A stretch of 55,257 nucleotides of DNA from a virus. Positions 1 to 55,257 of this stretch are shown here, piece after piece. The notes beneath the pieces were generated by a model. The model saw only the letters and a list, made by a program, of their open reading frames with translations, was not told where the DNA came from and made no database searches. Position numbers and translations under genes: made by a program. The stretch lies in the IMG/VR virus record IMGVR_UViG_3300050821_001740, positions 1-55,257 of that record; one strand, given 5' to 3'. Position 1 is the stretch's first letter; every line of letters starts with the position of its first letter.

Positions 1-52
1 CGAACCTGCGCGGCTCGAACCTGAGCGGCTCGGACCTGCGCGACTCGAACCT
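1..52. repeat. Terminal redundancy of the contig (identical to 55206-55257)
   Basis: The first 52 bases are identical to the last 52. The overlap lies in the pentapeptide repeat array and keeps its reading frame. It is best explained as assembly overlap of a circular or circularly permuted genome rather than a biological long terminal repeat. Confidence 0.85.
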
Positions 53-179
53 GCGCGGCTCGAACCTGCGCGACTCGAACCTGAGCGGCTCGAACCTGAG
101 CGGCTCGAACCTGCGCGGCTCGAACCTGCGCGGCTCGAACCTGAGCGACTCGAACCTGAGCGGCTCGGACCTGCGCGGT
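1..179 (+). repeat. 15-bp tandem repeat encoding pentapeptides
   Basis: Twelve near-identical 15-bp units (type cgaacctgcgcggct) run in frame to base 179. Variation is limited to r/s and g/d codons and aac/gac. The array is coding (pentapeptide helix). The DNA-level identity is much higher than protein function requires, which suggests recent expansion. The assembly ends here, so the true copy number may be larger than shown. Confidence 0.9.
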
Positions 180-497
180 GTGCCGATTGTACCACACATC
201 GACGCTGCGATCCTCGCGGCTGTCGAAGGCGAGAAGGCGCTGGGCAAGCTCGACATGACGACTTGGCATAAGTGCGAGACCACACACTGCCGTGCGGGCT
301 GGGCAATCCAGCTTGCGGGCCCCGGCGGCGCGGCGCTTGAATGGGCGCTCGGGCCGGCGGCGGCCGGGTCGCTGATCTACCTCGCGAGCCGTCCAGGCAA
401 ATCGATCCCGGACTTCCACGCTACCAATGAAGATGCGCTCGCCGATCTCAAGGCGTGCGCTGCGGAAGATCCGATGCCGGCGGGAGAGGGCCGATGA
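1..497 (+). CDS. Pentapeptide-repeat protein, C-terminal part (continues from 55040 across the circular junction)
   Basis: Joined to 55040-55205, this part completes a 220-residue protein. Bases 1-179 read in frame as tandem S(N/D)L(R/S)(G/D) units, the pentapeptide-repeat pattern that forms a right-handed quadrilateral beta-helix. The remaining 105 residues form a separate domain with a [10 protein letters not shown] motif, which I recall following pentapeptide repeats in other phage proteins. The frame (codons starting at positions divisible by three) agrees exactly with the start at 55040 when the 52-bp terminal overlap is collapsed. The function is unknown. Some pentapeptide proteins mimic DNA and bind gyrase, but nothing here demonstrates that. 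The stop overlaps the next start (ATGA). The GTG at 180 is only an internal codon, not the real start. Confidence 0.85.
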
Positions 498-763
498 CCG
501 ATCCCCACGCCTTCATGCTCGGCGTCGCCAAGCAAGCGCTCGGCATCGACCAGCCGAAGCCCGAGCCCACGATCATCGACACGATCGTGGACATCGCCCG
601 TGCCGGCATGGGCCAGCCCGATCCCCGCGACCCGCGGCCGGCCGGCACCTACAGCCACCCGATGTTCCGCGATCACAATTGCTCGCGATGCGACAGCGGC
701 GCCAAGCCGTGCCCCAAGGGCAATCCGTCGCGCTGCGACTGGCCCCACGCGAGGAACGACTAG
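494..763 (+). CDS. Small phage protein with Cys cluster, unknown function
   Basis: 89 residues. The start ATG at 494 overlaps the preceding TGA (ATGA), which argues for translational coupling to the pentapeptide gene. The N-terminal half is helical and acidic. The C-terminal part has a HNCSRCDSG...CPKG...C pattern that could bind one zinc ion. I do not recognise a family. It belongs to the rightward early block of recombination genes. Confidence 0.65.
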   Translation: MTDPHAFMLGVAKQALGIDQPKPEPTIIDTIVDIARAGMGQPDPRDPRPAGTYSHPMFRDHNCSRCDSGAKPCPKGNPSRCDWPHARND

Positions 764-765
764 CC

Positions 766-1074
766 ATGTCCAGCGTCCCCACCCTCGTCGATCTCGAGCG
801 CATCTACCAGACCAAGGGTAGGGCCGAGACCCTGAACGCGCTGCATCTGCGCTATGATGGCGCGATCCCTGCAGACCAGCGCGATGCAGTCAACCGCGAT
901 CCCCGACGCAAGCCCCGCTGGACGGAGGTCGAGCGCGCCCGAGCTTTAGTGCGCTCCCGCGTCAACTACGTGCGCCAGGCCCGATCCCTGCTCGCCTGGA
1001 AAGAGCCCGTGGCGATCGGTATGCTGCAGGACGCCATTGCGGCGTACCGGCGGGCGCAGGAGGCATCACGTTGA
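766..1074 (+). CDS. Hypothetical early protein
   Basis: 102 residues, very rich in Arg and Ala, predicted mostly helical and basic (many RAR and RSR runs). The start ATG lies two bases after the preceding TAG, and the stop overlaps the following TTG start. No catalytic motif was recognised. A nucleic-acid-binding role would fit its charge and its neighbourhood but is only inference. Confidence 0.65.
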   Translation: MSSVPTLVDLERIYQTKGRAETLNALHLRYDGAIPADQRDAVNRDPRRKPRWTEVERARALVRSRVNYVRQARSLLAWKEPVAIGMLQDAIAAYRRAQEASR

Positions 1075-1280
1075 CCCGCATTGACGCCACGGCGGTTCTT
1101 GAGCCCAGCATGGTGGTCCTCACCGCCTACGGCGAGGGCATCGTGCGCACCGTCCATCTGGGCAATACCTGCGCGGTCGAGATCGGCGGCAAGCTGGTGA
1201 CGTGCTATCAGGGCGCGGTGAGCAGGATCACCCGACTGAAGCCCGAGACGATGCGCGCCGCGCTGCGGGTGGTCGCGTGA
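1071..1280 (+). CDS. Hypothetical protein, TTG start
   Basis: 69 residues. The chosen start is TTG at 1071, overlapping the previous TGA (TTGA) and preceded by a good ribosome site, GGAGG in caggaggcatcacg. The sequence is beta-rich (LTAYGEGIVRTVHLG, CAVEIGGKLVTCYQG) and resembles a small barrel. No family assignment. The end overlaps the next GTG start by four bases. Confidence 0.65.
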   Translation: MTRIDATAVLEPSMVVLTAYGEGIVRTVHLGNTCAVEIGGKLVTCYQGAVSRITRLKPETMRAALRVVA

Positions 1281-1456
1281 TCCACGAACCGCTCACGATC
1301 GCGCAGGCAATCGCCGCGGCTTCGCGCGAGGCCGCCGCGCACAAGCCCATCGTGTACCGCGGCCACGACAACGACAACTCGCCGCTTTCTGGTGTCACCA
1401 AGACTGCCCTTATACTGGCCGCTGTCGCGCGAGCCATGAACCAGGAGATCAGATAG
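1277..1456 (+). CDS. Hypothetical protein, GTG start
   Basis: 59 residues starting at GTG 1277, overlapping the upstream TGA in a GTGA junction. The N-terminus is helical and alanine-rich, and a middle segment reads HDNDNSP. No motif recognised. It sits in a tightly coupled run of small genes that leads into the ERF recombinase. Confidence 0.6.
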   Translation: MIHEPLTIAQAIAAASREAAAHKPIVYRGHDNDNSPLSGVTKTALILAAVARAMNQEIR

Positions 1457-1457
1457 C

Positions 1458-1838
1458 ATGCCGCCTGCACCGAAGACACATCCCGTCATCGCGGTCATGG
1501 ACGCCGAACAACAGCATCGCTCGGACGAAGTCCGCCGCCTGACCGGCATCCGCGACGAAGCCCAGCGCGCGCTCGACGTCGCGATCAGTCGTCTCGACGA
1601 CATCAAGGATCTTCGCGAGAAGATCGGGGTCTCGATCTATTCGGCGCCGGCCGCCAAGCCTGTTTCTGACAAACCCAAGCGCACGCGGCGCACCAAGGCC
1701 CAGATCGCCGAGGACAAGGCCCGCACGCTACAGGCGGCAACGGATGCCGGCCTGATCGTCGCGACGCCTCCCGTTCGCAACGTCGCCGCCCCCGATGACG
1801 AAATGCCAGACATCCCGGCAAACCTCAAGCGCGCGTAG
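1458..1838 (+). CDS. Hypothetical coiled-coil protein upstream of ERF
   Basis: 126 residues. The N-terminal half is a predicted coiled coil (residues about 12-55, heptads with R, L and E). The C-terminal half is basic then Pro/Ala-rich, with a KPKRTRRTKAQ stretch like a disordered DNA-binding arm. It is followed after eight bases by the ERF gene, whose ribosome site AGGAGG lies just after this stop. It may be a recombination accessory protein, by position only. Confidence 0.65.
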   Translation: MPPAPKTHPVIAVMDAEQQHRSDEVRRLTGIRDEAQRALDVAISRLDDIKDLREKIGVSIYSAPAAKPVSDKPKRTRRTKAQIAEDKARTLQAATDAGLIVATPPVRNVAAPDDEMPDIPANLKRA

Positions 1839-1846
1839 GAGGCATT

Positions 1847-2665
1847 ATGGACACCGCAGTCAAGGAACCGGCCACGGTCGGCGATCTCGTTGATAACCTT
1901 CCCGCGCCGCGCTCTGCGGCATCAGGTGCCGACGCCCTGATGCGCTTGATCGAACGCGCTTCGTTTGATCCGACCTTCGACGTCGCGAAGCTCGACAAGC
2001 TGCTTGAGGTCCGCGATCGCTGGGAAGCTGGCGAGGCTCGCAAGGCATACGATGAAGCCTTCGCAGAGTTCAAGAAGTCACGCCCCACGATCATCAAGAA
2101 CAAGCACGTCAGCTTCCGGCCGCAGAACGCCACGAAGGACACAGAGTACGACCACGCCACGCTCAACCAGGTAGTCGATATCCTGACCGCCGCGCTGGTC
2201 GCACATGGCTTTACGCATCGGTGGGAGTATACCGATCTTGAAGGCGGCATCCAGCGCGTGACGTGCGTCCTGACGCACGTCCGGGGACATAGCGAGCGCG
2301 CCTCTCTGCAAGCAGGCGCCGACCAATCCGGCGGCAAGAACAACATCCAGGCCAAGGCGAGCACGGTCAGCTATTTGGAGCGGTACACGTTGCTCGGCGT
2401 GACCGGATGCGCGACCAAGGATCAGGATGACGACGGCCGGCGCAGTGAAGACGCCGCGTGGATCAACGCCGAGCAGAAAGCCACGCTCATTGAGATGATG
2501 CGCCAAGCCGAGCCCGACGTCGACAAGCTCGCCGCGCGCACGACGCGGTTCCTCAAGTTCTTCAAGCTGGAATCGCTCGACGACCTGCCGGCGGCGCGCT
2601 TCGGCGAAGCGAAGGACATCCTGCAACAGCAGATCAATGCCGCCAGGAAACCCACCACGCTATGA
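1847..2665 (+). CDS. erf: ERF-family single-strand DNA annealing recombinase
   Basis: 272 residues. ERF proteins bind single-stranded DNA ends and anneal complementary strands, supporting phage recombination and genome circularisation. The central region shows the family pattern: KAYDEAFAEFKK, then KYDHATLNQV-like DHATLNQVVDILTAAL, then QAKASTVSYLERYTLLGVTG (about residues 165-186), which is the hallmark helix block. The acidic C-terminus (ATKDQDDDG onward) is typical of the variable tail that binds partner proteins. It begins after GGAGG with ideal spacing. An exonuclease lies 265 bases downstream, so the two form a Red/ERF-like pair. Confidence 0.9.
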   Translation: MDTAVKEPATVGDLVDNLPAPRSAASGADALMRLIERASFDPTFDVAKLDKLLEVRDRWEAGEARKAYDEAFAEFKKSRPTIIKNKHVSFRPQNATKDTEYDHATLNQVVDILTAALVAHGFTHRWEYTDLEGGIQRVTCVLTHVRGHSERASLQAGADQSGGKNNIQAKASTVSYLERYTLLGVTGCATKDQDDDGRRSEDAAWINAEQKATLIEMMRQAEPDVDKLAARTTRFLKFFKLESLDDLPAARFGEAKDILQQQINAARKPTTL

Positions 2666-2958
2666 CCCGCGTTCGCATCGAAACCAGGACCGACATCGAT
2701 CTGGACGTGAAGGCGGCCGCGAAGTGGTTTGCTGGCCTGAGCGACGACGATATGGCCGAGTTTCTGATCGAGGTCGCCGAGCTGGCCAAAGCATTCCCGG
2801 GCAGCCCGGACGACCAATGGTACTACCTCGGCGGCCATCTTCGGAACTGTCCATGTGCGACTGATGCCGCACGCGAGATGGTGAAGGCCTGGGCGCATTG
2901 GATCGACCACAGCAACCACGGAGCGCACGATGACCGAAGATCTGATCCAGCGGAGTGA
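2662..2958 (+). CDS. Hypothetical protein between recombinase and exonuclease
   Basis: 98 residues. The start overlaps the ERF stop (ATGA). It contains helical, acidic segments with DIDLDVKAAAKWFAGL and DDDMAEFLIEVAELA, and a later CPCATDAAREMVKAWAHWI segment. It overlaps the start of the exonuclease by 29 bases in another frame. The family is familiar from phage early regions but has no known function. A recombination accessory role is inferred from position only. Confidence 0.7.
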   Translation: MTRVRIETRTDIDLDVKAAAKWFAGLSDDDMAEFLIEVAELAKAFPGSPDDQWYYLGGHLRNCPCATDAAREMVKAWAHWIDHSNHGAHDDRRSDPAE

Positions 2959-3565
2959 CGAGTGGAAGGCCGCACGCGTTGGAAGTCTCGGCGCCTCATG
3001 CGTCCACGAAGTCGTGGCGCGCACCAAGAGCGGCTATAGCGCATCCCGCGCCAACCGCCTCGCCGCCATGGTCATCGAGCGCCTGACCGGACGCGCCCAG
3101 GAGATGTTCGTTAACCAGGCGATGCAGCACGGAATCGACATGGAGCCCGAGGCGCGCGACGCCTATGCCTTCGTGAAGAATGCCGATGTGGTCGAGGTCG
3201 GGCTCGTGAAGCACCCCAAGATCATCGGCAGCCACGCGAGCCCGGATGGCCTTGTCGGCGATGACAAGTTACTCGAGATCAAGTGTCCCCAAGCGGCCGC
3301 GCATCTCTCGACTCTGCTCGGTGACCCGATCCCAGAGAAATATGTCACCCAGATGCTTTGGCAGATGGCATGCACCGGGCGCGCGTTCTGTGACTTCGCC
3401 AGCTACAACGCGGATTTCCCCGTCCATCTACGGCTCAAAGTGATCCGCGTTGTGCGCAACGATGCGCGGATAGCCGAACTCGAGCGCGAGGTCTCGCTTT
3501 TCCTCAACGACGTGGAAGCCGCGGTGAAGCGGTTGACCGATGCGACCGCGCCGGCAGCCGCTTAA
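2930..3565 (+). CDS. YqaJ/lambda-Exo family alkaline exonuclease
   Basis: 211 residues. This family digests one strand of duplex ends to give the single strands that an annealing protein uses. The diagnostic PD-(D/E)XK core is visible: the N-terminal RxGxxGAS loop at 17-23, SPDG with D106, LEIKCP with E116 and K118, and the QMLWQM helix from 141. The length is typical. The start codon lies inside the preceding gene, preceded by GGAG. Pairing with ERF gives a phage-encoded double-strand-break recombination system. Confidence 0.92.
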   Translation: MTEDLIQRSDEWKAARVGSLGASCVHEVVARTKSGYSASRANRLAAMVIERLTGRAQEMFVNQAMQHGIDMEPEARDAYAFVKNADVVEVGLVKHPKIIGSHASPDGLVGDDKLLEIKCPQAAAHLSTLLGDPIPEKYVTQMLWQMACTGRAFCDFASYNADFPVHLRLKVIRVVRNDARIAELEREVSLFLNDVEAAVKRLTDATAPAAA

Positions 3566-3830
3566 GCCCAAGCGCAGCAGCGGCCTCCGCAAGATCGTCC
3601 GCGAGCGGTCGCAGGGCATCTGTGCCAAGTGCGGCCGCTATGATGCCAAGGGCGAGAGCGACCACATCCAGCCGCTTTGGTGCGGAGGCGCCGACACGCT
3701 TTCGAACCTGCAGTGGCTTTGCCGGCGCTGCCATCTGGGGAAGACGGTCGGCGAGACCCCGATCCGCGCCAAGGCAGACCGCCTCGCGGCGCGCGCCGAG
3801 CTCACCCGTCAACGCCGAGCCATCCGATGA
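3540..3830 (+). CDS. HNH endonuclease, small zinc-finger type
   Basis: 96 residues. Two CxxC pairs (C28, C31, C61, C64) frame the motif, with D41-H42 as the first catalytic pair, N56 in SNLQWLC, and H65. This is the compact HNH fold often found near phage recombination or packaging genes. It overlaps the exonuclease by 26 bases. It could act in DNA processing or be a free-standing homing nuclease. Its embedding in an overlapping operon favours a domesticated role. Confidence 0.88.
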   Translation: MRPRRQPLKPKRSSGLRKIVRERSQGICAKCGRYDAKGESDHIQPLWCGGADTLSNLQWLCRRCHLGKTVGETPIRAKADRLAARAELTRQRRAIR

Positions 3831-4351
3831 GCGACACCGATTATCCCTTCCTCACCCGCTACACCGGAGACGGCTGGCAGATTATCGGCAAAGCCGCCCA
3901 GGAGCGCGCCGACAAGCGCTATGTCGTCGGAGCTCAGTATGTGGTCGAGATCAAGGAAATCCGCTCTGGAGCATCCCACCGACACTTTTTCGCCTGCGTC
4001 CGCGAGGCTTGGGCCAATCTGCCAGAAGCTATTGCCCTGCGCCATCCAAGCCCTGAACATCTGCGCAAGCACGCCCTGGTGAAGACCGGGTTCGCCGATG
4101 AGCGCGTGATCGTGTGCAGTTCCAACATCGAGGCGACGAAGCTCGCAGCCTACATCCGCGCACTCGATGATTACGCCGTGATCTCAGTCAACGATAATGT
4201 CGTTTCGTCGTGGACCGCCAAATCCCAATCGCAGACCGCCATGGACAAGGACCAGTTCAACGAGAGCAAGCGCGCTGTGTTGGATTATCTCGCGACGTTG
4301 CTTCGGGTCGCAAGCTCGGAACTCTCGAGGAACGCGCAAGATGTCGTTTAG
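3827..4351 (+). CDS. NinB/DUF1367-like conserved phage protein
   Basis: 174 residues, ATG at 3827 overlapping the HNH stop. The segment SHRHFFACVREAWANLPE followed by SPEHLRKHALVKTGF resembles the core of phage NinB-like/DUF1367 recombination-region proteins, which contain a similar HxxFF...LRK...KAG pattern. The C-terminal third (QTAMDKDQFNESK) is also familiar from rhizobial phages. The assignment is from memory of the motif. It is the last gene of the rightward early block and ends 12 bases from the convergent gene, with no obvious terminator between them. Confidence 0.55.
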   Translation: MSDTDYPFLTRYTGDGWQIIGKAAQERADKRYVVGAQYVVEIKEIRSGASHRHFFACVREAWANLPEAIALRHPSPEHLRKHALVKTGFADERVIVCSSNIEATKLAAYIRALDDYAVISVNDNVVSSWTAKSQSQTAMDKDQFNESKRAVLDYLATLLRVASSELSRNAQDVV

Positions 4352-4363
4352 GGAGCGCTAATT

Positions 4364-4552
4364 TTATCGTCCTGCATTTCGCACCTGTTCAATCTGGTTG
4401 TCGACGAAGCCCTTGACGATCTCTAGCCGCGCATCGGCTTTGGCGAGTTCGGCGCGCAGCCGGTCGATCTCAGCATCCGCCTTCGTCAGATCGTCGCGCA
4501 ATGCTTGGATCTCGGCGCCGAGCACGAATAGGCGCTCATCGTGCTCGCTCAT
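4364..4552 (-). CDS. Small coiled-coil protein, end of leftward cassette
   Basis: 62 residues from the ATG at 4552. An in-frame ATG at 4570 exists but lies inside the previous gene. Almost the whole protein is a heptad coiled coil with a repeated KADAEIDRLRAEL / KADARLEIV pattern. No enzymatic motif. It is the last gene of the leftward cassette and converges on the early block. Confidence 0.55.
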   Translation of the reverse strand: MSEHDERLFVLGAEIQALRDDLTKADAEIDRLRAELAKADARLEIVKGFVDNQIEQVRNAGR

Positions 4553-4556
4553 CTTC

Positions 4557-4733
4557 TCAGAATTCGGCACTGCCGATCTCCTTGTCGCTCGCGATTGGCA
4601 CCGGCCAGATCAGCACGGTGAACCGCCAGATGTCGATCCACCAGCGCCAACCGTAGAACTCGCAGCGGCCGATACCCCATACGCTGTATCGGCGCGGCAT
4701 CACGCGGATCCAGGGACGCGGGCTCGTTATCAT
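4557..4733 (-). CDS. Small Trp-rich protein beginning M-I-T-S-P
   Basis: 58 residues, unusually rich in Trp, Tyr and Ile (GWRWWIDIWRFTVLIWPVP), so membrane association is likely. The start overlaps the upstream TGA (ATGA). The junction motif ATAACGAGC forms codons 2-4 (ITS). Function unknown. Confidence 0.5.
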   Translation of the reverse strand: MITSPRPWIRVMPRRYSVWGIGRCEFYGWRWWIDIWRFTVLIWPVPIASDKEIGSAEF

Positions 4734-5044
4734 CTCAATGCTCCAATCGCGGCTATGAACGCGAACATCAGGATCGCGCCCGGGAGGAACGTCGCGCATA
4801 CGTCGCAGAAGCACTCCAGGCAACTGCACTCGCCGAGATCGCGCCAACTTGTTTTTGTGCGCGGTGTTTTATCGGTCATGCGACCTCCTGGGCTGGCGCC
4901 TGTTTGAAGCGCGGCGCGCAGCCGCTCGATCTCGTCGGCGGCTTGGTCCAGCGTGCGCTTCTCGGCGAACGTAAGCGCCGCACTACCTTGGCGGATCTCA
5001 CGCATCGCCGCGAGGAGATCACTCGTTATCGACTTATCGGCCAC
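4730..5044 (-). CDS. Apparent fusion of two small cassette proteins
   Basis: 104 residues. Residues 1-48 form a helical or coiled-coil unit. Residue 56 is an internal ATG (4879) with a strong GGAGG ribosome site four bases upstream, followed by TDKTPRTKTSW, a Cys cluster (CSCLECFCDVC) and a C-terminal membrane helix (about 86-104). The internal start and the KTS-encoding junction-like bases suggest two former genes joined by loss of a stop. The second part may also be made separately. Confidence 0.5.
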   Translation of the reverse strand: MADKSITSDLLAAMREIRQGSAALTFAEKRTLDQAADEIERLRAALQTGASPGGRMTDKTPRTKTSWRDLGECSCLECFCDVCATFLPGAILMFAFIAAIGALR

Positions 5045-5288
5045 GGCGCTTCTCCATCGGAACGGCGGCGATCATGCTCAACGTGACCGTCGCGCTGACG
5101 TCGAACAACGTGTTCATGTCGGCGGTCTGCTGGTCGGGCTGCAAGCGCTCGATCGTCAGCATGCCGTTGCCGTCGCGATAGAGCACATTCACGAGGCGAT
5201 TGCTCCATCCCGGACCGGAGGCGTGCTCGGCCCAGGCTGCGACGACGTGGCGAGGCGGACTCGTTTCGACGTCACTCGGATTTGGCAT
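5034..5288 (-). CDS. Hypothetical cassette protein
   Basis: 84 residues. Mixed alpha/beta composition with VLYRDGNGMLTIERLQP and a C-terminal SATVTLSMIAAVP strand, resembling a small single-domain protein. The junction motif GAAACGAGTCC encodes residues 8-10 (ETS). No family recognised. It overlaps the next gene by 11 bases. Confidence 0.5.
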   Translation of the reverse strand: MPNPSDVETSPPRHVVAAWAEHASGPGWSNRLVNVLYRDGNGMLTIERLQPDQQTADMNTLFDVSATVTLSMIAAVPMEKRRGR

Positions 5289-5451
5289 GGCGCTTAGCCG
5301 CCTCCTTCGCGATGGCCTGCTCCCTGATGTAGTCTTCCAAACAATCTTTGTGTGGCTCGTCCAGACTGTGTAGGCACGGAGCGCTCCCCCAGTAGTCTAC
5401 TATCTCCCCCGCCGTGCGCCGACAAAGCCGGCATTCGTGGTCACGTTTCAT
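5272..5451 (-). CDS. Small zinc-finger-like protein
   Basis: 59 residues, read directly from the sequence. The N-terminus carries CRLCRRTAG, then CLHSLDEPHKDC, so four Cys and two His could coordinate zinc. The C-terminus is a basic helix (IAKEAAKRHAKSE). The start ATG lies inside the end of the upstream gene (ATGAAACGTGA) and the stop inside the downstream one. Likely nucleic-acid or protein binding. No family known to me. Confidence 0.5.
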   Translation of the reverse strand: MKRDHECRLCRRTAGEIVDYWGSAPCLHSLDEPHKDCLEDYIREQAIAKEAAKRHAKSE

Positions 5452-5629
5452 CAGACGCCTCCCTCAATTCGGCAAGCCACTCGTCAAGTTCTGCTGTCGT
5501 GTTGGTATCGAGACCAATCGCGCGGTCACCGCCGAGCGCATCTCGAATGCCGCGTGCCCAGCCGAGCATTTCCGCGAGCGCGATCGTGCGTCGCTGCGTC
5601 CTGCTCGTTTTCGTTTCAGTCTTGGACAT
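5441..5629 (-). CDS. Hypothetical helical cassette protein
   Basis: 62 residues from the ATG at 5629, preceded by GGAG at seven bases. The junction motif AAAACGAGC falls at codons 7-9 (KTS). The rest is helical with an acidic C-terminus (ELDEWLAELREASDE). It overlaps both neighbours. Function unknown. Confidence 0.5.
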   Translation of the reverse strand: MSKTETKTSRTQRRTIALAEMLGWARGIRDALGGDRAIGLDTNTTAELDEWLAELREASDET

Positions 5630-5885
5630 CAATCATCTCCTGCGCGGCTTGCGCGACCCCCTCAAGGTCCGCGAGCCAAGCGCGGCTGAAGGACACCTTG
5701 AAGAAATAGTTTCCGTCATCCTCGACATATAGCTCGACGCCTTTGGTCGGCCCATGACCCTCGGTGAACCGGAGCGCGAACAACTCCCCGACAACGGTCA
5801 TGTCGGACCTCTTGAGAGGCGCCCTGTCATCTCGCAACGCGGCGATCGTCGCCAACGCGCGATCCAGCTCCGGGCTCGTCTTCAT
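5616..5885 (-). CDS. Hypothetical cassette protein beginning M-K-T-S-P
   Basis: 89 residues. The start ATG overlaps the upstream TGA, and the junction motif AAGACGAGC encodes KTS directly after it. GGAGG lies eight bases upstream of the start. The protein has an N-terminal helix, then a beta-rich middle (MTVVGELFALRF, GVELYVEDDGNYFFKVSF), and a C-terminal helix. No known domain recognised. Confidence 0.6.
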   Translation of the reverse strand: MKTSPELDRALATIAALRDDRAPLKRSDMTVVGELFALRFTEGHGPTKGVELYVEDDGNYFFKVSFSRAWLADLEGVAQAAQEMIDVQD

Positions 5886-6127
5886 TCGGACCTCCTGTTG
5901 GACACGCGGCGCGTCGGCACCCATGACCGGCCTTCACGCCAACTATTGGTCGATGGGAATATGCGCCTCTCGCCGCTGCGACGATCATAGGCCGGATCAT
6001 CCTCCCGGAGCAGCGCGAGACCATCGGTCAGCGCGACGCAGCCGACCATGCGCGCGTAGAGATGCGGCGGCAGGCCCGAACAGGTGCCGTAGGCTCGGCA
6101 CGCGCCGGTGCAGTTACAGCCGGCCAT
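5882..6127 (-). CDS. Small Cys-rich N-terminus protein
   Basis: 81 residues. The N-terminus reads CNCTGACRAYGTC, a compact cluster of four cysteines typical of small phage metal-binding proteins. The C-terminal half is Arg-rich. The junction motif AAAACGAGC lies between the upstream stop and this start, so here it is not part of the protein, which shows the motif acts at the DNA or RNA level. Confidence 0.55.
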   Translation of the reverse strand: MAGCNCTGACRAYGTCSGLPPHLYARMVGCVALTDGLALLREDDPAYDRRSGERRIFPSTNSWREGRSWVPTRRVSNRRSE

Positions 6128-6142
6128 GGTGGCGGCTCGTTT

Positions 6143-6367
6143 TCATGCAGATTCTCCTTCGCGTCGGCCACGCATATGACCGCTGCGGCGTTCGTCGGCA
6201 TCGCTGGCGCGGCGCGTCTCGATATCGATCTGGGACTGGCGTCGCTCGCCGCTGCGCTTGGTCGCATGACAGCCGTGAGGCCCCAGACGCAGCTTGAAAC
6301 ACAGTGGCGCGCAGTCGCACCATGAGCCGTCCGACATCAGATGCCGAGCCGGACTCGTTTCATCCAT
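6143..6367 (-). CDS. Hypothetical protein with Cys/His cluster
   Basis: 74 residues from the ATG at 6367, with GAGGAG seven bases upstream. The start overlaps the previous stop. Early residues are DETSP (junction motif AAACGAGTC), followed by CDCAPLCFK...GCH, a possible zinc site, and a highly basic C-terminus. Function unknown. Confidence 0.5.
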   Translation of the reverse strand: MDETSPARHLMSDGSWCDCAPLCFKLRLGPHGCHATKRSGERRQSQIDIETRRASDADERRSGHMRGRREGESA

Positions 6368-6590
6368 CGGGGTTCTCCTCATGCCACAGCCAGAGCAGCG
6401 CGGCATTCGCCAATTGGAAACGCGCTTCGCCTTCGCGCGCATCGATCTCGCGGATCGACTTTCTAGTGCCAATGATTGGCTGCCGGTACGCGCGCCAAAC
6501 TCGCGCTTTTTCGACCAGTGCAGCCTTGGCCGCTTCGGGCGTCCCCATCACGTCGCGATCGTCGGCGCTCATTTTGGCGTCACGTTGCAT
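6360..6590 (-). CDS. Hypothetical helical protein
   Basis: 76 residues. The start at 6590 is preceded by GGGAGA with good spacing and lies inside the upstream gene. An alternative in-frame ATG exists at 6572. Helical, with KSIREIDAREGEARFQ then ALLWLWHEENPDG. No family recognised. Confidence 0.5.
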   Translation of the reverse strand: MQRDAKMSADDRDVMGTPEAAKAALVEKARVWRAYRQPIIGTRKSIREIDAREGEARFQLANAALLWLWHEENPDG

Positions 6591-6852
6591 CTGAATTTCT
6601 CCCGATCGTGTCCACGATCTTGAACGGCCGCACGACTTCCTTTTCTTCGACGATCCAGCCCAGCGCCTCGCACGCTTTGTTCGCGCCGTCGCTCAAGTAG
6701 GTCTCGAACATGATCATGAAGCTCATCACGCGACAACCGGTGATCGTCTCGCCCTGGCCCGCGCAGATTTGCGCAGCGAGCGTTGCGGCGAGCTTGCGAT
6801 CCGCATGCGATGATGTCATGCGCTCGGCCGGGCTCGCCTTACCACCAGCCAT
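6580..6852 (-). CDS. Hypothetical cassette protein
   Basis: 90 residues. It begins MAGGKASPAERM, where the bases after the upstream TAA (ggcgagcccg) are a degenerate copy of the junction motif. The middle is hydrophobic (GCRVMSFMIMFETYL) with a conserved-looking C-terminal VEEKEVVRPFKIVD. It may be a small soluble alpha/beta domain. Function unknown. Confidence 0.5.
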   Translation of the reverse strand: MAGGKASPAERMTSSHADRKLAATLAAQICAGQGETITGCRVMSFMIMFETYLSDGANKACEALGWIVEEKEVVRPFKIVDTIGRNSDAT

Positions 6853-6964
6853 GATTGCCTCCCCAGGCCGCGAGCGCGAGCGCGCCCATGGCGGCTGCGA
6901 CGCCCCACACTGCGATGAATGGGCTCAACTCCGCGCTCGTATTTGCCTCAGGCGGTTTCGGCAT
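6839..6964 (-). CDS. Very small membrane protein
   Basis: 41 residues. The last two thirds form one hydrophobic segment (FIAVWGVAAAMGALALAAW). The start ATG overlaps the upstream gene. The junction motif AAATACGAGC gives residues NTS near the N-terminus. Possibly an inner-membrane peptide acting on the host; inference only. Confidence 0.45.
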   Translation of the reverse strand: MPKPPEANTSAELSPFIAVWGVAAAMGALALAAWGGNHGWW

Positions 6965-7244
6965 CTGAAGTCTCCATCTCCCTATCCAACGCGATCTGCT
7001 CCCGGTCTCGGGCAAGTTGCCAATCCACCCAGGCGTCAATGCTTTCCGGCGTGGCTTGCCAGAGATATCCTTCGGCGTCGGCATCGAATTCTCCGCCGGC
7101 TGCACCTGGGCACGACACGCAATCAGTATCGTAGCGATCTGGCTGGCACAGAACTTCCGCCGTTGCGACCGTAACTGCGCCGCAGCGCTCACACGCCGAG
7201 CGGATGTAAACAGCCTGCGGGCAGTCGCTCGTTTTGCTCACCAT
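6948..7244 (-). CDS. Zinc-ribbon-like hypothetical protein
   Basis: 98 residues. Cys pairs C-ERC (about 18-21) and CVSC (about 42-45) suggest a zinc ribbon. The C-terminal half is acidic and helical (ESIDAWVDWQLARDREQIALDREME). It starts MVSKTSD, with the junction motif AAAACGAGC encoding KTS. Function unknown. Confidence 0.55.
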   Translation of the reverse strand: MVSKTSDCPQAVYIRSACERCGAVTVATAEVLCQPDRYDTDCVSCPGAAGGEFDADAEGYLWQATPESIDAWVDWQLARDREQIALDREMETSDAETA

Positions 7245-7525
7245 AAATCCTCCGAAAAGAGACCGTGTTGCGGCGCGGTCTCGCGCTTGATCTGGCCAGC
7301 GGTGCGCGCGATCTCCAGCGCTGCTTTCCTGCCGACGAACTCGCCGCTGTCCGTGATGAATCCCTGACGGTCACCCGAGACGAGTTGCTGTGCAACCAGA
7401 ACGCCACCTTCCGATTTCGCCAAGCCGATTTGCGCGATGACGTGGTGGTGTCGCCCGGGTGCTGGCACGCTATGTACGACTCCATCATCGGTCCTGATCG
7501 CAGCGGCGACGATGCGTGGACTCAT
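7238..7525 (-). CDS. Conserved phage protein, GRHHHVI type
   Basis: 95 residues. The pattern VVHSVPAPGRHHHVIAQI, then QGFITDSGEFVGRKAALEIA and a final LFSEDLW, recurs in proteins from many phages of Proteobacteria, usually without a function. The HHH and GFITDSGEFV parts may form a metal-assisted fold. The start overlaps the upstream TGA. The junction here lacks a clear motif copy (TGAGTCC). Confidence 0.65.
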   Translation of the reverse strand: MSPRIVAAAIRTDDGVVHSVPAPGRHHHVIAQIGLAKSEGGVLVAQQLVSGDRQGFITDSGEFVGRKAALEIARTAGQIKRETAPQHGLFSEDLW

Positions 7526-7722
7526 GTCGGCCTCCGCTCGCCGCGCTCAAAATACTCGCGCTTGTCCATGCTGTTGTGAACCATGATGCCGTCCCCGTCC
7601 GTAGTCGGGCCGCACCAGCATGCTTCGTCGGCGAGGTGTTCGCGAAGGTCGTTGATCGGGATGACGTGCAACAGCTCGGGCGGCAGGCCGACCACCTCCC
7701 AACCATTGGCCGGATCAGCCAT
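7522..7722 (-). CDS. Hypothetical cassette protein
   Basis: 66 residues from the ATG at 7722, which shares one base with the upstream TGA (TGATG). It contains HVIPINDLREHLADEACWCGPT and DGIMVHNSMDKREYF, a compact acidic domain. A similar DLxEH...CWC pattern occurs in other phage small proteins, with no known function. Confidence 0.55.
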   Translation of the reverse strand: MADPANGWEVVGLPPELLHVIPINDLREHLADEACWCGPTTDGDGIMVHNSMDKREYFERGERRPT

Positions 7723-7889
7723 CACAATCTCCCGACTTCGCGGAGGATCTTCTCGGCCACCGTCTTCATTGCGGCGACGGCAAAGGGCTGACCGTCCATG
7801 TACTCGAAGATGGCGACCTGAAGCGCAGTGGTCGAGCGCAGGATGTCCGCGACCACGATGTCCTTGAAGGCTTGATCGGTCGGCTTCAT
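7722..7889 (-). CDS. Small helical protein
   Basis: 55 residues, translated by hand. MKPTDQAFKDIVVADIL begins a helical protein ending VAEKILREVGRL. The start and stop both overlap neighbours (ATGA and TGATG), as expected for a coupled gene. No motif recognised. The bases after the upstream stop (aagccgacc) are only a distant match to the junction motif. Confidence 0.5.
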   Translation of the reverse strand: MKPTDQAFKDIVVADILRSTTALQVAIFEYMDGQPFAVAAMKTVAEKILREVGRL

Positions 7890-8077
7890 CGCAAGAACCT
7901 CTGCCCTCTCAGCGCTTCAATGTGCCCATTGATGATCTCCGCAGCGAGAGTGCGTGGGATCTGCGGCGATACCAAGCCGCCGATTGCCTTCTCCATCGTG
8001 ATCTCGCCAGCGATCACCCTGGCCGCGAGGCGACGCGCCTGGCGCCCTGCCTCGCTCACGATCTCGCTCGTTTTCAT
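7886..8077 (-). CDS. Small protein beginning M-K-T-S
   Basis: 63 residues. The start ATG overlaps the upstream TGA, and AAAACGAGC immediately follows, giving KTS. Basic N-terminal helix (GRQARRLAARVIAGEI), then a segment ending EIINGHIEALRGQRF. No recognised domain. GGAGA lies upstream with suitable spacing. Confidence 0.55.
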   Translation of the reverse strand: MKTSEIVSEAGRQARRLAARVIAGEITMEKAIGGLVSPQIPRTLAAEIINGHIEALRGQRFLR

Positions 8078-8445
8078 GCCACGTCTCCTTTGGCCTTGGC
8101 GAGCGCGGCCATGTAGCGACTGATGTTCTCTCGCTGCTTCAGCCAGCCTTCGTGAGCTTCACCCTCTGGCGAGAATGAGGGGGACCCGCTCATCCATATG
8201 ATCGTGTCGATCGCGTCGGAGAGCGCCGCGTAGAGATCAGGCGCGGCGGCGATTAAATGAGCCGTCGCCTCGAATGCGCGCTGCAGGTCACTATCCGCGT
8301 GACCGGCGTGGGCCATGAAGCAGATCGTGTGGCTGCCGTCGCCGAACACGATGTGGTTGTTCCACTCCATGTCTTCGCGATCGTCCGGGGAGACGGCCCA
8401 CGGGCCTGGGATGTGCGCCGGGCTCGTTTTCTGTACCTTGGTCAA
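8074..8445 (-). CDS. Conserved phage hypothetical, TTG start
   Basis: 123 residues from TTG 8445, which overlaps the methyltransferase TGA (TTGA). Residues 6-8 are KTS from the junction motif. The body (PGPWAVSPDD, then HIVFGDGSHTICFMAH, then EATAHLIAAAPDLYAAL) is a well-known phage pattern of unknown function, often annotated only as hypothetical. It continues to a C-terminal helical part with an E-rich loop. Confidence 0.65.
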   Translation of the reverse strand: MTKVQKTSPAHIPGPWAVSPDDREDMEWNNHIVFGDGSHTICFMAHAGHADSDLQRAFEATAHLIAAAPDLYAALSDAIDTIIWMSGSPSFSPEGEAHEGWLKQRENISRYMAALAKAKGDVA

Positions 8446-9215
8446 AGCAGGCCCTCCGTTGTGCCGGCCTTCTCGACCGGACCCTTGATGAATAGGTCGC
8501 CTTGGCGATAGGCATCCTCGATCCGCTTGCAGGCGATATCGAAGTAACGCGGCTCGATCTCGATGCCGACGAACTTTCGGCTGAGACCCGCGCAGGCGAC
8601 GCCCGTCGTACCGGATCCCATGAACGGGTCTAAGATGGTCTCTCCAATGCGGCTGGCCCGCGAGACTGCCCAGCGCATCCAGGCGACCGGCTTGGGGCAC
8701 GGGTGATCCACCTTCTCGTTGTTCGGCTGCTCATCCCGGTGAGAGTTTGGTCGACCACCCTTCCCATCCTGAAGATAGGGGTCCTTGCCGTAAAACAGAA
8801 CCGGATGGGTGCATTGGAAGCCCCATGCGGTCCTGCCCGCCCCGTTGGGGGTGAACACAGATCCGATTGATGCCGGCTCGGGATACTCCCACAGCATCGC
8901 GGGGCCGCTGAACACGAGCGCGCGATCGGTGATCGCCAACGCGGCCGGGATCACCTCTCGGATCAGACCCCGGATGCGGTCCGGGTCGTCGTCGTAGAGT
9001 TTCGACGCCCTCAGACTCTCGCCCGCGTCGAAATGCTTGCTGCCTCTGAAGTCGCTTGTCTTCTTTTCGAGGCCGATGCCATACGGCGGGTCGGTAATCA
9101 TTGCGTCTGCACGAAAGCACGCGGGAACGCTCGCGAGCCACTCTCGGCAGTCGGCCAGGATCAGCATGGCATCGCCAATGCGCTTGATCGCACGCGGTTT
9201 TGTGGTCGCGTTCAC
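8442..9215 (-). CDS. DNA methyltransferase, N4/N6 amino type with DPPY
   Basis: 257 residues. The catalytic motif DPPYGIGL is at 42-49 and the SAM-binding DPFMGSGTTGVAC at 196-208, the order of a beta-class amino methyltransferase. It would methylate adenine N6 or cytosine N4 in a specific site, probably protecting phage DNA or altering host regulation. No partner nuclease is seen, so it is an orphan enzyme. The GTG start is preceded by GGAGG. It lies beside a C5-methylase-like gene. Confidence 0.92.
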   Translation of the reverse strand: MNATTKPRAIKRIGDAMLILADCREWLASVPACFRADAMITDPPYGIGLEKKTSDFRGSKHFDAGESLRASKLYDDDPDRIRGLIREVIPAALAITDRALVFSGPAMLWEYPEPASIGSVFTPNGAGRTAWGFQCTHPVLFYGKDPYLQDGKGGRPNSHRDEQPNNEKVDHPCPKPVAWMRWAVSRASRIGETILDPFMGSGTTGVACAGLSRKFVGIEIEPRYFDIACKRIEDAYRQGDLFIKGPVEKAGTTEGLL

Positions 9216-9239
9216 TGGCCCTCCACGCTCGTTATCGGC

Positions 9240-9860
9240 TCACGCGGCTTTGACATGCTTGGCACTCCTGGCGATCGAGAGAAGAAGGTCGCGGAAGGCG
9301 ACCGGCGTCGCGTTCCTGATCTTGGTCTTGTCCTTGCCGCCGACCATCGCGACGACACCGATGCGGCGGGCCTTCTCGTAGCCGTAGCGCTCGATCATCC
9401 ACTCGGGGATGCGCTGAGGCGCCGGCCCCCAAATCAATTCGGGAAGCTCAACGCGGGATGCGAGCAACCACGTCGGCTTGCGCGACATGTGGCCGTAGTG
9501 GCCCTGCTCGACGTGGCAGGTCCACCAGTGATTGCGCTGAACCCAACCGCCAGCGCGCGGCGGCGGCTCAATCCCGAAGTGCTCCCATGCGTGGCTGTGC
9601 GCAGGGTGCTCGATCACGCCGCCGAAATCGCGGACGACGCGTAGCGCTTCTGAGAAGCATCCGCCGTCGTCGCCCTTCTGGTACTGGTGTGGCTTTCGTG
9701 TCGAGCCATGCCAGAAGCGGCCCCAGCGTTGACAGGGCGGGTGCGCGACAACGGGATGCGGACCCCAGTAACGGCGAGCGTCGCGCGCTTCGTCCCACGG
9801 ATCGACATCGGGCAAGCCGCAGTACACGCCGCCGGTCTCGACATAGAGCGCGGCGATCAT
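9240..9860 (-). CDS. Cytosine-C5 DNA methylase-like protein
   Basis: 206 residues. VVAHPPCQRWGRF (about 39-51) matches motif IV (PCQ) of C5-cytosine methyltransferases and GGVIEHPAHSHAWEHFG resembles motif VI (ENP, here EHP). The usual N-terminal SAM motif I is not obvious and the protein is short, so activity is uncertain. Similar short proteins are common in phages. The start overlaps the resolvase-like stop (ATGA). Confidence 0.65.
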   Translation of the reverse strand: MIAALYVETGGVYCGLPDVDPWDEARDARRYWGPHPVVAHPPCQRWGRFWHGSTRKPHQYQKGDDGGCFSEALRVVRDFGGVIEHPAHSHAWEHFGIEPPPRAGGWVQRNHWWTCHVEQGHYGHMSRKPTWLLASRVELPELIWGPAPQRIPEWMIERYGYEKARRIGVVAMVGGKDKTKIRNATPVAFRDLLLSIARSAKHVKAA

Positions 9861-10540
9861 CGCTTCGCCTTCTTCTTCCTGCGCCGCGGCTTGGGCGCCG
9901 GCTTCGGCCCGCTGCCGCGCTCGGGCCACGGCTCCCACCGCAGCTTGCCCTTGCTGTCCGGGTTGCCCATCGCCCAGCGCCAGACCGTGACGTAGCTGAT
10001 CGGTCGCTTGATGAAGGCGGTCGCGCGCATCGCGACTTCATCCTTGGTCTTCGAGATCAGCCACGCCTGCCGGCACAGCTCAATCTCATCGGCGTTGAAG
10101 GACTTGCCGCGCCCGCCCGTCGCCTTCTTCAGCTTCTTGGCATCGTTCATCGCCTGGATGACCTTGCGCGACTGCTCGCGTCGCGCCAGGCGCATCGCCT
10201 CGATCAGCGGCGCGATGCTGTCGGTCGGCTTGATGTCGAGCTTGTGCGCCATCACCTTGACCGTGAGCCCGGCCTTGGCGATGGCCTGCAGCTTGGCGCC
10301 GATAGCCGCCTCGCTCTTGCCGAGCAGAGACAGGTCGTAGACGTAGACCGTATCGCCACGGCCGCTGTTTTTGATCAGCTTGTCCAGCCACTCGCCAGCA
10401 TGTTGCCGATCGACGTAGACCCGGTGGTTGCCGAACTCGCTGGACATCTCGGCCGGCTTGAAGCCGTGCTCCAGGCCCGCGGCGATCTGCTTCGGCATTG
10501 GAACGGCCGACTTGGCGTTCAGGAGGTAAATTCGGTCCAT
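9857..10540 (-). CDS. Resolvase-like protein with missing catalytic arginines
   Basis: 227 residues. Residues 1-100 follow the serine-resolvase fold (IYLLNAKSAVPMPKQIAAGL, then VYVYDLSLLGKSEAAI), but the usual YxRVS and DRLGRS arginines are absent, so recombination is unlikely. The C-terminal part (around 176-194) is HTH-like with an RPISYVTVWRW segment, and the tail is Lys/Arg-rich. It is the first gene of the leftward cassette and starts 31 bases from a promoter within a 9-bp inverted repeat. A role as DNA-binding regulator of the divergent cassettes is inferred. Confidence 0.7.
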   Translation of the reverse strand: MDRIYLLNAKSAVPMPKQIAAGLEHGFKPAEMSSEFGNHRVYVDRQHAGEWLDKLIKNSGRGDTVYVYDLSLLGKSEAAIGAKLQAIAKAGLTVKVMAHKLDIKPTDSIAPLIEAMRLARREQSRKVIQAMNDAKKLKKATGGRGKSFNADEIELCRQAWLISKTKDEVAMRATAFIKRPISYVTVWRWAMGNPDSKGKLRWEPWPERGSGPKPAPKPRRRKKKAKR

Positions 10541-10653
10541 GGTCCGCGATTTGAAATTTTTCTGTTGACGATTGAAACAGAGTTATGAAACAGTGTCAAT
10601 CGTCGATTTTGAAACGCGCTTTGGAAAACCCCTAATAACGCCCAGAGGTCGAG
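10541..10653. promoter_or_regulatory. Divergent control region of the two accessory cassettes
   Basis: Leftward promoter on the minus strand: TTGACA (10594-10599), 17-base spacer, TTCAAT (10571-10576), about 30 bases before the resolvase-like ATG. A perfect 9-bp inverted repeat, GACGATTGA at 10567-10575 and TCAATCGTC at 10596-10604, overlaps both promoter elements, so a bound regulator would block it. Two GAAACAG direct repeats lie between the arms. The rightward gene has AGAGG upstream of its ATG, but its promoter is less clear. The region is AT-richer than its surroundings. Confidence 0.65.
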
Positions 10654-10992
10654 ATGTCGAACCTTCCACCCGGTGTCACCACGGGCATGCTGCCCGGCAA
10701 CACGCGCGAGGATGCGATTGCCGAAGCCCGCATGGAACGCATCTATGAAGCCCTCGACGGGCTCGGGCTGACCGAGGATCAAATTGACGCCATCGCCGAG
10801 AAGGTCAATCCGCTCTTGGTTGATGCCTATCAGGTCGGCTTCAGCGACGGCACGGCCGAGGAAAAGATGATGGCCGGGATAGCCGCTGATAGCTACAAGC
10901 GCGCTGCGGTGGCCCAAGGTCGAGCTGCCCTCGGTGATGACCCCGACAAGGCTCAGACGCCTAGCGGCGAAGCCGTCGCCAAATTGTCCTGA
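10654..10992 (+). CDS. Hypothetical protein, first gene of rightward cassette
   Basis: 112 residues, acidic and helical, with GLGLTEDQIDAIAEKVNPLL and VGFSDGTAEEKMMAG segments. The start is preceded by AGAGG. It sits 113 bases from the divergent resolvase-like gene. Its stop is followed directly by the cassette motif AAACGCC. No known family. Confidence 0.65.
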   Translation: MSNLPPGVTTGMLPGNTREDAIAEARMERIYEALDGLGLTEDQIDAIAEKVNPLLVDAYQVGFSDGTAEEKMMAGIAADSYKRAAVAQGRAALGDDPDKAQTPSGEAVAKLS

Positions 10993-10999
10993 AACGCCC

Positions 11000-11170
11000 A
11001 TGCCCTATGCCGCCGTCCCGATGGGCCTGACGCTCGACTATCGCCGCCACGTCTTCAAGACGCGGAAGGCGGCGCAGAAATTCTGCGACAGGAAATATCT
11101 GACAGTGGGCGGCTACTACGTCGTGCGCCGCTGCAAATCGTGGAGGAGAACCATATGTCGACCAAAATGA
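11000..11170 (+). CDS. Small basic hypothetical protein
   Basis: 56 residues starting at ATG 11000, eight bases after the preceding stop and separated by the AAACGCC motif. Basic, with FKTRKAAQKFCDRKYLTVGGYYVVRRCKS: an alternating helix and strand pattern that may bind nucleic acid. It overlaps the start of the next gene. Confidence 0.55.
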   Translation: MPYAAVPMGLTLDYRRHVFKTRKAAQKFCDRKYLTVGGYYVVRRCKSWRRTICRPK

Positions 11171-11394
11171 CAGTCACTGAATTCCAGGTCGCCGATGCGA
11201 TTGCGCACGTCGTCGCGGACCCGGAGCTTTCGCCCAACGGAATTATTCGCGGCGTGCTGGTCCGTCTGGGTGTCACGATCGAGCCGACGCCCGACCTGCA
11301 CGCCGCCGCCGAGAAGGTCACTGGTCCCGAGGGTATCAGCGACATGCTCAGCGGCTTCACCGACCTGGAGCTGGCGCAAGCCGGCATCGTCTGA
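11155..11394 (+). CDS. Hypothetical cassette protein
   Basis: 79 residues. The ATG at 11155 is preceded by GGAGGAG at seven bases, much better than the alternative upstream start. Helical, with HVVADPELSPNGIIRGVLVRLGV and a C-terminal TDLELAQAGIV. Its stop is followed by AAAACGCC. No family recognised. Confidence 0.6.
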   Translation: MSTKMTVTEFQVADAIAHVVADPELSPNGIIRGVLVRLGVTIEPTPDLHAAAEKVTGPEGISDMLSGFTDLELAQAGIV

Positions 11395-11402
11395 AAACGC
11401 CG

Positions 11403-11558
11403 ATGCCAAAACCGAAGCCCGGAGAGCACCAGTGGACGATGATGAGCAGCCTGCGTGTGTGCAAGGTCTGCGGCTTTGTCCGGCGCGCTGACGGGCGTAA
11501 CAAGCCCTGCCGAGGCCCCATGAAGCTTCGGCCCATGGAGAAGATGAGGCCGCTATGA
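11403..11558 (+). CDS. Small zinc-knuckle-like protein
   Basis: 51 residues, translated by hand. The CKVCG pair followed by a third Cys (KPCRG) is a zinc-ribbon-like arrangement. Basic N and C termini suggest nucleic-acid binding. The start lies six bases after the AAAACGCC motif, and the stop overlaps the next ATG. Confidence 0.5.
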   Translation: MPKPKPGEHQWTMMSSLRVCKVCGFVRRADGRNKPCRGPMKLRPMEKMRPL

Positions 11559-11767
11559 GCAAGCAGATTTTCGGCTACACGCCATCGCAACCGGCTGGTG
11601 ACGCCTACGTGAAGTTCTGTGCCGTGCACGAGAACGATGACGGCGACACGGTGATCCAGGTCCGCAACGAGCGCGGCGTGATCAACGAGATCATTCTGCC
11701 GCGCAAGGTTGGCGCAGAGCTGTGCTACGCGCTGGCCGCACATACGAAGCCCGAGACCACCATCTGA
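11555..11767 (+). CDS. Hypothetical beta-rich protein
   Basis: 70 residues. The start overlaps the previous TGA (ATGA). The sequence alternates strands (AYVKFCAVHENDDGDTVIQV, then INEIILPRKVGAEL). No motif recognised. The stop is followed by 117 bases without a clear gene. Confidence 0.55.
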   Translation: MSKQIFGYTPSQPAGDAYVKFCAVHENDDGDTVIQVRNERGVINEIILPRKVGAELCYALAAHTKPETTI

Positions 11768-11884
11768 GTGTCGATGGAGCCGCAATCCTCAACTGCGGTG
11801 GCGCCTGGAGAAAATTAGTGCCAGCGTTCGGCCGCAACGAATAGCGGCCACCTGATAGGAAACGCCCGAACCTGGAGGACAACG
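11768..11884 (+). other. Intergenic region with possible decayed gene
   Basis: This 117-base gap is the only long gap in the cassette. It holds a 14-codon frame from ATG 11774 and a second short GTG frame, neither with a good ribosome site. It then carries tgataggaaacgcc, a stop plus the cassette motif with no gene in front of it. This looks like the end of a gene that has been deleted, leaving its terminal motif behind. Confidence 0.4.
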
Positions 11885-12148
11885 ATGACCACAGCCCCGA
11901 CCTGCGAGCAACTTCTGGACGAGGACGGCGTCAAATCCGTCAAGCGCGAAACCGAGAGCGGCTGGCGCCACGGCGTCGAGCATTGCGAGACGTTCCACCG
12001 CCCCGCCGACAACACGTACTGGCAGGTCAACTACCGGGTCTCGACCGATGGCGAGACGCACGAATTGCGTGACGGCGGTGTCCCGATCGTGCAGGTCGAG
12101 CCGGTCGAGAGCACGGTCATTCTGTACCGCCACGTCAAAGCCGCATAA
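11885..12148 (+). CDS. Hypothetical beta-rich cassette protein
   Basis: 87 residues, with GGAGG upstream of the ATG. The pattern HCETFHRPADNTYWQVNYRV followed by VPIVQVEPVESTVILY suggests a small beta sandwich or barrel. The stop is TAA followed by ACGCC, giving the motif TAAACGCC. Family unknown. Confidence 0.6.
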   Translation: MTTAPTCEQLLDEDGVKSVKRETESGWRHGVEHCETFHRPADNTYWQVNYRVSTDGETHELRDGGVPIVQVEPVESTVILYRHVKAA

Positions 12149-12163
12149 ACGCCCGAGGCTACG

Positions 12164-12430
12164 ATGGCCCACAAAAAGACCAGCCCGACGATGCTCAAAG
12201 CGCTCCGTCTCGCCGCTGCGGATGGTGCGCTGCGCCGCCTTCCGGGTGGCTATTGGGTCAGCCGCACGTCGACACTGACGAAGCTTGATCGGGAGGCCTT
12301 CGACGCAGGCGATTGGGTCGGAACCACCACGGTGTATTCTTGCGTCGATCGCGGCTTCATGACCCAGAACGGCGACCGGATCGCTCACATCACCACGCTC
12401 GGGCACACGATGCTCGGCGAATTGTCCTGA
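12164..12430 (+). CDS. Small winged-helix-like phage protein
   Basis: 88 residues. MLKALRLAAADGALRRLPGGYW followed by GTTTVYSCVDRGFM and ITTLGHTML matches the layout of small phage proteins with a winged-helix-like fold (helix, then a loop with GG-W, then TTxxxLVxRG). DNA binding is plausible but unproven. It starts after the TAAACGCC motif and ends with TGAAACGCC. Confidence 0.55.
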   Translation: MAHKKTSPTMLKALRLAAADGALRRLPGGYWVSRTSTLTKLDREAFDAGDWVGTTTVYSCVDRGFMTQNGDRIAHITTLGHTMLGELS

Positions 12431-12451
12431 AACGCCGCGGAGCCAGAGATC

Positions 12452-12658
12452 ATGGATCTACAAGCCGGCCAGAAGCTTCGCGACAATGACCCGCGCATGG
12501 AAGGGAAGCGCATCATCGTGATCGAGTCGGTTGGCCAGTACATCGTGGTTTGCCGAAGCGGCGCGCGCTTCGTCCACGTGAGCAAGTCGCGCATCCACAC
12601 CGACGGCAAGCCGCGCCGCACCGGCTTCGATCTCGTCACCGATCCCGCAACCGCATAA
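12452..12658 (+). CDS. Small barrel-like conserved phage protein
   Basis: 68 residues. LRDNDPRMEGKRIIVIE, then YIVVCR and TGFDLV, is a pattern I recall from small phage proteins, probably an SH3-like barrel. Function unknown. Start preceded by GGAG-type bases (gcggagccagagatc). The stop TAA is followed by ACGCC. Confidence 0.6.
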   Translation: MDLQAGQKLRDNDPRMEGKRIIVIESVGQYIVVCRSGARFVHVSKSRIHTDGKPRRTGFDLVTDPATA

Positions 12659-12674
12659 ACGCCACGGAGCCGTC

Positions 12675-13421
12675 ATGGCCGAAGAATCCGCGATCTCCTG
12701 GACCGACGCCACATTCAATCCATGGATCGGCTGCACCAAGGTGAGCCCGGCGTGTGACCACTGCTATGCAGAGCGCGACAATGGTCGCCGTGGCTGGGTA
12801 GATGGCTGGGGCGTGGGCGTGCCGCGGCGTCGCACGAAGACGTGGGGCGATCCGGTGAAGTGGAACCGCAAGGCGGCCGAGACCGGCTACCGGCCGCGCG
12901 TGTTCTGCGCATCACTCGCCGACGTGTTCGACAACGAGGTCGACCAAGCGTGGCGCGATGATCTGTGGAAGCTGGTCGCGGAGACGCCGCTACTGCGCTG
13001 GATCTTGTTGACCAAGCGCATCGGCAACGTCGACCACATGGTGCCGAAAGCCTGGATCGAGGCGTGGCCAGCGCACGTCGGCCTGATGGCGACGATCGCG
13101 ACTCAGGCTGAATGGGACCGCGATTTCTGGAAGCTGGAGATGTGGCAGGGGCACGTCCCGTGGATCGGCGTCTCGGCCGAGCCGTTGCTGGGCCACATCG
13201 ACATCGGCGACGCCAAGCCGGACTGGATCATCACGGGTGGCGAGAGTGGCGCCGGCTTCCGGCCGCTCGACATGGACGCCGTGCGCTCGCTACGCGACCA
13301 GTGCGCGCGCAATGGCGTCGCTTTCCACCACAAGCAGAATGGCGGGGTCCGCGGCAAGGACGCCGGATGCTTGATCGACGGCGTGGAGCACAAATTCTTC
13401 CCGCCAGCGCTTGCCGCATAA
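12675..13421 (+). CDS. Phage Gp37/Gp68 family protein (radical-SAM-like Cys motif)
   Basis: 248 residues. The N-terminus TDATFNPWIGCTKVSPACDHCYAE carries C20, C27 and C30, the conserved Cys motif of the Gp37/Gp68 (DUF5131) family, which is distantly related to radical-SAM enzymes. Later family blocks are visible: VFCASLADVFD, LLTKRIGN, WIGVSAEPLLG, WIITGGESG, and a C-terminal FHHKQNGG. The substrate is unknown. It is the largest gene of this cassette and is flanked by the AAACGCC motif on both sides. Confidence 0.88.
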   Translation: MAEESAISWTDATFNPWIGCTKVSPACDHCYAERDNGRRGWVDGWGVGVPRRRTKTWGDPVKWNRKAAETGYRPRVFCASLADVFDNEVDQAWRDDLWKLVAETPLLRWILLTKRIGNVDHMVPKAWIEAWPAHVGLMATIATQAEWDRDFWKLEMWQGHVPWIGVSAEPLLGHIDIGDAKPDWIITGGESGAGFRPLDMDAVRSLRDQCARNGVAFHHKQNGGVRGKDAGCLIDGVEHKFFPPALAA

Positions 13422-13436
13422 ACGCCGAGGTCGAAG

Positions 13437-13634
13437 ATGGTGAAAGATTGCTGGCGCTGTGGTGGGATCGGTCAGGTAGGCGTGCGCAACACGACCGCGC
13501 CCGGACTATCATCCATTCTGACCGCGAAGTGCCCTGAGTGCGACGGCACTGGCAAGGACTACAGCGAGAACCACGAGCGCTGCATGCACTGCGGCGAATA
13601 CACCGACGAATGCCGCTGTAGCGGTGGATACTGA
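13437..13634 (+). CDS. DnaJ-type zinc-finger protein
   Basis: 65 residues. CWRCGGIG...CPECDGTG matches the CxxCxGxG repeats of DnaJ zinc fingers, followed by a second site CMHCGEYTDECRC. Likely a small zinc-binding protein, perhaps a chaperone-like or nucleic-acid-binding partner. Last gene of the rightward cassette; its stop is followed by AAAACGCC. Confidence 0.75.
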   Translation: MVKDCWRCGGIGQVGVRNTTAPGLSSILTAKCPECDGTGKDYSENHERCMHCGEYTDECRCSGGY

Positions 13635-13651
13635 AAACGCCCCGGCTCCAG

Positions 13652-13687
13652 ACACGAAAAAGGGCGCTGCGGTTTCCCGGGCGCCCT
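13652..13687 (-). terminator. Intrinsic terminator between convergent cassettes
   Basis: A 7-bp perfect stem, AGGGCGC at 13661-13667 and GCGCCCT at 13681-13687, with a 13-base loop. Read leftward the stem is followed by TTTTTCG, giving a proper intrinsic terminator for the lysis operon. For the rightward cassette the same hairpin lacks a T run and may stop transcription less well. Confidence 0.75.
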
Positions 13688-13710
13688 GAGTTCGCAATGG
13701 CAGTCGTGGA

Positions 13711-13794
13711 TCAGCCGTTCGGATCCTCGCCGTCCTGTTTCCGCTCGCGCTTGTAAAACCACGAAAACAGCACGTTGAAGACGCGCCAGAACAT
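13711..13794 (-). CDS. Tiny membrane-associated peptide
   Basis: 27 residues: a hydrophobic MFWRVFNVLFSWFY segment followed by a charged tail KRERKQDGEDPNG. The ATG shares bases with the upstream TGA (TGATG). Last gene of the lysis operon. It could be a small membrane-active lysis helper, by position only. Confidence 0.4.
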   Translation of the reverse strand: MFWRVFNVLFSWFYKRERKQDGEDPNG

Positions 13795-14165
13795 CAGGCG
13801 TCCCGCATCACTCGAGCGTGAGGCACCATCAGACAGGCAGTCGGCGTAACAGCCGCTACCGGCTTGGCCGGGCTCACGGTGATGCCGCCTGCTGCCGCGC
13901 ATGCAGCCGCAAGTACCGGGTCGGCAGTGTCGCTGATCGCCACCAGCGTTGCGCCGGCCGGTGGGTAGATCACGCTCGCGATCGAGGCGCCGGTCGCGAT
14001 ATACGGGACGACGGTACCGGCAATCTTGCAGAACGTGTTCGCGTCCTTGACGGCCGAAACCTCGATGGCATTGACGGTTGCGCTGGCTGCCGTGAGCTGC
14101 GCGGTAGTGCAGGCGCCCGCGCTCAGGGCGAGCAGGGCGGCAATGGCGACGGTAATGCGCTTCAT
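13794..14165 (-). CDS. Putative lipoprotein of the lysis operon
   Basis: 123 residues. The N-terminus MKRITVAIAALLALSAGAC is a lipoprotein signal with a lipobox LSAGAC, so Cys19 would be lipidated and the protein anchored to the outer membrane. The remainder is Ala/Val/Thr-rich with a short hydrophobic GASIASVIYPPAG segment. Position next to holin and lysozyme suggests an outer-membrane spanin or other lysis accessory, but it lacks the Pro-rich character of known small o-spanins. Confidence 0.65.
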   Translation of the reverse strand: MKRITVAIAALLALSAGACTTAQLTAASATVNAIEVSAVKDANTFCKIAGTVVPYIATGASIASVIYPPAGATLVAISDTADPVLAAACAAAGGITVSPAKPVAAVTPTACLMVPHARVMRDA

Positions 14166-14176
14166 GTGGTTTGCCC

Positions 14177-14365
14177 CTATCGGTTCATGATTTCGGTGAT
14201 ACGCTCTTTGCCGACCTTAAGGCCGGTGCGCCAAAGCGTCATCCGAGCTTTAGCACAGTCATTGCAGTGCTTTACCTTCGTCCCCGGATAGCGCGTCTCC
14301 AGCGCCACCAGAAATTCGGTCAGCGGCTTGATCGTCTTGCACGCCTTGCACAGACGCTCGGTCAT
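14177..14365 (-). CDS. Small zinc-finger protein in lysis operon
   Basis: 62 residues with CKACKTIKPLTEF and later CNDC, a spacing found in the N-terminal zinc part of endonuclease-VII-like proteins, but without the nuclease part. It may be a truncated HNH relative or an independent small zinc protein. The stop lies 12 bases before the lipoprotein start. Confidence 0.5.
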   Translation of the reverse strand: MTERLCKACKTIKPLTEFLVALETRYPGTKVKHCNDCAKARMTLWRTGLKVGKERITEIMNR

Positions 14366-14565
14366 TAGTCCGCCGACAACGCCGTCGCGATCGTCTTCGC
14401 GCGGCCGATCAGATCGGCGACATACTCCTCGACCGGCACGTCGCCGACATCCTTGCCGCCCTCGATGTCGGTCTTGATGACGCCGATCAGCGCCTCGATT
14501 TCGGAAATCGCGCTGGCGTTCTCGATGAGCAGCGGCACGAGCTTGAGGGCTAGGGACAGGTCCAT
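14365..14565 (-). CDS. Hypothetical helical protein in lysis operon
   Basis: 66 residues, acidic, amphipathic helices (LALKLVPLLIENASAISEIEAL, then VEEYVADLIGRAKTIATAL). Not clearly transmembrane. Located directly after the holin-like gene with a ten-base gap. It may regulate holin timing, though nothing in the sequence proves this. Confidence 0.5.
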   Translation of the reverse strand: MDLSLALKLVPLLIENASAISEIEALIGVIKTDIEGGKDVGDVPVEEYVADLIGRAKTIATALSAD

Positions 14566-14574
14566 GATGGTCTC

Positions 14575-14814
14575 CTACTTGATTCCGATGGTCTTACTGG
14601 CTTTGATGCGGCCATAGACCGCAATAGCGCCGCCCACGAGCCCGCCAGCGCCGGCCAGGAGGGCGGCAATCTGCTGGGTGTCAACATCGGTCACGTTGAC
14701 GTGTAGCAGCGTGGCGGCGACGGGAACGGCAATGGCGAGGATGCCGCCCCAGACGGTGCGCGAGGCATACCACGATTTGGTGTCGTTGAGCGGCGCGGCG
14801 GCGGGGTCGGTCAT
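14575..14814 (-). CDS. Holin-like membrane protein
   Basis: 79 residues with two predicted membrane helices (about 22-42, WGGILAIAVPVAATLLHV, and about 50-70, AALLAGAGGLVGGAIAVYG), a polar N-terminus and a short charged C-terminus. Size, topology and position beside a lysozyme gene match class II holins that form inner-membrane holes to start lysis. The stop of the upstream gene overlaps its start. Confidence 0.75.
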   Translation of the reverse strand: MTDPAAAPLNDTKSWYASRTVWGGILAIAVPVAATLLHVNVTDVDTQQIAALLAGAGGLVGGAIAVYGRIKASKTIGIK

Positions 14815-15077
14815 GGCCAGGGATGGATTGCGTAAATCAGGGCGCCAGGCGTCTTTCTCAGGTCAGCGATAAGATCGAACATCGCCGCGTCGGGCTCCGC
14901 GTGGTGACCGTCACACCGACCGTTGCGCCAACCATGCCAGTAGGAACGCGAACGATTATTTCCAGGCTCGGGATCTCCCGCACGGCCATCGTGGTAACCC
15001 TCCAGAATCTGGGCTTCGTCCAGTGTCGCCAAATCAGCGGCAGTTCGCACCGGTTGAAATTCGCTCACGTCGGCCAT
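14811..15077 (-). CDS. Conserved phage protein, GYHDGRAGDPEPGNN type
   Basis: 88 residues. The segment ILEGYHDGRAGDPEPG followed by SRSYWHGWRNG is a recurrent short phage motif, usually annotated as hypothetical and often found near lysis or early genes. It overlaps the lysozyme end by 13 bases. No enzymatic evidence. Confidence 0.65.
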   Translation of the reverse strand: MADVSEFQPVRTAADLATLDEAQILEGYHDGRAGDPEPGNNRSRSYWHGWRNGRCDGHHAEPDAAMFDLIADLRKTPGALIYAIHPWP

Positions 15078-15490
15078 TTCCCCGTTAGAAGCATTTTCGC
15101 GTCAACTTTAACACGTTCTGGCGCCTCTGTCGCCCACGTTGAGGATAGCATCTCGGCCGCAGCCGTATCCCATTGCCCGATCTGGATCGCGGCAATCATC
15201 CGCTCGAACTTGGACAAACCACCCTGTCCAAGCGTAAACGCGGCATCCACCAGCGCAGCCTGGCGCGGCGCGCTGAGCGCGGCGAATTCGGCGGCACCGA
15301 AGATCGCGATGCACTCGTTGCCGGCATCACGCAAGTCGTCCTGGAAGATCTGATCGACCGCAGTATCGGACAGCGGCTTGGCCTGGAGATTGTGTCCAAC
15401 GCCGACGCTCCAGATGCCGCGCGAATCCTGATAGGCGAGATTTTTTCGGCCTTCGTGGAGCGTCACCAAGTCGGCAACCGATGCGATCAT
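15065..15490 (-). CDS. GH24 lysozyme (endolysin)
   Basis: 141 residues. The GH24 N-terminal catalytic block is present: LHEGRKNLAYQDSRGIWSVGVGH, with E13 as catalytic acid, D22, and S28 at the position of the T4 lysozyme Thr. It cleaves peptidoglycan between MurNAc and GlcNAc at lysis. No signal sequence or SAR helix is seen, so release through the holin is expected. It overlaps its neighbours on both sides. Confidence 0.9.
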   Translation of the reverse strand: MIASVADLVTLHEGRKNLAYQDSRGIWSVGVGHNLQAKPLSDTAVDQIFQDDLRDAGNECIAIFGAAEFAALSAPRQAALVDAAFTLGQGGLSKFERMIAAIQIGQWDTAAAEMLSSTWATEAPERVKVDAKMLLTGKWPT

Positions 15491-15798
15491 GTCGTCATCT
15501 TCCGCCGATCACTCTGCCCATCCCACATCCGCGTCGCAAGATCGCTGATCGCCTTATCCAACCGGTCGAACCCGCGATCAATCGTGCGCTCGATGCGGTC
15601 AACCTTGGCGTTGGCCTCGGCCTCGACGCGATCGACGTTGGCCTCGGTCCGTTCCTCGAGCGCGCGCATTTCCTGGCGGATCAATTTGCCGTCCTCCATG
15701 CAGCGATTCGCCTTAGCTTCTAGCCGAAATAGCCATGAAAAACCAGTCACGGCAGCGATGACTACGGCGACAAGAGTGGCTATCCATTCGGCGGTCAT
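15487..15798 (-). CDS. Membrane-anchored coiled-coil protein, i-spanin-like
   Basis: 103 residues from the ATG at 15798. One N-terminal membrane helix (AEWIATLVAVVIAAVTGFSW) is followed by a long charged coiled coil (residues about 28-90, with EERTEANVDRVEAEANAK). This is the topology of an inner-membrane spanin subunit, which links to an outer-membrane lipoprotein in the last step of lysis. The upstream in-frame extension to 15870 is rejected because it lies in the previous gene. Confidence 0.6.
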   Translation of the reverse strand: MTAEWIATLVAVVIAAVTGFSWLFRLEAKANRCMEDGKLIRQEMRALEERTEANVDRVEAEANAKVDRIERTIDRGFDRLDKAISDLATRMWDGQSDRRKMTT

Positions 15799-15802
15799 GG
15801 AG

Positions 15803-16846
15803 CTAAGTAACCTGGCCTCCAGTTTGCGGAAAGCCTGGCGGCATGTGCCCCCAGGATCCCGGCATGACACCAGCCCCTAGTTGACCGCCCGTCTCGATGA
15901 CGCCGTTGTTGCGCGCCGCCGCCGTGAACGCGATCACGTTGGCCGCCGTCCACGTTGCCCCCAACTCGATCACCGCGCAATCGGCTTCGAAGATCGCGGC
16001 ATAATACCCGCAATAACCCTGGAAAGTCACGGCGAACGGGGATGCCCCGAGATTGGTGTCATAGACCACCTGGCTTTCGGTGCTCGCGTCGATGTGGTTC
16101 TGGCCACCAGCCGCGAACACAACTGTCGCATTCGTCTGCGTACCTGTGGGTAGACCGTTGGCCAAGGTGACGGACTGCGTGGAACCGGACCCACTGACGC
16201 TGCCGACGACAGCATAGACGTTGCAGTTCGGGCCACCCATCACCATGCCGGGCAGGATTTGGCTACTGCATCCATTGATCGTGATCGTGCGTTGCCCCGC
16301 GGTGAAGCTCGCAGTCCCTTGGACCCACGGCTTCGTTACCGTGTACCCCGCGCCGAAACGCACGGTCGCCGCGCCGCCGAGCGTGGTCAGATCGTTGTTC
16401 GGGTTGGCATTAACACCAAATACGATGCCTGGCCCGAACGACAGTTGTCCGGCGCCGACCGACACTGTGTCATTGAGGAAGCTCGGCTGTGCCAACGTGA
16501 GGTTTTGAAGCAGGGCGTTGCCATAGCCAGCAAGGCCAAACGCGTAGCTACTCCCGACGCTCGATCCCTCCAGTGTGAGCCCGGCACTGTTACAGCCATC
16601 AATGATCTCAAATCCTCCACCGATAAGCTGGCTGCTCAGAAACGTGCCCGCGAGCGACAGAGTCGGAGAACTCAGGATCGGCGCATAGGTAACCGCGAAG
16701 CCAGCCGTGTTGAGGTTGGCCAGCGCGTAGGCACGGGCGCCGTTGATGGTCGCGAAGGGAGCGGCCAGCGTACCGGTGCCGGTCGAGTCCGAACCGCCGA
16801 CCGCGAAATACAGCGTGAGCGGGGCCGTTAAATTGGTTAAAGACAT
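15803..16846 (-). CDS. Tail spike / fibre protein, beta-helix-like
   Basis: 347 residues, rich in Gly, Ser, Thr, Asn and Val. It begins LYFAVGGSDSTGTGTLAAPF, the common start of parallel beta-helix tail-spike and pectate-lyase-like repeats (GSDSxxGTxxxPFxTI). Repeating short strands continue throughout. Probable receptor binding or polysaccharide-degrading tail component. It directly follows another fibre gene (3-base gap) and precedes the lysis genes. Confidence 0.75.
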   Translation of the reverse strand: MSLTNLTAPLTLYFAVGGSDSTGTGTLAAPFATINGARAYALANLNTAGFAVTYAPILSSPTLSLAGTFLSSQLIGGGFEIIDGCNSAGLTLEGSSVGSSYAFGLAGYGNALLQNLTLAQPSFLNDTVSVGAGQLSFGPGIVFGVNANPNNDLTTLGGAATVRFGAGYTVTKPWVQGTASFTAGQRTITINGCSSQILPGMVMGGPNCNVYAVVGSVSGSGSTQSVTLANGLPTGTQTNATVVFAAGGQNHIDASTESQVVYDTNLGASPFAVTFQGYCGYYAAIFEADCAVIELGATWTAANVIAFTAAARNNGVIETGGQLGAGVMPGSWGHMPPGFPQTGGQVT

Positions 16847-16849
16847 TTT

Positions 16850-18085
16850 CTATAACGTCCATTCTGCAATAACGATCCCGATTGCACCCGTGCCGCCGGT
16901 CTGATTCGTCCCCGCTGCTGTGCCGCCGCCGCCACCACCACTGCCGTAAGGGTTCGCAGCGCCACCGCCAGCACTCGCCGTGCCGCCAGAGCCGCCGCTG
17001 CCCATGGTTGACGCGCCGCCCGTACCGCCACTCGCAATCATGGTCGATAAATATGGCTGGCCTGGTGAGGCATAACCGCCGGAGATGTTTATGGTGCCGT
17101 TCGTGGCAGTCCCGCCGGCGCCCGCCGCGCTCGCCACCGCAGATCCGGAAACAGTAGCGCCGGCCCCGCCGCCGCCCGTAACCGTGGTAGCGCCGAAGAC
17201 GATCGTGCTGTTGCCGCCATTGCCGCCGCTGCTGCCTGCTGCTGCAGTGCCGCCTGCGCCAATGGTAACTGCCACCGTGCTGGTAGTGCCGAGCGAACTG
17301 CCGAAGAATACCGCCGTAGCTCCCGCGCCGCCGCCGCCGCCACTGCCGCCCGTCGCATTGGCCCCGGCGCCACCACCGCCGCCGCCCACGACCGTAAATT
17401 TGTAGAGCGTCCCCGGCAGCGTGGTGGAAACCGGACCGAACGTGCCCGACGTGGTGAAGACCTGTTGATGCGTCGTCGGATAGGCGAGCCCAGGCCATGC
17501 GGAGACAATCTGAAATTCGGTGCCGTCGTAGATGACCGTGACGACCTGGTTTGTCTGTATCTCCGTCCCGGTCAACGCCGCGGGGCCGCTCAGCGTGTTC
17601 TTGTAGATATTCTTGGTGCCGAGCCCGTTGACGTTGAGCGTCGCCGCGCCTGTGTTCGCGAAGTTCGCGATGAACGTGACTTCGAAAGGCGTCGCGTAGG
17701 ACGTGATCTGCGGATTGGCGACCGCATAGGCGTTGGCGCTGCCCGTCGAGGCACCCGCGTAGAATTGAAAGGGCCCGGTGGCGGGAACGTTGTCGAGCGT
17801 CCAGACAGGCGTTCCGGTCGGGGTCTGGAGCTGGAACTTGTAGAACAGTCCCTGCGTCAGCCAGATGCCGCAGGTTACGAGCGCGCCGGTCTGCGGGTTG
17901 CCGTTGGAGTTCAGTACAATGGGGTTCGTGTTGGCTGTCGCGCCGGTGCTGTCGGTATAGGTCGCCTGATTCGTGGTGGTGCCGGCGATCCAGACCTGCA
18001 GCAGATAGCCGGATGCCGGCGCTCCGGCGCTGGTCATGAACTGCGGGATCAGTTGCGGCGTGATCGAGACAAGCGGATTTGCCAT
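16850..18085 (-). CDS. Tail fibre with glycine-rich tip domain
   Basis: 411 residues. The N-terminal 110 residues (YLLQVWIAGTTTNQATYTD, IVLNSNGNP, GLFYKFQLQTPTGTPVW) form a phage fibre attachment domain, followed by a repeat with FNVNGLGTKNIYK-type strands. From about residue 228 to the end the protein is a poly-glycine-rich domain with many GGGG blocks ending AIGIVIAEWTL. This resembles the polyglycine-helix receptor-binding tips of some phage adhesins. A GUGA hairpin leader lies directly upstream. Confidence 0.8.
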   Translation of the reverse strand: MANPLVSITPQLIPQFMTSAGAPASGYLLQVWIAGTTTNQATYTDSTGATANTNPIVLNSNGNPQTGALVTCGIWLTQGLFYKFQLQTPTGTPVWTLDNVPATGPFQFYAGASTGSANAYAVANPQITSYATPFEVTFIANFANTGAATLNVNGLGTKNIYKNTLSGPAALTGTEIQTNQVVTVIYDGTEFQIVSAWPGLAYPTTHQQVFTTSGTFGPVSTTLPGTLYKFTVVGGGGGGAGANATGGSGGGGGAGATAVFFGSSLGTTSTVAVTIGAGGTAAAGSSGGNGGNSTIVFGATTVTGGGGAGATVSGSAVASAAGAGGTATNGTINISGGYASPGQPYLSTMIASGGTGGASTMGSGGSGGTASAGGGAANPYGSGGGGGGTAAGTNQTGGTGAIGIVIAEWTL

Positions 18086-18102
18086 CGGTCCATCTCAGGG
18101 AT

Positions 18103-18122
18103 GCGGCGTCTCACGACGCGGC
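18103..18122 (-). promoter_or_regulatory. GUGA-capped leader hairpin upstream of tail fibre
   Basis: On the minus strand GCCGCGTC-GTGA-GACGCCGC: five base pairs closing a GUGA (GNRA) tetraloop, then a C-C mismatch and two more pairs. It ends 17 bases before the fibre ATG and is followed by ATCCC and then GGAC. The same architecture occurs before the decoration and coat genes with different stem bases. Confidence 0.7.
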
Positions 18123-18131
18123 GGAATTCGG

Positions 18132-19451
18132 TTACTCGAGCGTCAAGGCGTATCCTGCTTTGCGCATAGCGGGGAGGGCCTTCTCGACCTTCTCGCCGCC
18201 ATCATTGCGATAGATCATGTTCGGAAAGCGGATCTGGTCGATAGTGCCATAGACGCGCTTGCGAGCCGCTGCGATCGTCTTTCCGAGACCGGTGACGACC
18301 ATCACATATTCTCCCGCAGTCTGGAACTGCGCGGCTTCGACAACCTTATCGTCCTTCATCACGGGACCGCGGCCCATCATCACGCCGCAGCAATGCACGT
18401 CATCATACACGTTCTCCAGCCCCTGGATCGGATGACCGTCCACCATGTCTGGAGTCGAGCAATTATAGGGGAAGCGCGGTTGCCCGATGACGACAGCCAT
18501 GCAGACATCTTGCGAGACCTTGAGCGTGTCGCGACCGTTGAGCAAGTCGACCATCCACTGTGCGGGGTCGCCACGGTGGGAAGCCATCTGGCCAAATAGC
18601 GCGGGATAGCCGCAGCGGGCGGTCGCCTCCAGGGGATATGCCTTGCCCTTCTTGTCGATCATCGCGCCGATGCAGAAGTCGCCGACATGTCCTGTTGCGG
18701 CGAGCGCTCCGGCCATGGGCGTGAGCAGTTCGTTGACTGCCTTATCGGTCTCGACGTACTTCGACACGCTGACCATCTCTCCCGTATTGGGACCGATATC
18801 TCCGGGCATGAGCGGTTTATGTTCGAACGAAATTTGGAACTTCTCTGGGAGGAAACCTTCAGGACCGAACCAACCGTTGACGCCGATCTCGAAATCCGCG
18901 TCAATCTTCTCCTGCAACATGCATCTACCACGCAGTTTTGTGCCGCGGCGAATTTTCGCTTCTATCCAGCCAACCATCTCGGCTGGTGAGCACGACACAA
19001 AAGTCAATGCTTTGTCATCCTCATCGCCGAGGGTCTTGAACACGAAGCACTTATCATTCTTGCGAGCAAACTTCGCCGCGCTCTGTAAATCATCGAAGAC
19101 TTCGTATGGCAGCAAATCAATCCCAGCCGCTTCCATCGCTTTCATTCCGGCGCCGCGGTCGATCTCAAGCCGTGCGCTCGAAACCGTCGGGCTGAAAATC
19201 TTGAAGCCATGTGCGCGGTACTGATCGAGTTCGTAGACGTAGCGGAAATTTCCGGTATTGAGGATCAGGCCGTCTTTGGCTCGTTGCATGTACGGGCGCC
19301 AGTCGTCTATAATCGTGAATCCCTTGAACCCCTGTCCTTCGCGAGAGGGGGTCTTGTGGTAGCGGAACCAAAAGACCTCATGCCCGGCTGCCGCGCATCG
19401 AATTGCGAAGTCGAGTCCAAGGCACTCAGGGTCAATTATTAGGACGACCAT
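18132..19451 (-). CDS. ATP-grasp ligase, PurD-like
   Basis: 439 residues. N-terminal Rossmann-like part (VVLIIDPECLGLDFAIRCAA), then an ATP-grasp core: FKTLGDEDDKALTFV (nucleotide loop and strand), EIGVNGWFGPEG, NTGEMVSVSKY, and PLEATARCGYPALFGQ, which corresponds to the LExNxRxGDPE metal site of GAR synthetase. Such enzymes join a carboxylate to an amine using ATP. The substrate is unknown. It sits between tail and fibre genes, so a metabolic or virion-modifying role is possible. It starts two bases from a divergent HNH gene. Confidence 0.75.
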   Translation of the reverse strand: MVVLIIDPECLGLDFAIRCAAAGHEVFWFRYHKTPSREGQGFKGFTIIDDWRPYMQRAKDGLILNTGNFRYVYELDQYRAHGFKIFSPTVSSARLEIDRGAGMKAMEAAGIDLLPYEVFDDLQSAAKFARKNDKCFVFKTLGDEDDKALTFVSCSPAEMVGWIEAKIRRGTKLRGRCMLQEKIDADFEIGVNGWFGPEGFLPEKFQISFEHKPLMPGDIGPNTGEMVSVSKYVETDKAVNELLTPMAGALAATGHVGDFCIGAMIDKKGKAYPLEATARCGYPALFGQMASHRGDPAQWMVDLLNGRDTLKVSQDVCMAVVIGQPRFPYNCSTPDMVDGHPIQGLENVYDDVHCCGVMMGRGPVMKDDKVVEAAQFQTAGEYVMVVTGLGKTIAAARKRVYGTIDQIRFPNMIYRNDGGEKVEKALPAMRKAGYALTLE

Positions 19452-19453
19452 CG

Positions 19454-19996
19454 ATGCTCGCTACGAAAGATCCGAGGAAGATCGCCGCGCGGTTCTGGCA
19501 GAAAGTAGACCGCAGCGGGGAGTGTTGGGTTTGGCTATCTGGTGTGAATAACCAGGGTTATGGGAGATTCAGAGACCCACTTGCCTACGGGAAACAAAAG
19601 CGCATTTTTGCGCACCGGTTCTCGTGGCAGATGGCGAATGGCCTGATCCCTGACGGGATGTTGGTCTTGCACAAGTGCGACAATCGCAAATGCGTCCGCC
19701 CAGACCATCTATTCCTGGGCAATCACCGTGACAATGCGGTGGATGCGATATCTAAGGGTCGGCACCAATCGCAAACAAACCCCGATTGCTACCTTCGAGG
19801 GGATGCTCTTCGTGCTGTTCGACCGTATACTCCGCGCCCGCCAGCGCAGCGCGGCCCAAAGATCACGAGAGCGCAAGCAATCGAAATTCGATTATCCAAA
19901 GATCACGTGAAGGTGCTTTGCGACCGATATGGTTTGGACCAGTCAACCGTCTACAAAATCCGCAAGGGCGCAATGTGGCGATCGTCCTCTACCTGA
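19454..19996 (+). CDS. HNH homing endonuclease, free-standing
   Basis: 180 residues. CWVWLSGVNNQGYGRF, then AHRFSWQMANGLIPDGM, then LHKCDNRKCVRPDHLFLG is the HNH_3 core of free-standing phage homing nucleases, and the C-terminus has an HTH-like segment (KVLCDRYGLDQSTVYKI). It is the only rightward gene in a long leftward block, starts two bases from the ATP-grasp start and ends inside the next gene. Probably a mobile gene. Confidence 0.9.
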   Translation: MLATKDPRKIAARFWQKVDRSGECWVWLSGVNNQGYGRFRDPLAYGKQKRIFAHRFSWQMANGLIPDGMLVLHKCDNRKCVRPDHLFLGNHRDNAVDAISKGRHQSQTNPDCYLRGDALRAVRPYTPRPPAQRGPKITRAQAIEIRLSKDHVKVLCDRYGLDQSTVYKIRKGAMWRSSST

Positions 19997-20360
19997 CTTC
20001 CCCATAACCCGTCATCCCAAGCTCATGCGCTACAAGATGCTCCACGAGGCACGCGAATCGATGCTCCTGCCGATACGGCGCCCGCGGATCATCACCCGGC
20101 TCGCCGTCACCATTAAACCGCGCGTCGAACGCGTCGACGCTCTGTTGACTGATGCCGCGATCGAGGCACAGGAATGCTTCGATCAACTCGTGCAGCGCGT
20201 AGAGAAAGCCCTCACGCGCGAGCACGTCGCCCGTGACCTTGATGACCAGCACGCCGTCGGATGCGATGTACCAGTCTCCCGCCAAGCCGGTTTCCATGTT
20301 ATACGGCGGGCGCATCTCCTCCGGGGTCGCGGTTTCGATGATGATGCGGGATCTTGTCAT
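19989..20360 (-). CDS. Conserved phage hypothetical with HELIEA motif
   Basis: 123 residues. The ALHELIEAFLCLDRGI segment, followed later by EHLVAHELGM, could form a metal site. The family is known from phages but without function. The end overlaps the convergent HNH gene by eight bases. GGAG precedes the ATG with a long spacing. Confidence 0.6.
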   Translation of the reverse strand: MTRSRIIIETATPEEMRPPYNMETGLAGDWYIASDGVLVIKVTGDVLAREGFLYALHELIEAFLCLDRGISQQSVDAFDARFNGDGEPGDDPRAPYRQEHRFACLVEHLVAHELGMTGYGEVR

Positions 20361-20413
20361 TGAGTGACCTGAGGCTCCTGATCCAAGCGGCTGCAGTCGG
20401 CTTTATATCGGTC

Positions 20414-22216
20414 TTACTGGCCCGGCTGCGGAACTACGCTCATGCCCGCGGCGGCAGGGGCGAGATAGGGCGTCGACTGGCGTATGCCTTGGGCAAGCGC
20501 ATTGCGCGTCGCGCCCGCCGGGGCCGCCCACGCATTTAGCGCGTTCATCCCAACCCGACTATAGGGCAGCGCGGCGGCTGCGCCACCCGCCACCGCACCA
20601 GGATGACCGCCAAGAATGCCCACTAAGCCGAGGGCGGCTTCGATCATGCTGACACGCTGGGCTGTCCCGCTATCCGGGATCTTGTTCGGCAAAACCTCCT
20701 GAGCGGCTTGCGCCAAATCCGCCATGGGGGCAGTGCCAGCGGCCCGCACGCGACGGGTCTCGCCTTTATTGGCGCCGCGCAGAAGATCGCCAGGTGAGAA
20801 CACGCCCAGAGCCGTAGGTCGTGCCGCGGCAGCGTTCTCGACGTCGGCGAACCGTCCGTAGGCGCTATTGATGGCGCGCAACTCGGCACGCTGAGCCGGG
20901 TTCTGGCGCTCAAGCGTCTCGCGGATCGCGTCGTTGACGTCATGGAGCCGTTGACCCAAATCGCGCTCCCCAGCCATCTGCGATCCACGGAATCCGCTCG
21001 ATAGCTGCGACAGTTCGCTCTCGATATCCTTGAGCATCTTGCCGTCGAGCACGCCACCGGTCTGCGCCGTGCGACCGGCAACGCGGTTTTGCAGGATGTT
21101 TTCGAACTGGCGCGCGTTGTCGGCCGGTAGTTCGCTCGCGAGTTGTCTGATCTGCCCGATGCGTTGCATAAACGGCTGATCGAGGGTCAAGCTGACATTC
21201 GGCAGAAGGCGCCCATAGGCATCGCCCAACGCATCCTGGCCCGCTCGGATAGCCTCATATCCCGCCTGCGTCCCACGCGGCAGCGCCACACCGATCGGCG
21301 CCAGAGCTTCGTTGATCGCGGCAATGTTGAACGATTCGATGCTTCGCCGATTGGCGGCATCCATGACGTGTCCGAGGATCGGGAGGCTGTTCAACGTGTC
21401 TTCTGATCGCTTCGCAAGGCCGCCCGCCATCTGACCCGGCGTCAGGCTTACGCCTGCGTCGAGCAAGCGGCGGACCGCGCCCTGGAAGGTCGGCGCCAGA
21501 GCATTGGCGACGCGCTCACCAACCTCGCCGCCGACATAACCCATGGCCGCTCCCTCGGCGGTCTGCTTGCCCTTCTCGGCCCAGTAGTTGCCGGGCTCGG
21601 CGACCGGGTTGAGCGCCGCCATGGTACCGCTGGCCAGTGCCGCACCGCCAAGCCGTGCCGCCGCCGATGCGCCGCCCATGACGCCTGGGGCGAGATAGTT
21701 GACCGGACTCGCGATATTGCCCGTCAGCCGCGCCCAGTCCATCGAGCCCGCATCGGCGCCCCTGGATGCCTGGATGGCCGCTTCGCGTTGCGCCGTCTGC
21801 ACATCCATCGCGGTCTGCCCAGGCGCCTGGCCGAGCGCGGTTCCGCGCACGAGGCCGGTCATCGTGTTCGTGCCCTCGGGCAGCTTGGCTACTAGCCCCG
21901 TCTTGTCGGCCAGCCAGTTGTTGGCGTGGTTGACCGCTTGTTCGACTGGCGCCGGCACGATATGCGAAAGAAGCTGGGCGCCGCCCTGCACCGGATCCCA
22001 CATGCCGGTGCCGATACCTTCAAGCGTCGATCGGGTTGCCGGCTTCTCTATAGTCGGCGTGCTCGGCTTTGGTGCCGGCTGGTCAAGCTGCGACGCCATC
22101 ATTCGCGACGTCGGCGTGATCAGCTTGTCGTTGCCCCAATCGTCATGGCTATCCGCCGCCGCTTTCTTCGGCTTGTCCGGCGTCACCAGAGGATCGTTGC
22201 CCCAGTCGTCGGCCAT
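20414..22216 (-). CDS. Large internal virion / ejection protein
   Basis: 600 residues, alanine- and glycine-rich, mostly helical. The N-terminus has a duplicated short motif (DDWGNDPLVTP and DDWGNDKLITP). The centre contains hydrophobic GGASAAARLGGAALASGTM and TAEGAAMGYVGGEVG segments. C-terminal AAPAGATRNALAQ and GIRQSTPYLAPAA resemble phage internal proteins and phage DNA-ejection proteins. It lies with two other ejection-like proteins, as gp7/gp16/gp20 do in P22. Exact role is inferred from order. Confidence 0.6.
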   Translation of the reverse strand: MADDWGNDPLVTPDKPKKAAADSHDDWGNDKLITPTSRMMASQLDQPAPKPSTPTIEKPATRSTLEGIGTGMWDPVQGGAQLLSHIVPAPVEQAVNHANNWLADKTGLVAKLPEGTNTMTGLVRGTALGQAPGQTAMDVQTAQREAAIQASRGADAGSMDWARLTGNIASPVNYLAPGVMGGASAAARLGGAALASGTMAALNPVAEPGNYWAEKGKQTAEGAAMGYVGGEVGERVANALAPTFQGAVRRLLDAGVSLTPGQMAGGLAKRSEDTLNSLPILGHVMDAANRRSIESFNIAAINEALAPIGVALPRGTQAGYEAIRAGQDALGDAYGRLLPNVSLTLDQPFMQRIGQIRQLASELPADNARQFENILQNRVAGRTAQTGGVLDGKMLKDIESELSQLSSGFRGSQMAGERDLGQRLHDVNDAIRETLERQNPAQRAELRAINSAYGRFADVENAAAARPTALGVFSPGDLLRGANKGETRRVRAAGTAPMADLAQAAQEVLPNKIPDSGTAQRVSMIEAALGLVGILGGHPGAVAGGAAAALPYSRVGMNALNAWAAPAGATRNALAQGIRQSTPYLAPAAAGMSVVPQPGQ

Positions 22217-23886
22217 CAGGGCTTCACCCGATAGGAGCCCTCAGGGTCGCTGGGCTTGCGATAACGCGCGCCCGATGGAAGCGCGTCGTAATCGGCTTTG
22301 CTCGACGGTGTCGCTACGGAACTTCCGGATGCGGACTTGGGCGCAGCTTCGTCCGATTTTGGGGCGGTCGGGCGATCGCCCGCACTCGGCAGCTTGACCC
22401 CCTGAATTCTGGCCTTGATGGCATCACGCTGGTTTCCGTACTCGTCTTTCTTGTTCTCGGCGTCCTTGATCATGACGTCTTCATAGAATTTCTTGATGGC
22501 GCGCGGCGAGTCCGCGATGCTGAGCATGCGCATGGCCTCTTGTCGTGCGCCTTCGGTAATCGCGGCGGACGACATTGCGCCGCCGCCGACCACCTTCGCA
22601 AATTCGGTCATGCCGGCCATTAGCGCGCCACCAGCGGCCTTGGTGTCGGGGTCGCCTTCGTTGGTCAGAATGTAATTCCTGAGCTTGTTGACGAACGGGC
22701 CCCACTCGGACGTGCCTGCCTTCGGCAGCAATTCCAGGGCATTTTGCATATTGCGCTTCATGGTGTTTTCAAACGCAACAGTGCCGTCGTACATCTTCGT
22801 CAACTGGTTGAGAGAGATAAAATCAGACTTGACCTCTGCGCGCCCGCTGGCAACCTGTAGGGCAAAATCGCCAGGACTTAGGCCGCTTTCGCGCTGGAGT
22901 CGGGCGCGTTCGGCTTGGTAGGCTGCGCGATTCTTGGCGCCCGCATTGCCGCCGCCAAATTGCGGATTGGTGCCAGATACGATGTTCTCTTGAACCGCAA
23001 GCGAGACCGCATCGGGATCCCATTCGGACCCCTCGCCGTACACGGACGGATGAATGACGCGCGTCGGCGCGGGCAACGGCGTGCGGTTCTGATCGGCTGA
23101 ATACCATTGGCCGGTGCGCTTGTCCTCGACCGCCGGCACTTCCTGGACCTTGCCGTCTGGCCCCTTGATTTCGACGTTCTGGACCGTGCCAAGCTCGGGC
23201 TTGTTCTTTTCCCAATTGAACCGATCGCGCGCCAGATTCACATTGGCCGCCTGGATGCCGAGCGACGCCCTTTGATAGCCGGCCTCGCGGTCCTCACGCT
23301 TCTCCGCAAGCGCATCCTTGCGCTTCTGCTCCTCCATCGTCAAATAGCGCTGCGAATTCGCCGACACGCGCTGGAAGTCGAAGTTCGGCGGAAACTGCGC
23401 GATCTGCTCCTCTGAGAACAAGCCCGACTGCTTGGCCGACGAAATGCCGTCCGTGTAGACCTTCTGCGCGATTTCCTGCGCTTGTGCCGGCGACAAGCCG
23501 CGATCAATGGCGCGCTGGTAAGCGATAGCGGACGGCGTGCGGACCTCATCCTCGATCATCTTGTGACCGGCGATGGTCAGATCGGCATTGGCGCCTTTGA
23601 CCTGGGCCTGCGCGAGCTGATTGGCCGTGCTCATCTTCTGCATCTGCATCCCGTACTCGGGCGAGATGGCCATGATCTGTTGCAACGCTTCGGGCTTGAG
23701 CGTGCCTTCGGGCGTCAGGTTGTTCTTGTCGGCAAACACGTTCTTCATGGCGTTCTGCGCCTGCATGGCCGTCTGGTTGGCCTGGAATTTCTGCTGCAGG
23801 TTGGCGAGCGTCATCAGTCCCTGCTGGTTCTGTAACCAGTCGGGCGGCGGGTTTACCGCGAGAGGGATCCGCGCGTCGATCGCCAT
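22216..23886 (-). CDS. Internal virion / ejection protein
   Basis: 556 residues, strongly helical and Gln/Ala/Lys-rich (LANLQQKFQANQTAMQAQNAM, QMQKMSTANQLAQAQVKG). No signal peptide or enzymatic motif seen. A central region has YQAERARLQRESGLSPGDFALQ. Size and position match large P22-like injected proteins. The stop overlaps the start of the next gene. Confidence 0.6.
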   Translation of the reverse strand: MAIDARIPLAVNPPPDWLQNQQGLMTLANLQQKFQANQTAMQAQNAMKNVFADKNNLTPEGTLKPEALQQIMAISPEYGMQMQKMSTANQLAQAQVKGANADLTIAGHKMIEDEVRTPSAIAYQRAIDRGLSPAQAQEIAQKVYTDGISSAKQSGLFSEEQIAQFPPNFDFQRVSANSQRYLTMEEQKRKDALAEKREDREAGYQRASLGIQAANVNLARDRFNWEKNKPELGTVQNVEIKGPDGKVQEVPAVEDKRTGQWYSADQNRTPLPAPTRVIHPSVYGEGSEWDPDAVSLAVQENIVSGTNPQFGGGNAGAKNRAAYQAERARLQRESGLSPGDFALQVASGRAEVKSDFISLNQLTKMYDGTVAFENTMKRNMQNALELLPKAGTSEWGPFVNKLRNYILTNEGDPDTKAAGGALMAGMTEFAKVVGGGAMSSAAITEGARQEAMRMLSIADSPRAIKKFYEDVMIKDAENKKDEYGNQRDAIKARIQGVKLPSAGDRPTAPKSDEAAPKSASGSSVATPSSKADYDALPSGARYRKPSDPEGSYRVKP

Positions 23887-23895
23887 GTCCGTCCC

Positions 23896-24678
23896 CTACG
23901 CGGTACCGCCAGTATCCGCCTGTCCGGGCGGCGCGTATCCAGCTTGGTTCAAGTACGTGTTCGCCAGTTGCTGATACATCTGTTGATTCGAATAATTGTT
24001 GAGGCCGCCCGTCAGCGCGTTGGTCGCGCCCGCGATGCCGGCGGCCTGCGCATTACCTTGCTGCGTGAGGAAATTACCGGCGTTGTTGGCGATCTGCGCA
24101 CCCGTGTTGCCCATGTTGACGGCCGCGTTCTCGCCGAGCTGCGCCTGGCCAGTCAGCATATTATACACCTGTTGCTGATACTGGGCTGTCTGATTGACAT
24201 TGGCCTGCCATCCTTGGAGTGCCTGGTTGAAGAACTGCGGCTCGTACTGAGCGGCGAGACCCTGGCCATACCCCGTCAAGGCCTGGAGCGCATTGCCGCC
24301 GACGCCGCCGAGTTGCGAGATGTTGTTCATCACGGCCTGTGTGCCCTGGCCGAGTTGCCACTGATAGCCGGGGTTCTGCGAAATCTGGTTGGGGTTGAAG
24401 CTGAATGCGCCCGGCCCGCTGGTCGCTTGACCGATGTTGAATCCCGAGCCCATCGCCGGATTGGCAGTCAGGAACCCGCTGCTGATGAGATTCTGGATGG
24501 TGCCCGCAGCGGTGCCGCCGTAGTTGATGAACGGCGTCAGGTTGCCCTGTTCCTGGTTGAACATGCTGAGTTGCAAGCCGGCCGCGTTCCCGGCCGAACC
24601 GCTCTGAGCCAGCGAACTACCGATGCTGCCCGCCGCCGATGCTACGCCCGCAGCGAGACCCGCCCAACCACCCGGCAT
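23896..24678 (-). CDS. DNA-transfer/ejection-type protein
   Basis: 260 residues, Gly/Asn/Gln/Ala-rich and low in charge. The N-terminal hydrophobic region (GWAGLAAGVASAAGSIGSS) could insert in membrane, as in P22 gp7-type ejection proteins. FNQEQGNLTPFINYGGTAAG and YLNQAGYAPPGQ are familiar from podoviral injected proteins. Assignment from composition and order. Confidence 0.6.
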   Translation of the reverse strand: MPGGWAGLAAGVASAAGSIGSSLAQSGSAGNAAGLQLSMFNQEQGNLTPFINYGGTAAGTIQNLISSGFLTANPAMGSGFNIGQATSGPGAFSFNPNQISQNPGYQWQLGQGTQAVMNNISQLGGVGGNALQALTGYGQGLAAQYEPQFFNQALQGWQANVNQTAQYQQQVYNMLTGQAQLGENAAVNMGNTGAQIANNAGNFLTQQGNAQAAGIAGATNALTGGLNNYSNQQMYQQLANTYLNQAGYAPPGQADTGGTA

Positions 24679-24679
24679 C

Positions 24680-25342
24680 TCAGTTACTCCGTTCGTGAAA
24701 GTCGTTGAACTTGTCGGTATGGATGCACACGATCAGCATGAGCCGATCGCGCGCGCTGTCATTCCGGACCCAGTGCGGGTGGCGATTATCCATCAGCCAG
24801 ACCTCGCCGGGTCGCGTCTCGATTTCCTCCGTCACGCCGTGGCGCTCACAGCCGAATATGGCATTAGCGTCGGCCTGTAACGGGATGTAGAATTTGTCGT
24901 GATATTGGCAGTGCCATCCTTGATCTATGTGGCGGTCGATACCGAACCCCGGTTTGATCTTTGTCGCCATGACGAGGCCGATCGTCTCGCCCTCAACCTC
25001 GCACATGAGATCGAACACGATCTTGCGCACGCTCGGTATAGCCTTGATCGACGGATACCAAACCGGGATGTGCTCGTAAGTCATCGCATGCAGATCTCCT
25101 GGCGCATAGCGGCGCGGATCGGCATAATGGAACCAAATGTCCTGCATCCCGGCATGCGGCGTGCCCTTCAATGTCGCTCGGTAGGGGATCTTGCCCCACA
25201 ATTCGGGATGGGCGTCGAGTTCCCCAAGAACCGCTTTAGTATCAACCGCGACGTGGATCGGTACGAAGTTCTTGAGGCTGGCCATGTCCATCGCGCGAGC
25301 GAGCTGATATGCGACACCGCCGCCGACCGCGATCCCGATCAT
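24680..25342 (-). CDS. Aspartyl/asparaginyl beta-hydroxylase-like Fe(II)/2-oxoglutarate oxygenase
   Basis: 220 residues from the ATG at 25342. A double-stranded beta-helix core is visible: H138-x-D140 in RHIDQGWH, H190 in HPHWVRN and R200 in ARDRLMLIV, the iron and 2-oxoglutarate ligands of the family. IFGCERHGV and ETRPGEVWLMD complete the typical order. It probably hydroxylates a protein side chain. The longer upstream reading frame to 25522 lies in the previous gene and is rejected. The start shares one base with the sulfotransferase stop (TGATG). Confidence 0.8.
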   Translation of the reverse strand: MIGIAVGGGVAYQLARAMDMASLKNFVPIHVAVDTKAVLGELDAHPELWGKIPYRATLKGTPHAGMQDIWFHYADPRRYAPGDLHAMTYEHIPVWYPSIKAIPSVRKIVFDLMCEVEGETIGLVMATKIKPGFGIDRHIDQGWHCQYHDKFYIPLQADANAIFGCERHGVTEEIETRPGEVWLMDNRHPHWVRNDSARDRLMLIVCIHTDKFNDFHERSN

Positions 25343-25941
25343 CAGACACACGCCTCCGGCTGCTGTAATGCCGCGATAACGTCCATGCCCATCATCGCCG
25401 GTAGATCTGCGGCCCGCTCTGCGATGATCTTGCGCACGCGTCGCATGTCGGACTGCACGTTGAGATTTTGAAACAGTGCCACTTTGTCGAGGTCGAACTG
25501 TATGCCCGGCATAAGGTGCCACAGCGAAGCGCGCACGACGTCGGGGCGCGAGAGACCATGGAACGGCACGACGCGGATCAGGGGGTTGCAGCGAAACGGC
25601 GCAATGCGCTCAAGCAGCAAGCGGCAAAACCTGGGGACCTGCGCAAACCCGATGTCGTCTATGGATCGCTCGACTTCGTGGGTCGGGCGATCGATCACCA
25701 GAACGCGCGGCTTATACTCGGCCATGATCTCGGCGAGATGAAAACCGAGGCCGCTATCCGATATGCCGACATACTCGTATTTCGTGGACGCCCAGACCGC
25801 GAGAGAGTCACGCCACGTCTTGGCTTCCAGGAACGGCTCGTGATAACAGGTAACGCGATGGTCCAGATTGGCGACTGCCGCCAACCAAGCGGTGCGCGAG
25901 CGCGGGAGACCGACGATCAGGAAGGGCTTGGCCATCATCAT
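25342..25941 (-). CDS. Sulfotransferase-like P-loop protein
   Basis: 199 residues. The N-terminus FLIVGLPRSRTAWLAA matches the 5'-PSB loop (GxPRSGT) that binds the PAPS cofactor in sulfotransferases. A later VIDRPTHEVERSIDD segment resembles the 3'-phosphate region (R..P...S). It could transfer sulfate to sugar, lipid or protein. Tightly coupled to the hydroxylase. The target is not visible. Confidence 0.75.
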   Translation of the reverse strand: MMMAKPFLIVGLPRSRTAWLAAVANLDHRVTCYHEPFLEAKTWRDSLAVWASTKYEYVGISDSGLGFHLAEIMAEYKPRVLVIDRPTHEVERSIDDIGFAQVPRFCRLLLERIAPFRCNPLIRVVPFHGLSRPDVVRASLWHLMPGIQFDLDKVALFQNLNVQSDMRRVRKIIAERAADLPAMMGMDVIAALQQPEACV

Positions 25942-26843
25942 TTGATCCGAAACGCAGTGATCGTGCTGTCCATATTCAGACCGGTAAAGCTGTAGCCGAT
26001 GACGCCGCTGGTGCTGGTCGCGTCGCGAACGGAGATGCGGAGGTTTCCTGCCGGCGATGCGATGAACCCTGACAGAGCGATGTTTGCGCCGCCGCTGAGA
26101 ACCGACTGTTCAACATAGCCCGATGCAATCAATGTCGTCCCGTCCCAGAGCTTGGCGTAAAATGCGGCGGTCGCCGAACTTGTGTCGGCAACTACGACAG
26201 AACCGGACACGAACCATGTCCCTGTCGACCCCTGGGCCACGCTAGGTCCATCGAAGAAAGTTGATGTGCTGTTAAGCGTGACATTGGTCGTTAGAGAGTT
26301 TGTGATCGGCGCCGACAGGATCGAGGCCGGCGAGATATTCGAGAACGTATTCGCCGCGCCGCTCATCGTCTTGTTGGTAAGCGTGTCCGTCGTAGCCCGC
26401 GCCACCAGCGTATCTGTCGCGGCAGGCAGAGTCAGTGTGCCGCTGGCCGTTGTCGCCGGCTCCAGTAGCGTATTGCCACTGCTTGAGCCGGAGAAGGACA
26501 CGCTGCCATTGCTGAACGTCTGAACACCTGACCAGGTGTTGTCTGCGTTCAAGAGCGGGATGGCTGATCCGCTGGTGCCGATCCCTGATCCGGCATCCGA
26601 GATTGTGCCGTTCGTATCCGCGAACTTGGCCAGATGGCCGGACACGATCGGCGGCGTGACAGACGCTACGTTAGCATCACCGCTGTTCGTCGCGTTTTTT
26701 GTCGCTGCGGTGCCGAGCCGGATTCCCTGACCTGTGCCAGTCCATAGCGCGTAGAGAAAGCGCCACCAAGGCGATTGGAATCTACCGCTGCTGTCTAGAA
26801 CCGTCGTAAGCTGATTGGGGATCGTGTAGTTCGGCGCAGTCAT
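25938..26843 (-). CDS. Tail fibre / virion surface protein
   Basis: 301 residues. The N-terminus (MTAPNYTIPNQLTTVLDSSGRF then SPWWRFLYALW) is a phage virion-attachment type. The middle repeats LLNADNTWSGVQTFSNG and LTLPAATDTLVARATTDTLTNKTM, typical of T7-like and other tail-fibre shafts, and the C-terminus is a beta-rich head with SGGANIALSGFIA. Probably a trimeric fibre. Confidence 0.75.
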   Translation of the reverse strand: MTAPNYTIPNQLTTVLDSSGRFQSPWWRFLYALWTGTGQGIRLGTAATKNATNSGDANVASVTPPIVSGHLAKFADTNGTISDAGSGIGTSGSAIPLLNADNTWSGVQTFSNGSVSFSGSSSGNTLLEPATTASGTLTLPAATDTLVARATTDTLTNKTMSGAANTFSNISPASILSAPITNSLTTNVTLNSTSTFFDGPSVAQGSTGTWFVSGSVVVADTSSATAAFYAKLWDGTTLIASGYVEQSVLSGGANIALSGFIASPAGNLRISVRDATSTSGVIGYSFTGLNMDSTITAFRIK

Positions 26844-26844
26844 T

Positions 26845-28302
26845 CTAGCCGTCCGTCAGATCCGCGCCCGTCAATCCGACGCGAAACTGATCGGTCGACG
26901 ATAACTCGAATATCCGATCCAAGCCGCTATTGCGTCTCGTACTGCCGAGCCTGTTGAACTTGCAGAGCAATGCCGTCTGGCCGATCTTGCCGGCCGAGGT
27001 CGTGCGATAGTCCGACCATGTGTGGCCGCCGTCATCCGACCACCGCAGTTGCAGCAGCGGCGCGCCGCTCGGCGGAACCGAACTCGAGCCGGTCTCCATA
27101 TTGATCACCAGCGGCGGGAAGCGCACCGGCACGGCGCTGGGCTTCGGCAGGGCACGCCATGACCGTATCCACTTGCGCTGCACGCCGGCATCGGTCAGCG
27201 CGTTGAGATCGTAGGCGTAGATATTGCCGGACTGATAGTCGCCGATGATGTTGAGGTCGTTGAACTGGGCAAAGCAGTTGCCCCAGTGCCGCAGGATCTT
27301 GCCGTTCGCGAGACGTCCGCGCTTGTGCCAGAACCGCGTCGCCAAATCGAGGCACCATGTCTCGCCCGCGGTCGGGAATGTCAGGACGTAGAAGACGTGA
27401 CCCTCGAGCTGATGCACGTAGGCGATGGCATCCGAGCACGTCTGGTACTGCGCGATCTCGTACTCCATCGCGTGCGTCGAGACGCGCTCCGGGACGTAGC
27501 CGGGCGCCATGACGACGATGCGTTCGCCCTGGTCGTTCTGCGCCAGCCACAACAGCACTTCACCCGCGCGCTCGACTGAGAATGGTGCCAGGCATCCGGT
27601 TTCGATGAACACGCCGGTATTGCGCTGGAACGCAAAATTGTTGAGCCCCGCATTATCCCAGACCTCGACGTTGGTCTGCTTGAGCAACCACATCTCACGG
27701 TGAAAGGCCGTCGTCGCGACGATGTTGTCCTGCCGACCATTCGCCGACCCGAAGGCCAGAGATTGCCACGTCGAGAGATCGTTGAAGTTCGACTGGAAGA
27801 CGAACTGCGTGCCGATCTGGTTGACGAAGCCGAAGCCGTCCTGGTAACCGGCCACGCCCGGATTTGCGAACGGCAGGGACAGTGCCGATAGACCGTTGGC
27901 GACCGTGTAGAGATAGCCGCTGGTGCCGTCGAAAATGTTGAGCTGCGTGCCGTTGTTGATCATCGACACCGGGCCGCTATTCGTGCCCAGCGTACCGAGC
28001 GACGTTACGGCCCATGTCAGCGAAACCGAATAGAGCGCGCTCGCCGAGACCGCGTAGAGCACCGGCGGCGTCCCCATGACGCTGAAGCCGCGGATCGGTC
28101 CGCCGTTTCCGCATGACGCCATGAGATCGAGGCCGGGCGTCATGTAGAGCGCGCCGACGTCCTTGCCGTTCTTGGTATCGACCGCCTCGACGTACAAATT
28201 TAGGAGCTGCTGGTCGATGAGGTTGCGCGAGCGACCGACGGCGTGCGCGCCGAGGAACGGGGTCTTGATCGCGTTCTGCGGAGGCGGCGGGCCCGGCGGC
28301 AT
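26845..28302 (-). CDS. P22 gp10-like packaged DNA stabilisation protein
   Basis: 485 residues. Begins with Pro-rich residues then TPFLGAHAVGRSRNLIDQQ, followed by LLNLYVEAVD and YMTPGLDLMASCG, the diagnostic order of P22 tail-hub protein gp10. Beta-propeller-like repeats continue (WCLDLATRFWHKRGRL). It closes the portal after packaging and bears the tail machine. Directly downstream of the gp4 homologue, as in P22. Confidence 0.88.
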   Translation of the reverse strand: MPPGPPPPQNAIKTPFLGAHAVGRSRNLIDQQLLNLYVEAVDTKNGKDVGALYMTPGLDLMASCGNGGPIRGFSVMGTPPVLYAVSASALYSVSLTWAVTSLGTLGTNSGPVSMINNGTQLNIFDGTSGYLYTVANGLSALSLPFANPGVAGYQDGFGFVNQIGTQFVFQSNFNDLSTWQSLAFGSANGRQDNIVATTAFHREMWLLKQTNVEVWDNAGLNNFAFQRNTGVFIETGCLAPFSVERAGEVLLWLAQNDQGERIVVMAPGYVPERVSTHAMEYEIAQYQTCSDAIAYVHQLEGHVFYVLTFPTAGETWCLDLATRFWHKRGRLANGKILRHWGNCFAQFNDLNIIGDYQSGNIYAYDLNALTDAGVQRKWIRSWRALPKPSAVPVRFPPLVINMETGSSSVPPSGAPLLQLRWSDDGGHTWSDYRTTSAGKIGQTALLCKFNRLGSTRRNSGLDRIFELSSTDQFRVGLTGADLTDG

Positions 28303-28305
28303 GGA

Positions 28306-29067
28306 TTAGACCGTCGCGCCCCCTGTGCGATCGGTGTAAATATTGTAGGTCCCGCTCGACTGGCTAACCAACTCGGGTTCCATGACCGCGATCGAGGGTC
28401 GCATGTTGGTCCGCTTGATATTGCCCTTCGACTCCATCGCCTGCATGCGCACGTCGGGATCGAGCTGCGCGCCGCTGAAGTACGGCTTCAGGTGCACGGC
28501 GAGGTTGGTCTTGAGCGCAAGATTGTAGCCGGCCGGGAAGCTGACGCTGGCGCTGAGCGACGAGAAATCGCTGAACTGGAGATAGCTGATCCAGTACGCC
28601 GTCGAGCCCTGGTTTGGATAGGGGTAGAAGTTCAGGAAGCCGAGCGGGATTTGCGGATCGTAGAAAAGGTACGACGGGTAGTTGCTGGTCACCGTGGATC
28701 CGCTGTTCGGGATCGTGTTCCAGACCTCCTGGCTCACGACGTCGATCGGATACTTGTTGTTGTTCGTGTCCAGGCAGTACGCCTGACCCGGACCCTGGTT
28801 GATGCGCAGCGGTCGCGTGATCGCGAAATTGGCGCCGCCGCTGGTGCCGATGCTGTACTGCTGTTGGCCGCTTATCAGCGTGCCGGACTGCTGCGAATAG
28901 GCGTAGCACGTCAACGACTCGTTCGACCACGAGTCCAGCATGTCGTTGAGACGCGTCAGAGATTGCTGGGCGTCGGCGTCCGGGATGGTCTCGCCGGGCG
29001 CGTACACGCCCAACATGTTGAGAGCATCCGTGATGATCGCGAGCGCGGTGATCGGGACGGAGGTCAA
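28306..29067 (-). CDS. P22 gp4-like head completion protein
   Basis: 253 residues. ALAIITDALNMLGVYAPGE, then LTRLNDMLDSWSNESL, is the hallmark of P22 gp4-type adaptor proteins, followed by ISGQQQYSIGTSG and FYPYPNQGS strands. It binds the portal and carries gp10. P22 gp4 also has muramidase activity; the same cannot be judged here. Confidence 0.85.
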   Translation of the reverse strand: MTSVPITALAIITDALNMLGVYAPGETIPDADAQQSLTRLNDMLDSWSNESLTCYAYSQQSGTLISGQQQYSIGTSGGANFAITRPLRINQGPGQAYCLDTNNNKYPIDVVSQEVWNTIPNSGSTVTSNYPSYLFYDPQIPLGFLNFYPYPNQGSTAYWISYLQFSDFSSLSASVSFPAGYNLALKTNLAVHLKPYFSGAQLDPDVRMQAMESKGNIKRTNMRPSIAVMEPELVSQSSGTYNIYTDRTGGATV

Positions 29068-29068
29068 T

Positions 29069-29281
29069 TTATTTGCCCCATAGGCCGAGCATGTAGGCGG
29101 CGGCGGCGATCGGCAAACTGAGCGTCAACACCAACAGTTTGAAAGAACTAGTCTCGCCGTAAACCAGTCCGGCCAACGGTAGGCCAATCATGACGACAGC
29201 GGCAGCTATCCCATAGCGATGCGCAACCGAGAAATCCGTAGACCACCGATAATGCCATGGGATGTGGCGGCGTGGCGTCAT
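29069..29281 (-). CDS. Small two-helix membrane protein
   Basis: 70 residues with two hydrophobic helices (about 24-42 and 48-66). The N-terminal 20 residues are basic. The end is KLLVLTLSLPIAAAAYMLGLWGK. It lies inside the head-tail block with a one-base gap. No family; it may be a virion membrane component or second holin-like protein. Confidence 0.55.
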   Translation of the reverse strand: MTPRRHIPWHYRWSTDFSVAHRYGIAAAVVMIGLPLAGLVYGETSSFKLLVLTLSLPIAAAAYMLGLWGK

Positions 29282-30171
29282 GATGTTACGGTGCTCTGTG
29301 CCGCGGCTTCACGCGCGGCCTTTGCTCGCGTCCGGCCAAGCGAGACCTTCTCGCCGTGAGTCAACTCGCGTTCGTCTTTTGGCTCGGCCGGCTCGGCCGG
29401 CTCAGCCGCGGGCGCCCGGGGATGCAACGAGACCTGGACCGATGCCGGCGGCTTGGGCATCTCGAGCCCGAAGCGTTCGCGCGCCGCCATCTCCTCGTCG
29501 AAATTGTTGACGATGACACCCTGCGGCTCGCCTGCCGCATTCTTGCCGGTCGTCAGCCACATCGGATATATCGGCCCACGCTTGTCGATATTGGGGTCCT
29601 GCACCAGCTTGAGGATAGGCTTACCCTCGGCATCGACCTCGCCCGTGGGTTCCCAGCGCGGATATTCGGACGGCTCGTAATCCAGCGCCCCGGGCGACGA
29701 ATAGGCGCGCTCGACGGCCTCGGGATCGGGCGTGCCCGGGCGCTTGTAGCCCTTGGCAAGCCAGCGCTTTTCCTCGATCTCGTTGTTGGCGATGACATGC
29801 GGAAACCGACCCTCATGGCCCGGCGTCGTCCACATCACCAGCTTGCCGTCTTCCTCGCGCTTGGCATGCTGTTCGGCCGGCGTCGGCTCGATATGGTCTG
29901 GATGGACCAGCATGAGCGGGTATATATCGGTTGTTATAGTCATGGTCGCGGCCTCTCCTTCCTGCCGATAACCCTTGGCCCGGTACAGTTCCTCGTTGTC
30001 GGCGTCGTAGACCGTGACCGGCGGGAAGCGGTCGGGCTCGCCCTGCCAGTCCTGGCGATCGGCGACCAGTTCCTTGCCGGTGACCGGGTCGAAGCGGCCG
30101 AGCGATCGCGGCACGGCCTTGTGATGGGCCGGGTGCACGAGCTTCTTGGGGTAGCCTGGCGCGATCGCCAT
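29278..30171 (-). CDS. Virion-region protein with three copies of a YP-HP-RFPPV-KGY module
   Basis: 297 residues. Three related modules occur: GYPKKLVHP...DRFPPVTVYD...YRAKGY (1-69), IYPLMLVHP...GRFPHVIANN...LAKGY (about 78-145), and a diverged YPMWLTTG...VIVNNFDEE (about 200-230). The same module occurs once in the protein at 41904-42395 next to the portal. C-terminal region is Pro/Ala/Glu-rich with a basic helix. Not a family I can name. It may be a short protein-binding domain of the virion. Confidence 0.6.
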   Translation of the reverse strand: MAIAPGYPKKLVHPAHHKAVPRSLGRFDPVTGKELVADRQDWQGEPDRFPPVTVYDADNEELYRAKGYRQEGEAATMTITTDIYPLMLVHPDHIEPTPAEQHAKREEDGKLVMWTTPGHEGRFPHVIANNEIEEKRWLAKGYKRPGTPDPEAVERAYSSPGALDYEPSEYPRWEPTGEVDAEGKPILKLVQDPNIDKRGPIYPMWLTTGKNAAGEPQGVIVNNFDEEMAARERFGLEMPKPPASVQVSLHPRAPAAEPAEPAEPKDERELTHGEKVSLGRTRAKAAREAAAQSTVTS

Positions 30172-31064
30172 CAGACGGCCTCCGCGGCGCCGTTCGACTT
30201 GGACGCTTGACCCGTAGCGGCGAGCGCCGCCACGTAGGCCGGGTGGCCGCTATCAGCGGGGTGCGTCGGCGCGCCGTTCGACTGGCGCCGTTGCTCGACG
30301 ACCTGTTTGCCACGCTTGCGGAACTGCTCGAGATGGTCGGCCAAGCTGGTCTGCCATTTCTTGGTGCCGCGGTGCGTCATCGTCATGTTGGGGTCGACCC
30401 AGATCGTGCCGCCCATACCCCGCCATTCTTGACAGAACGCGTAATCCTCGCCCCACCACGAGCCATCCTCGGACATGCCCATCTTAAAGATGTTCCAGAA
30501 CTTCGGCCGCGAGCCGTCAGACTCGTTGTCATGGAAGAACGTCGACGCATCGGCGATCTTCTGGACGACATGACGCTTGATGCGCAGGAAGCCCGTCGGC
30601 ACCATGGTCGCCATCAAGAGCTTGCCGTCATGGCTGGGCACCAGATCCCCCGTGCTGCCGTCGATCGCCAACTCAAGCGGGAAATCAAGATCATCCGACT
30701 TCTTCGGATAGATGCCGGCGACCACATCCTCTGGGCGCTCCAGGAACTCAAGAACCTTCTCGGGTGGCCACGACACGTCGTCGTCGATGAAGAACAGATC
30801 GGTTGCCAACGGATGGTCTCGCAGGAAATCGCTGGCGAGTTTGCTGCGCACCTTGGCGAGATAGGCATCGCCCGGCCGGATCAAATGGCCGCGCGCAATG
30901 CCTTTCACGCCCAGTTGGGCCTCCGTCTGGATCATGGAGATGTGATAATCGATGCTCAGCCACGATTGCAGCGCCGGGGTGCAGAACACCACGAACTGCC
31001 CCGATGGTCCGAGATTTTGAGCCGTTACCGGCGGCATCCCGAGTTTCAAGGGCTTTATGGTCAT
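30171..31064 (-). CDS. GT-A fold glycosyltransferase-like protein
   Basis: 297 residues from the ATG at 31064. LFFIDDDVSWPPEKVLE carries the DxD motif that binds the metal and sugar nucleotide; GEDYAFCQEWR is a typical acceptor-side ED pair, and VPTGFLRIKR a conserved loop of GT-A enzymes. Probably transfers a sugar to a virion protein or host glycan; the substrate is unknown. The stop shares a base with the next start. Confidence 0.75.
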   Translation of the reverse strand: MTIKPLKLGMPPVTAQNLGPSGQFVVFCTPALQSWLSIDYHISMIQTEAQLGVKGIARGHLIRPGDAYLAKVRSKLASDFLRDHPLATDLFFIDDDVSWPPEKVLEFLERPEDVVAGIYPKKSDDLDFPLELAIDGSTGDLVPSHDGKLLMATMVPTGFLRIKRHVVQKIADASTFFHDNESDGSRPKFWNIFKMGMSEDGSWWGEDYAFCQEWRGMGGTIWVDPNMTMTHRGTKKWQTSLADHLEQFRKRGKQVVEQRRQSNGAPTHPADSGHPAYVAALAATGQASKSNGAAEAV

Positions 31065-31066
31065 TG

Positions 31067-31960
31067 CTAAGCGGCCTCCTTTGCCGCGTTTTTCTCCAGT
31101 TCCTCGAGCATGTCTGGCGCCCACTGCGACATCAGCTCCAGGGCTTCGGCCTTGAGCCGCTGATAGCGCTCGCCGCCGTCACCGGCGGCTGTCATTGCGG
31201 CAATCGCGGGCTCTCCTCGCATCCCCGCATTCGCCCACTGCGACCGGAATTCCGTGATCGGGTGATGGCTGAGCAACAATTCCTTGCGCCACCCGGCTTC
31301 GATGAAGTCCGGGCTGTTGATGATGGCGTGAGACTGCCGGCGGCGCACCAAGCGCGCGCAATCGAACAACGTCGTCCAGAACTGGATATCACGCAGCTCG
31401 CGGGTCTGGCCCTTGCCGGCATGCCGCGAATAGCGCACGTCGACCCACGACACGCGGTCGATCAGGGTCGCGACGTCGTAGACCCAGTGATCGTGGAACC
31501 AGTACGGGAAATAGGGCGGATAGAACCAGCCGAGCTTTTCGACGAAGCCATGCGTGCTCGCCATGACGCCCGGGAACATGTAGCAATGCATGTCGCCACA
31601 CACCATGCCGATACCGTCCGGGAACTTCTGCGCGCTCTCCAGGATCAGTTGATCGAAGCCCGGCGTCATGTAGGCCGCGCTGTCGTTCATCGGCAGGTAG
31701 ACATCCGCTGGGTAATCCTGGATGCGGTTGTACTTCGCGCCGAGCGAGTCCTCGCGCGGTCGCACGTCGATCACGATGGCCGGATGTTCGGGGAGTTGGG
31801 GGATTGCGTCGAGGGTAGACTGGTCGTCTTCATCGGCGGACACGACGATGCGCGTCCCGGTACGCCAGACGTTCGACAGGGTGGCGATGACAGACGGCAC
31901 GAGCAAGTCGGGCCGGCCGCGTGTCACGCAGTTGATGGTGAGGGTGGTAATCGGATTCAA
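31067..31960 (-). CDS. Glycosyltransferase family 2-like protein, TTG start
   Basis: 297 residues from TTG 31960, which has AAGGAG eight bases upstream. An alternative GTG at 32029 would place the terminator hairpin inside the gene and is rejected. LTINCVTRGRPDLLVPSV at the N-terminus, then SADEDDQ and LGAKYNR, then NDSAAYMTPGF, are GT2-like. A classic DxD is not certain (DED or NDS). Adjacent to a second GT-like gene and the repeat-module gene. Confidence 0.65.
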   Translation of the reverse strand: MNPITTLTINCVTRGRPDLLVPSVIATLSNVWRTGTRIVVSADEDDQSTLDAIPQLPEHPAIVIDVRPREDSLGAKYNRIQDYPADVYLPMNDSAAYMTPGFDQLILESAQKFPDGIGMVCGDMHCYMFPGVMASTHGFVEKLGWFYPPYFPYWFHDHWVYDVATLIDRVSWVDVRYSRHAGKGQTRELRDIQFWTTLFDCARLVRRRQSHAIINSPDFIEAGWRKELLLSHHPITEFRSQWANAGMRGEPAIAAMTAAGDGGERYQRLKAEALELMSQWAPDMLEELEKNAAKEAA

Positions 31961-31985
31961 CGTCGGTTCTCCTTCGACGTGCTGC

Positions 31986-32026
31986 AAAAAATTGTCCCCG
32001 TTCCGGCTGCCGGACCACACGGGGAC
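31986..32026 (-). terminator. Strong intrinsic terminator after coat/decoration genes
   Basis: On the minus strand GTCCCCGT pairs perfectly with ACGGGGAC (31994-32001 and 32019-32026), with an inner 5-bp stem TCCGG/CCGGA, followed by AATTTTTT. This is a textbook terminator that would limit transcription past the coat and decoration genes, raising their message level over the downstream tail genes. Confidence 0.85.
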
Positions 32027-32078
32027 CACATGGTTAGGAGCGGGGCAATGACGACCCGACCGGCGCCTAGCCCTAGAC

Positions 32079-33485
32079 TTACGCGCCCGCGATCAGGCCG
32101 TGGCCCACGAGCGCCGCGCGGATGGCGTTGGTCAAGAGAACATCCTGCTGGTTGGCCAGCGACACGGTCTGCATGAAGCAGTTGCCGGCATCCGGGATGG
32201 CCTGCTGGAAGTTGCCGATCAGGTAGGTCTCGGTCGGCGGCGTGACCTGGGCCGTGCTCACGTTGACGTAATTGACCGCGATCACGTTGGCCGCCGACAC
32301 GCGCACGCCGCAGATGCCGATGTTGTTGGTGAAGGACGGCTTGTTGATCCAGATCGCGCTCGACGCCACGACACCGGTCACCGTATAGCCGACTTCCGAC
32401 GTCGTCTGCGAGGCGATGGCTGACGGCGTTAGGGTCGCGCTGTACACGACCAGTGGCGCCGCGGGAGCCGGTCGGAACAGGCGGATGCCGTAGTTCTCGC
32501 TGGCGATCGGCGTGATGGTGCTCGCCGTGGTGTTGACGTAGCCGATGCCCAGGACGTTGGCCGCCGAGACGTAGGCTTGCGCGATGGCAAGGCCGGCCTG
32601 AGACGACGGCTTGGTGACGCCGGTCACGAAATCCGTGGTGGCGAGGCCCGTCAAGGTGAGGGCCGACACAGTCCCGGCGGTGCTCAGCACGCCCGCGACG
32701 GTGCCGATGTTGGCCTGGATCATGATGTCGGGCGAGTTGGCGTCGAGGCCGCCCAGCGACCAGATCGTATAGGCTTCGGCGGTCGGCGTGATCGGCGTCG
32801 TGGTCACGCTGCAGTTGTGATACGTGATGCCCAGCGTGTTGGCCGACACGACGCGCGTGCCGACGACATTGAGCCCGCTCTGATAGGTCGGCTTCATGAC
32901 CTGCACGAGCTCGCCCGCGCGCAGGCCCGGCACGGTGAACTGCTGTTCGGCGATCGACTGCGATGCCACGGCGACAGGCGTGATGACCTGCGTGACGGAC
33001 TGGATGCCGCGCAGGGCGACGAAGCCGTACTTCTCGGCTGCGGTCGGCGTGATCGTGGTCGTCGACATGTTCGAGAACTGAACGGCCGCGGCGTTGGACC
33101 CCGACACGCGCACGTTGCCGACGATCAGACCCGCCTGCGACGACGGCTTGTTGACGTACAGCAAGTCGCCCGAGATGATCGGCACACTCGCCGTGGCGCC
33201 GATGACCGTCATTGAGACCTCGCTCGAGGTCTGCGAGGCGATGTTGCCCGGCGTCTGCGTGCTCGCGAACGTCATCGCGACACCCGACGCCTGGCCGCGG
33301 ATCAGGGTCGCCTGAGCATTGCCGGTGAACTGCGTCGAGACGACTCCGAAGAAGCCGACCTTGTCGTTGGCCGTGCCGCCGACCGCGCCACCGGCGGCAA
33401 GACCGAGGGTCGTGCCCTGGTCGTTGCCGTCCGAAAGCTGGCGGGCCTGGTTGGAAGTGGACTGAACGGTGCCTGCAACGGGCAT
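32079..33485 (-). CDS. Repeat-built decoration-like virion protein
   Basis: 468 residues. After a 95-residue N-terminal domain, four modules of about 80 residues recur, each with IASQTxSE, a strand region with NKPSxQAGL, RVSAANVxxxxYVN and then ITPxxxExYG. The modules look like beta sandwiches. It lies between the coat gene and an intrinsic terminator and has the same GUGA hairpin leader, so high expression is expected. A capsid decoration or head fibre is the best guess. Confidence 0.65.
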   Translation of the reverse strand: MPVAGTVQSTSNQARQLSDGNDQGTTLGLAAGGAVGGTANDKVGFFGVVSTQFTGNAQATLIRGQASGVAMTFASTQTPGNIASQTSSEVSMTVIGATASVPIISGDLLYVNKPSSQAGLIVGNVRVSGSNAAAVQFSNMSTTTITPTAAEKYGFVALRGIQSVTQVITPVAVASQSIAEQQFTVPGLRAGELVQVMKPTYQSGLNVVGTRVVSANTLGITYHNCSVTTTPITPTAEAYTIWSLGGLDANSPDIMIQANIGTVAGVLSTAGTVSALTLTGLATTDFVTGVTKPSSQAGLAIAQAYVSAANVLGIGYVNTTASTITPIASENYGIRLFRPAPAAPLVVYSATLTPSAIASQTTSEVGYTVTGVVASSAIWINKPSFTNNIGICGVRVSAANVIAVNYVNVSTAQVTPPTETYLIGNFQQAIPDAGNCFMQTVSLANQQDVLLTNAIRAALVGHGLIAGA

Positions 33486-33507
33486 GGTAATTGTCCTTCT
33501 ATGGGAG

Positions 33508-33527
33508 GCGCTGTCTCACGACAGTGC
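33508..33527 (-). promoter_or_regulatory. GUGA-capped leader hairpin upstream of decoration gene
   Basis: On the minus strand GCACTGTC-GTGA-GACAGCGC: five pairs, an A-C mismatch, two pairs, as in the other two copies but with different stem bases. It is followed by CTCCCATAGAAGGACA and the ATG 22 bases downstream of the stem. The AGAAGGACA is shared with the coat leader. Confidence 0.7.
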
Positions 33528-33542
33528 GGGTTGGGATGTCTG

Positions 33543-33824
33543 TTATCCGTCGTGGAAAAGCCAGTGCGGCGAATCCTCGATCCAGATGTCTATTTTGCCG
33601 AACGCCTCTGTCGCAGCAGCGAGTTTTGCACGTCGGCCGGTGTAGAAAATCTCGCACGGCATCTCGATCGCTTCGTGCGGATGACGCATGGTCACGCAGA
33701 CCACGCGATGGCCTCGAGCGACCGCCGAGGCGATAAAGTCACGCCACAGACCGGGGTCCGCGGTAAACGTGCCGTCGTAGTCGATCGCGATAAGTGACGG
33801 CACCACATCTCCGATCTGGATCAA
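33543..33824 (-). CDS. HAD-like hydrolase / nucleotidase
   Basis: 93 residues from TTG 33824, which overlaps the upstream TGA (TTGA). LIAIDYDGTFTADPGLW is the catalytic DxDGT motif (the second Asp acting as acid/base), and VVCVTMRH is the strand 2 end of HAD phosphatases; a C-terminal IDIWIEDSPHW gives the acidic motif. Small HAD proteins with this order remove phosphate from nucleotides or sugars. Substrate unknown. Confidence 0.75.
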   Translation of the reverse strand: MIQIGDVVPSLIAIDYDGTFTADPGLWRDFIASAVARGHRVVCVTMRHPHEAIEMPCEIFYTGRRAKLAAATEAFGKIDIWIEDSPHWLFHDG

Positions 33825-34105
33825 TTGGCCTTCTTCGGCACCAGCGCGTACCGCTTGACGTACGCCTTGAGCCATTCGGGATGAATTCGCTTGAGGATCG
33901 ACACGTTGGCCGCCTCGCAGATCTGTTCCGCAGCATTGCGGCCATCATCGCTGCCGAATTTCGGCGAGATCGCGATGTGCGCGCCCGCATCGGTCTCGAC
34001 GAAGACCTGATACAGCGATTGGAGGTCGCGCTTCTTGACCTGGGGCATGGCGCGGCCCCAGGGGTTGAGCGGACGGAAGGGGATTTTGTCGAAGGTGGCG
34101 GTCAT
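33821..34105 (-). CDS. Hypothetical protein near coat gene
   Basis: 94 residues. N-terminal FDKIPFRPLNPWGRAMP, then VKKRDLQSLYQVFVETDAG, then a helical HPEWLKAYVKRYALVPKK. It is coupled by overlap to the HAD gene and to the endonuclease-VII-like gene. No family recognised. Confidence 0.55.
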   Translation of the reverse strand: MTATFDKIPFRPLNPWGRAMPQVKKRDLQSLYQVFVETDAGAHIAISPKFGSDDGRNAAEQICEAANVSILKRIHPEWLKAYVKRYALVPKKAN

Positions 34106-34584
34106 TCGATTTTCACACGGTCGAGATAGCGCTGAAGCTTTTCGATACCGGCGTCACGGATCAGCTTTTCGTAAGCGCCGAGATTTACGTTACAGTCATG
34201 GCACAGGATGCCCCGGAAGGCCCGACCACCGTCGCGAGTGCGAATGCCGGTCTTGTGCGTGCCGGGATGAGCGTGGTCGATGTGCCACGTCCCCTTGCCG
34301 CCTGGCTCAGCGGAGGCACACAGGGCGCATACTCCGCCCTGCTCCTGTAGAGTTTTGTCGTACAACTCTTTGGTGATGCCGTAGCGCTGGAAGCGTCCGA
34401 AGTTGTCATAGCGCTTCTTGACGACCGCATTATGCGCCTCGGTGTTCTCGCGGTAGTACCTCCGAGACCGAGCGACCTTGCACGACTTGCATTCGCCAGT
34501 GAGGGCGCCGTTGTCCTTGCGGCGGTAAAACTGGTCGAACGGCTGCACTACACCACACGAAACACACGCTTTCTCGCCGCCCAT
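34102..34584 (-). CDS. Endonuclease VII-like HNH nuclease
   Basis: 160 residues. C-terminal core CALCASAEPGGKGTWHIDHAH...RGILCHDCNVNLG is the recombination endonuclease VII fold (T4 gp49 type), with H-D-H and two CxxC zinc pairs; the N-terminal CVSCGVVQPFDQFYRR part is a second zinc finger. Could resolve DNA junctions or be a homing relative inserted behind the coat gene. The start ATG 34584 and its GGAGG site are buried in a 15-bp inverted repeat. Confidence 0.88.
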   Translation of the reverse strand: MGGEKACVSCGVVQPFDQFYRRKDNGALTGECKSCKVARSRRYYRENTEAHNAVVKKRYDNFGRFQRYGITKELYDKTLQEQGGVCALCASAEPGGKGTWHIDHAHPGTHKTGIRTRDGGRAFRGILCHDCNVNLGAYEKLIRDAGIEKLQRYLDRVKIE

Positions 34585-34621
34585 AGCATCCTCCAAGGGT
34601 GAACCCGGAGGATACTATGGG
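34580..34621 (-). promoter_or_regulatory. Inverted repeat hiding the nuclease ribosome site and start
   Basis: Arms at 34580-34594 and 34607-34621 match at 14 of 15 positions around a 12-base loop. On the message the 3' arm contains GGAGG and the ATG of the endonuclease-VII-like gene, so both would be paired. Known free-standing nucleases in T-even phages use the same kind of hairpin to limit translation. Confidence 0.75.
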
Positions 34622-34636
34622 AATACGATTAAAACG

Positions 34637-35821
34637 TCAATTTGTTAGGCGCACGCCAAGTTCCGCATAGAAAGTTGCAGTGCCGTATAGCACATCAACT
34701 CTGGCGGGAAAAAGGTCGTTAGTGATATCGTAGGCACGAATTATTCTCAGGCTGATATTCTTGTACATTTCCCGCGCCGCGAAATCGACGCCCTGCGGCA
34801 GTTCCATCGGGACCGTGACGAGTCCGAAGCAGTCGCGCACGAAGCCGACGTTCTGGAAGTACGAGGTCGACGCGGTGCCCTTGACGGTGAGCGGCGCGAG
34901 CGAGGCCGGCGAGGCGGTGACGGTCTGGTAGGCGCCCGACGTCGTGATGGCGGGGTAGATGCTCAGCGTCGAGTTGCCGCCCGAGTCGCTGTTGGCGGTC
35001 GCGGTGACCACGAAGTTCTGCAGCGAGCCGGTGGACTGGCGGTTTTTCGGGTTGACCGCGAACACCGACGGCAGGGTGAAGACGTCGCCGATGTTGAGCA
35101 GGCCGGTGATCGAGGTCGACCAGCCGTTGGTGATCAGCGTCGAGCCGGTCTGGTTGGGGCCGTTGACGACGCCGGTGCCGGCATAGGCGCCGACGGTCTG
35201 GGCCTGGATGTTCTGGTCCAGGTAGATTTCGAAGTTGGCGATGTTGGCGAGGAAGCCCTTCAGCGCCGGCTCGGCGACGCTGCGGACGTAGAGCGCCGAC
35301 AGGCCGTTGGCCATCGCCCAGTACGCCGCCGGGTTGAGGATCAGCACGCGGCCGTCTTGCGGCACCGCGCCTTCGTCCATGCGCTGGCCGACGTTGGCGA
35401 GCGCCTGGAAGTTCGACGGCACCGAGCCGGGCGAGCCGACCTCGTTGAACAGCTGGTTGAAGTTGGTGAGGATGTCATAGTCGATCTGGTTCGCCAGTTC
35501 GGCTGCGGCGGGCTTCAGGTAGCGCTCGCTGAACTCCTCGACGGTGAGGGTCAGATCCTGGCTGGTGAACTGAAAGTCGACGTGCTTCTGGTTGCTGATC
35601 GTGATCGAGGTCGACGGCTCGACGATGTCCTGGATGCTCAGGCCGGGGCCGCTCGTGACCTTGAAGCGGTTGGGCTTGCGCACCGTCAGGCTGGCGCCGA
35701 TCTTGACGAACTGGTTCTCGAACTGCCGGTTGACCTTGCCGGCGGCGACGAGGTTGTTCTCCAGGATCATCAAGGTTTCCTTGGTGATGATGGAGGGCGT
35801 GAGGAGCTGGTTATTGGCCAT
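34637..35821 (-). CDS. Major capsid protein, P22 coat family
   Basis: 394 residues. MANNQLLTPSIITKETLMIL followed by LVAAGKVNRQFENQFVKIGA is the P22 coat N-arm; later blocks IYLDQNIQAQTVG and FVRDCFGLVTVPMELPQG follow the HK97-like fold of the family. Forms the icosahedral shell around the scaffold. The leader has AGAAGGACA and a GUGA hairpin. Confidence 0.92.
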   Translation of the reverse strand: MANNQLLTPSIITKETLMILENNLVAAGKVNRQFENQFVKIGASLTVRKPNRFKVTSGPGLSIQDIVEPSTSITISNQKHVDFQFTSQDLTLTVEEFSERYLKPAAAELANQIDYDILTNFNQLFNEVGSPGSVPSNFQALANVGQRMDEGAVPQDGRVLILNPAAYWAMANGLSALYVRSVAEPALKGFLANIANFEIYLDQNIQAQTVGAYAGTGVVNGPNQTGSTLITNGWSTSITGLLNIGDVFTLPSVFAVNPKNRQSTGSLQNFVVTATANSDSGGNSTLSIYPAITTSGAYQTVTASPASLAPLTVKGTASTSYFQNVGFVRDCFGLVTVPMELPQGVDFAAREMYKNISLRIIRAYDITNDLFPARVDVLYGTATFYAELGVRLTN

Positions 35822-35843
35822 CTGGGCTGTCCTTCTGTGGGAT

Positions 35844-35863
35844 GCGGCGCTTCACAGCGCGGC
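35844..35863 (-). promoter_or_regulatory. GUGA-capped leader hairpin upstream of coat gene
   Basis: On the minus strand GCCGCGCT-GTGA-AGCGCCGC: five pairs, a C-C mismatch, two pairs. It is followed by ATCCCACAGAAGGACA and the coat ATG. The loop TGA also serves as the stop of the short open frame that follows the scaffold gene. Confidence 0.75.
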
Positions 35864-36049
35864 GTCTGGGGTGGTAATCGCTCCGTCAATCGCGACGTGC
35901 GAGCCTTGCCCAAGGGCTATGACGGGCGGTGTCGTGTTCCTAGTAAATTTGTTTGATGTGCCACATGCGCCACTCGCGGCATTGGGCGTTGGGACGAAGC
36001 CGACGGAGGGCGAAAATCCATCCGCCTTGAACAGATCGATAAAATCGGA
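35852..36049 (-). other. Start-less open frame continuing the scaffold frame
   Basis: Directly after the scaffold TGA, the same frame stays open for 65 sense codons and ends at the TGA inside the coat leader hairpin. It contains no ATG, GTG or TTG. The translated product is protein-like (FSPSVGFVPTPNAASG, TPPVIALGQGSHVAIDG). Options are stop-codon readthrough adding a tail to some scaffold molecules, a rare start such as CTG, or a remnant. A separate 34-codon ATG frame also overlaps. Otherwise the region is the coat leader. Confidence 0.45.
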
Positions 36050-37207
36050 TCAATGCACATTGCCGCGCGTGGTCGGCGTCGGCGTCCCGCTCTGCCGGCG
36101 CGCCGCCTCGAGCTTGGCCGCGTAGCCGCGCGCGATGGCGTACTCCTCGGGCGTCATGTCGTTGAGGTCCTTCTCGGCTGCCGCATTGCGGTTGCCTAGC
36201 GGTGCAATCGGTTCTGGCGCCTTGCTGATTTGCTTCGGCGCCGGTTCCGCTTTCGCACTGACGGCGGGAGTCGTGGCCTGAAATCGGCCCTCGATACGTC
36301 CGATCGCGGCGGCCTGGCGCACCAGGTCCGGCACCGGCTGGCCGGCCCAGGGATGGCTGCCCGGGAACACCTCGCCGGTCGTCATCTCGGCGATCGTCTT
36401 GGCTTGGTCCGGGTTCTTGCCCAGGAAGTAGGCGACGTCCGGACCGTGCTCGGACTGCTTGATCATGAGCGCCATGCTGCCCGTGATCGGCACGGCGCCG
36501 CTGTGCGCGACCTGTTCGAAGTCCTCGTACTTGGTCTTGGCCGCGGTGACGCGCTCGACATAGCCCTGTTCGATGCGCGCGAAGTCGCGCTCGGCCTGCG
36601 TCATGTTCTGCTGCTGCTTGTCGATCAGCTTGTCGGCGGCGACCACGTGTTGGGCGCGTACCTCGGCTTGGCGCGCCGTCCAGGCGGCGACCGCCTCCTC
36701 GTGCGCGTCGAGCGCGGCCTCGTGCTCCTCGGGCGTGGCGAAGTCGCGGGCGCGCGGGCGCGGCGGCTTGACGTCAGCCTTGGCGGGCTCCGGCTTCGGC
36801 TCGGGCGCGGGCTCGGTGCGCTTGATCAGCGCTTCGTTGAGTTGACGCTGGAGATCGGCGGCACGGCGGGCTTCATCGGCACGGGCGGCGCGTTCGGCCG
36901 CCAGCTCGGCTTCGAGCGTGTTGAGCTTCTTGCCGACGCCACGATCCTCGCGCGCCGCCGCTGCGGCCGGCGTCTCCGGCACGGGCGGCTCGGCCGCAGG
37001 TTCCGGCGTTGCGGCCGGTTCGGGAGCCGGTGCGGGCTCAGGCATGGTGTGCAGCGGTGTGGGCTCTGCCGGCGGCGGATCGCCCTGCGGCGCTGCGATC
37101 ACGGGCATGTCGGAGGTCGCCGACAGCGCCGGCTCGGCGCGGCCCAGCGTGGTGATCACGGTCTGGTTGGTCGGCGTCGGCATGGTGAGTGCGGTCGGAT
37201 CGGGCAT
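36050..37207 (-). CDS. Scaffolding protein
   Basis: 385 residues. Long Pro/Ala/Glu-rich N-terminus, then a charged coiled coil (about 90-130 and 145-215, LEAELAAERAARADEARRAA), and a C-terminal region with NDMTPEEYAIARGYA. No membrane or enzyme motif. Such composition and the place between portal and coat genes are those of P22-like scaffolds that direct capsid assembly and leave the head. GGAG precedes the ATG. Confidence 0.8.
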   Translation of the reverse strand: MPDPTALTMPTPTNQTVITTLGRAEPALSATSDMPVIAAPQGDPPPAEPTPLHTMPEPAPAPEPAATPEPAAEPPVPETPAAAAAREDRGVGKKLNTLEAELAAERAARADEARRAADLQRQLNEALIKRTEPAPEPKPEPAKADVKPPRPRARDFATPEEHEAALDAHEEAVAAWTARQAEVRAQHVVAADKLIDKQQQNMTQAERDFARIEQGYVERVTAAKTKYEDFEQVAHSGAVPITGSMALMIKQSEHGPDVAYFLGKNPDQAKTIAEMTTGEVFPGSHPWAGQPVPDLVRQAAAIGRIEGRFQATTPAVSAKAEPAPKQISKAPEPIAPLGNRNAAAEKDLNDMTPEEYAIARGYAAKLEAARRQSGTPTPTTRGNVH

Positions 37208-37249
37208 CCCTAATCTCCTGAATTAATGGGCCAGATAGTCGGGACTACG

Positions 37250-37474
37250 TTACGGCCCGGACTCGTCCCGGGCTTTGGTTGCGGGCAGCGCCCGCTTGTA
37301 GGCCGCGACAGCGCGACTGTTGTGTGTCGGCGTCCGACGCCCTGCACCCTCGGGTTGGTTGAAGGCGTGGGTGTCGTAGTAAGCGACCGTACCGGGCTGG
37401 GTGGCCGGTTTCGGCTCTGGGGCGTTGGGATCGGGCCCCATGATCGAGTTGATAGCGTCGGCGCTAAGCGGCAT
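37250..37474 (-). CDS. Small hypothetical virion-region protein
   Basis: 74 residues, polar and Pro/Thr-rich (MGPDPNAPEPKPATQPGTV then YYDTHAFNQPEGAGR). No structure predicted with confidence. It may be a short virion or assembly peptide. The upstream side is a mosaic duplicated segment. Confidence 0.5.
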   Translation of the reverse strand: MPLSADAINSIMGPDPNAPEPKPATQPGTVAYYDTHAFNQPEGAGRRTPTHNSRAVAAYKRALPATKARDESGP

Positions 37475-37487
37475 TGAACTTGCCCTC

Positions 37488-37576
37488 CTTCCCCTTGGAT
37501 TTGTGATGCGCGTGCATGACGTGCATTCTGCACGGGCGTCGGCGTGAACGGCGCCATCGGGACACCGTTTTGTTGC
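37488..37576. repeat. Mosaic duplication scar of two downstream-listed genes
   Basis: Bases 37488-37526 are identical to 37872-37910 (39 bp), and 37526-37576 are identical to 38322-38372 (51 bp). The two pieces are fused at base 37526, so the segment between the 74-residue and 93-residue genes joins the end of one gene (37869-38108) to the middle of another (38108-38563). The deduced peptide PQQQNGVPMAPFTPTPVQN confirms it. It is not an intact gene. Confidence 0.85.
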
Positions 37577-37585
37577 TGAGGGGCA

Positions 37586-37867
37586 TTACGGATATTCCGG
37601 TGCGGATTTTCTTGGTTTCGGAATTTTTTTGGCCTCATCTCTTTGCTGAGGGCTCAATCGCTTCGACAGATCCTCTTTCTCTGAGGAAGCCCGGGATTCT
37701 TCTCTATCGCGCGCAGATTCGCGGCGGGCGTAGTCTCGTTCGTTCCTCTCCCATTCTTTTTGTTCACCGGGGGTAAACTGTCGTTGCTTTGATTCGTCCT
37801 TCTTACCGAGAAGAAGTCTATCGTCTTGTAGCATTTGTTGCATGAGTAACTGGATAGTTAACGGCAT
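37586..37867 (-). CDS. Highly charged coiled-coil protein
   Basis: 93 residues. Begins MPLTIQLLMQQMLQDDRLLL, then almost entirely charged with many ERD and RREES runs; a long single helix or disordered region is expected. No catalytic motif. Might be an assembly chaperone or linker near the scaffold. Start chosen at the ATG that follows the upstream gene stop. Confidence 0.55.
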   Translation of the reverse strand: MPLTIQLLMQQMLQDDRLLLGKKDESKQRQFTPGEQKEWERNERDYARRESARDREESRASSEKEDLSKRLSPQQRDEAKKIPKPRKSAPEYP

Positions 37868-37868
37868 T

Positions 37869-38108
37869 TCACTTCCCCTTGGATTTGTGATGCGCGTGCA
37901 TGACGTGCATGTCGCCGACCAGCGACGAAATCGCTGCGTGATGCTTCTCGGCGAGTTCCTTGACGGCCTTGATGCGCGCCGCATCCTCGAGAATGCGATC
38001 GGCCTCCATCAACGTATGCATGTCGCTCTCTGCGCGGTATTCGCGCTCGCGCGCCGCGGCAGACTTCGATGGCGTTCCGCTCTCACTGAGCGGCGGCGGT
38101 GTCCGCAT
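37869..38108 (-). CDS. Small helical protein between portal and scaffold
   Basis: 79 residues. N-terminal Pro/Ser-rich, then charged helices (EREYRAESDMHTLMEADRILEDAARIK), then a C-terminal histidine-rich VGDMHVMHAHHKSKGK tail. The end of this gene is duplicated at 37488-37526. Function unknown. Confidence 0.55.
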   Translation of the reverse strand: MRTPPPLSESGTPSKSAAAREREYRAESDMHTLMEADRILEDAARIKAVKELAEKHHAAISSLVGDMHVMHAHHKSKGK

Positions 38109-38563
38109 TACCCTCTCACTCCTGCGATAGCTGGGGCCTGTGACACGTTGCTGTTCATCGGCGGCATCGGCTGGCCCTGGCTCATGCCGCTCATCAACAT
38201 CTGGAGAAGCTGGGCGCGCGTCGCCGGGTCCATCTGCGCGAGCATCGCCATCATGTTCTGGCCCTGCGGCGCGCCACCCTGCATGGCCATGGGAGCGGCA
38301 GCGGGCGGCATCATGGTCCGGTTCTGCACGGGCGTCGGCGTGAACGGCGCCATCGGGACACCGTTTTGTTGCGGCGGCATGGGCATCTGGTACGCGCTCA
38401 TGGGGCCCGGCGACGGGCCGCCCATCATCGACATCAGGGCCGCGAATGCCTGCGGGTTCTGTGCGAGCGGTGCGCCGCCCTGGCCTTGCGTGCCTTGCGA
38501 GCTCAAGAGGGCGAGGAGGGAGGCGAGGCTCGACGTCGTGCCGGTGTCGCTACTTCCCGCCAT
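38108..38563 (-). CDS. Low-complexity Met/Pro/Gln-rich protein
   Basis: 151 residues. Ser/Leu/Gly start, then long Met, Pro, Gln and Ala runs (NRTMMPPAAAPMAMQGGAP, LLQMLMSGMSQGQPMPPMN). Probably flexible, perhaps a portal-associated or assembly protein. Overlaps the portal stop by 14 bases. A 51-bp part is duplicated at 37526-37576. Confidence 0.5.
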   Translation of the reverse strand: MAGSSDTGTTSSLASLLALLSSQGTQGQGGAPLAQNPQAFAALMSMMGGPSPGPMSAYQMPMPPQQNGVPMAPFTPTPVQNRTMMPPAAAPMAMQGGAPQGQNMMAMLAQMDPATRAQLLQMLMSGMSQGQPMPPMNSNVSQAPAIAGVRG

Positions 38564-41500
38564 GCGCTGGCTCCTTCGGCTCTTCCTTTGGTTCCATCGC
38601 CATCATCATCGTGTGCAGCCCCTTGGCGAAGGTCGCGAACTTGTCGACCGGATCAGCCTCGCTGGCGTCTGCCTTCTGCATGATCGCAAGCACCTTGGCC
38701 TCGAAGTCCTTGTTGATCTTGTCGGTCATCACCGCGCGATCGGCAGTCTTGTCGTTGACCGCCACCATCAGTTTCTGGCGCTCCTGCATGAGCGCTTGGA
38801 TCTGCTGATCCTTCGCCGAGAGAAGCGCCTGGACCTGAGGCGGGATATCCTTGACGTCCGGCGACAACAGGTTCGGCGGCACAGCCTTCGCGAGTCGCGT
38901 CGCGAATTCCTCGGCGCCCGGCCAATCCATGTTCTTGGCGATCAGGTCAGCCACCAGCGTCGCGGTCTGCGGCATCGCCTTGGCGAACGCCATCATGTTC
39001 TCGGCCGCCTCGATCCGCTTGGTCGCGTAGGTTGGGCCGATCGTCACCGTGACGCCGTACTGGCCGTACTTCGGATTGTAGATCTTCTGCACGCCGCCTT
39101 GCGGCTTCTCCGGTGTCGGACCCTGGCGCATCTTGGCAAACGGCTGCGGCGCGTTCGGGTCGATCTTGACGCGCTCCTCGCTGTCGTCCTCGCGCAAGAT
39201 CGTGGCGAGCCGCGGCGTGTCGTAGATATGCGGGATCAGGTCCACGAAGATATCGCCCGTCGTGCGCAGCGAGCGGCCGAGGTTGTCGACGAAATGGAAC
39301 GAGCCCAAGTCGTTGTGCTGGCGGTGCTCGCGAATCGCACGGCCACTTTCGTCGATCAGACGTTCATTCATCGTGGCGTTGAAGACGTCGCGCACGCCGG
39401 TCGTCGCCATCAAGTCCTGCGAAGCCAGCGCGGCCTCGCTGTTCGTGGCGGCGGGCGCACCGGCAAACGGCTGGCGCTGCGGCGGCGGCGCGGGCTTTCC
39501 CGCGATCGTCTCGGGCTTGTAGAGCAACACCGGATAATTCTTGGTGTTCGCCTGACGCCACTCGGCCTCATGGCCCTCGACCTGACCCTCGGCCATGATC
39601 CACGGCGCCTTGGGCTGCAGCGACGTGATTTCGACCCCGAGCGTGTTGTGGGTCGGCACCATCGACCAGCCGGCCAAGAAGAGATGCGACGGCGAGTCGA
39701 TCGCAACGCACTTGACCGGGACCGACGGCACTCGCTCAACCGACTTGATTGCATGGCGTTTCGTGCGGCGACGGTGCTCGACGCGAGGCTTGTCCAGTCG
39801 CTCCCGCTTGCGAGTCAGCCGGAATACGCCATCACCTGCGTAAGCGGAGAACGTGAGCATAGTGGACGACGAGCATTCGTAAGTTCCGCCGTTCGGGAAC
39901 TTCCGCATGTACGCCGCTTTGCGCACAACGTTCGCACGAATTCCAAGCGAGCTAATTAGCTCCTGAAACCCCTCGACCAGCCGCTCATTCGTGTTCACGA
40001 ACGCGCAGGCGTTGCCGTTGCCGATCGTCCCGTCCGTGTCCATCAAACCTTGGAGCAACGCGCGACGCTGACTCTCGGAAGCCCGCAGGTATTGCGCAGG
40101 GATGTGCTTATTGTTGAACACGCCCAACGCCACCAGCTTGGTGCGCAGCCCCGGGATTGAGAACCGCGGCGCCCTCCCGCTGCTTCTACGCGCCTGCCCG
40201 ACGATGTACCCAAGCTCAGCGATGTTGGCGCGCATCTCCTCGATGTCGTGCTCACCGGACGTGATCTCACCGGAGACCGCCGTGCCATCGCCGAGCCAGG
40301 CACCGAGAAGATACGGATGCACCGGCAACTCGGCTTCGGGCAAGTCCAACGGCTGCGCGATCTCAATATAGTGCTTCTTCGGCGTCAGGTCGGCCGTCTT
40401 GACTACCTTATCGGACCAAGACCAGTTGCTTGGGATGCGCTTGCCACGTTCTTGGACCATCCAAGGATGCTCGGCGTCCGCAACGATCGACGTGCCGTCC
40501 GAGAACGTGACCCGGTAACAATCGCGATGCAGGTGGACCGGGCTAACGCCGATGATGGTGGTTGGCTTGCCTTTGTCGTCGAGCAACTGGTCGCCAACTT
40601 TGGCGTCGCGCATCGTGGTCCAGCCTGTCGGCGTGGGGAGAGGCGTGTCCAAGCTGACGGGGCGAAAGAAATTGTACATCAACTGGGCTTGCTTGGCATT
40701 GCGGATGATGCCGCTCAGCTTCTGCTTGCCCTCGACGTTGATCTCCTCGCCGATCACCTTGACGACCGGCAGAAACTTGCCCGGCCAGTCGCGCATCGAC
40801 AGAATCTCGACCGCCGTCATCTTGTACCAGGTGATCTTGCGCTCCATGCTCTCGCGAACACGGATGATATTCACCTGACCATCGGAGATGAGCTTCTTGG
40901 TCTCCTGGCCAAGCTCATCCTCCCAGCCGACATGACCGTTGTCCAAGCCGACCAGCGTGCGCGACTCGCTGCTGACCTCGAAATACTCGGCGACGCGGAT
41001 CGCATCCTTCTCGACCCAATTCTTGATCGGCTCGCCGATGCCGCTCGAGGCCCAATTGATGGTCTGCGCGTCAGGCCACTCGTCCTCGAATTCGTCGCGC
41101 GGGATCATCTCGCTGACGAAGACGAACTTGCCGTCGGCGCCCGTCGGGTCCTGGCAATCGGGATCCCAGTAGACCGTGAACGGATTGGCGATGCGCTTGA
41201 CCCGGATGACCTGGTCGAAGCTGTCGGCCCCCTCGTACTCCGTCGTCACGCGCCACGCGCCGAGACCGCAGCTCACGGCGGTGAAGAACGCCGTGTCATA
41301 GGCGATGTCCGCCACGCTGTCACGCTCGATGGCGCGGATGAGGCCGCCATACATGCGCGCGACTTCGGGATCGCCGCGGTCGCCGACGGGGCTGATCGTG
41401 ATTCCCGGCCGGTTCTGCCGCTGATCGTTCGTGATCTGGTGCACGAAGGTCGGCAGCTTGTTGATGGTCAGGCACGGGCGCTTGTCGAAATTGCGCTGCG

Positions 41501-41903
41501 CCGCGACATCGGCCGGCCACTGGCCCTCACCGGTCAGGAACTTCAGATCGTCGAGCGCGGCCTTGCGGTTTTCGGTCTCGGCCTTGAGCGACTTGTCGAA
41601 GCGCTTGCGGGCGCGCGCCAGGATCTTGTCGGCTTCGAATGCGTCGAGTTCGTCGACCCGCTCCGGCGTCGGATCGTAGGCGAGTTGATCCGTGATGTTG
41701 TCTACGGAGGCCGACAGCGCCGGCTCGCCCGCGTTCATGTCGGGGTTGCGCTTGCGCCGACGCGGCTGGTCGGCAGGATCTTCGCCCTTTGCACCCTTGC
41801 CGCCCTTGCTCAGCGAGGTCGGGGCGACCTTGAGCATCGCGCTGTCTACGCGCGGGAGTTTGATTCGGCCATCATCCTTGGGGGCATCGGGCGACTGTGC
41901 CAA
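38550..41903 (-). CDS. P22-like portal protein interrupted by an intein
   Basis: The precursor has 1117 residues; removal of the 337-residue intein leaves a portal of 780 residues (P22 gp1 is 725). The N-extein has LAYDPTPERVDELD and GEGQWPADVAAQRNFDKRP, then WDPDCQDPTGADGKFVF; the C-extein resumes LGVEITSLQPKAPWI and ends with a long helical barrel part (IQALMQERQKLM). The portal forms the dodecamer for DNA entry. Starts with TTG and follows the upstream stop immediately. Confidence 0.92.
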   Translation of the reverse strand: MAQSPDAPKDDGRIKLPRVDSAMLKVAPTSLSKGGKGAKGEDPADQPRRRKRNPDMNAGEPALSASVDNITDQLAYDPTPERVDELDAFEADKILARARKRFDKSLKAETENRKAALDDLKFLTGEGQWPADVAAQRNFDKRPCLTINKLPTFVHQITNDQRQNRPGITISPVGDRGDPEVARMYGGLIRAIERDSVADIAYDTAFFTAVSCGLGAWRVTTEYEGADSFDQVIRVKRIANPFTVYWDPDCQDPTGADGKFVFVSEMIPRDEFEDEWPDAQTINWASSGIGEPIKNWVEKDAIRVAEYFEVSSESRTLVGLDNGHVGWEDELGQETKKLISDGQVNIIRVRESMERKITWYKMTAVEILSMRDWPGKFLPVVKVIGEEINVEGKQKLSGIIRNAKQAQLMYNFFRPVSLDTPLPTPTGWTTMRDAKVGDQLLDDKGKPTTIIGVSPVHLHRDCYRVTFSDGTSIVADAEHPWMVQERGKRIPSNWSWSDKVVKTADLTPKKHYIEIAQPLDLPEAELPVHPYLLGAWLGDGTAVSGEITSGEHDIEEMRANIAELGYIVGQARRSSGRAPRFSIPGLRTKLVALGVFNNKHIPAQYLRASESQRRALLQGLMDTDGTIGNGNACAFVNTNERLVEGFQELISSLGIRANVVRKAAYMRKFPNGGTYECSSSTMLTFSAYAGDGVFRLTRKRERLDKPRVEHRRRTKRHAIKSVERVPSVPVKCVAIDSPSHLFLAGWSMVPTHNTLGVEITSLQPKAPWIMAEGQVEGHEAEWRQANTKNYPVLLYKPETIAGKPAPPPQRQPFAGAPAATNSEAALASQDLMATTGVRDVFNATMNERLIDESGRAIREHRQHNDLGSFHFVDNLGRSLRTTGDIFVDLIPHIYDTPRLATILREDDSEERVKIDPNAPQPFAKMRQGPTPEKPQGGVQKIYNPKYGQYGVTVTIGPTYATKRIEAAENMMAFAKAMPQTATLVADLIAKNMDWPGAEEFATRLAKAVPPNLLSPDVKDIPPQVQALLSAKDQQIQALMQERQKLMVAVNDKTADRAVMTDKINKDFEAKVLAIMQKADASEADPVDKFATFAKGLHTMMMAMEPKEEPKEPAHGGK
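39645..40655 (-). mobile_element. Intein with LAGLIDADG homing endonuclease in the portal gene
   Basis: 337 residues (precursor 417-753). Starts with Ser (SLDTPLPTPTGW, block A), block B has DGTSIVADAEHPWMV, and the two LAGLIDADG dodecapeptides are LLGAWLGDGTA and LLQGLMDTDGTI with Asp. It ends CVAIDSPSHLFLAGW (block F) and MVPTHN with the +1 residue Thr (block G), so splicing should be by the Ser1/His-Asn/Thr+1 route. The insertion is in the conserved helix just before the QPKAPW segment. Confidence 0.93.
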
Positions 41904-42395
41904 TTACAGCCTGAGCAATCTCTGGAGCCATGAGCGCGGCCGAACAGCTAGTGCCGCCGCAACGGCCTTCTCGACCGACGCCGCTACTTCAGCGCGCACC
42001 CACGGCTTGATCTGGTTCAGCGCGAAATCCAACCGCTGTTGCATGCGCAGCTCGGCGCCTTCCAATTCGTCGATCGCTTTCGCGAACTCCTTCTCCTTCT
42101 CGGCAAGACGCTTAGTGACCCTGTCCACGGCGCCCGACACTGCCTGATCGGCCTTCTCTGTCGCATTCGACGTGATGAAGGCGAACGGGTCCGGCGTGCC
42201 CGGCAACTCATAGCCTTTGGACCGATACTCAAGCTCCTGATCGCGGTCGTTGACGATGACCGGTGGAAACCGATTGGGCTCTTCGGGCGTGCAGGCCGGA
42301 TGCTGCATGTAGAGCGGATACCGCGGCGATATGATCGCAGGGACACCGTTCTTACGCCGTCTGGTCGGCTTCGCCTTCTCTAAATCGGTCATCAT
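41904..42395 (-). CDS. Protein with one YP-HP-RFPPV-KGY module next to portal
   Basis: 163 residues from the ATG at 42395 (GGGAG upstream). YPLYMQHP, NRFPPVIVNDRDQE and YRSKGYELPGTPDP match the module repeated in the protein at 29278-30171. A long coiled coil follows (AVDRVTKRLAEKEKEFAKAI) and the C-terminus ends WLQRLLRL, perhaps membrane-binding. Possibly a structural or assembly cofactor of the portal. Confidence 0.55.
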   Translation of the reverse strand: MMTDLEKAKPTRRRKNGVPAIISPRYPLYMQHPACTPEEPNRFPPVIVNDRDQELEYRSKGYELPGTPDPFAFITSNATEKADQAVSGAVDRVTKRLAEKEKEFAKAIDELEGAELRMQQRLDFALNQIKPWVRAEVAASVEKAVAAALAVRPRSWLQRLLRL

Positions 42396-42409
42396 TTCCG
42401 CTCCCACGG

Positions 42410-42712
42410 TTACGCCTCATTCGTCCACTGCGACTCGAACACGGCCTCCTGCGCCGCCCGCGATGCCTCGGCCTCGAGCACGGCCGCATCGACGCGGTCC
42501 TCGTCGATCTCGACCTCGCCCGGGTCATAGCCGGCGTTCATGCATTCCTCGATCTGATCGAGAACGGCATTGCGCACGGCGCGCCACTGCCGGCCGTTGC
42601 GCGTCGGCACGGTGGCGAAGAACTCCTGACGATCCTTGTCGAACATGCTGAGCCGTGCCACGTCGGCGTCGTGCACCAGGCTATAATAACGGTACTCCTG
42701 ATAACTGAGCAT
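42410..42712 (-). CDS. Hypothetical acidic protein in head region
   Basis: 100 residues from the ATG at 42712, which shares a base with the upstream TGA (TGATG). Acidic, with DADVARLSMFDKDRQEFFATV and VEIDEDRVDAAVLEAEASRA. No family recognised. Confidence 0.55.
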   Translation of the reverse strand: MLSYQEYRYYSLVHDADVARLSMFDKDRQEFFATVPTRNGRQWRAVRNAVLDQIEECMNAGYDPGEVEIDEDRVDAAVLEAEASRAAQEAVFESQWTNEA

Positions 42713-43062
42713 CAGGCGCACATCACGCAGGACAGCGCAGCGCCGCCGGTGACCTGCGTGACGAAGGCCGCGAAATACTGACAGGGCGCCGTGACGGACG
42801 ATATCGTGGTCGCGGCCTGCGGGCCGGTGCCCGTGGAAATCGTCGTGACCGTGCCGAAGTTGACGCCGTCATTCGATCCCACGACAACCACGGTGCCGCC
42901 GACCGATGCGCCGAGGCCTTTCGCCGTCACCTGGAAGCTCGGGTTCTGCGGCAAGCCGCCGAGGCCCTGCGCGCCCGCCTGCACCGTCGGGTTGGTCGAT
43001 GACGCGACTGCCGCGATGGTCTGCGTCGTCGTCACGCCGCTGATGAGGGTGTATGCGGTCAT
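42712..43062 (-). CDS. Beta-rich small virion-region protein
   Basis: 116 residues, Thr/Gly/Val-rich with strands (GTVVVVGSNDGVNFGTVTT, FQVTAKGLGASVGGTVVVV). Resembles small fibre-head or decoration domains of phage. Function inferred from composition only. Ends with CVMCA. Confidence 0.5.
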   Translation of the reverse strand: MTAYTLISGVTTTQTIAAVASSTNPTVQAGAQGLGGLPQNPSFQVTAKGLGASVGGTVVVVGSNDGVNFGTVTTISTGTGPQAATTISSVTAPCQYFAAFVTQVTGGAALSCVMCA

Positions 43063-43284
43063 CTAGTTCGCCATCGCCTTCTTGATGTGCCAGTCGAGCA
43101 ATTCCACGAACTCTTCGGCCATGGTCATCACCGTGGCCTCGTCGTGGCCCTGCGACCGGATGAAGTTTACATAGGAGCCGAGCACGATGTTTTGAGCGTG
43201 CGGCCCGGGATCGTTGACGAACATGCGGCGCGCGGTGTGGAAGAACCGCAGAGCGTCGTCATCGCATGTGGCGGCGATATTCAT
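43063..43284 (-). CDS. Hypothetical helical protein
   Basis: 73 residues from the ATG at 43284. Contains FFHTARRMFVNDPGPHAQNIV and a C-terminal acidic helix FVELLDWHIKKAMAN. The upstream ORF extension is in the neighbour gene. No family recognised. Confidence 0.55.
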   Translation of the reverse strand: MNIAATCDDDALRFFHTARRMFVNDPGPHAQNIVLGSYVNFIRSQGHDEATVMTMAEEFVELLDWHIKKAMAN

Positions 43285-43463
43285 CGGGCAAGCATCCACA
43301 CCGCGATGAACGGCGCCTGGATAACCAGCGCCCAGCAAAACGCCTTACAGCCCTTCCACCACAAATGGACTTGCCACGCGTCCATCGCGTGCGCGAGTTC
43401 CTTGGCGGTGTGCCAATCCTTGATTTCAGACCAGGACTGGCGCCGGTATTCGTCGATATTCAT
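43281..43463 (-). CDS. Small membrane-anchored protein
   Basis: 60 residues from the ATG at 43463. N-terminal polar helix then a membrane helix (AFCWALVIQAPFIAVWML). Overlaps both neighbours by four bases. Function unknown. Confidence 0.5.
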   Translation of the reverse strand: MNIDEYRRQSWSEIKDWHTAKELAHAMDAWQVHLWWKGCKAFCWALVIQAPFIAVWMLAR

Positions 43464-43717
43464 GAGCCCACAATCTCGATCGTCCGAACCATCGGCGGAT
43501 TGGCAGCGAAGAATGTCCGCGCCTGGATGCCGACTACGGCATCGATGACGCTGGGCCGCGGCATGCCGATGCGATGCTGGTAAGCGATGTACGCCGTACT
43601 CTCGCGCCAGCCCGAAACCGCAACCGAATATGTGACCAGCTCGGCGAGCGCGCGCATGTAGTTCTCGTGCGCTTCGTCGCGCGTGACGCCGTTGACGGTG
43701 GCGAGGTGTGGGGTCAC
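43460..43717 (-). CDS. Hypothetical protein
   Basis: 85 residues. N-terminal helix (HENYMRALAELVTYSVAV) and a C-terminal strand part (ARTFFAANPPMVRTIEIVG). No catalytic motif. Overlaps neighbours by four bases at both ends. Confidence 0.5.
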   Translation of the reverse strand: MTPHLATVNGVTRDEAHENYMRALAELVTYSVAVSGWRESTAYIAYQHRIGMPRPSVIDAVVGIQARTFFAANPPMVRTIEIVGS

Positions 43718-44280
43718 GTGCGATCCACGGCGCGCTGAAGCGCCGCGCCAGTGTAGTTTCGTTCTCCACGCAGGCGCTTCTTCTCGCTCATCTGCGCCGG
43801 ACCTTTTTCGACCACGTCGAAGCGCAGCACAAACGATGCGGGGCCAGTCACGAATTCATCTGCGCTCACGTCATATAAGCGCTCATTCTTCAGCCATGTC
43901 GCATGGACCGGCTGGTGGATGTGCATTTTCGTGCAGACACCACGCATCGCAACGCCGGCATGACGGCCCATCGCCACCTGATCGCAGCCCTTCGGCAATT
44001 CGAGATCATCGTTGATCAGCTTCACGCCGGGCGGCAACTTATCGGCCAAGGCCGCAGTCATCGGCTGCGTGATATCACGCACGATGTGCTCCGCCGGTTT
44101 GTCCAGCCAGTCAGATCGCACGGGGATCGCGACCGCGAATTGCGCCTTACCGTACCGCGTGAATGGCTCTTTAGCCCCGCACAGATCATCGATCATGACG
44201 CGCTGCAGGACAAAGCGCTTCGCCATATTGGCGACCAGCAACGCCGCAGCTTCGTTGACGGCCTCTTGGAACTTGGTCAC
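43714..44280 (-). CDS. Hypothetical soluble protein of packaging region, GTG start
   Basis: 188 residues from GTG 44280 (GTGA overlap with the upstream stop). Contains FAVAIPVRSDWLDKPAEHI and PPGVKLINDDLELPKGCDQVA and VMIDDLCGAKEPF. Length and place near the terminase might indicate a head-assembly factor. No motif identified. Longer upstream frames run through other genes and are rejected. Confidence 0.55.
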   Translation of the reverse strand: MTKFQEAVNEAAALLVANMAKRFVLQRVMIDDLCGAKEPFTRYGKAQFAVAIPVRSDWLDKPAEHIVRDITQPMTAALADKLPPGVKLINDDLELPKGCDQVAMGRHAGVAMRGVCTKMHIHQPVHATWLKNERLYDVSADEFVTGPASFVLRFDVVEKGPAQMSEKKRLRGERNYTGAALQRAVDRT

Positions 44281-44423
44281 GCCTTGAACTTTCGCGTCGT
44301 CACGCTCGGCTCGACCGGCTTCTTGGCGGCGCCAACACGCGGGCCAGCGATGGCCTTGGTGCCGCCGGCCGTGCCGGTCAGCGGCTTGGTCTTGAGCTTG
44401 CGCGGATGCGCGGCGCGCTTCAC
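44277..44423 (-). CDS. Small basic protein, GTG start
   Basis: 48 residues, Lys/Arg/Thr-rich (KRAAHPRKLKTKPLTG then GAAKKPVEPSVTTRKFK). Probably disordered, possibly DNA-binding. GTG overlaps the upstream TGA. Confidence 0.45.
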   Translation of the reverse strand: MKRAAHPRKLKTKPLTGTAGGTKAIAGPRVGAAKKPVEPSVTTRKFKA

Positions 44424-44557
44424 GACTTCTTCCCCTTGGCGCGGCGCTGCGTGTTGAGCGCGATCGCAACCGCCTGGCGCTGTGGCCGGCCCGCCTTCAT
44501 CTCCGTCTTGATGTTCTCGCCGACGGCCTTCTTGCTGGCGGATTTCTTGAGCGGCAT
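44420..44557 (-). CDS. Small phage protein, MPLKKSASKKAVGENI type
   Basis: 45 residues with a KK-rich N-terminus and the segment VGENIKTEMKAGRP followed by QAVAIALNTQRRAKGKKS. The same pattern is common as a small hypothetical protein in phage structural regions. Function unknown. Confidence 0.6.
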   Translation of the reverse strand: MPLKKSASKKAVGENIKTEMKAGRPQRQAVAIALNTQRRAKGKKS

Positions 44558-44566
44558 TGCGACCTC

Positions 44567-44746
44567 CTAGAAACCGAGCCGCATGCCGGGCGCGGCAGAG
44601 ATGCCCTTGAACCGACTGTTGCGCTTGCGCTTCGTGCTGCCCGTGCTGGCCTTGAGCGTGCGCGGCAATTGCCACTTGTCGGGCGTCAAGCGCACCAGCA
44701 AGTCGGGAGGCACCGGCACGTCAGCGACGCTGGGGTACTTGGCCAC
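44567..44746 (-). CDS. Small hypothetical protein, GTG start
   Basis: 59 residues. VAKYPSVADVPVPPDLLVRL then DKWQLPRTLKASTGSTKRK, with a basic C-terminus. GTG shares a base with the upstream TAG. No family recognised. Confidence 0.45.
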   Translation of the reverse strand: MAKYPSVADVPVPPDLLVRLTPDKWQLPRTLKASTGSTKRKRNSRFKGISAAPGMRLGF

Positions 44747-44883
44747 TAGCGCCCCTTCTTCTTCACCGCCGGAATCGGCGGGTTCTTCTTCGTGCCCGAG
44801 TTCATGCCCTTGGCCGCGGGCCTGCCCTTCGGTGCACCCTTGCCGCCCGGCTCTTGATCGGGATAGTCCGCCTTGACGGTCAT
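44746..44883 (-). CDS. Small basic hypothetical protein
   Basis: 45 residues, basic and Gly/Pro-rich (GGKGAPKGRPAAKGMNSG). Probably disordered; overlaps both neighbours. Function unknown. Confidence 0.45.
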   Translation of the reverse strand: MTVKADYPDQEPGGKGAPKGRPAAKGMNSGTKKNPPIPAVKKKGR

Positions 44884-45272
44884 GGCGCGGGCTCCTCGGC
44901 AACAGGCTCTTCCTCGGCCGGCGATGGCGCCTCGGGCTTCTGCTCCGTGAGTTCGGTGTTCGTCGGCTCGAAATTCTGCACCGGCGGCGTGGCACCAAGC
45001 GCGGTATGACGCTGCATGTCGGCGAGCGCGATCACCGCGCAGTCGCGCACCGGCGCAAGCATCGCCTTGAGTTCTTCGAACTGCGCATCGCTCAACATCG
45101 TCGCCTTCTCCTGGAATGTTGCGCTGAATGACCGCTGCACCGCGTCGAAGGCTGCAGCCACGCGAGACTGGCAATCGGCAAACCGCCCGGCTGCGTCCAT
45201 GGTGTTGGCGTGGCTGAGCGAATCCTCGGCCATCTCGAGCTCCGCGAGCGCCGCCTTCAGATCTTCATACAT
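44880..45272 (-). CDS. Helical packaging-region protein
   Basis: 130 residues from the ATG at 45272. Almost entirely helical (LKAALAELEMAEDSLSH, AAAFDAVQRSFSATFQEK, EELKAMLAPVRD) with an acidic Pro-rich tail. Resembles small head-assembly or DNA-packaging accessory proteins by composition only. Confidence 0.55.
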   Translation of the reverse strand: MYEDLKAALAELEMAEDSLSHANTMDAAGRFADCQSRVAAAFDAVQRSFSATFQEKATMLSDAQFEELKAMLAPVRDCAVIALADMQRHTALGATPPVQNFEPTNTELTEQKPEAPSPAEEEPVAEEPAP

Positions 45273-45274
45273 GG

Positions 45275-45475
45275 CTAGCGCCGCCACGGGCCAGGCATGA
45301 CGACGGGCCGATCGCCGAGCTTGTCGGGTACGATCGGCTTGCCGATACCGCACGTGTTGATATCGGGCCCGCGTTTGGTCGGCGGCGCATACTTCATCTG
45401 GCGCTGCGTCGGATAGCCGGTGAAATTGCCGCTGTCGCCGTCGCGCGGGTCGGGCTTGTCGTTGTTGATCGCCAT
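45275..45475 (-). CDS. Small hypothetical protein next to terminase
   Basis: 66 residues, polar, with DKPDPRDGDSGNFTGYPTQR and CGIGKPIVPDKLG. Starts ten bases after the terminase stop, GGAG present upstream. No family recognised. Confidence 0.5.
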   Translation of the reverse strand: MAINNDKPDPRDGDSGNFTGYPTQRQMKYAPPTKRGPDINTCGIGKPIVPDKLGDRPVVMPGPWRR

Positions 45476-45485
45476 GAGGAGACTC

Positions 45486-46793
45486 CTAGCTTGCCATCCA
45501 GGCGGTGTCGCTGGCATTGCCGCCGGTCATGCGCGCGCGCTCGGACCGATCGTTGAGTTGATCGCGGCGCGGCGCCGACAGGCGATGGCCGACCGCGAGA
45601 TACCGAAATGCCGATGCCCCATGCGACGACCAGTCATGATAGGGCGCGGTCGAAAACACCTTGCGCTTTTCGTCCCAGGTCTTGCGATACGACGCTAGCG
45701 CTAGCCGGCCGCGTTCCGTGCGATTGCGATCGAACCAGCACTTGGCAATGAATGGGCGCACCACGTCGATGCCGTCGGCAAGCCCGATGTTCGGCACGGT
45801 CATGAACCGGATGCCGAGCGTCGCTGCGGTTTCCAGTCGCGACTTGCCGGTGCCCAGCTCACGCACCGCGATATCGTGCGGCGCATTGTGCTTGCCGTAG
45901 ACGTATCCGCGGTCCTGCAGCACGCGCGCGTAATGTGGCAAACCTTCGCCGCTGTTTTCGTAGTAGTCGATGACGTGGACCTCGCGGCCGACATTCTGCG
46001 TGAACCAGATCGCCGTCGCATCGGCTACGCCAAGATCCCACCACGTATCAACCGCGATCTCGGGCTGATAGGGCACGCCCGTCACGCGCTGGTCCTTGTC
46101 GGTCTTCGTCATCTCACGGCCCCAGTAAGAGCCGACCACGCTGGCCTCGAAGCTGCACTCAAACTCGGCGAGATATTGCTCTTCCGACATCTCTCGCCGC
46201 GCGTCCGCGAGTTCGCGCGCCGGCAGCAAGCCGGTCTCCGACGCCGGCAGGCGCAGCGCGAACCACTCGGGGCTGTTCTGGGCCCTCTCCCACATCTCGG
46301 CGAAGTGGTTGAGCCCCTTCGGGGTGCCGATGAAGATCGCCCAGCCGGTGCGATCGGCGAGCGCCGGGCGGATGACCTCTTGCCAAGCACGCGGGTCCAT
46401 GTCGCCATATTCATCGAGCACGACACCATCAAGATAGATGCCGCGCAGGCGTTCGTAATTGTCGCCACCGTAGAGCCGCACACGTCGGCCGCCCGGTAGA
46501 TCGATGTGCAGTTCGGACTCGTTCTTCTGCACGCCAGGGATATTGGCGGTATAAGCTTTCAAGTAGTTCCAAGCCACGTCCTTGGCCTGGCTGAAGAACG
46601 GCGCGACATAGGCGAAGCGCGGCTCAGGTCTATCGCAGCGAATGGCGGCGTCGATCAGGTCGTTGATACATGCGACTGTCTTGCCGCATCGACGGTGCGC
46701 GACCGTGACGGCCCACCGCTGCGATCTCTGGTGAAGGCTGTAGAATTGCGGGCGAGCGACGTAGCCGGTCGCTACCCTATTTGTCTTCGCCAC
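45486..46793 (-). CDS. terL: Terminase large subunit
   Basis: 435 residues. Walker A HRRCGKT (33-39), Walker B VVLDEY (124-129), coupling motif TPKGLNH, and a C-terminal RNase H-like nuclease with DLGVADATAIWF. It drives DNA into the prohead through the portal and cuts concatemers. Overlaps the small-subunit-like gene by 17 bases. Confidence 0.92.
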   Translation of the reverse strand: MAKTNRVATGYVARPQFYSLHQRSQRWAVTVAHRRCGKTVACINDLIDAAIRCDRPEPRFAYVAPFFSQAKDVAWNYLKAYTANIPGVQKNESELHIDLPGGRRVRLYGGDNYERLRGIYLDGVVLDEYGDMDPRAWQEVIRPALADRTGWAIFIGTPKGLNHFAEMWERAQNSPEWFALRLPASETGLLPARELADARREMSEEQYLAEFECSFEASVVGSYWGREMTKTDKDQRVTGVPYQPEIAVDTWWDLGVADATAIWFTQNVGREVHVIDYYENSGEGLPHYARVLQDRGYVYGKHNAPHDIAVRELGTGKSRLETAATLGIRFMTVPNIGLADGIDVVRPFIAKCWFDRNRTERGRLALASYRKTWDEKRKVFSTAPYHDWSSHGASAFRYLAVGHRLSAPRRDQLNDRSERARMTGGNASDTAWMAS

Positions 46794-47034
46794 GCGGGAC
46801 GCCGGTGACGATTAGGACCGGGCCGCCGCCTTCCCCGGTCACCTGTAGGGGGAGCACTTTGCCGAGCAAGGCCATGAACGCCGCCGGGCTTTCATTGGCT
46901 TGCCTCTGCAAGTATGCAACGCCGCCAGCACCAGCAAGCGCCTCTAGGATCATCTCCTTGAGCGCTGCCGACGTTTGATTCGGGGCGCCCTTTTTACGGC
47001 CCCCGAGTTTTTTGTGCCCTTTGGCGAACGCCAT
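46777..47034 (-). CDS. Terminase small-subunit-like protein
   Basis: 85 residues. FAKGHKKLGGRKKGAPNQTS is a short basic arm seen in small terminase-like (DUF5681-type) phage proteins, followed by helical ALKEMILEALAGAGG. It is shorter than classical small terminases but its place before the large subunit supports DNA recognition. Confidence 0.65.
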   Translation of the reverse strand: MAFAKGHKKLGGRKKGAPNQTSAALKEMILEALAGAGGVAYLQRQANESPAAFMALLGKVLPLQVTGEGGGPVLIVTGVPRGEDK

Positions 47035-47060
47035 ACTAATTCACACCAATTTCGTGTTGT

Positions 47061-47387
47061 TTACTCCAGCGAGCCCGGCGGACGGCGCGACAGGCCGTGC
47101 GCATCGACCGGCGCGCTGGTGCCGATCTTGAACTTGGATGGCCCTGGACGGCTACCGCTGCCAACCGAGGTTGACTGCATTGCAGCCACGCCATCCTCGG
47201 ACTGGTTGGCGATCGTCGGGCTCGGCGAGATGCCGGCGCCGTTGGTCTGCGTGGGCTGGGTCATCCCCATGGCGCGCATCTGTTCGGCGTCCTGGCGCGA
47301 GGCGACGGTGTCGCGGCCCATGCCGGTGCCGGACGAACCGGTGCCCTTGGGGCCCATACCGTTCTGACGATACTGCGGATTGACCAT
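47061..47387 (-). CDS. Low-complexity hypothetical protein before terminase
   Basis: 108 residues, Gly/Ser/Thr/Gln-rich (GTGSSGTGMGRD, SVGSGSRPGPSK). Probably disordered. Starts at 47387. No known domain. May be a packaging helper or virion linker. Confidence 0.5.
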   Translation of the reverse strand: MVNPQYRQNGMGPKGTGSSGTGMGRDTVASRQDAEQMRAMGMTQPTQTNGAGISPSPTIANQSEDGVAAMQSTSVGSGSRPGPSKFKIGTSAPVDAHGLSRRPPGSLE

Positions 47388-47443
47388 GTGCGGGGCGCTC
47401 CTCTCGGGAGGGGTTGCGTGTCGGGGTGTTCGGCAAAGGCGCG

Positions 47444-47475
47444 GCCACCGCGCGGCGTTCAAAGCCCGCGGTGGC
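47444..47475. promoter_or_regulatory. Strong hairpin in terminase-operon leader
   Basis: A 9-bp stem GCCACCGCG with CGCGGTGGC encloses an inner GGC/GCC pair and a short loop. It lies 57 bases upstream of the 108-residue gene and after the previous gene. No T run follows, so it may be a leader structure or factor-dependent stop rather than an intrinsic terminator. Confidence 0.45.
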
Positions 47476-47539
47476 ATTTGCGCGACCGGACCTAGTCGAC
47501 GGCGCGCCGGTTAGCGTAAGCACAACGGGCTAGGCGGTG

Positions 47540-47800
47540 TCAAGCGGCGTCGAGATAACCGAGCAAGTCCTGGTCAGTGAAGAATCTGGCCTGTCCAGTG
47601 GTCAGCACATCTTCCATGATGTCGGCAGCAAGCTTCGCTGCGGCTGGAGCCAGGATCTTGTCGAGGTAGATGTCCCAAGTCATGGCGAGGCTGAGCGGGG
47701 GCCGCACCACACTGACTGGCATCAAGCTCGCCGCGCGCACGATCGCTGGCGCCGCGAACAGCGTGCCTAGGCCGGCCATGAAGCGGCGGCGCTGGATCAT
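47540..47800 (-). CDS. Tat-signal-like small protein
   Basis: 86 residues. MIQRRRFMAGLGTLFAAPAI then VRAASLMPV is a twin-arginine-type signal with an AxA-like cleavage site. A short soluble part with YLDKILAPAAAKLAADIMED follows. The same signal is found in small phage proteins of unknown function. Export would be to the periplasm. Confidence 0.6.
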   Translation of the reverse strand: MIQRRRFMAGLGTLFAAPAIVRAASLMPVSVVRPPLSLAMTWDIYLDKILAPAAAKLAADIMEDVLTTGQARFFTDQDLLGYLDAA

Positions 47801-47982
47801 CTGGGCATCCAGGAGCGCCGGCCATATGGTGCCTTGTAAATCTTGCTGGGGCGCATCGAGTGCGCATGTTGCCCGTAAAGAACCGACTGCCCGTTTGGGC
47901 TACCTCTGCGACCCAATACGCGCACCGCAGGAACGAATGCCTTGCGACGTTCCACGCGTGTTTTTATATGTGTGCCAGCCAT
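47797..47982 (-). CDS. Small basic hypothetical protein
   Basis: 61 residues from the ATG at 47982, rich in Arg (THIKTRVERRKAFVPAVRVLGRR). No motif. The upstream ATG at 48006 lies inside the neighbour. May bind nucleic acid. Confidence 0.45.
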   Translation of the reverse strand: MAGTHIKTRVERRKAFVPAVRVLGRRGSPNGQSVLYGQHAHSMRPSKIYKAPYGRRSWMPR

Positions 47983-48179
47983 TAAACCTCGCCCTCCCCT
48001 GCGCACTCCTCGAACGTATCGTCAAACCGCCAGCCCGCCAGCGCCTGACGCCACAGACCAGCGATCTGTGGCGCACGCTCGCACACGTCCAGCGCCGAGG
48101 TGTCGGACGGATACTGGCGCTGCACGGCAGCAGCGTGCTCGCGCGTGAAGGTCGGGGCGTGGCCGGAGCGGAAGGTCAT
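47982..48179 (-). CDS. Small hypothetical protein
   Basis: 65 residues, mixed; VCERAPQIAGLWRQALAGWRF then DDTFEECAGEGEV. Overlaps both neighbours. No family recognised. Confidence 0.5.
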   Translation of the reverse strand: MTFRSGHAPTFTREHAAAVQRQYPSDTSALDVCERAPQIAGLWRQALAGWRFDDTFEECAGEGEV

Positions 48180-49000
48180 GAACTGTGCAACGCAAGCCAG
48201 ACGATAGCTATAATCATCACGCCCAGTATCGGCGCAAGGATCATGAGCGGATGACCTTCGCCTTCAGGTGGCCCGACGATGTCGACGCGGGTGGTCTGCG
48301 ACGACGGTGCGGGCGCGCTGTTCGCGGATGACTTTGCGTAGTACGTCTCTGCCGCATCGTCTGCTTCCGGCACGTCTTCCCCTTCCGTGCCCGGGCAGTA
48401 CGCCGCACGCAGTTCGCGGATGACCTTGCGGCGCTGGCCCAACGGCACGCCAACCACGCTGTCGATGCTCTCGACCATCGCGTATTCGGCTCGGTAGCCC
48501 AAGCTGTGCTCGACGACCTCGCCGTACAGCGCGACCTTGCCGATCGCGACACCGTGGCCCTTGCTGTAGCCGCGCGCGGCGTCGTGCAGATGCACGCCGG
48601 TGGTCTTAAACGCGTGGATGCCTGCGCTCGCAACGTCGCCGCTCATCGGCACGCCAGGCGCCCACATCTTGTCGACCGCGCCGCTGTAGAGATAGCCGTC
48701 GGGCCCGATCGGCCACACGCGATAGCCGATGATCTCGCCAACACGCATGCCTGCGTCTTCGAGCTTCGGCGGCGGGAGTGCAAAATTTGGCTGCGACGGA
48801 TAGTGCGCGGGCATGTTAACATAAGGAGCCGCGTAATACGCGCCGCCGTACTGGCGTGCGTTCTGCTGCGCGGCGAGCATCTGCATTTGCACATACTGCT
48901 GATGTGTCGCATGTTGCACAGCAACAAGCTGCTTTATCATGCTTTGGGCAATCTGGACCTCTCCCGCCTGACGGAACTTCGCGTATTCTTCCGGTGTCAT
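48176..49000 (-). CDS. Membrane-anchored conserved phage protein
   Basis: 274 residues from the ATG at 49000, with AGGA upstream. The N-terminal helical part has Gln- and Ala-rich stretches; the centre contains GYRVWPIGPDGYLYSGAVDK, KTTGVHLHDAARGYSK, and VALYGEVVEHSLGYRAEYA, a pattern typical of a phage conserved domain of unknown role. The C-terminus is one membrane helix (MILAPILGVMIIAIVWLAL). Confidence 0.7.
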   Translation of the reverse strand: MTPEEYAKFRQAGEVQIAQSMIKQLVAVQHATHQQYVQMQMLAAQQNARQYGGAYYAAPYVNMPAHYPSQPNFALPPPKLEDAGMRVGEIIGYRVWPIGPDGYLYSGAVDKMWAPGVPMSGDVASAGIHAFKTTGVHLHDAARGYSKGHGVAIGKVALYGEVVEHSLGYRAEYAMVESIDSVVGVPLGQRRKVIRELRAAYCPGTEGEDVPEADDAAETYYAKSSANSAPAPSSQTTRVDIVGPPEGEGHPLMILAPILGVMIIAIVWLALHSS

Positions 49001-49056
49001 CGCATGTCCTATCTTCGCCGCCAACCCACTGAGCCCCACAACGGGGCCAGGACAAT

Positions 49057-49218
49057 TTATGCCGACCCGACCGGTTCGGTCTCCCGCTCGGCCGGCTGCG
49101 GCACGCTCGGCGCGGGTTCACCGTGTTGCGGCCGCGGCGTGATCGTGTCGGGCTGCACGACTGGGTGCTTGACCGGGATCACCTGATGCCGACGCTGCGG
49201 TTCACCGATATTGGCCAT
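49057..49218 (-). CDS. Small Pro-rich protein
   Basis: 53 residues, translated by hand, with many Pro/Gln/Arg (PQRRHQVIPVKHPVVQPDTI). Probably disordered. Preceded by a purine-rich site, gggaga. No known family. Confidence 0.5.
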   Translation of the reverse strand: MANIGEPQRRHQVIPVKHPVVQPDTITPRPQHGEPAPSVPQPAERETEPVGSA

Positions 49219-49256
49219 GGCGCGATCTCCCTTCGCGAAGTTCGGCTCAAACTATA

Positions 49257-49796
49257 TCAAACCGCCGCGAGCTGCGCTACCCCCAACGTGACCGGATGCG
49301 CGCCGCCGTCGAACAACGCCCGCACGCGCTCGGCCCCGCGTAGCTCTAGGATCTTACCCGTCCAGCCTGAATAGGCGCCTTCGATTACACGAATTCGTTG
49401 TTGCCTCTGGAAGCGCATTAGCCGGCCGGTGGATGGGGTCTGGGGGATCGGGCCACCTGGATGCGCCCCTAGCCCCATCAACATGGCCACGGCGGCGTCC
49501 GCAACTTGGCTAGGCCATATGCCAAAATCCGTTTCTTTACGACGCAAGCCGCGCACGAGCCCGATCACTCCCGCCCATTCTTCGATTTCCGCATGGGGCT
49601 TCGCCAGATCGAGCCGCGGTAGCACGTAGCCCGGCAGATATGGCACCAGCTCCGTACGCCCTTTCGCCCGCCCGCGCCCGCCAATCCATACCTCCTCGAG
49701 CGGCAGCCAGTGTTCTATTTCCGCGGTTTTCAGCCGTTCCGCAATGCGCTCTTCGGCGCCGCAGATCACGTGCAGGGCGTACCAAGCTAGCGCCAC
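49257..49796 (-). CDS. NusG-like transcription antiterminator
   Basis: 179 residues. N-terminal NGN-like domain (WYALHVICGAEERIAERL then VPYLPGYVLPRL) and a KOW motif at 134-160 (RIRVIEGAYSGWTGKILELRG). Binds RNA polymerase and reduces pausing or termination, as do RfaH and NusG. It starts at GTG 49796 one base into a leader-ORF stop. Probably regulates read-through of the long late operon. Confidence 0.88.
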   Translation of the reverse strand: MALAWYALHVICGAEERIAERLKTAEIEHWLPLEEVWIGGRGRAKGRTELVPYLPGYVLPRLDLAKPHAEIEEWAGVIGLVRGLRRKETDFGIWPSQVADAAVAMLMGLGAHPGGPIPQTPSTGRLMRFQRQQRIRVIEGAYSGWTGKILELRGAERVRALFDGGAHPVTLGVAQLAAV

Positions 49797-49852
49797 TAGG
49801 AGGGCATTCCGTTAGCGTTTTTCGCATGTTGCGGGACTGACTGGTTTCGCAT
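49796..49852 (-). CDS. Leader ORF of the antiterminator gene
   Basis: 18 residues, ATG 49852 with GGGAG upstream; its TAG overlaps the GTG start of the NusG-like gene (TAGTG). This could couple translation. Sequence: basic and Asn-rich, no motif. Confidence 0.4.
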   Translation of the reverse strand: MRNQSVPQHAKNANGMPS

Positions 49853-49970
49853 TTTCCACTCCCTACCCGATATGCCGAGTTACCACATGCTGTGGCCGCC
49901 GGGCAAGCGGGACACAAGTCGGGTAGTGTCTGGTAGGTCGAGCGGTTCATCCAGCGGCGGGGATCGGTGG
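49853..49970 (-). promoter_or_regulatory. Intergenic leader with inverted repeat before antiterminator
   Basis: 118 bases. A perfect 8-bp inverted repeat, CTACCCGA at 49863-49870 and TCGGGTAG at 49919-49926, frames 48 bases. No convincing promoter. It may be a regulatory site or long hairpin of the NusG-like gene message. Confidence 0.4.
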
Positions 49971-50459
49971 TCATGGGGATTGCTCGGCGAGGACGTGCGC
50001 GGGGACCTTGCAGCCGGGCTGCCCAGGCGCAGGGCCCAGGAACCCAGGCCAGAATTTCCCGACCCCAGCATACTTGCGCAGCCGGCGGCGCCACACGTCG
50101 TCCGAGGCCGTCGCTTCTGGGCCAGCATTAGCCGTCGGACCCCTGCAAGCCTCCCGGATTGCACCGATCGTCGGCCAGCGCTCGACCTTGTGGTTGCGCC
50201 TGACTTCGCGCCAACCGCGCTCAAGGTCTGCTGCGGAGAATTCCGAGAGGTCTTCGACATAGGCGCGAATGCCCGTGACAGCGAGGTCGAGCATTTCGTT
50301 TTCATCATCCGCTCGAAACGGCGGGTAGTACAGGCTCAGCATCTCCGTCAGGCAATAGGCCCAAACCCTCGCGTAGACGTCGCTGCTGCCTTTCCACAAC
50401 GGCTTGCACCCGAGCTGCACTTCGGCCGGCTTCGGTTTCGTCGGTTTGGTGGCGCCCAT
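49971..50459 (-). CDS. Replication-region protein, helicase-loader-like position
   Basis: 162 residues from the ATG at 50459 (GAGGGGG at suitable spacing). N-terminal basic part, then helical EMLSLYYPPFRADDENE, VTGIRAYVEDLSEFS and ERGWREVRRNHKVERWPTI, a pattern known in phage replication proteins that replace or load helicase. No P-loop seen. Overlaps the end of the upstream gene by 155 bases. Confidence 0.6.
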   Translation of the reverse strand: MGATKPTKPKPAEVQLGCKPLWKGSSDVYARVWAYCLTEMLSLYYPPFRADDENEMLDLAVTGIRAYVEDLSEFSAADLERGWREVRRNHKVERWPTIGAIREACRGPTANAGPEATASDDVWRRRLRKYAGVGKFWPGFLGPAPGQPGCKVPAHVLAEQSP

Positions 50460-51141
50460 TCGCTTGGCCCCCTCTTGGGTTGCGATCAAGATAGCTCAAA
50501 ATCCAGTTCTGCCACGTCTTGTCCCAGTCCAATTTACGCCCTGCCGCGCCAGGCTTGGCGAGCCAGTGGTTTCGAAAGCGCTCCGTCTCGCGATCGATCT
50601 CGGCTTGAGCGAGGCCCTTGGCGACGGCATAGGCTCGGCCGTCATCCGAGAGCATCCATTCAGTCGCCAACCGAACCCCGCGTGCGGCTTGCTTAGGGGA
50701 TTCTTCCGAACGCAGTGAGGAAGAATCCTTATTCTCTTCTACTCTCCTCTCCTCTCCTCTAGAGTTTCCGTGGGTTTCACTGCGTTTCAAGGCGTTTCGA
50801 TGTCGGCGAACGCGTTCCGTTGAGTTATCCTCCCGTTTCGGCTGCCGTTTTTCCCAGTTCCTAAGTCTTTGATTTACAATCATTTCCTTGTCTTGAAACG
50901 CACGTAACGCGTTACACAATGTTTCATGCTCGAAACCGGAGAAGGCGGCGTAGGATTCGATGTCGAAACCGGCGACGGATCCCCGGTCATCATGTTGGCT
51001 CGCGTAGTCCTCTAGCGCCCACCAGAAACACGCCACCGTTCCTGGAACACATGTAACGCTTTGTAACGCAGAAACGCGTTTCGCTATTGCGAGCCACTTC
51101 GGATCGGTTGGTGCGCCATGGTAGGATCGGAACCAATCCAC
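50305..51141 (-). CDS. Replication initiation-like protein, GTG start
   Basis: 278 residues from GTG 51141, giving VDWFRSYHGAPTDPKWLAIA at the N-terminus, a typical phage replication protein start. Middle contains YASQHDDRGSVAGFDIESYAAF and FEHETLCNALRAFQ, a winged-helix-like region, then a charged linker (KREDNSTERVRRHRN). Overlaps the next gene by a long 155-base stretch. Upstream frame to 51255 is rejected. Confidence 0.7.
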   Translation of the reverse strand: MDWFRSYHGAPTDPKWLAIAKRVSALQSVTCVPGTVACFWWALEDYASQHDDRGSVAGFDIESYAAFSGFEHETLCNALRAFQDKEMIVNQRLRNWEKRQPKREDNSTERVRRHRNALKRSETHGNSRGEERRVEENKDSSSLRSEESPKQAARGVRLATEWMLSDDGRAYAVAKGLAQAEIDRETERFRNHWLAKPGAAGRKLDWDKTWQNWILSYLDRNPRGGQANGRHQTDETEAGRSAARVQAVVERQQRRLREGLGLLPDGDAEPVLPAVSSG

Positions 51142-51145
51142 GAGA

Positions 51146-51373
51146 TCACGCCGCCTCCACGATGTCGCAGATGAGCGTGATCCAGGCTTGGGCGATGGCC
51201 TTGATGGCATCCTCTTCGGTGGGCGCGCGGCCGACAGGGAGAGGCGCCTGGCCATGCTCGAGAATGATGCGCCAGACCGGCCAGCCGCAGACGTTGGTGA
51301 GCCATGCGACGTGCTCGCGCGCGACTTCCTCGGCGAGCGGCGTGGGGAGCTTGGCGAGCCTGCGGACGGTCAT
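51146..51373 (-). CDS. Hypothetical helical protein
   Basis: 75 residues. AKLPTPLAEEVAREHVAWL then WRIILEHGQAPLPVG and EEDAIKAIAQAWITLICD. Four bases between this stop and the next GTG. No motif. Confidence 0.55.
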   Translation of the reverse strand: MTVRRLAKLPTPLAEEVAREHVAWLTNVCGWPVWRIILEHGQAPLPVGRAPTEEDAIKAIAQAWITLICDIVEAA

Positions 51374-51528
51374 GCGGCACCGTCTGGCGTGGGCTTCTCG
51401 GGAGCCGCCGCGCGAGCGCGCTGGTCAGCTATCCGCAAGGTCTGGTGGCCCCACGATCCGAACGGCCCACGGGCGGCACGCGGCGCTTGAATTTCCGGGT
51501 CGGGTTGGGTATCTGATCTGTCAGCCAT
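51370..51528 (-). CDS. Small hypothetical protein
   Basis: 52 residues, translated by hand. N-terminal acidic (DRSDTQPDPEIQ), then FGSWGHQTLRIADQRARAAA. The stop overlaps the next start (ATGA). No family. Confidence 0.5.
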   Translation of the reverse strand: MADRSDTQPDPEIQAPRAARGPFGSWGHQTLRIADQRARAAAPEKPTPDGAA

Positions 51529-51556
51529 GCGCGTGGTCTCGCGTTATCGGCTAGAG

Positions 51557-51586
51557 GCCCGGCGGCGACTGAGCATCGCCCCGGGC
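51557..51586. terminator. Possible factor-dependent hairpin after methyltransferase-like gene
   Basis: An 11-bp stem with one bulge, GCCCGGCGGCGA pairing with TCGCCCCGGGC, loop of seven bases. It lies in a 108-base gap between two leftward genes. There is no T run on either strand, so it may be a leader structure or a weak stop. Confidence 0.4.
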
Positions 51587-51636
51587 TTCGCCATTTGTGC
51601 TAGAGATTTTTGCAGGCGTCAAGGCGCGTTCCGCCG

Positions 51637-52221
51637 TCACGGCGCCCACTCCAACTGAGGTGGCCCCGGCTCCCTGCAAAAATCCCATACGTACCAAGAA
51701 AAATTGAAGCGCGGCGACGCCTTGTCGCTGTCGGACCAGCGCGGGCGTTTCGTCAACGTGATCTTGCGATCGAACGCCGGATGATCGGCGAACAACGAGC
51801 GACGCTGCTTCGCGCAGTCGTACTCATGACGCTGCAGGACAGCGACCTTGGCCGCCCAATGCTCGGCGATCCACAGCGCATGCGCAATGAATTTGTCGCT
51901 GCCCTCATAGGGGAAATTGGCCACAATCGCGTCAATAGCAGTCGCGCCGATCGAGAAGAAGTCGCGCATCTGAGCAAGGCAACCATAGTCCTTGATGTCG
52001 CTAGCCAGAACGTGGTGGCCAGCAGTGCGGAGGACGCCGACGATCGCGCCGTCACCGCACGCCGGCTCCATGATCACGCGGCCGAATTTCACCTTGCTGA
52101 GCAGGGCTTCCGTGCACCAAACTGGCGTGCGGTAGAAGTCCAGCGGAATTCTGTCGTAGCCCGATTCGCCGAGCGTTGCCGCCCGTCGCGATTTCGGCGC
52201 CTTCAGATCAAGCTCGGCCAT
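51637..52221 (-). CDS. Adenine DNA methyltransferase-like protein with NFPY
   Basis: 194 residues. SAM-binding motif MEPACGDGAIVGVL (51-64) and catalytic motif ANFPYE (101-106), where the usual (D/N)PPY has Phe in place of the first Pro. This occurs in some Dam-like enzymes of phages, but activity is unproven. The C-terminus RFNFSWYVWDF is typical. Lies beside a GcrA-like gene, whose bacterial relatives read methylated sites. Confidence 0.8.
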   Translation of the reverse strand: MAELDLKAPKSRRAATLGESGYDRIPLDFYRTPVWCTEALLSKVKFGRVIMEPACGDGAIVGVLRTAGHHVLASDIKDYGCLAQMRDFFSIGATAIDAIVANFPYEGSDKFIAHALWIAEHWAAKVAVLQRHEYDCAKQRRSLFADHPAFDRKITLTKRPRWSDSDKASPRFNFSWYVWDFCREPGPPQLEWAP

Positions 52222-52417
52222 GCTTCACTCGCACCCGAGGCTTTGGCGCATAGAGCTTCCCGAGTTCGTCCAGGCTCAAGCCTTCGTGCTCAGCGGGGAG
52301 CTTGATCGGAGGCTTGAGCAACGGCCGCAGGAACTTCTCCGCTGGCTTCATGTCGTCGGGCGTCGTCTCAAGGCTGATCGAGCCGCGCATCGTGGCGCGC
52401 AGGTAGAGGATCGTCAC
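52208..52417 (-). CDS. Small hypothetical protein, GTG start
   Basis: 69 residues. GTG overlaps the GcrA-like stop (GTGA). Helical and basic (LRPLLKPPIKLPAEHEGLSL then LGKLYAPKPRVRVKHG). No family; may be a partner of the adjacent methyltransferase-like protein. Confidence 0.5.
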   Translation of the reverse strand: MTILYLRATMRGSISLETTPDDMKPAEKFLRPLLKPPIKLPAEHEGLSLDELGKLYAPKPRVRVKHGRA

Positions 52418-52605
52418 AGCGTCGAGCCCGGCCGGATCGGCGATGGCCGCGGCGGCAAGCCCAGTCGGTTGACTTTGCCGGCCACGCTGTTCTTGGTCGT
52501 GCCGAGAACGCGAGCGATCTGAGTGCAGGTATTCCCGAGTGCCCAGAGGCGACGCAAGGTCTTGATCTGGTCCGGAGTCCAGGGGATGATTTGGTTGAAG
52601 TTCAT
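52414..52605 (-). CDS. GcrA-like regulator
   Basis: 63 residues. WTPDQIKTLRRLWALGNT then IARVLGTTKNSVAGKVNRLG and RPSPIRP match the GcrA family: an HTH that senses methylated GANTC at promoters and recruits sigma70 RNA polymerase in alphaproteobacteria. The full family protein is longer (about 170); here only the N-terminal DNA-binding domain is kept. It may compete with host GcrA or be a phage promoter regulator. Confidence 0.82.
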   Translation of the reverse strand: MNFNQIIPWTPDQIKTLRRLWALGNTCTQIARVLGTTKNSVAGKVNRLGLPPRPSPIRPGSTL

Positions 52606-52758
52606 TCAGAAAGCCCCGGTCATGCGGCCGAGCGCGAAGGCTCCGTAGAGTAGAAGCCCAGCGCCGCACCAAGTAATCACGGCGAGCGCCAGCATCTCCC
52701 GCGCGCTCGGCGCGGCCTCGCACTCAAGATCGTCGGGGTTGTCGATGTCACGGAGCAT
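52606..52758 (-). CDS. Small single-helix membrane protein
   Basis: 50 residues. Acidic N-terminus then one membrane helix (LAVITWCGAGLLLYGAFALG). The ATG 52758 lies five bases after the previous stop. Function unknown. Confidence 0.45.
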   Translation of the reverse strand: MLRDIDNPDDLECEAAPSAREMLALAVITWCGAGLLLYGAFALGRMTGAF

Positions 52759-52763
52759 GGGGA

Positions 52764-53048
52764 TCACCTTCGCTGAAAGAGGAGGCCCAAAGTCTTGCGC
52801 CCTTCGGAGCTCGCGGCCCAGTCGTCGGATTCCTCCTTGGTCGCGTCGAACTCGCCGTTGACGTGGCGAGCGCGGAGCGCCATGGCGGCCGGCGTGCCTA
52901 CCGCCGCGAGATCGGCCGCAAGCTGCAGACATGGCGTGTCGAGCGGCGACAGGAAGTCGTGGTAGTATCCCGTCGCCGCCTTCGCCGCCATCTCGGGCAA
53001 GCCGGCCTTGGTCAACTCGGCCGCAAGAATGTCCTTGGTGTGCATCAT
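52764..53048 (-). CDS. Conserved hypothetical early protein
   Basis: 94 residues. AAELTKAGLPEMAAKAATGYY then DFLSPLDTPCLQLAADLAAVG and a C-terminal FDATKEESDDWAASSEG is a phage pattern of unknown function. Good ribosome site GAGAGG. Overlaps the previous stop (TGATG). Confidence 0.6.
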   Translation of the reverse strand: MMHTKDILAAELTKAGLPEMAAKAATGYYHDFLSPLDTPCLQLAADLAAVGTPAAMALRARHVNGEFDATKEESDDWAASSEGRKTLGLLFQRR

Positions 53049-53275
53049 GAACCTCTCAGACCACGGAGGATCGCGCCAGCAACCGCAGCGCTGCCAACCT
53101 CGCCGTAAGCGTTCGGGCTGTTGAGCGCGTCGGCGATCCGTCGTAAGCTGATGGCGATCGACGTAAGGGCCGCATCGCGATCAACCATCGCAATCTCGGG
53201 CTCAAGGCGCTCGACCGTGCCGAGATAGGCATCGACTTTTCGGCCAGCGAATTCGGCCTCGGACTGGTCACTCAC
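53045..53275 (-). CDS. Hypothetical early protein
   Basis: 76 residues. YLGTVERLEPEIAMVDRDAA and SLRRIADALNSPNAYGEVG, mainly helical. No family. Confidence 0.55.
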   Translation of the reverse strand: MSDQSEAEFAGRKVDAYLGTVERLEPEIAMVDRDAALTSIAISLRRIADALNSPNAYGEVGSAAVAGAILRGLRGS

Positions 53276-53287
53276 TGCACTACCTCC

Positions 53288-53476
53288 CTACGAGAATATG
53301 TCGTCAACCGTCTGAGGTTGGACATAGCGGCGGCGCCGAGCCGGCATCCAGCGGTCCAGGATTTCGGCAAGCGGCTTGCCTTCGGCGCCAGACTGGATCT
53401 GCGCTTGGTCGAGGCGATCGAGTAGAGCGAGCGCCAGCGCCGATTGCGGCGCGTATAGCTGGGCGTAGGAGAGCAT
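53288..53476 (-). CDS. Hypothetical early protein
   Basis: 62 residues from the ATG at 53476. LALALLDRLDQAQIQSG and RRRRYVQPQTVDDIFS. No family. Lies directly after the Cro/YdaS-like regulator. Confidence 0.5.
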   Translation of the reverse strand: MLSYAQLYAPQSALALALLDRLDQAQIQSGAEGKPLAEILDRWMPARRRRYVQPQTVDDIFS

Positions 53477-53483
53477 GGGGACA

Positions 53484-53708
53484 TCAGGCGGCGTTCCCGA
53501 ACAGGTCGGGGCGCAGTTGCTGGCGTGTGACTTGGCGCCGGGTGACACGCTCGATGGCAATCGCCTGGTGGGCTGGGACACCGCGGCGCGCTATATTGAG
53601 CCAGTATGACACGAGGCTTTGCGACACTCCCAGGCGCTTGGCCAACGGGGTTTGCCCTTTGAAAATCTCAATCGCGCGCCGGAGCGCTGCATCTTGCCCG
53701 TTGTGCAT
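53484..53708 (-). CDS. Cro/YdaS-like HTH regulator
   Basis: 74 residues from the ATG at 53708. IEIFKGQTPLAKRLGVSQS then VSYWLNIARRGVPAHQAIAI and LRPDLF are the YdaS/Cro family HTH pattern. Lies divergently from the ParB-like gene across a 116-base control region, as a phage repressor-like regulator would. Confidence 0.8.
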   Translation of the reverse strand: MHNGQDAALRRAIEIFKGQTPLAKRLGVSQSLVSYWLNIARRGVPAHQAIAIERVTRRQVTRQQLRPDLFGNAA

Positions 53709-53824
53709 GCGCACATGGTACGGCAGCCGGCGCTGCGGCGTCAATCAAAAATCGATATCAAATAATTGTTGACTTGGCCCGGTGCCCCGCTATCATGTGG
53801 CCTATCACCAACGGAGTCAGCGCA
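53709..53824. promoter_or_regulatory. Divergent control region between Cro-like and ParB-like genes
   Basis: A rightward promoter TTGACT (53769-53774), 16-base spacer, TATCAT (53791-53796), 29 bases before the ParB-like ATG. The region upstream is AT-rich and holds short inverted repeats with TCAA/TTGA (gtcaatcaaaaatcg...), a plausible operator for the Cro/YdaS-like protein. Leftward promoter not certain. Confidence 0.6.
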
Positions 53825-54886
53825 ATGGCCACGGCACCCACGGCACCCACGGCACCCACGGCACCCGATAGCCGTGCCGAGGCCGCGCTCTCCACTCTCA
53901 AAAGTGAGTTACGCGTGGTCACGCCCGAGATCGCTAAGGCCCTTCGCGAAACCTGCCAGTACGACCGGCAGCGGCCGATCAGCGACGCGCACGTCGCCCG
54001 ACTGGCCGACGAAATGCAGGCCTCGCGCTTCATTCAGGGCACGCAAATCCATCTAGTCAATCTCGCCGATCAACTCGCGATCATCAACGGCAATCATACG
54101 CTTGAGGCCGTGATCGCGAGTGGGCTGCCGCAAGCACTAACGCTGCTCTACACCGACGTTCGTAACGAAGACGAGGCCGCGCGGCTTTACGCGCGCCACG
54201 ATATCGGCCGCTCGCGTAACTGGGCCGATATGACGCGCGCCAGCGGGCTCGACAAAGTAATCCATCTCGACAAGAACTACATGAACAAGTTCGGCGGTGC
54301 AATCGCATGGATCATCTGCGATTTCAACGATCCCCACGCATCGGGGATCACCACGCATAGCACCAAAGAAAGAATCGCGCTCAAGAACCGCGTGCGCTCG
54401 CGCGACATCCGCATGGACATCATGCGGGACTACCGCGAAGCCGCCGATATGTATGTGGCGGCCGTGACGAAGGGGCGCATCAACGTCCAGCGCCTTCTGC
54501 AACGCGCCGCCGTCTTTAGCGTCGGCCTGGAGACCTTCAAGCACCAGCCCTCGCTGGGCGGCGAGTTCTGGGAAACGATGGCGCTCGACGATGGCCTCAA
54601 GCGCAATGACCCGCGCAAGCGACTGCTCAACTATCTCGGCGATCAGGTGAAGTACCGCGCGCAGCCCAATCTTTCGCGGATCGTCGCATTCGCCTGGAAT
54701 GCCTTCTTCGACAAGCAGGAGGAGATCGGCAAACTTCAGGGCGAGACGTCGCAACCTTTCGTGCTCAAAGGCACACCTTGGACTGGCAAGAAGGCTGCGC
54801 CGGTCAAGGCTTCGGACGTCAAAACCAGTAAGCCCGTGCTCAAGACCGGTGTCGGCGCCGACGGTCGCGCGAAGGTATCGGTCTGA
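53825..54886 (+). CDS. ParB/Srx-like protein
   Basis: 353 residues from the ATG at 53825. The ParB N-terminal pattern ISDAHVARLADEMQ, then TQIHLVNLADQ and IINGNHTLEAVIAS, then DEAARLYARHDIG is seen, a fold that binds nucleotides in ParB, Srx and phage nuclease relatives. C-terminal part helical with SLGGEFWETMALDDGLKR. The N-terminus has four APT repeats from a 9-bp repeat. Function in the phage (nuclease, antirestriction, replication control) is unknown. Confidence 0.75.
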   Translation: MATAPTAPTAPTAPDSRAEAALSTLKSELRVVTPEIAKALRETCQYDRQRPISDAHVARLADEMQASRFIQGTQIHLVNLADQLAIINGNHTLEAVIASGLPQALTLLYTDVRNEDEAARLYARHDIGRSRNWADMTRASGLDKVIHLDKNYMNKFGGAIAWIICDFNDPHASGITTHSTKERIALKNRVRSRDIRMDIMRDYREAADMYVAAVTKGRINVQRLLQRAAVFSVGLETFKHQPSLGGEFWETMALDDGLKRNDPRKRLLNYLGDQVKYRAQPNLSRIVAFAWNAFFDKQEEIGKLQGETSQPFVLKGTPWTGKKAAPVKASDVKTSKPVLKTGVGADGRAKVSV

Positions 54887-55056
54887 TGTCCAACAACCAC
54901 CAAACCAGCGCCGACCCCGACATCGCCGCCTTCCTTCTCAGCCTAGAGCCGATGAGACAGGAAACCCAACGGCAGCTTGAAGAGCTTGAGCGCAGACGGG
55001 CCGAACGGCGCGCGAACGCCAACCCCAAGGAGACACCCCATGCAAGTCACGATTAA
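54886..55056 (+). CDS. Small helical protein overlapping pentapeptide gene
   Basis: 56 residues, translated by hand. FLLSLEPMRQETQRQLEELE and RRRAERRANANP give a charged coiled-coil helix. The ATG overlaps the ParB-like stop (TGATG), the end overlaps the pentapeptide gene by 17 bases. Confidence 0.55.
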   Translation: MSNNHQTSADPDIAAFLLSLEPMRQETQRQLEELERRRAERRANANPKETPHASHD

Positions 55057-55257
55057 TCGCCTTCTCTGGTCATCGCTGCCGCCCATTTTGGTCGAGATCG
55101 GCGCCGAATTCGAGAGCGCGCCGCGCGGCATCAAGCTCGGCGCGGCCGTCAAGGTTTTCGTTGGCGCCGAGCGCACTGCCGGCCGGACGCCGGACCTGAG
55201 CGGCTCGAACCTGCGCGGCTCGAACCTGAGCGGCTCGGACCTGCGCGACTCGAACCT
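55040..55257 (+). CDS. Pentapeptide-repeat protein, N-terminal part (continues at base 1)
   Basis: The ATG at 55040 follows AAGGAGA with good spacing. The first 50 residues (NRLLWSSLPPILVEIGAEFE, KLGAAVKVFVGAERT) form a small N-terminal domain, then the pentapeptide array begins (PDLSG) and continues into base 1 in frame. Total product 220 residues. See the entry at 1-497. Confidence 0.85.
   Translation, partial: MQVTINRLLWSSLPPILVEIGAEFESAPRGIKLGAAVKVFVGAERTAGRTPDLSGSNLRGSNLSGSDLRDSN
55190..55257 (+). repeat. Start of the 15-bp coding tandem repeat
   Basis: Four and a half units of the pentapeptide-encoding 15-bp repeat run to the contig end. The last 52 bases are identical to bases 1-52 and represent the same part of the circular genome, not extra copies. 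Confidence 0.85.

Follow-up and report, generated by a model that had tools for sequence, protein, structure and literature searches.

The locus analysed here raises the question of why hairpins of one architecture stand directly upstream of three separate genes in the virion region of a single virus, and at which level of gene expression they might act. The control of phage virion genes is known mostly from promoters and terminators. The stretch of DNA under study (the window) is a virus record of 55,257 bases with a G+C content of 63%, whose virion genes lie on the minus strand. On a slight balance of probability, and judging from sequence patterns, the hairpins would all represent a single composite RNA leader that acts in cis to set translation initiation at virion genes. 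Read 5' to 3', this leader comprises an optional hairpin (H1), a second hairpin (H2), the motif UCCC, a variable WYA spacer, the motif GAHGGA and the start codon. H2 consists of two base pairs, an A.C or C.C mismatch, five further base pairs and a GNRA or GNRA+1 loop, the WYA spacer is replaceable by an extra hairpin, and the start codon lies approximately 22-25 unpaired nucleotides past H2.

The original prediction placed three such hairpins in the window, and all of them are present on the minus strand (Table 1). They lie 17-22 nt upstream of the start codons of the tail-fibre ORF, the 468-aa ORF and the P22-like coat gene, and each is followed by [A/C]TCCC and a GAAGGA or GATGGA Shine-Dalgarno sequence. 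In dinucleotide-shuffled windows, a looser class of hairpin (any GNRA loop, 5 bp, an A.C or C.C mismatch and 2 bp), counted irrespective of place and downstream box, arose by chance 0.75 times on average and three times at most. A hairpin-only covariance model (R1), the training set of which included the window sequences, yielded three matches in the window at 29.5-31.9 bits, all else scoring no more than 14.8 bits. Because R1 had contained window sequences, a second covariance model (R2), which comprises the hairpin and the downstream box, was trained on 36 sequences, all of them from other phages. This independent model recovered exactly the three sites (51.2, 49.9 and 47.9 bits; E 2.1e-11 to 1.4e-10), the next best window match having 10.5 bits (E 0.47). 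Of the gene labels initially attached to the leaders, tail fibre (phrog_863) and coat (phrog_283, PF11651) held, whereas profile searches of the 468-aa ORF, which had been called decoration-like, returned only a weak match to phrog_4342. The downstream sequence is indeed shared, but its extent had been misjudged: a wider UCCC-NNN-GAHGGA box is present in all three copies, rather than AGAAGGACA in two.

Table 1. Leader elements and the genes that follow them in the window.
Feature	Position	Strand	Details
H2 hairpin before tail-fibre ORF	18103..18122	(-)	GC-C-GCGTC-GTGA-GACGC-C-GC, C.C mismatch; R1 31.9 bits
Box of tail-fibre leader, including Shine-Dalgarno	18088..18102	(-)	AUCCC-UGA-GAUGGA-C; R2 match 18088-18122, E 2.1e-11
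Tail-fibre-like ORF, 411 aa	16850..18085	(-)	phrog_863 E 1.3e-24, phrog_6202, PF21722
H2 hairpin before 468-aa ORF	33508..33527	(-)	GC-A-CTGTC-GTGA-GACAG-C-GC, A.C mismatch; R1 29.5 bits
Box of 468-aa ORF leader, including Shine-Dalgarno	33493..33507	(-)	CUCCC-AUA-GAAGGA-C; R2 match 33493-33527, E 1.4e-10
468-aa ORF, putative virion-region gene	32079..33485	(-)	weak phrog_4342 (unknown function) match only
H2 hairpin before coat gene	35844..35863	(-)	GC-C-GCGCT-GTGA-AGCGC-C-GC, C.C mismatch; R1 30.4 bits
Box of coat leader, including Shine-Dalgarno	35829..35843	(-)	AUCCC-ACA-GAAGGA-C; R2 match 35829-35863, E 4.6e-11
P22-like major head (coat) protein, 394 aa	34637..35821	(-)	phrog_283 E 9.3e-77; PF11651 E 7.6e-42
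H1 hairpin of coat leader	35902..35918	(-)	AGCC-C-UUGG-G-CAA-GGCU; 42 nt (from end of CAA) upstream of H2

A failure to find the element again in related phages had been set beforehand as a refutation; further copies were found in coat-related contigs and throughout IMG/VR. Among 80 viral contigs with related coat genes, taken by protein and irrespective of any hairpin, six (L009, L022, L024, L028, L031 and L071) carry the hairpin directly before the coat Shine-Dalgarno sequence and a seventh (L077) carries a variant hairpin at the coat gene. Searched as an exact pattern, the commonest stems match at least 118 IMG/VR stretches; by a rough estimate, chance would account for only a few matches to such a 35-bit pattern. 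Most of the matches listed then carry UCCC, GATGGAG or GAAGGA, and a start codon. Strong matches were obtained in 40 of 42 motif-bearing records and in none of 20 large motif-negative coat relatives. Because whole motif-bearing records hold one to five copies and no match in the 20 motif-negative relatives exceeds 22 bits, the element is close to all-or-none by phage lineage. A short blastn search of the leader against 50,697 named phages gave no convincing match, its sensitivity being limited by the short query and the low-complexity filter, and six named phages whose coat or portal genes are related, covered over their entire records, likewise yielded no real match, the top score being 14.4 bits. 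In another lineage with the same coat family, a different conserved hairpin (GTCGCTCCGNGNGCGGGGCGCNC) lies directly before the coat Shine-Dalgarno sequence (L004, L017, L043, L045, L052 and L072).

The claim that covariation reflects selection for RNA structure is well supported for H2 by comparison of these sequences. Compensatory double changes occur at six of the seven pairs, both outer ones included, when 35-36 distinct copies are aligned, the outer two pairs being GC/GC, AC/GT, GG/CC, CC/GG, CT/AG, TT/AA or TG/CA, and the covariation far exceeds that in shuffled and slid controls. The copies in these alignments were partly selected for pairing, and a cleaner test is retrieval with a pattern that leaves the 5' arm free and specifies no more than GTGA, the CGC terminus of the 3' arm and the box. 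The full 5-bp stem was present in 20 of the 21 distinct sites retrieved in this way, the sole exception looking like a chance match, and seven of the eight previously unseen stems were perfectly paired. Near-invariant features are the GNRA(+1) loop, the A.C or C.C mismatch (with few exceptions) and the third G-C pair. The loop is mostly GUGA and otherwise GCGA, GAGA, GGAA, GGGA or a pentaloop of the form GNRA+N. H2 bears some resemblance to a GUGA hairpin of 16S rRNA, which seems to lack the mismatch and the outer pairs. The compensatory changes of H2 and constant place relative to the gene are those of a cis-regulatory structured RNA in general.

The box after H2 was missed by the original prediction in its full form, UCCC-WYA-GAH-GGA, with the Shine-Dalgarno sequence inside it. 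UCC and GGA are separated by 7 nt in 47 of 68 leaders and by 6-8 nt in 67 of them, UCC lies 0-4 nt from H2, and in 69 of 104 leaders the start codon follows the end of H2 by 22-25 nt. The A of GAHGGA is found in 88 of 99 leaders, compared with 30% of control Shine-Dalgarno sequences, and the GA before H-GGA is conserved far above the level seen in the other Shine-Dalgarno sequences of the same phages; in strength, the Shine-Dalgarno sequences of leader genes do not surpass those of other genes. UCC may pair with the Shine-Dalgarno GGA, which would make the box a small switchable stem with letters too conserved for a covariation test; predicted pairing of GGA with the linker is 0.62, versus 0.45 in shuffled linkers. 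A fourth pair extending UCC/GGA found no support (21 of 68 leaders versus 21.5 in shuffled ones), and neither did the idea of H2 as a simple Shine-Dalgarno insulator, predicted accessibility being 0.278 for native leaders and 0.291 with H2 shuffled. Translational coupling was discarded as a general rule, since the distance from the upstream stop to H2 ranges from overlap to several hundred nucleotides; the preceding open frame ends at least 120 nt from the leader in 26 of 99 cases and within 30 nt in 43 of 99.

About a quarter of the leaders contain H1, a second covarying hairpin (stem-C-YUNG-G-CAA-stem') that had also been overlooked and that usually lies 5-10 nt upstream of H2, counted from the end of CAA. 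Stems of at least 4 bp were formed at 20 of 25 loop-defined sites, whereas shuffled partners gave a mean of 2.6 (maximum 9). Moreover, most over-long linkers hold an additional hairpin, unrelated in sequence, or a further H2 between UCCC and GAHGGA, and in most linkers with an inserted hairpin 22-29 unpaired nucleotides are left, which is near the usual 22-25. Such variable insertion would be expected if the linker were the apical part of a weak UCC/GGA stem.

Nearly every identifiable gene downstream of the element is a virion gene, and the phages have no capsid family in common. The head-protein families concerned are phrog_10, 283, 212, 1357, 9953 and 334; when downstream ORFs were clustered, 22 fell into one HK97-type head-protein cluster and 20 into a P22-like coat cluster, and other leaders precede scaffolds, portals, maturation proteases, tail sheaths, and head-tail or minor tail proteins. 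Among the 16 larger motif-bearing phages, no gene family is present in all; the best occurs in eight of the 16 and also in motif-negative phages. A common phage-encoded partner is unlikely because of this result, which comes from a gene-content comparison that would miss a small or fast-evolving phage-encoded partner. In one contig (L024), two leader copies (9370-9389 and 9959-9978) flank an endonuclease VII-like ORF that lies shortly before the coat gene; the arrangement looks like the insertion of a mobile gene together with a duplicate of the leader.

As to the hosts, one copy pair is located in a prophage within a 151-kb contig of a Dongia MAG (Alphaproteobacteria, Rhodospirillales). The prophage carries integrase, portal, terminase and capsid genes, and chromosomal genes, ELM1 and AcrB among them, lie on its flanks. 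At E<=1e-4, R2 matched seven of 385 alphaproteobacterial genomes, one match standing before a tail gene together with H1; four of the seven (L300, L301, L304 and L305) precede short ORFs with no PHROG match and from a fifth (L306) no hairpin was recovered, so that chance matches may be among these. In an even draw from the whole phylum, the Dongia genome was the only match among 399, and none was found among 199 genomes of another phylum. It is therefore likely that many of these phages, the window's own host aside, have an alphaproteobacterial host range, and several or most element-bearing phages probably infect Alphaproteobacteria. A role as a general host signal was rejected, the exact 25-nt pattern being rare: it occurs in one of the 385 alphaproteobacterial genomes (in the Dongia prophage) and at four places in 84,980 species genomes. 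R1 matches within genomes of Dongia's order are mostly chance hairpins that lack the box; in two of them (L269 and L272), a GNRA hairpin with no UCCC box precedes the Shine-Dalgarno sequence of the same host gene (MT[TK]PLIGLTLDV...).

That the element is an RNA structure, keeps a fixed position with respect to the start codon and has a box enclosing the Shine-Dalgarno sequence points to control of translation initiation, and conservation of the loop, the mismatch and UCCC suggests recognition rather than mere stability. In particular, H2 and UCCC, which border the ribosome's landing site on its 5' side, would offer a docking site to a trans-acting partner, and this partner would raise or time the translation of virion genes. 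Activation or timing is favoured because a purely repressive host factor would presumably not persist in so many phages. CsrA/RsmA is a conceivable partner in that GAHGGA fits its ANGGA site, although the GGA here lies outside the H2 loop; it was rejected because PF02599 is absent from 15 phage records and three host MAGs, in a search whose control was positive in three of 14 known genomes. Since CsrA is absent and no gene family occurs in all 16 phages, the partner is more likely to be host-encoded, either an RNA-binding protein or the ribosome itself, than phage-encoded. A wider proposal, possible and offered tentatively, is that H1-H2-UCCC-GAHGGA is a portable module which, having spread between unrelated alphaproteobacterial phages, serves them as a shared code for virion-gene translation, the reader being a host factor or the ribosome; if so, unrelated phages would share one late post-transcriptional regulon.

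An alternative that we regard as unlikely is a passive 5' stabiliser, in which the hairpin blocks 5'-end-dependent decay after a transcription start or an endonucleolytic cleavage in late polycistronic mRNA. Virion genes require abundant stable mRNA, H2 is predicted to be formed (mean pair probability 95%), tandem hairpins exist, and the corresponding position in many motif-negative coat relatives is occupied by unrelated hairpins of other kinds (mean z -0.8 versus -0.35 for other genes), as a generic stabiliser predicts. Known stabilisers of this kind, such as ompA-type hairpins and the T7 gene 10 leader, are likewise stable hairpins just upstream of the Shine-Dalgarno sequence of highly expressed genes. 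However, stabilisation would not depend on conservation of the GNRA loop, the mismatch, the third G-C pair or UCCC, or on a fixed distance to the start codon, and no common promoter-like or cleavage-like sequence was found upstream of the leaders, where only H1 is enriched. The conserved loop, mismatch, box and spacing also differ from the known stabilisers in being common to unrelated genes, apparently via convergence or transfer. Of the roles suggested at first, the regular spacing to the start codon and the box conserved about the Shine-Dalgarno sequence favour control of translation over plain 5'-end stabilisation; activation, repression and stability would each be compatible with these data.

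It is improbable that the element is a translational operator on which a phage or host protein, bound to H2 and the box, represses virion translation until late infection. RNA-phage coat and T4 RegA proteins repress translation at their targets in this way, and the MS2 coat operator and the RegA targets are similar in being small hairpins with an unpaired or mismatched base near a phage ribosome-binding site. The mismatch and loop of H2 resemble a protein site, and the box holds a Shine-Dalgarno sequence that could be closed by the UCC/GGA pairing described above. In contrast to those targets, the element has a GNRA loop, lies upstream of the start codon rather than over it, and precedes genes for many unrelated proteins in unrelated phages, its binder being only putative. 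The variety of downstream products excludes autogenous control by one product as a general rule; an autogenous coat operator of the MS2 type was rejected because the element precedes at least six major head families as well as genes for scaffold, portal, protease and tail proteins. The lack of a gene common to the phages and, in the 15 phages and three host genomes searched, of CsrA, the site of which resembles the box, also argues against this possibility.

A boxB-like antitermination site for an N-like arginine-rich protein is highly improbable. The 5-bp stem and GNRA or GNRA+1 loop resemble, at the level of sequence, boxB in the nut sites of lambda and P22, which likewise lies in a phage mRNA leader, and the boxB pentaloop adopts a GNRA fold (PMC12550061). 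The extra pentaloop base follows GNRA here, whereas it is looped out inside GNRA in P22 boxB, and boxB differs further from the element, which has the A/C.C mismatch, two further pairs, a box of UCCC and Shine-Dalgarno sequence, and a constant distance to each start codon. Placement before individual virion genes, repeated per gene and not once near a promoter, together with the lack of a common phage gene, departs from a single nut site in an early operon. Finally, a DNA-level operator or recombination linker with an incidental hairpin, although it would suit the position at module boundaries of mosaic genomes, deserves hardly any credence, as compensatory changes in the arms spare the mismatch, the asymmetric GNRA loop and the strand-specific UCCC/GAHGGA box, all of which lie on the coding strand before the start codon.

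The composite leader would act like known phage leader elements and is a member of none of those tested, boxB being closest in shape and failing on context. Rfam 15 gave no gathering-score match in the window and none at E<=1 in five loci with the element, and the open-access literature searched contains no description of it. One RNA element that is absent from Rfam stands before the most heavily expressed genes of phages with neither a common capsid family nor a gene detected in all of them. It predicts a common partner in Alphaproteobacteria, provides a strong marker for annotating virion genes and their starts in uncultured phages, and could be a ready-made expression leader.

Several other features of the window were observed. 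The portal ORF (38550-41903, minus strand, 1117 aa) contains a P22 portal domain (PF16510, best stretch residues 99-415) split by an insert in which a LAGLIDADG domain and matches to PHROG terminase/primase families occupy the same stretch; from these matches, the portal protein most likely contains an intein. A 439-aa ORF (18132-19451, minus strand) that lies upstream of the tail fibre carries a phosphoribosylglycinamide synthetase C-terminal domain (PF02843), an odd enzyme for a virion region. A 24-nt repeat with 96% identity (15925-15948 and 32273-32296, minus strand) is present in two virion-region ORFs, and an ORF on the plus strand (12675-13421) encodes DUF5131 (PF07505, E 6e-61).
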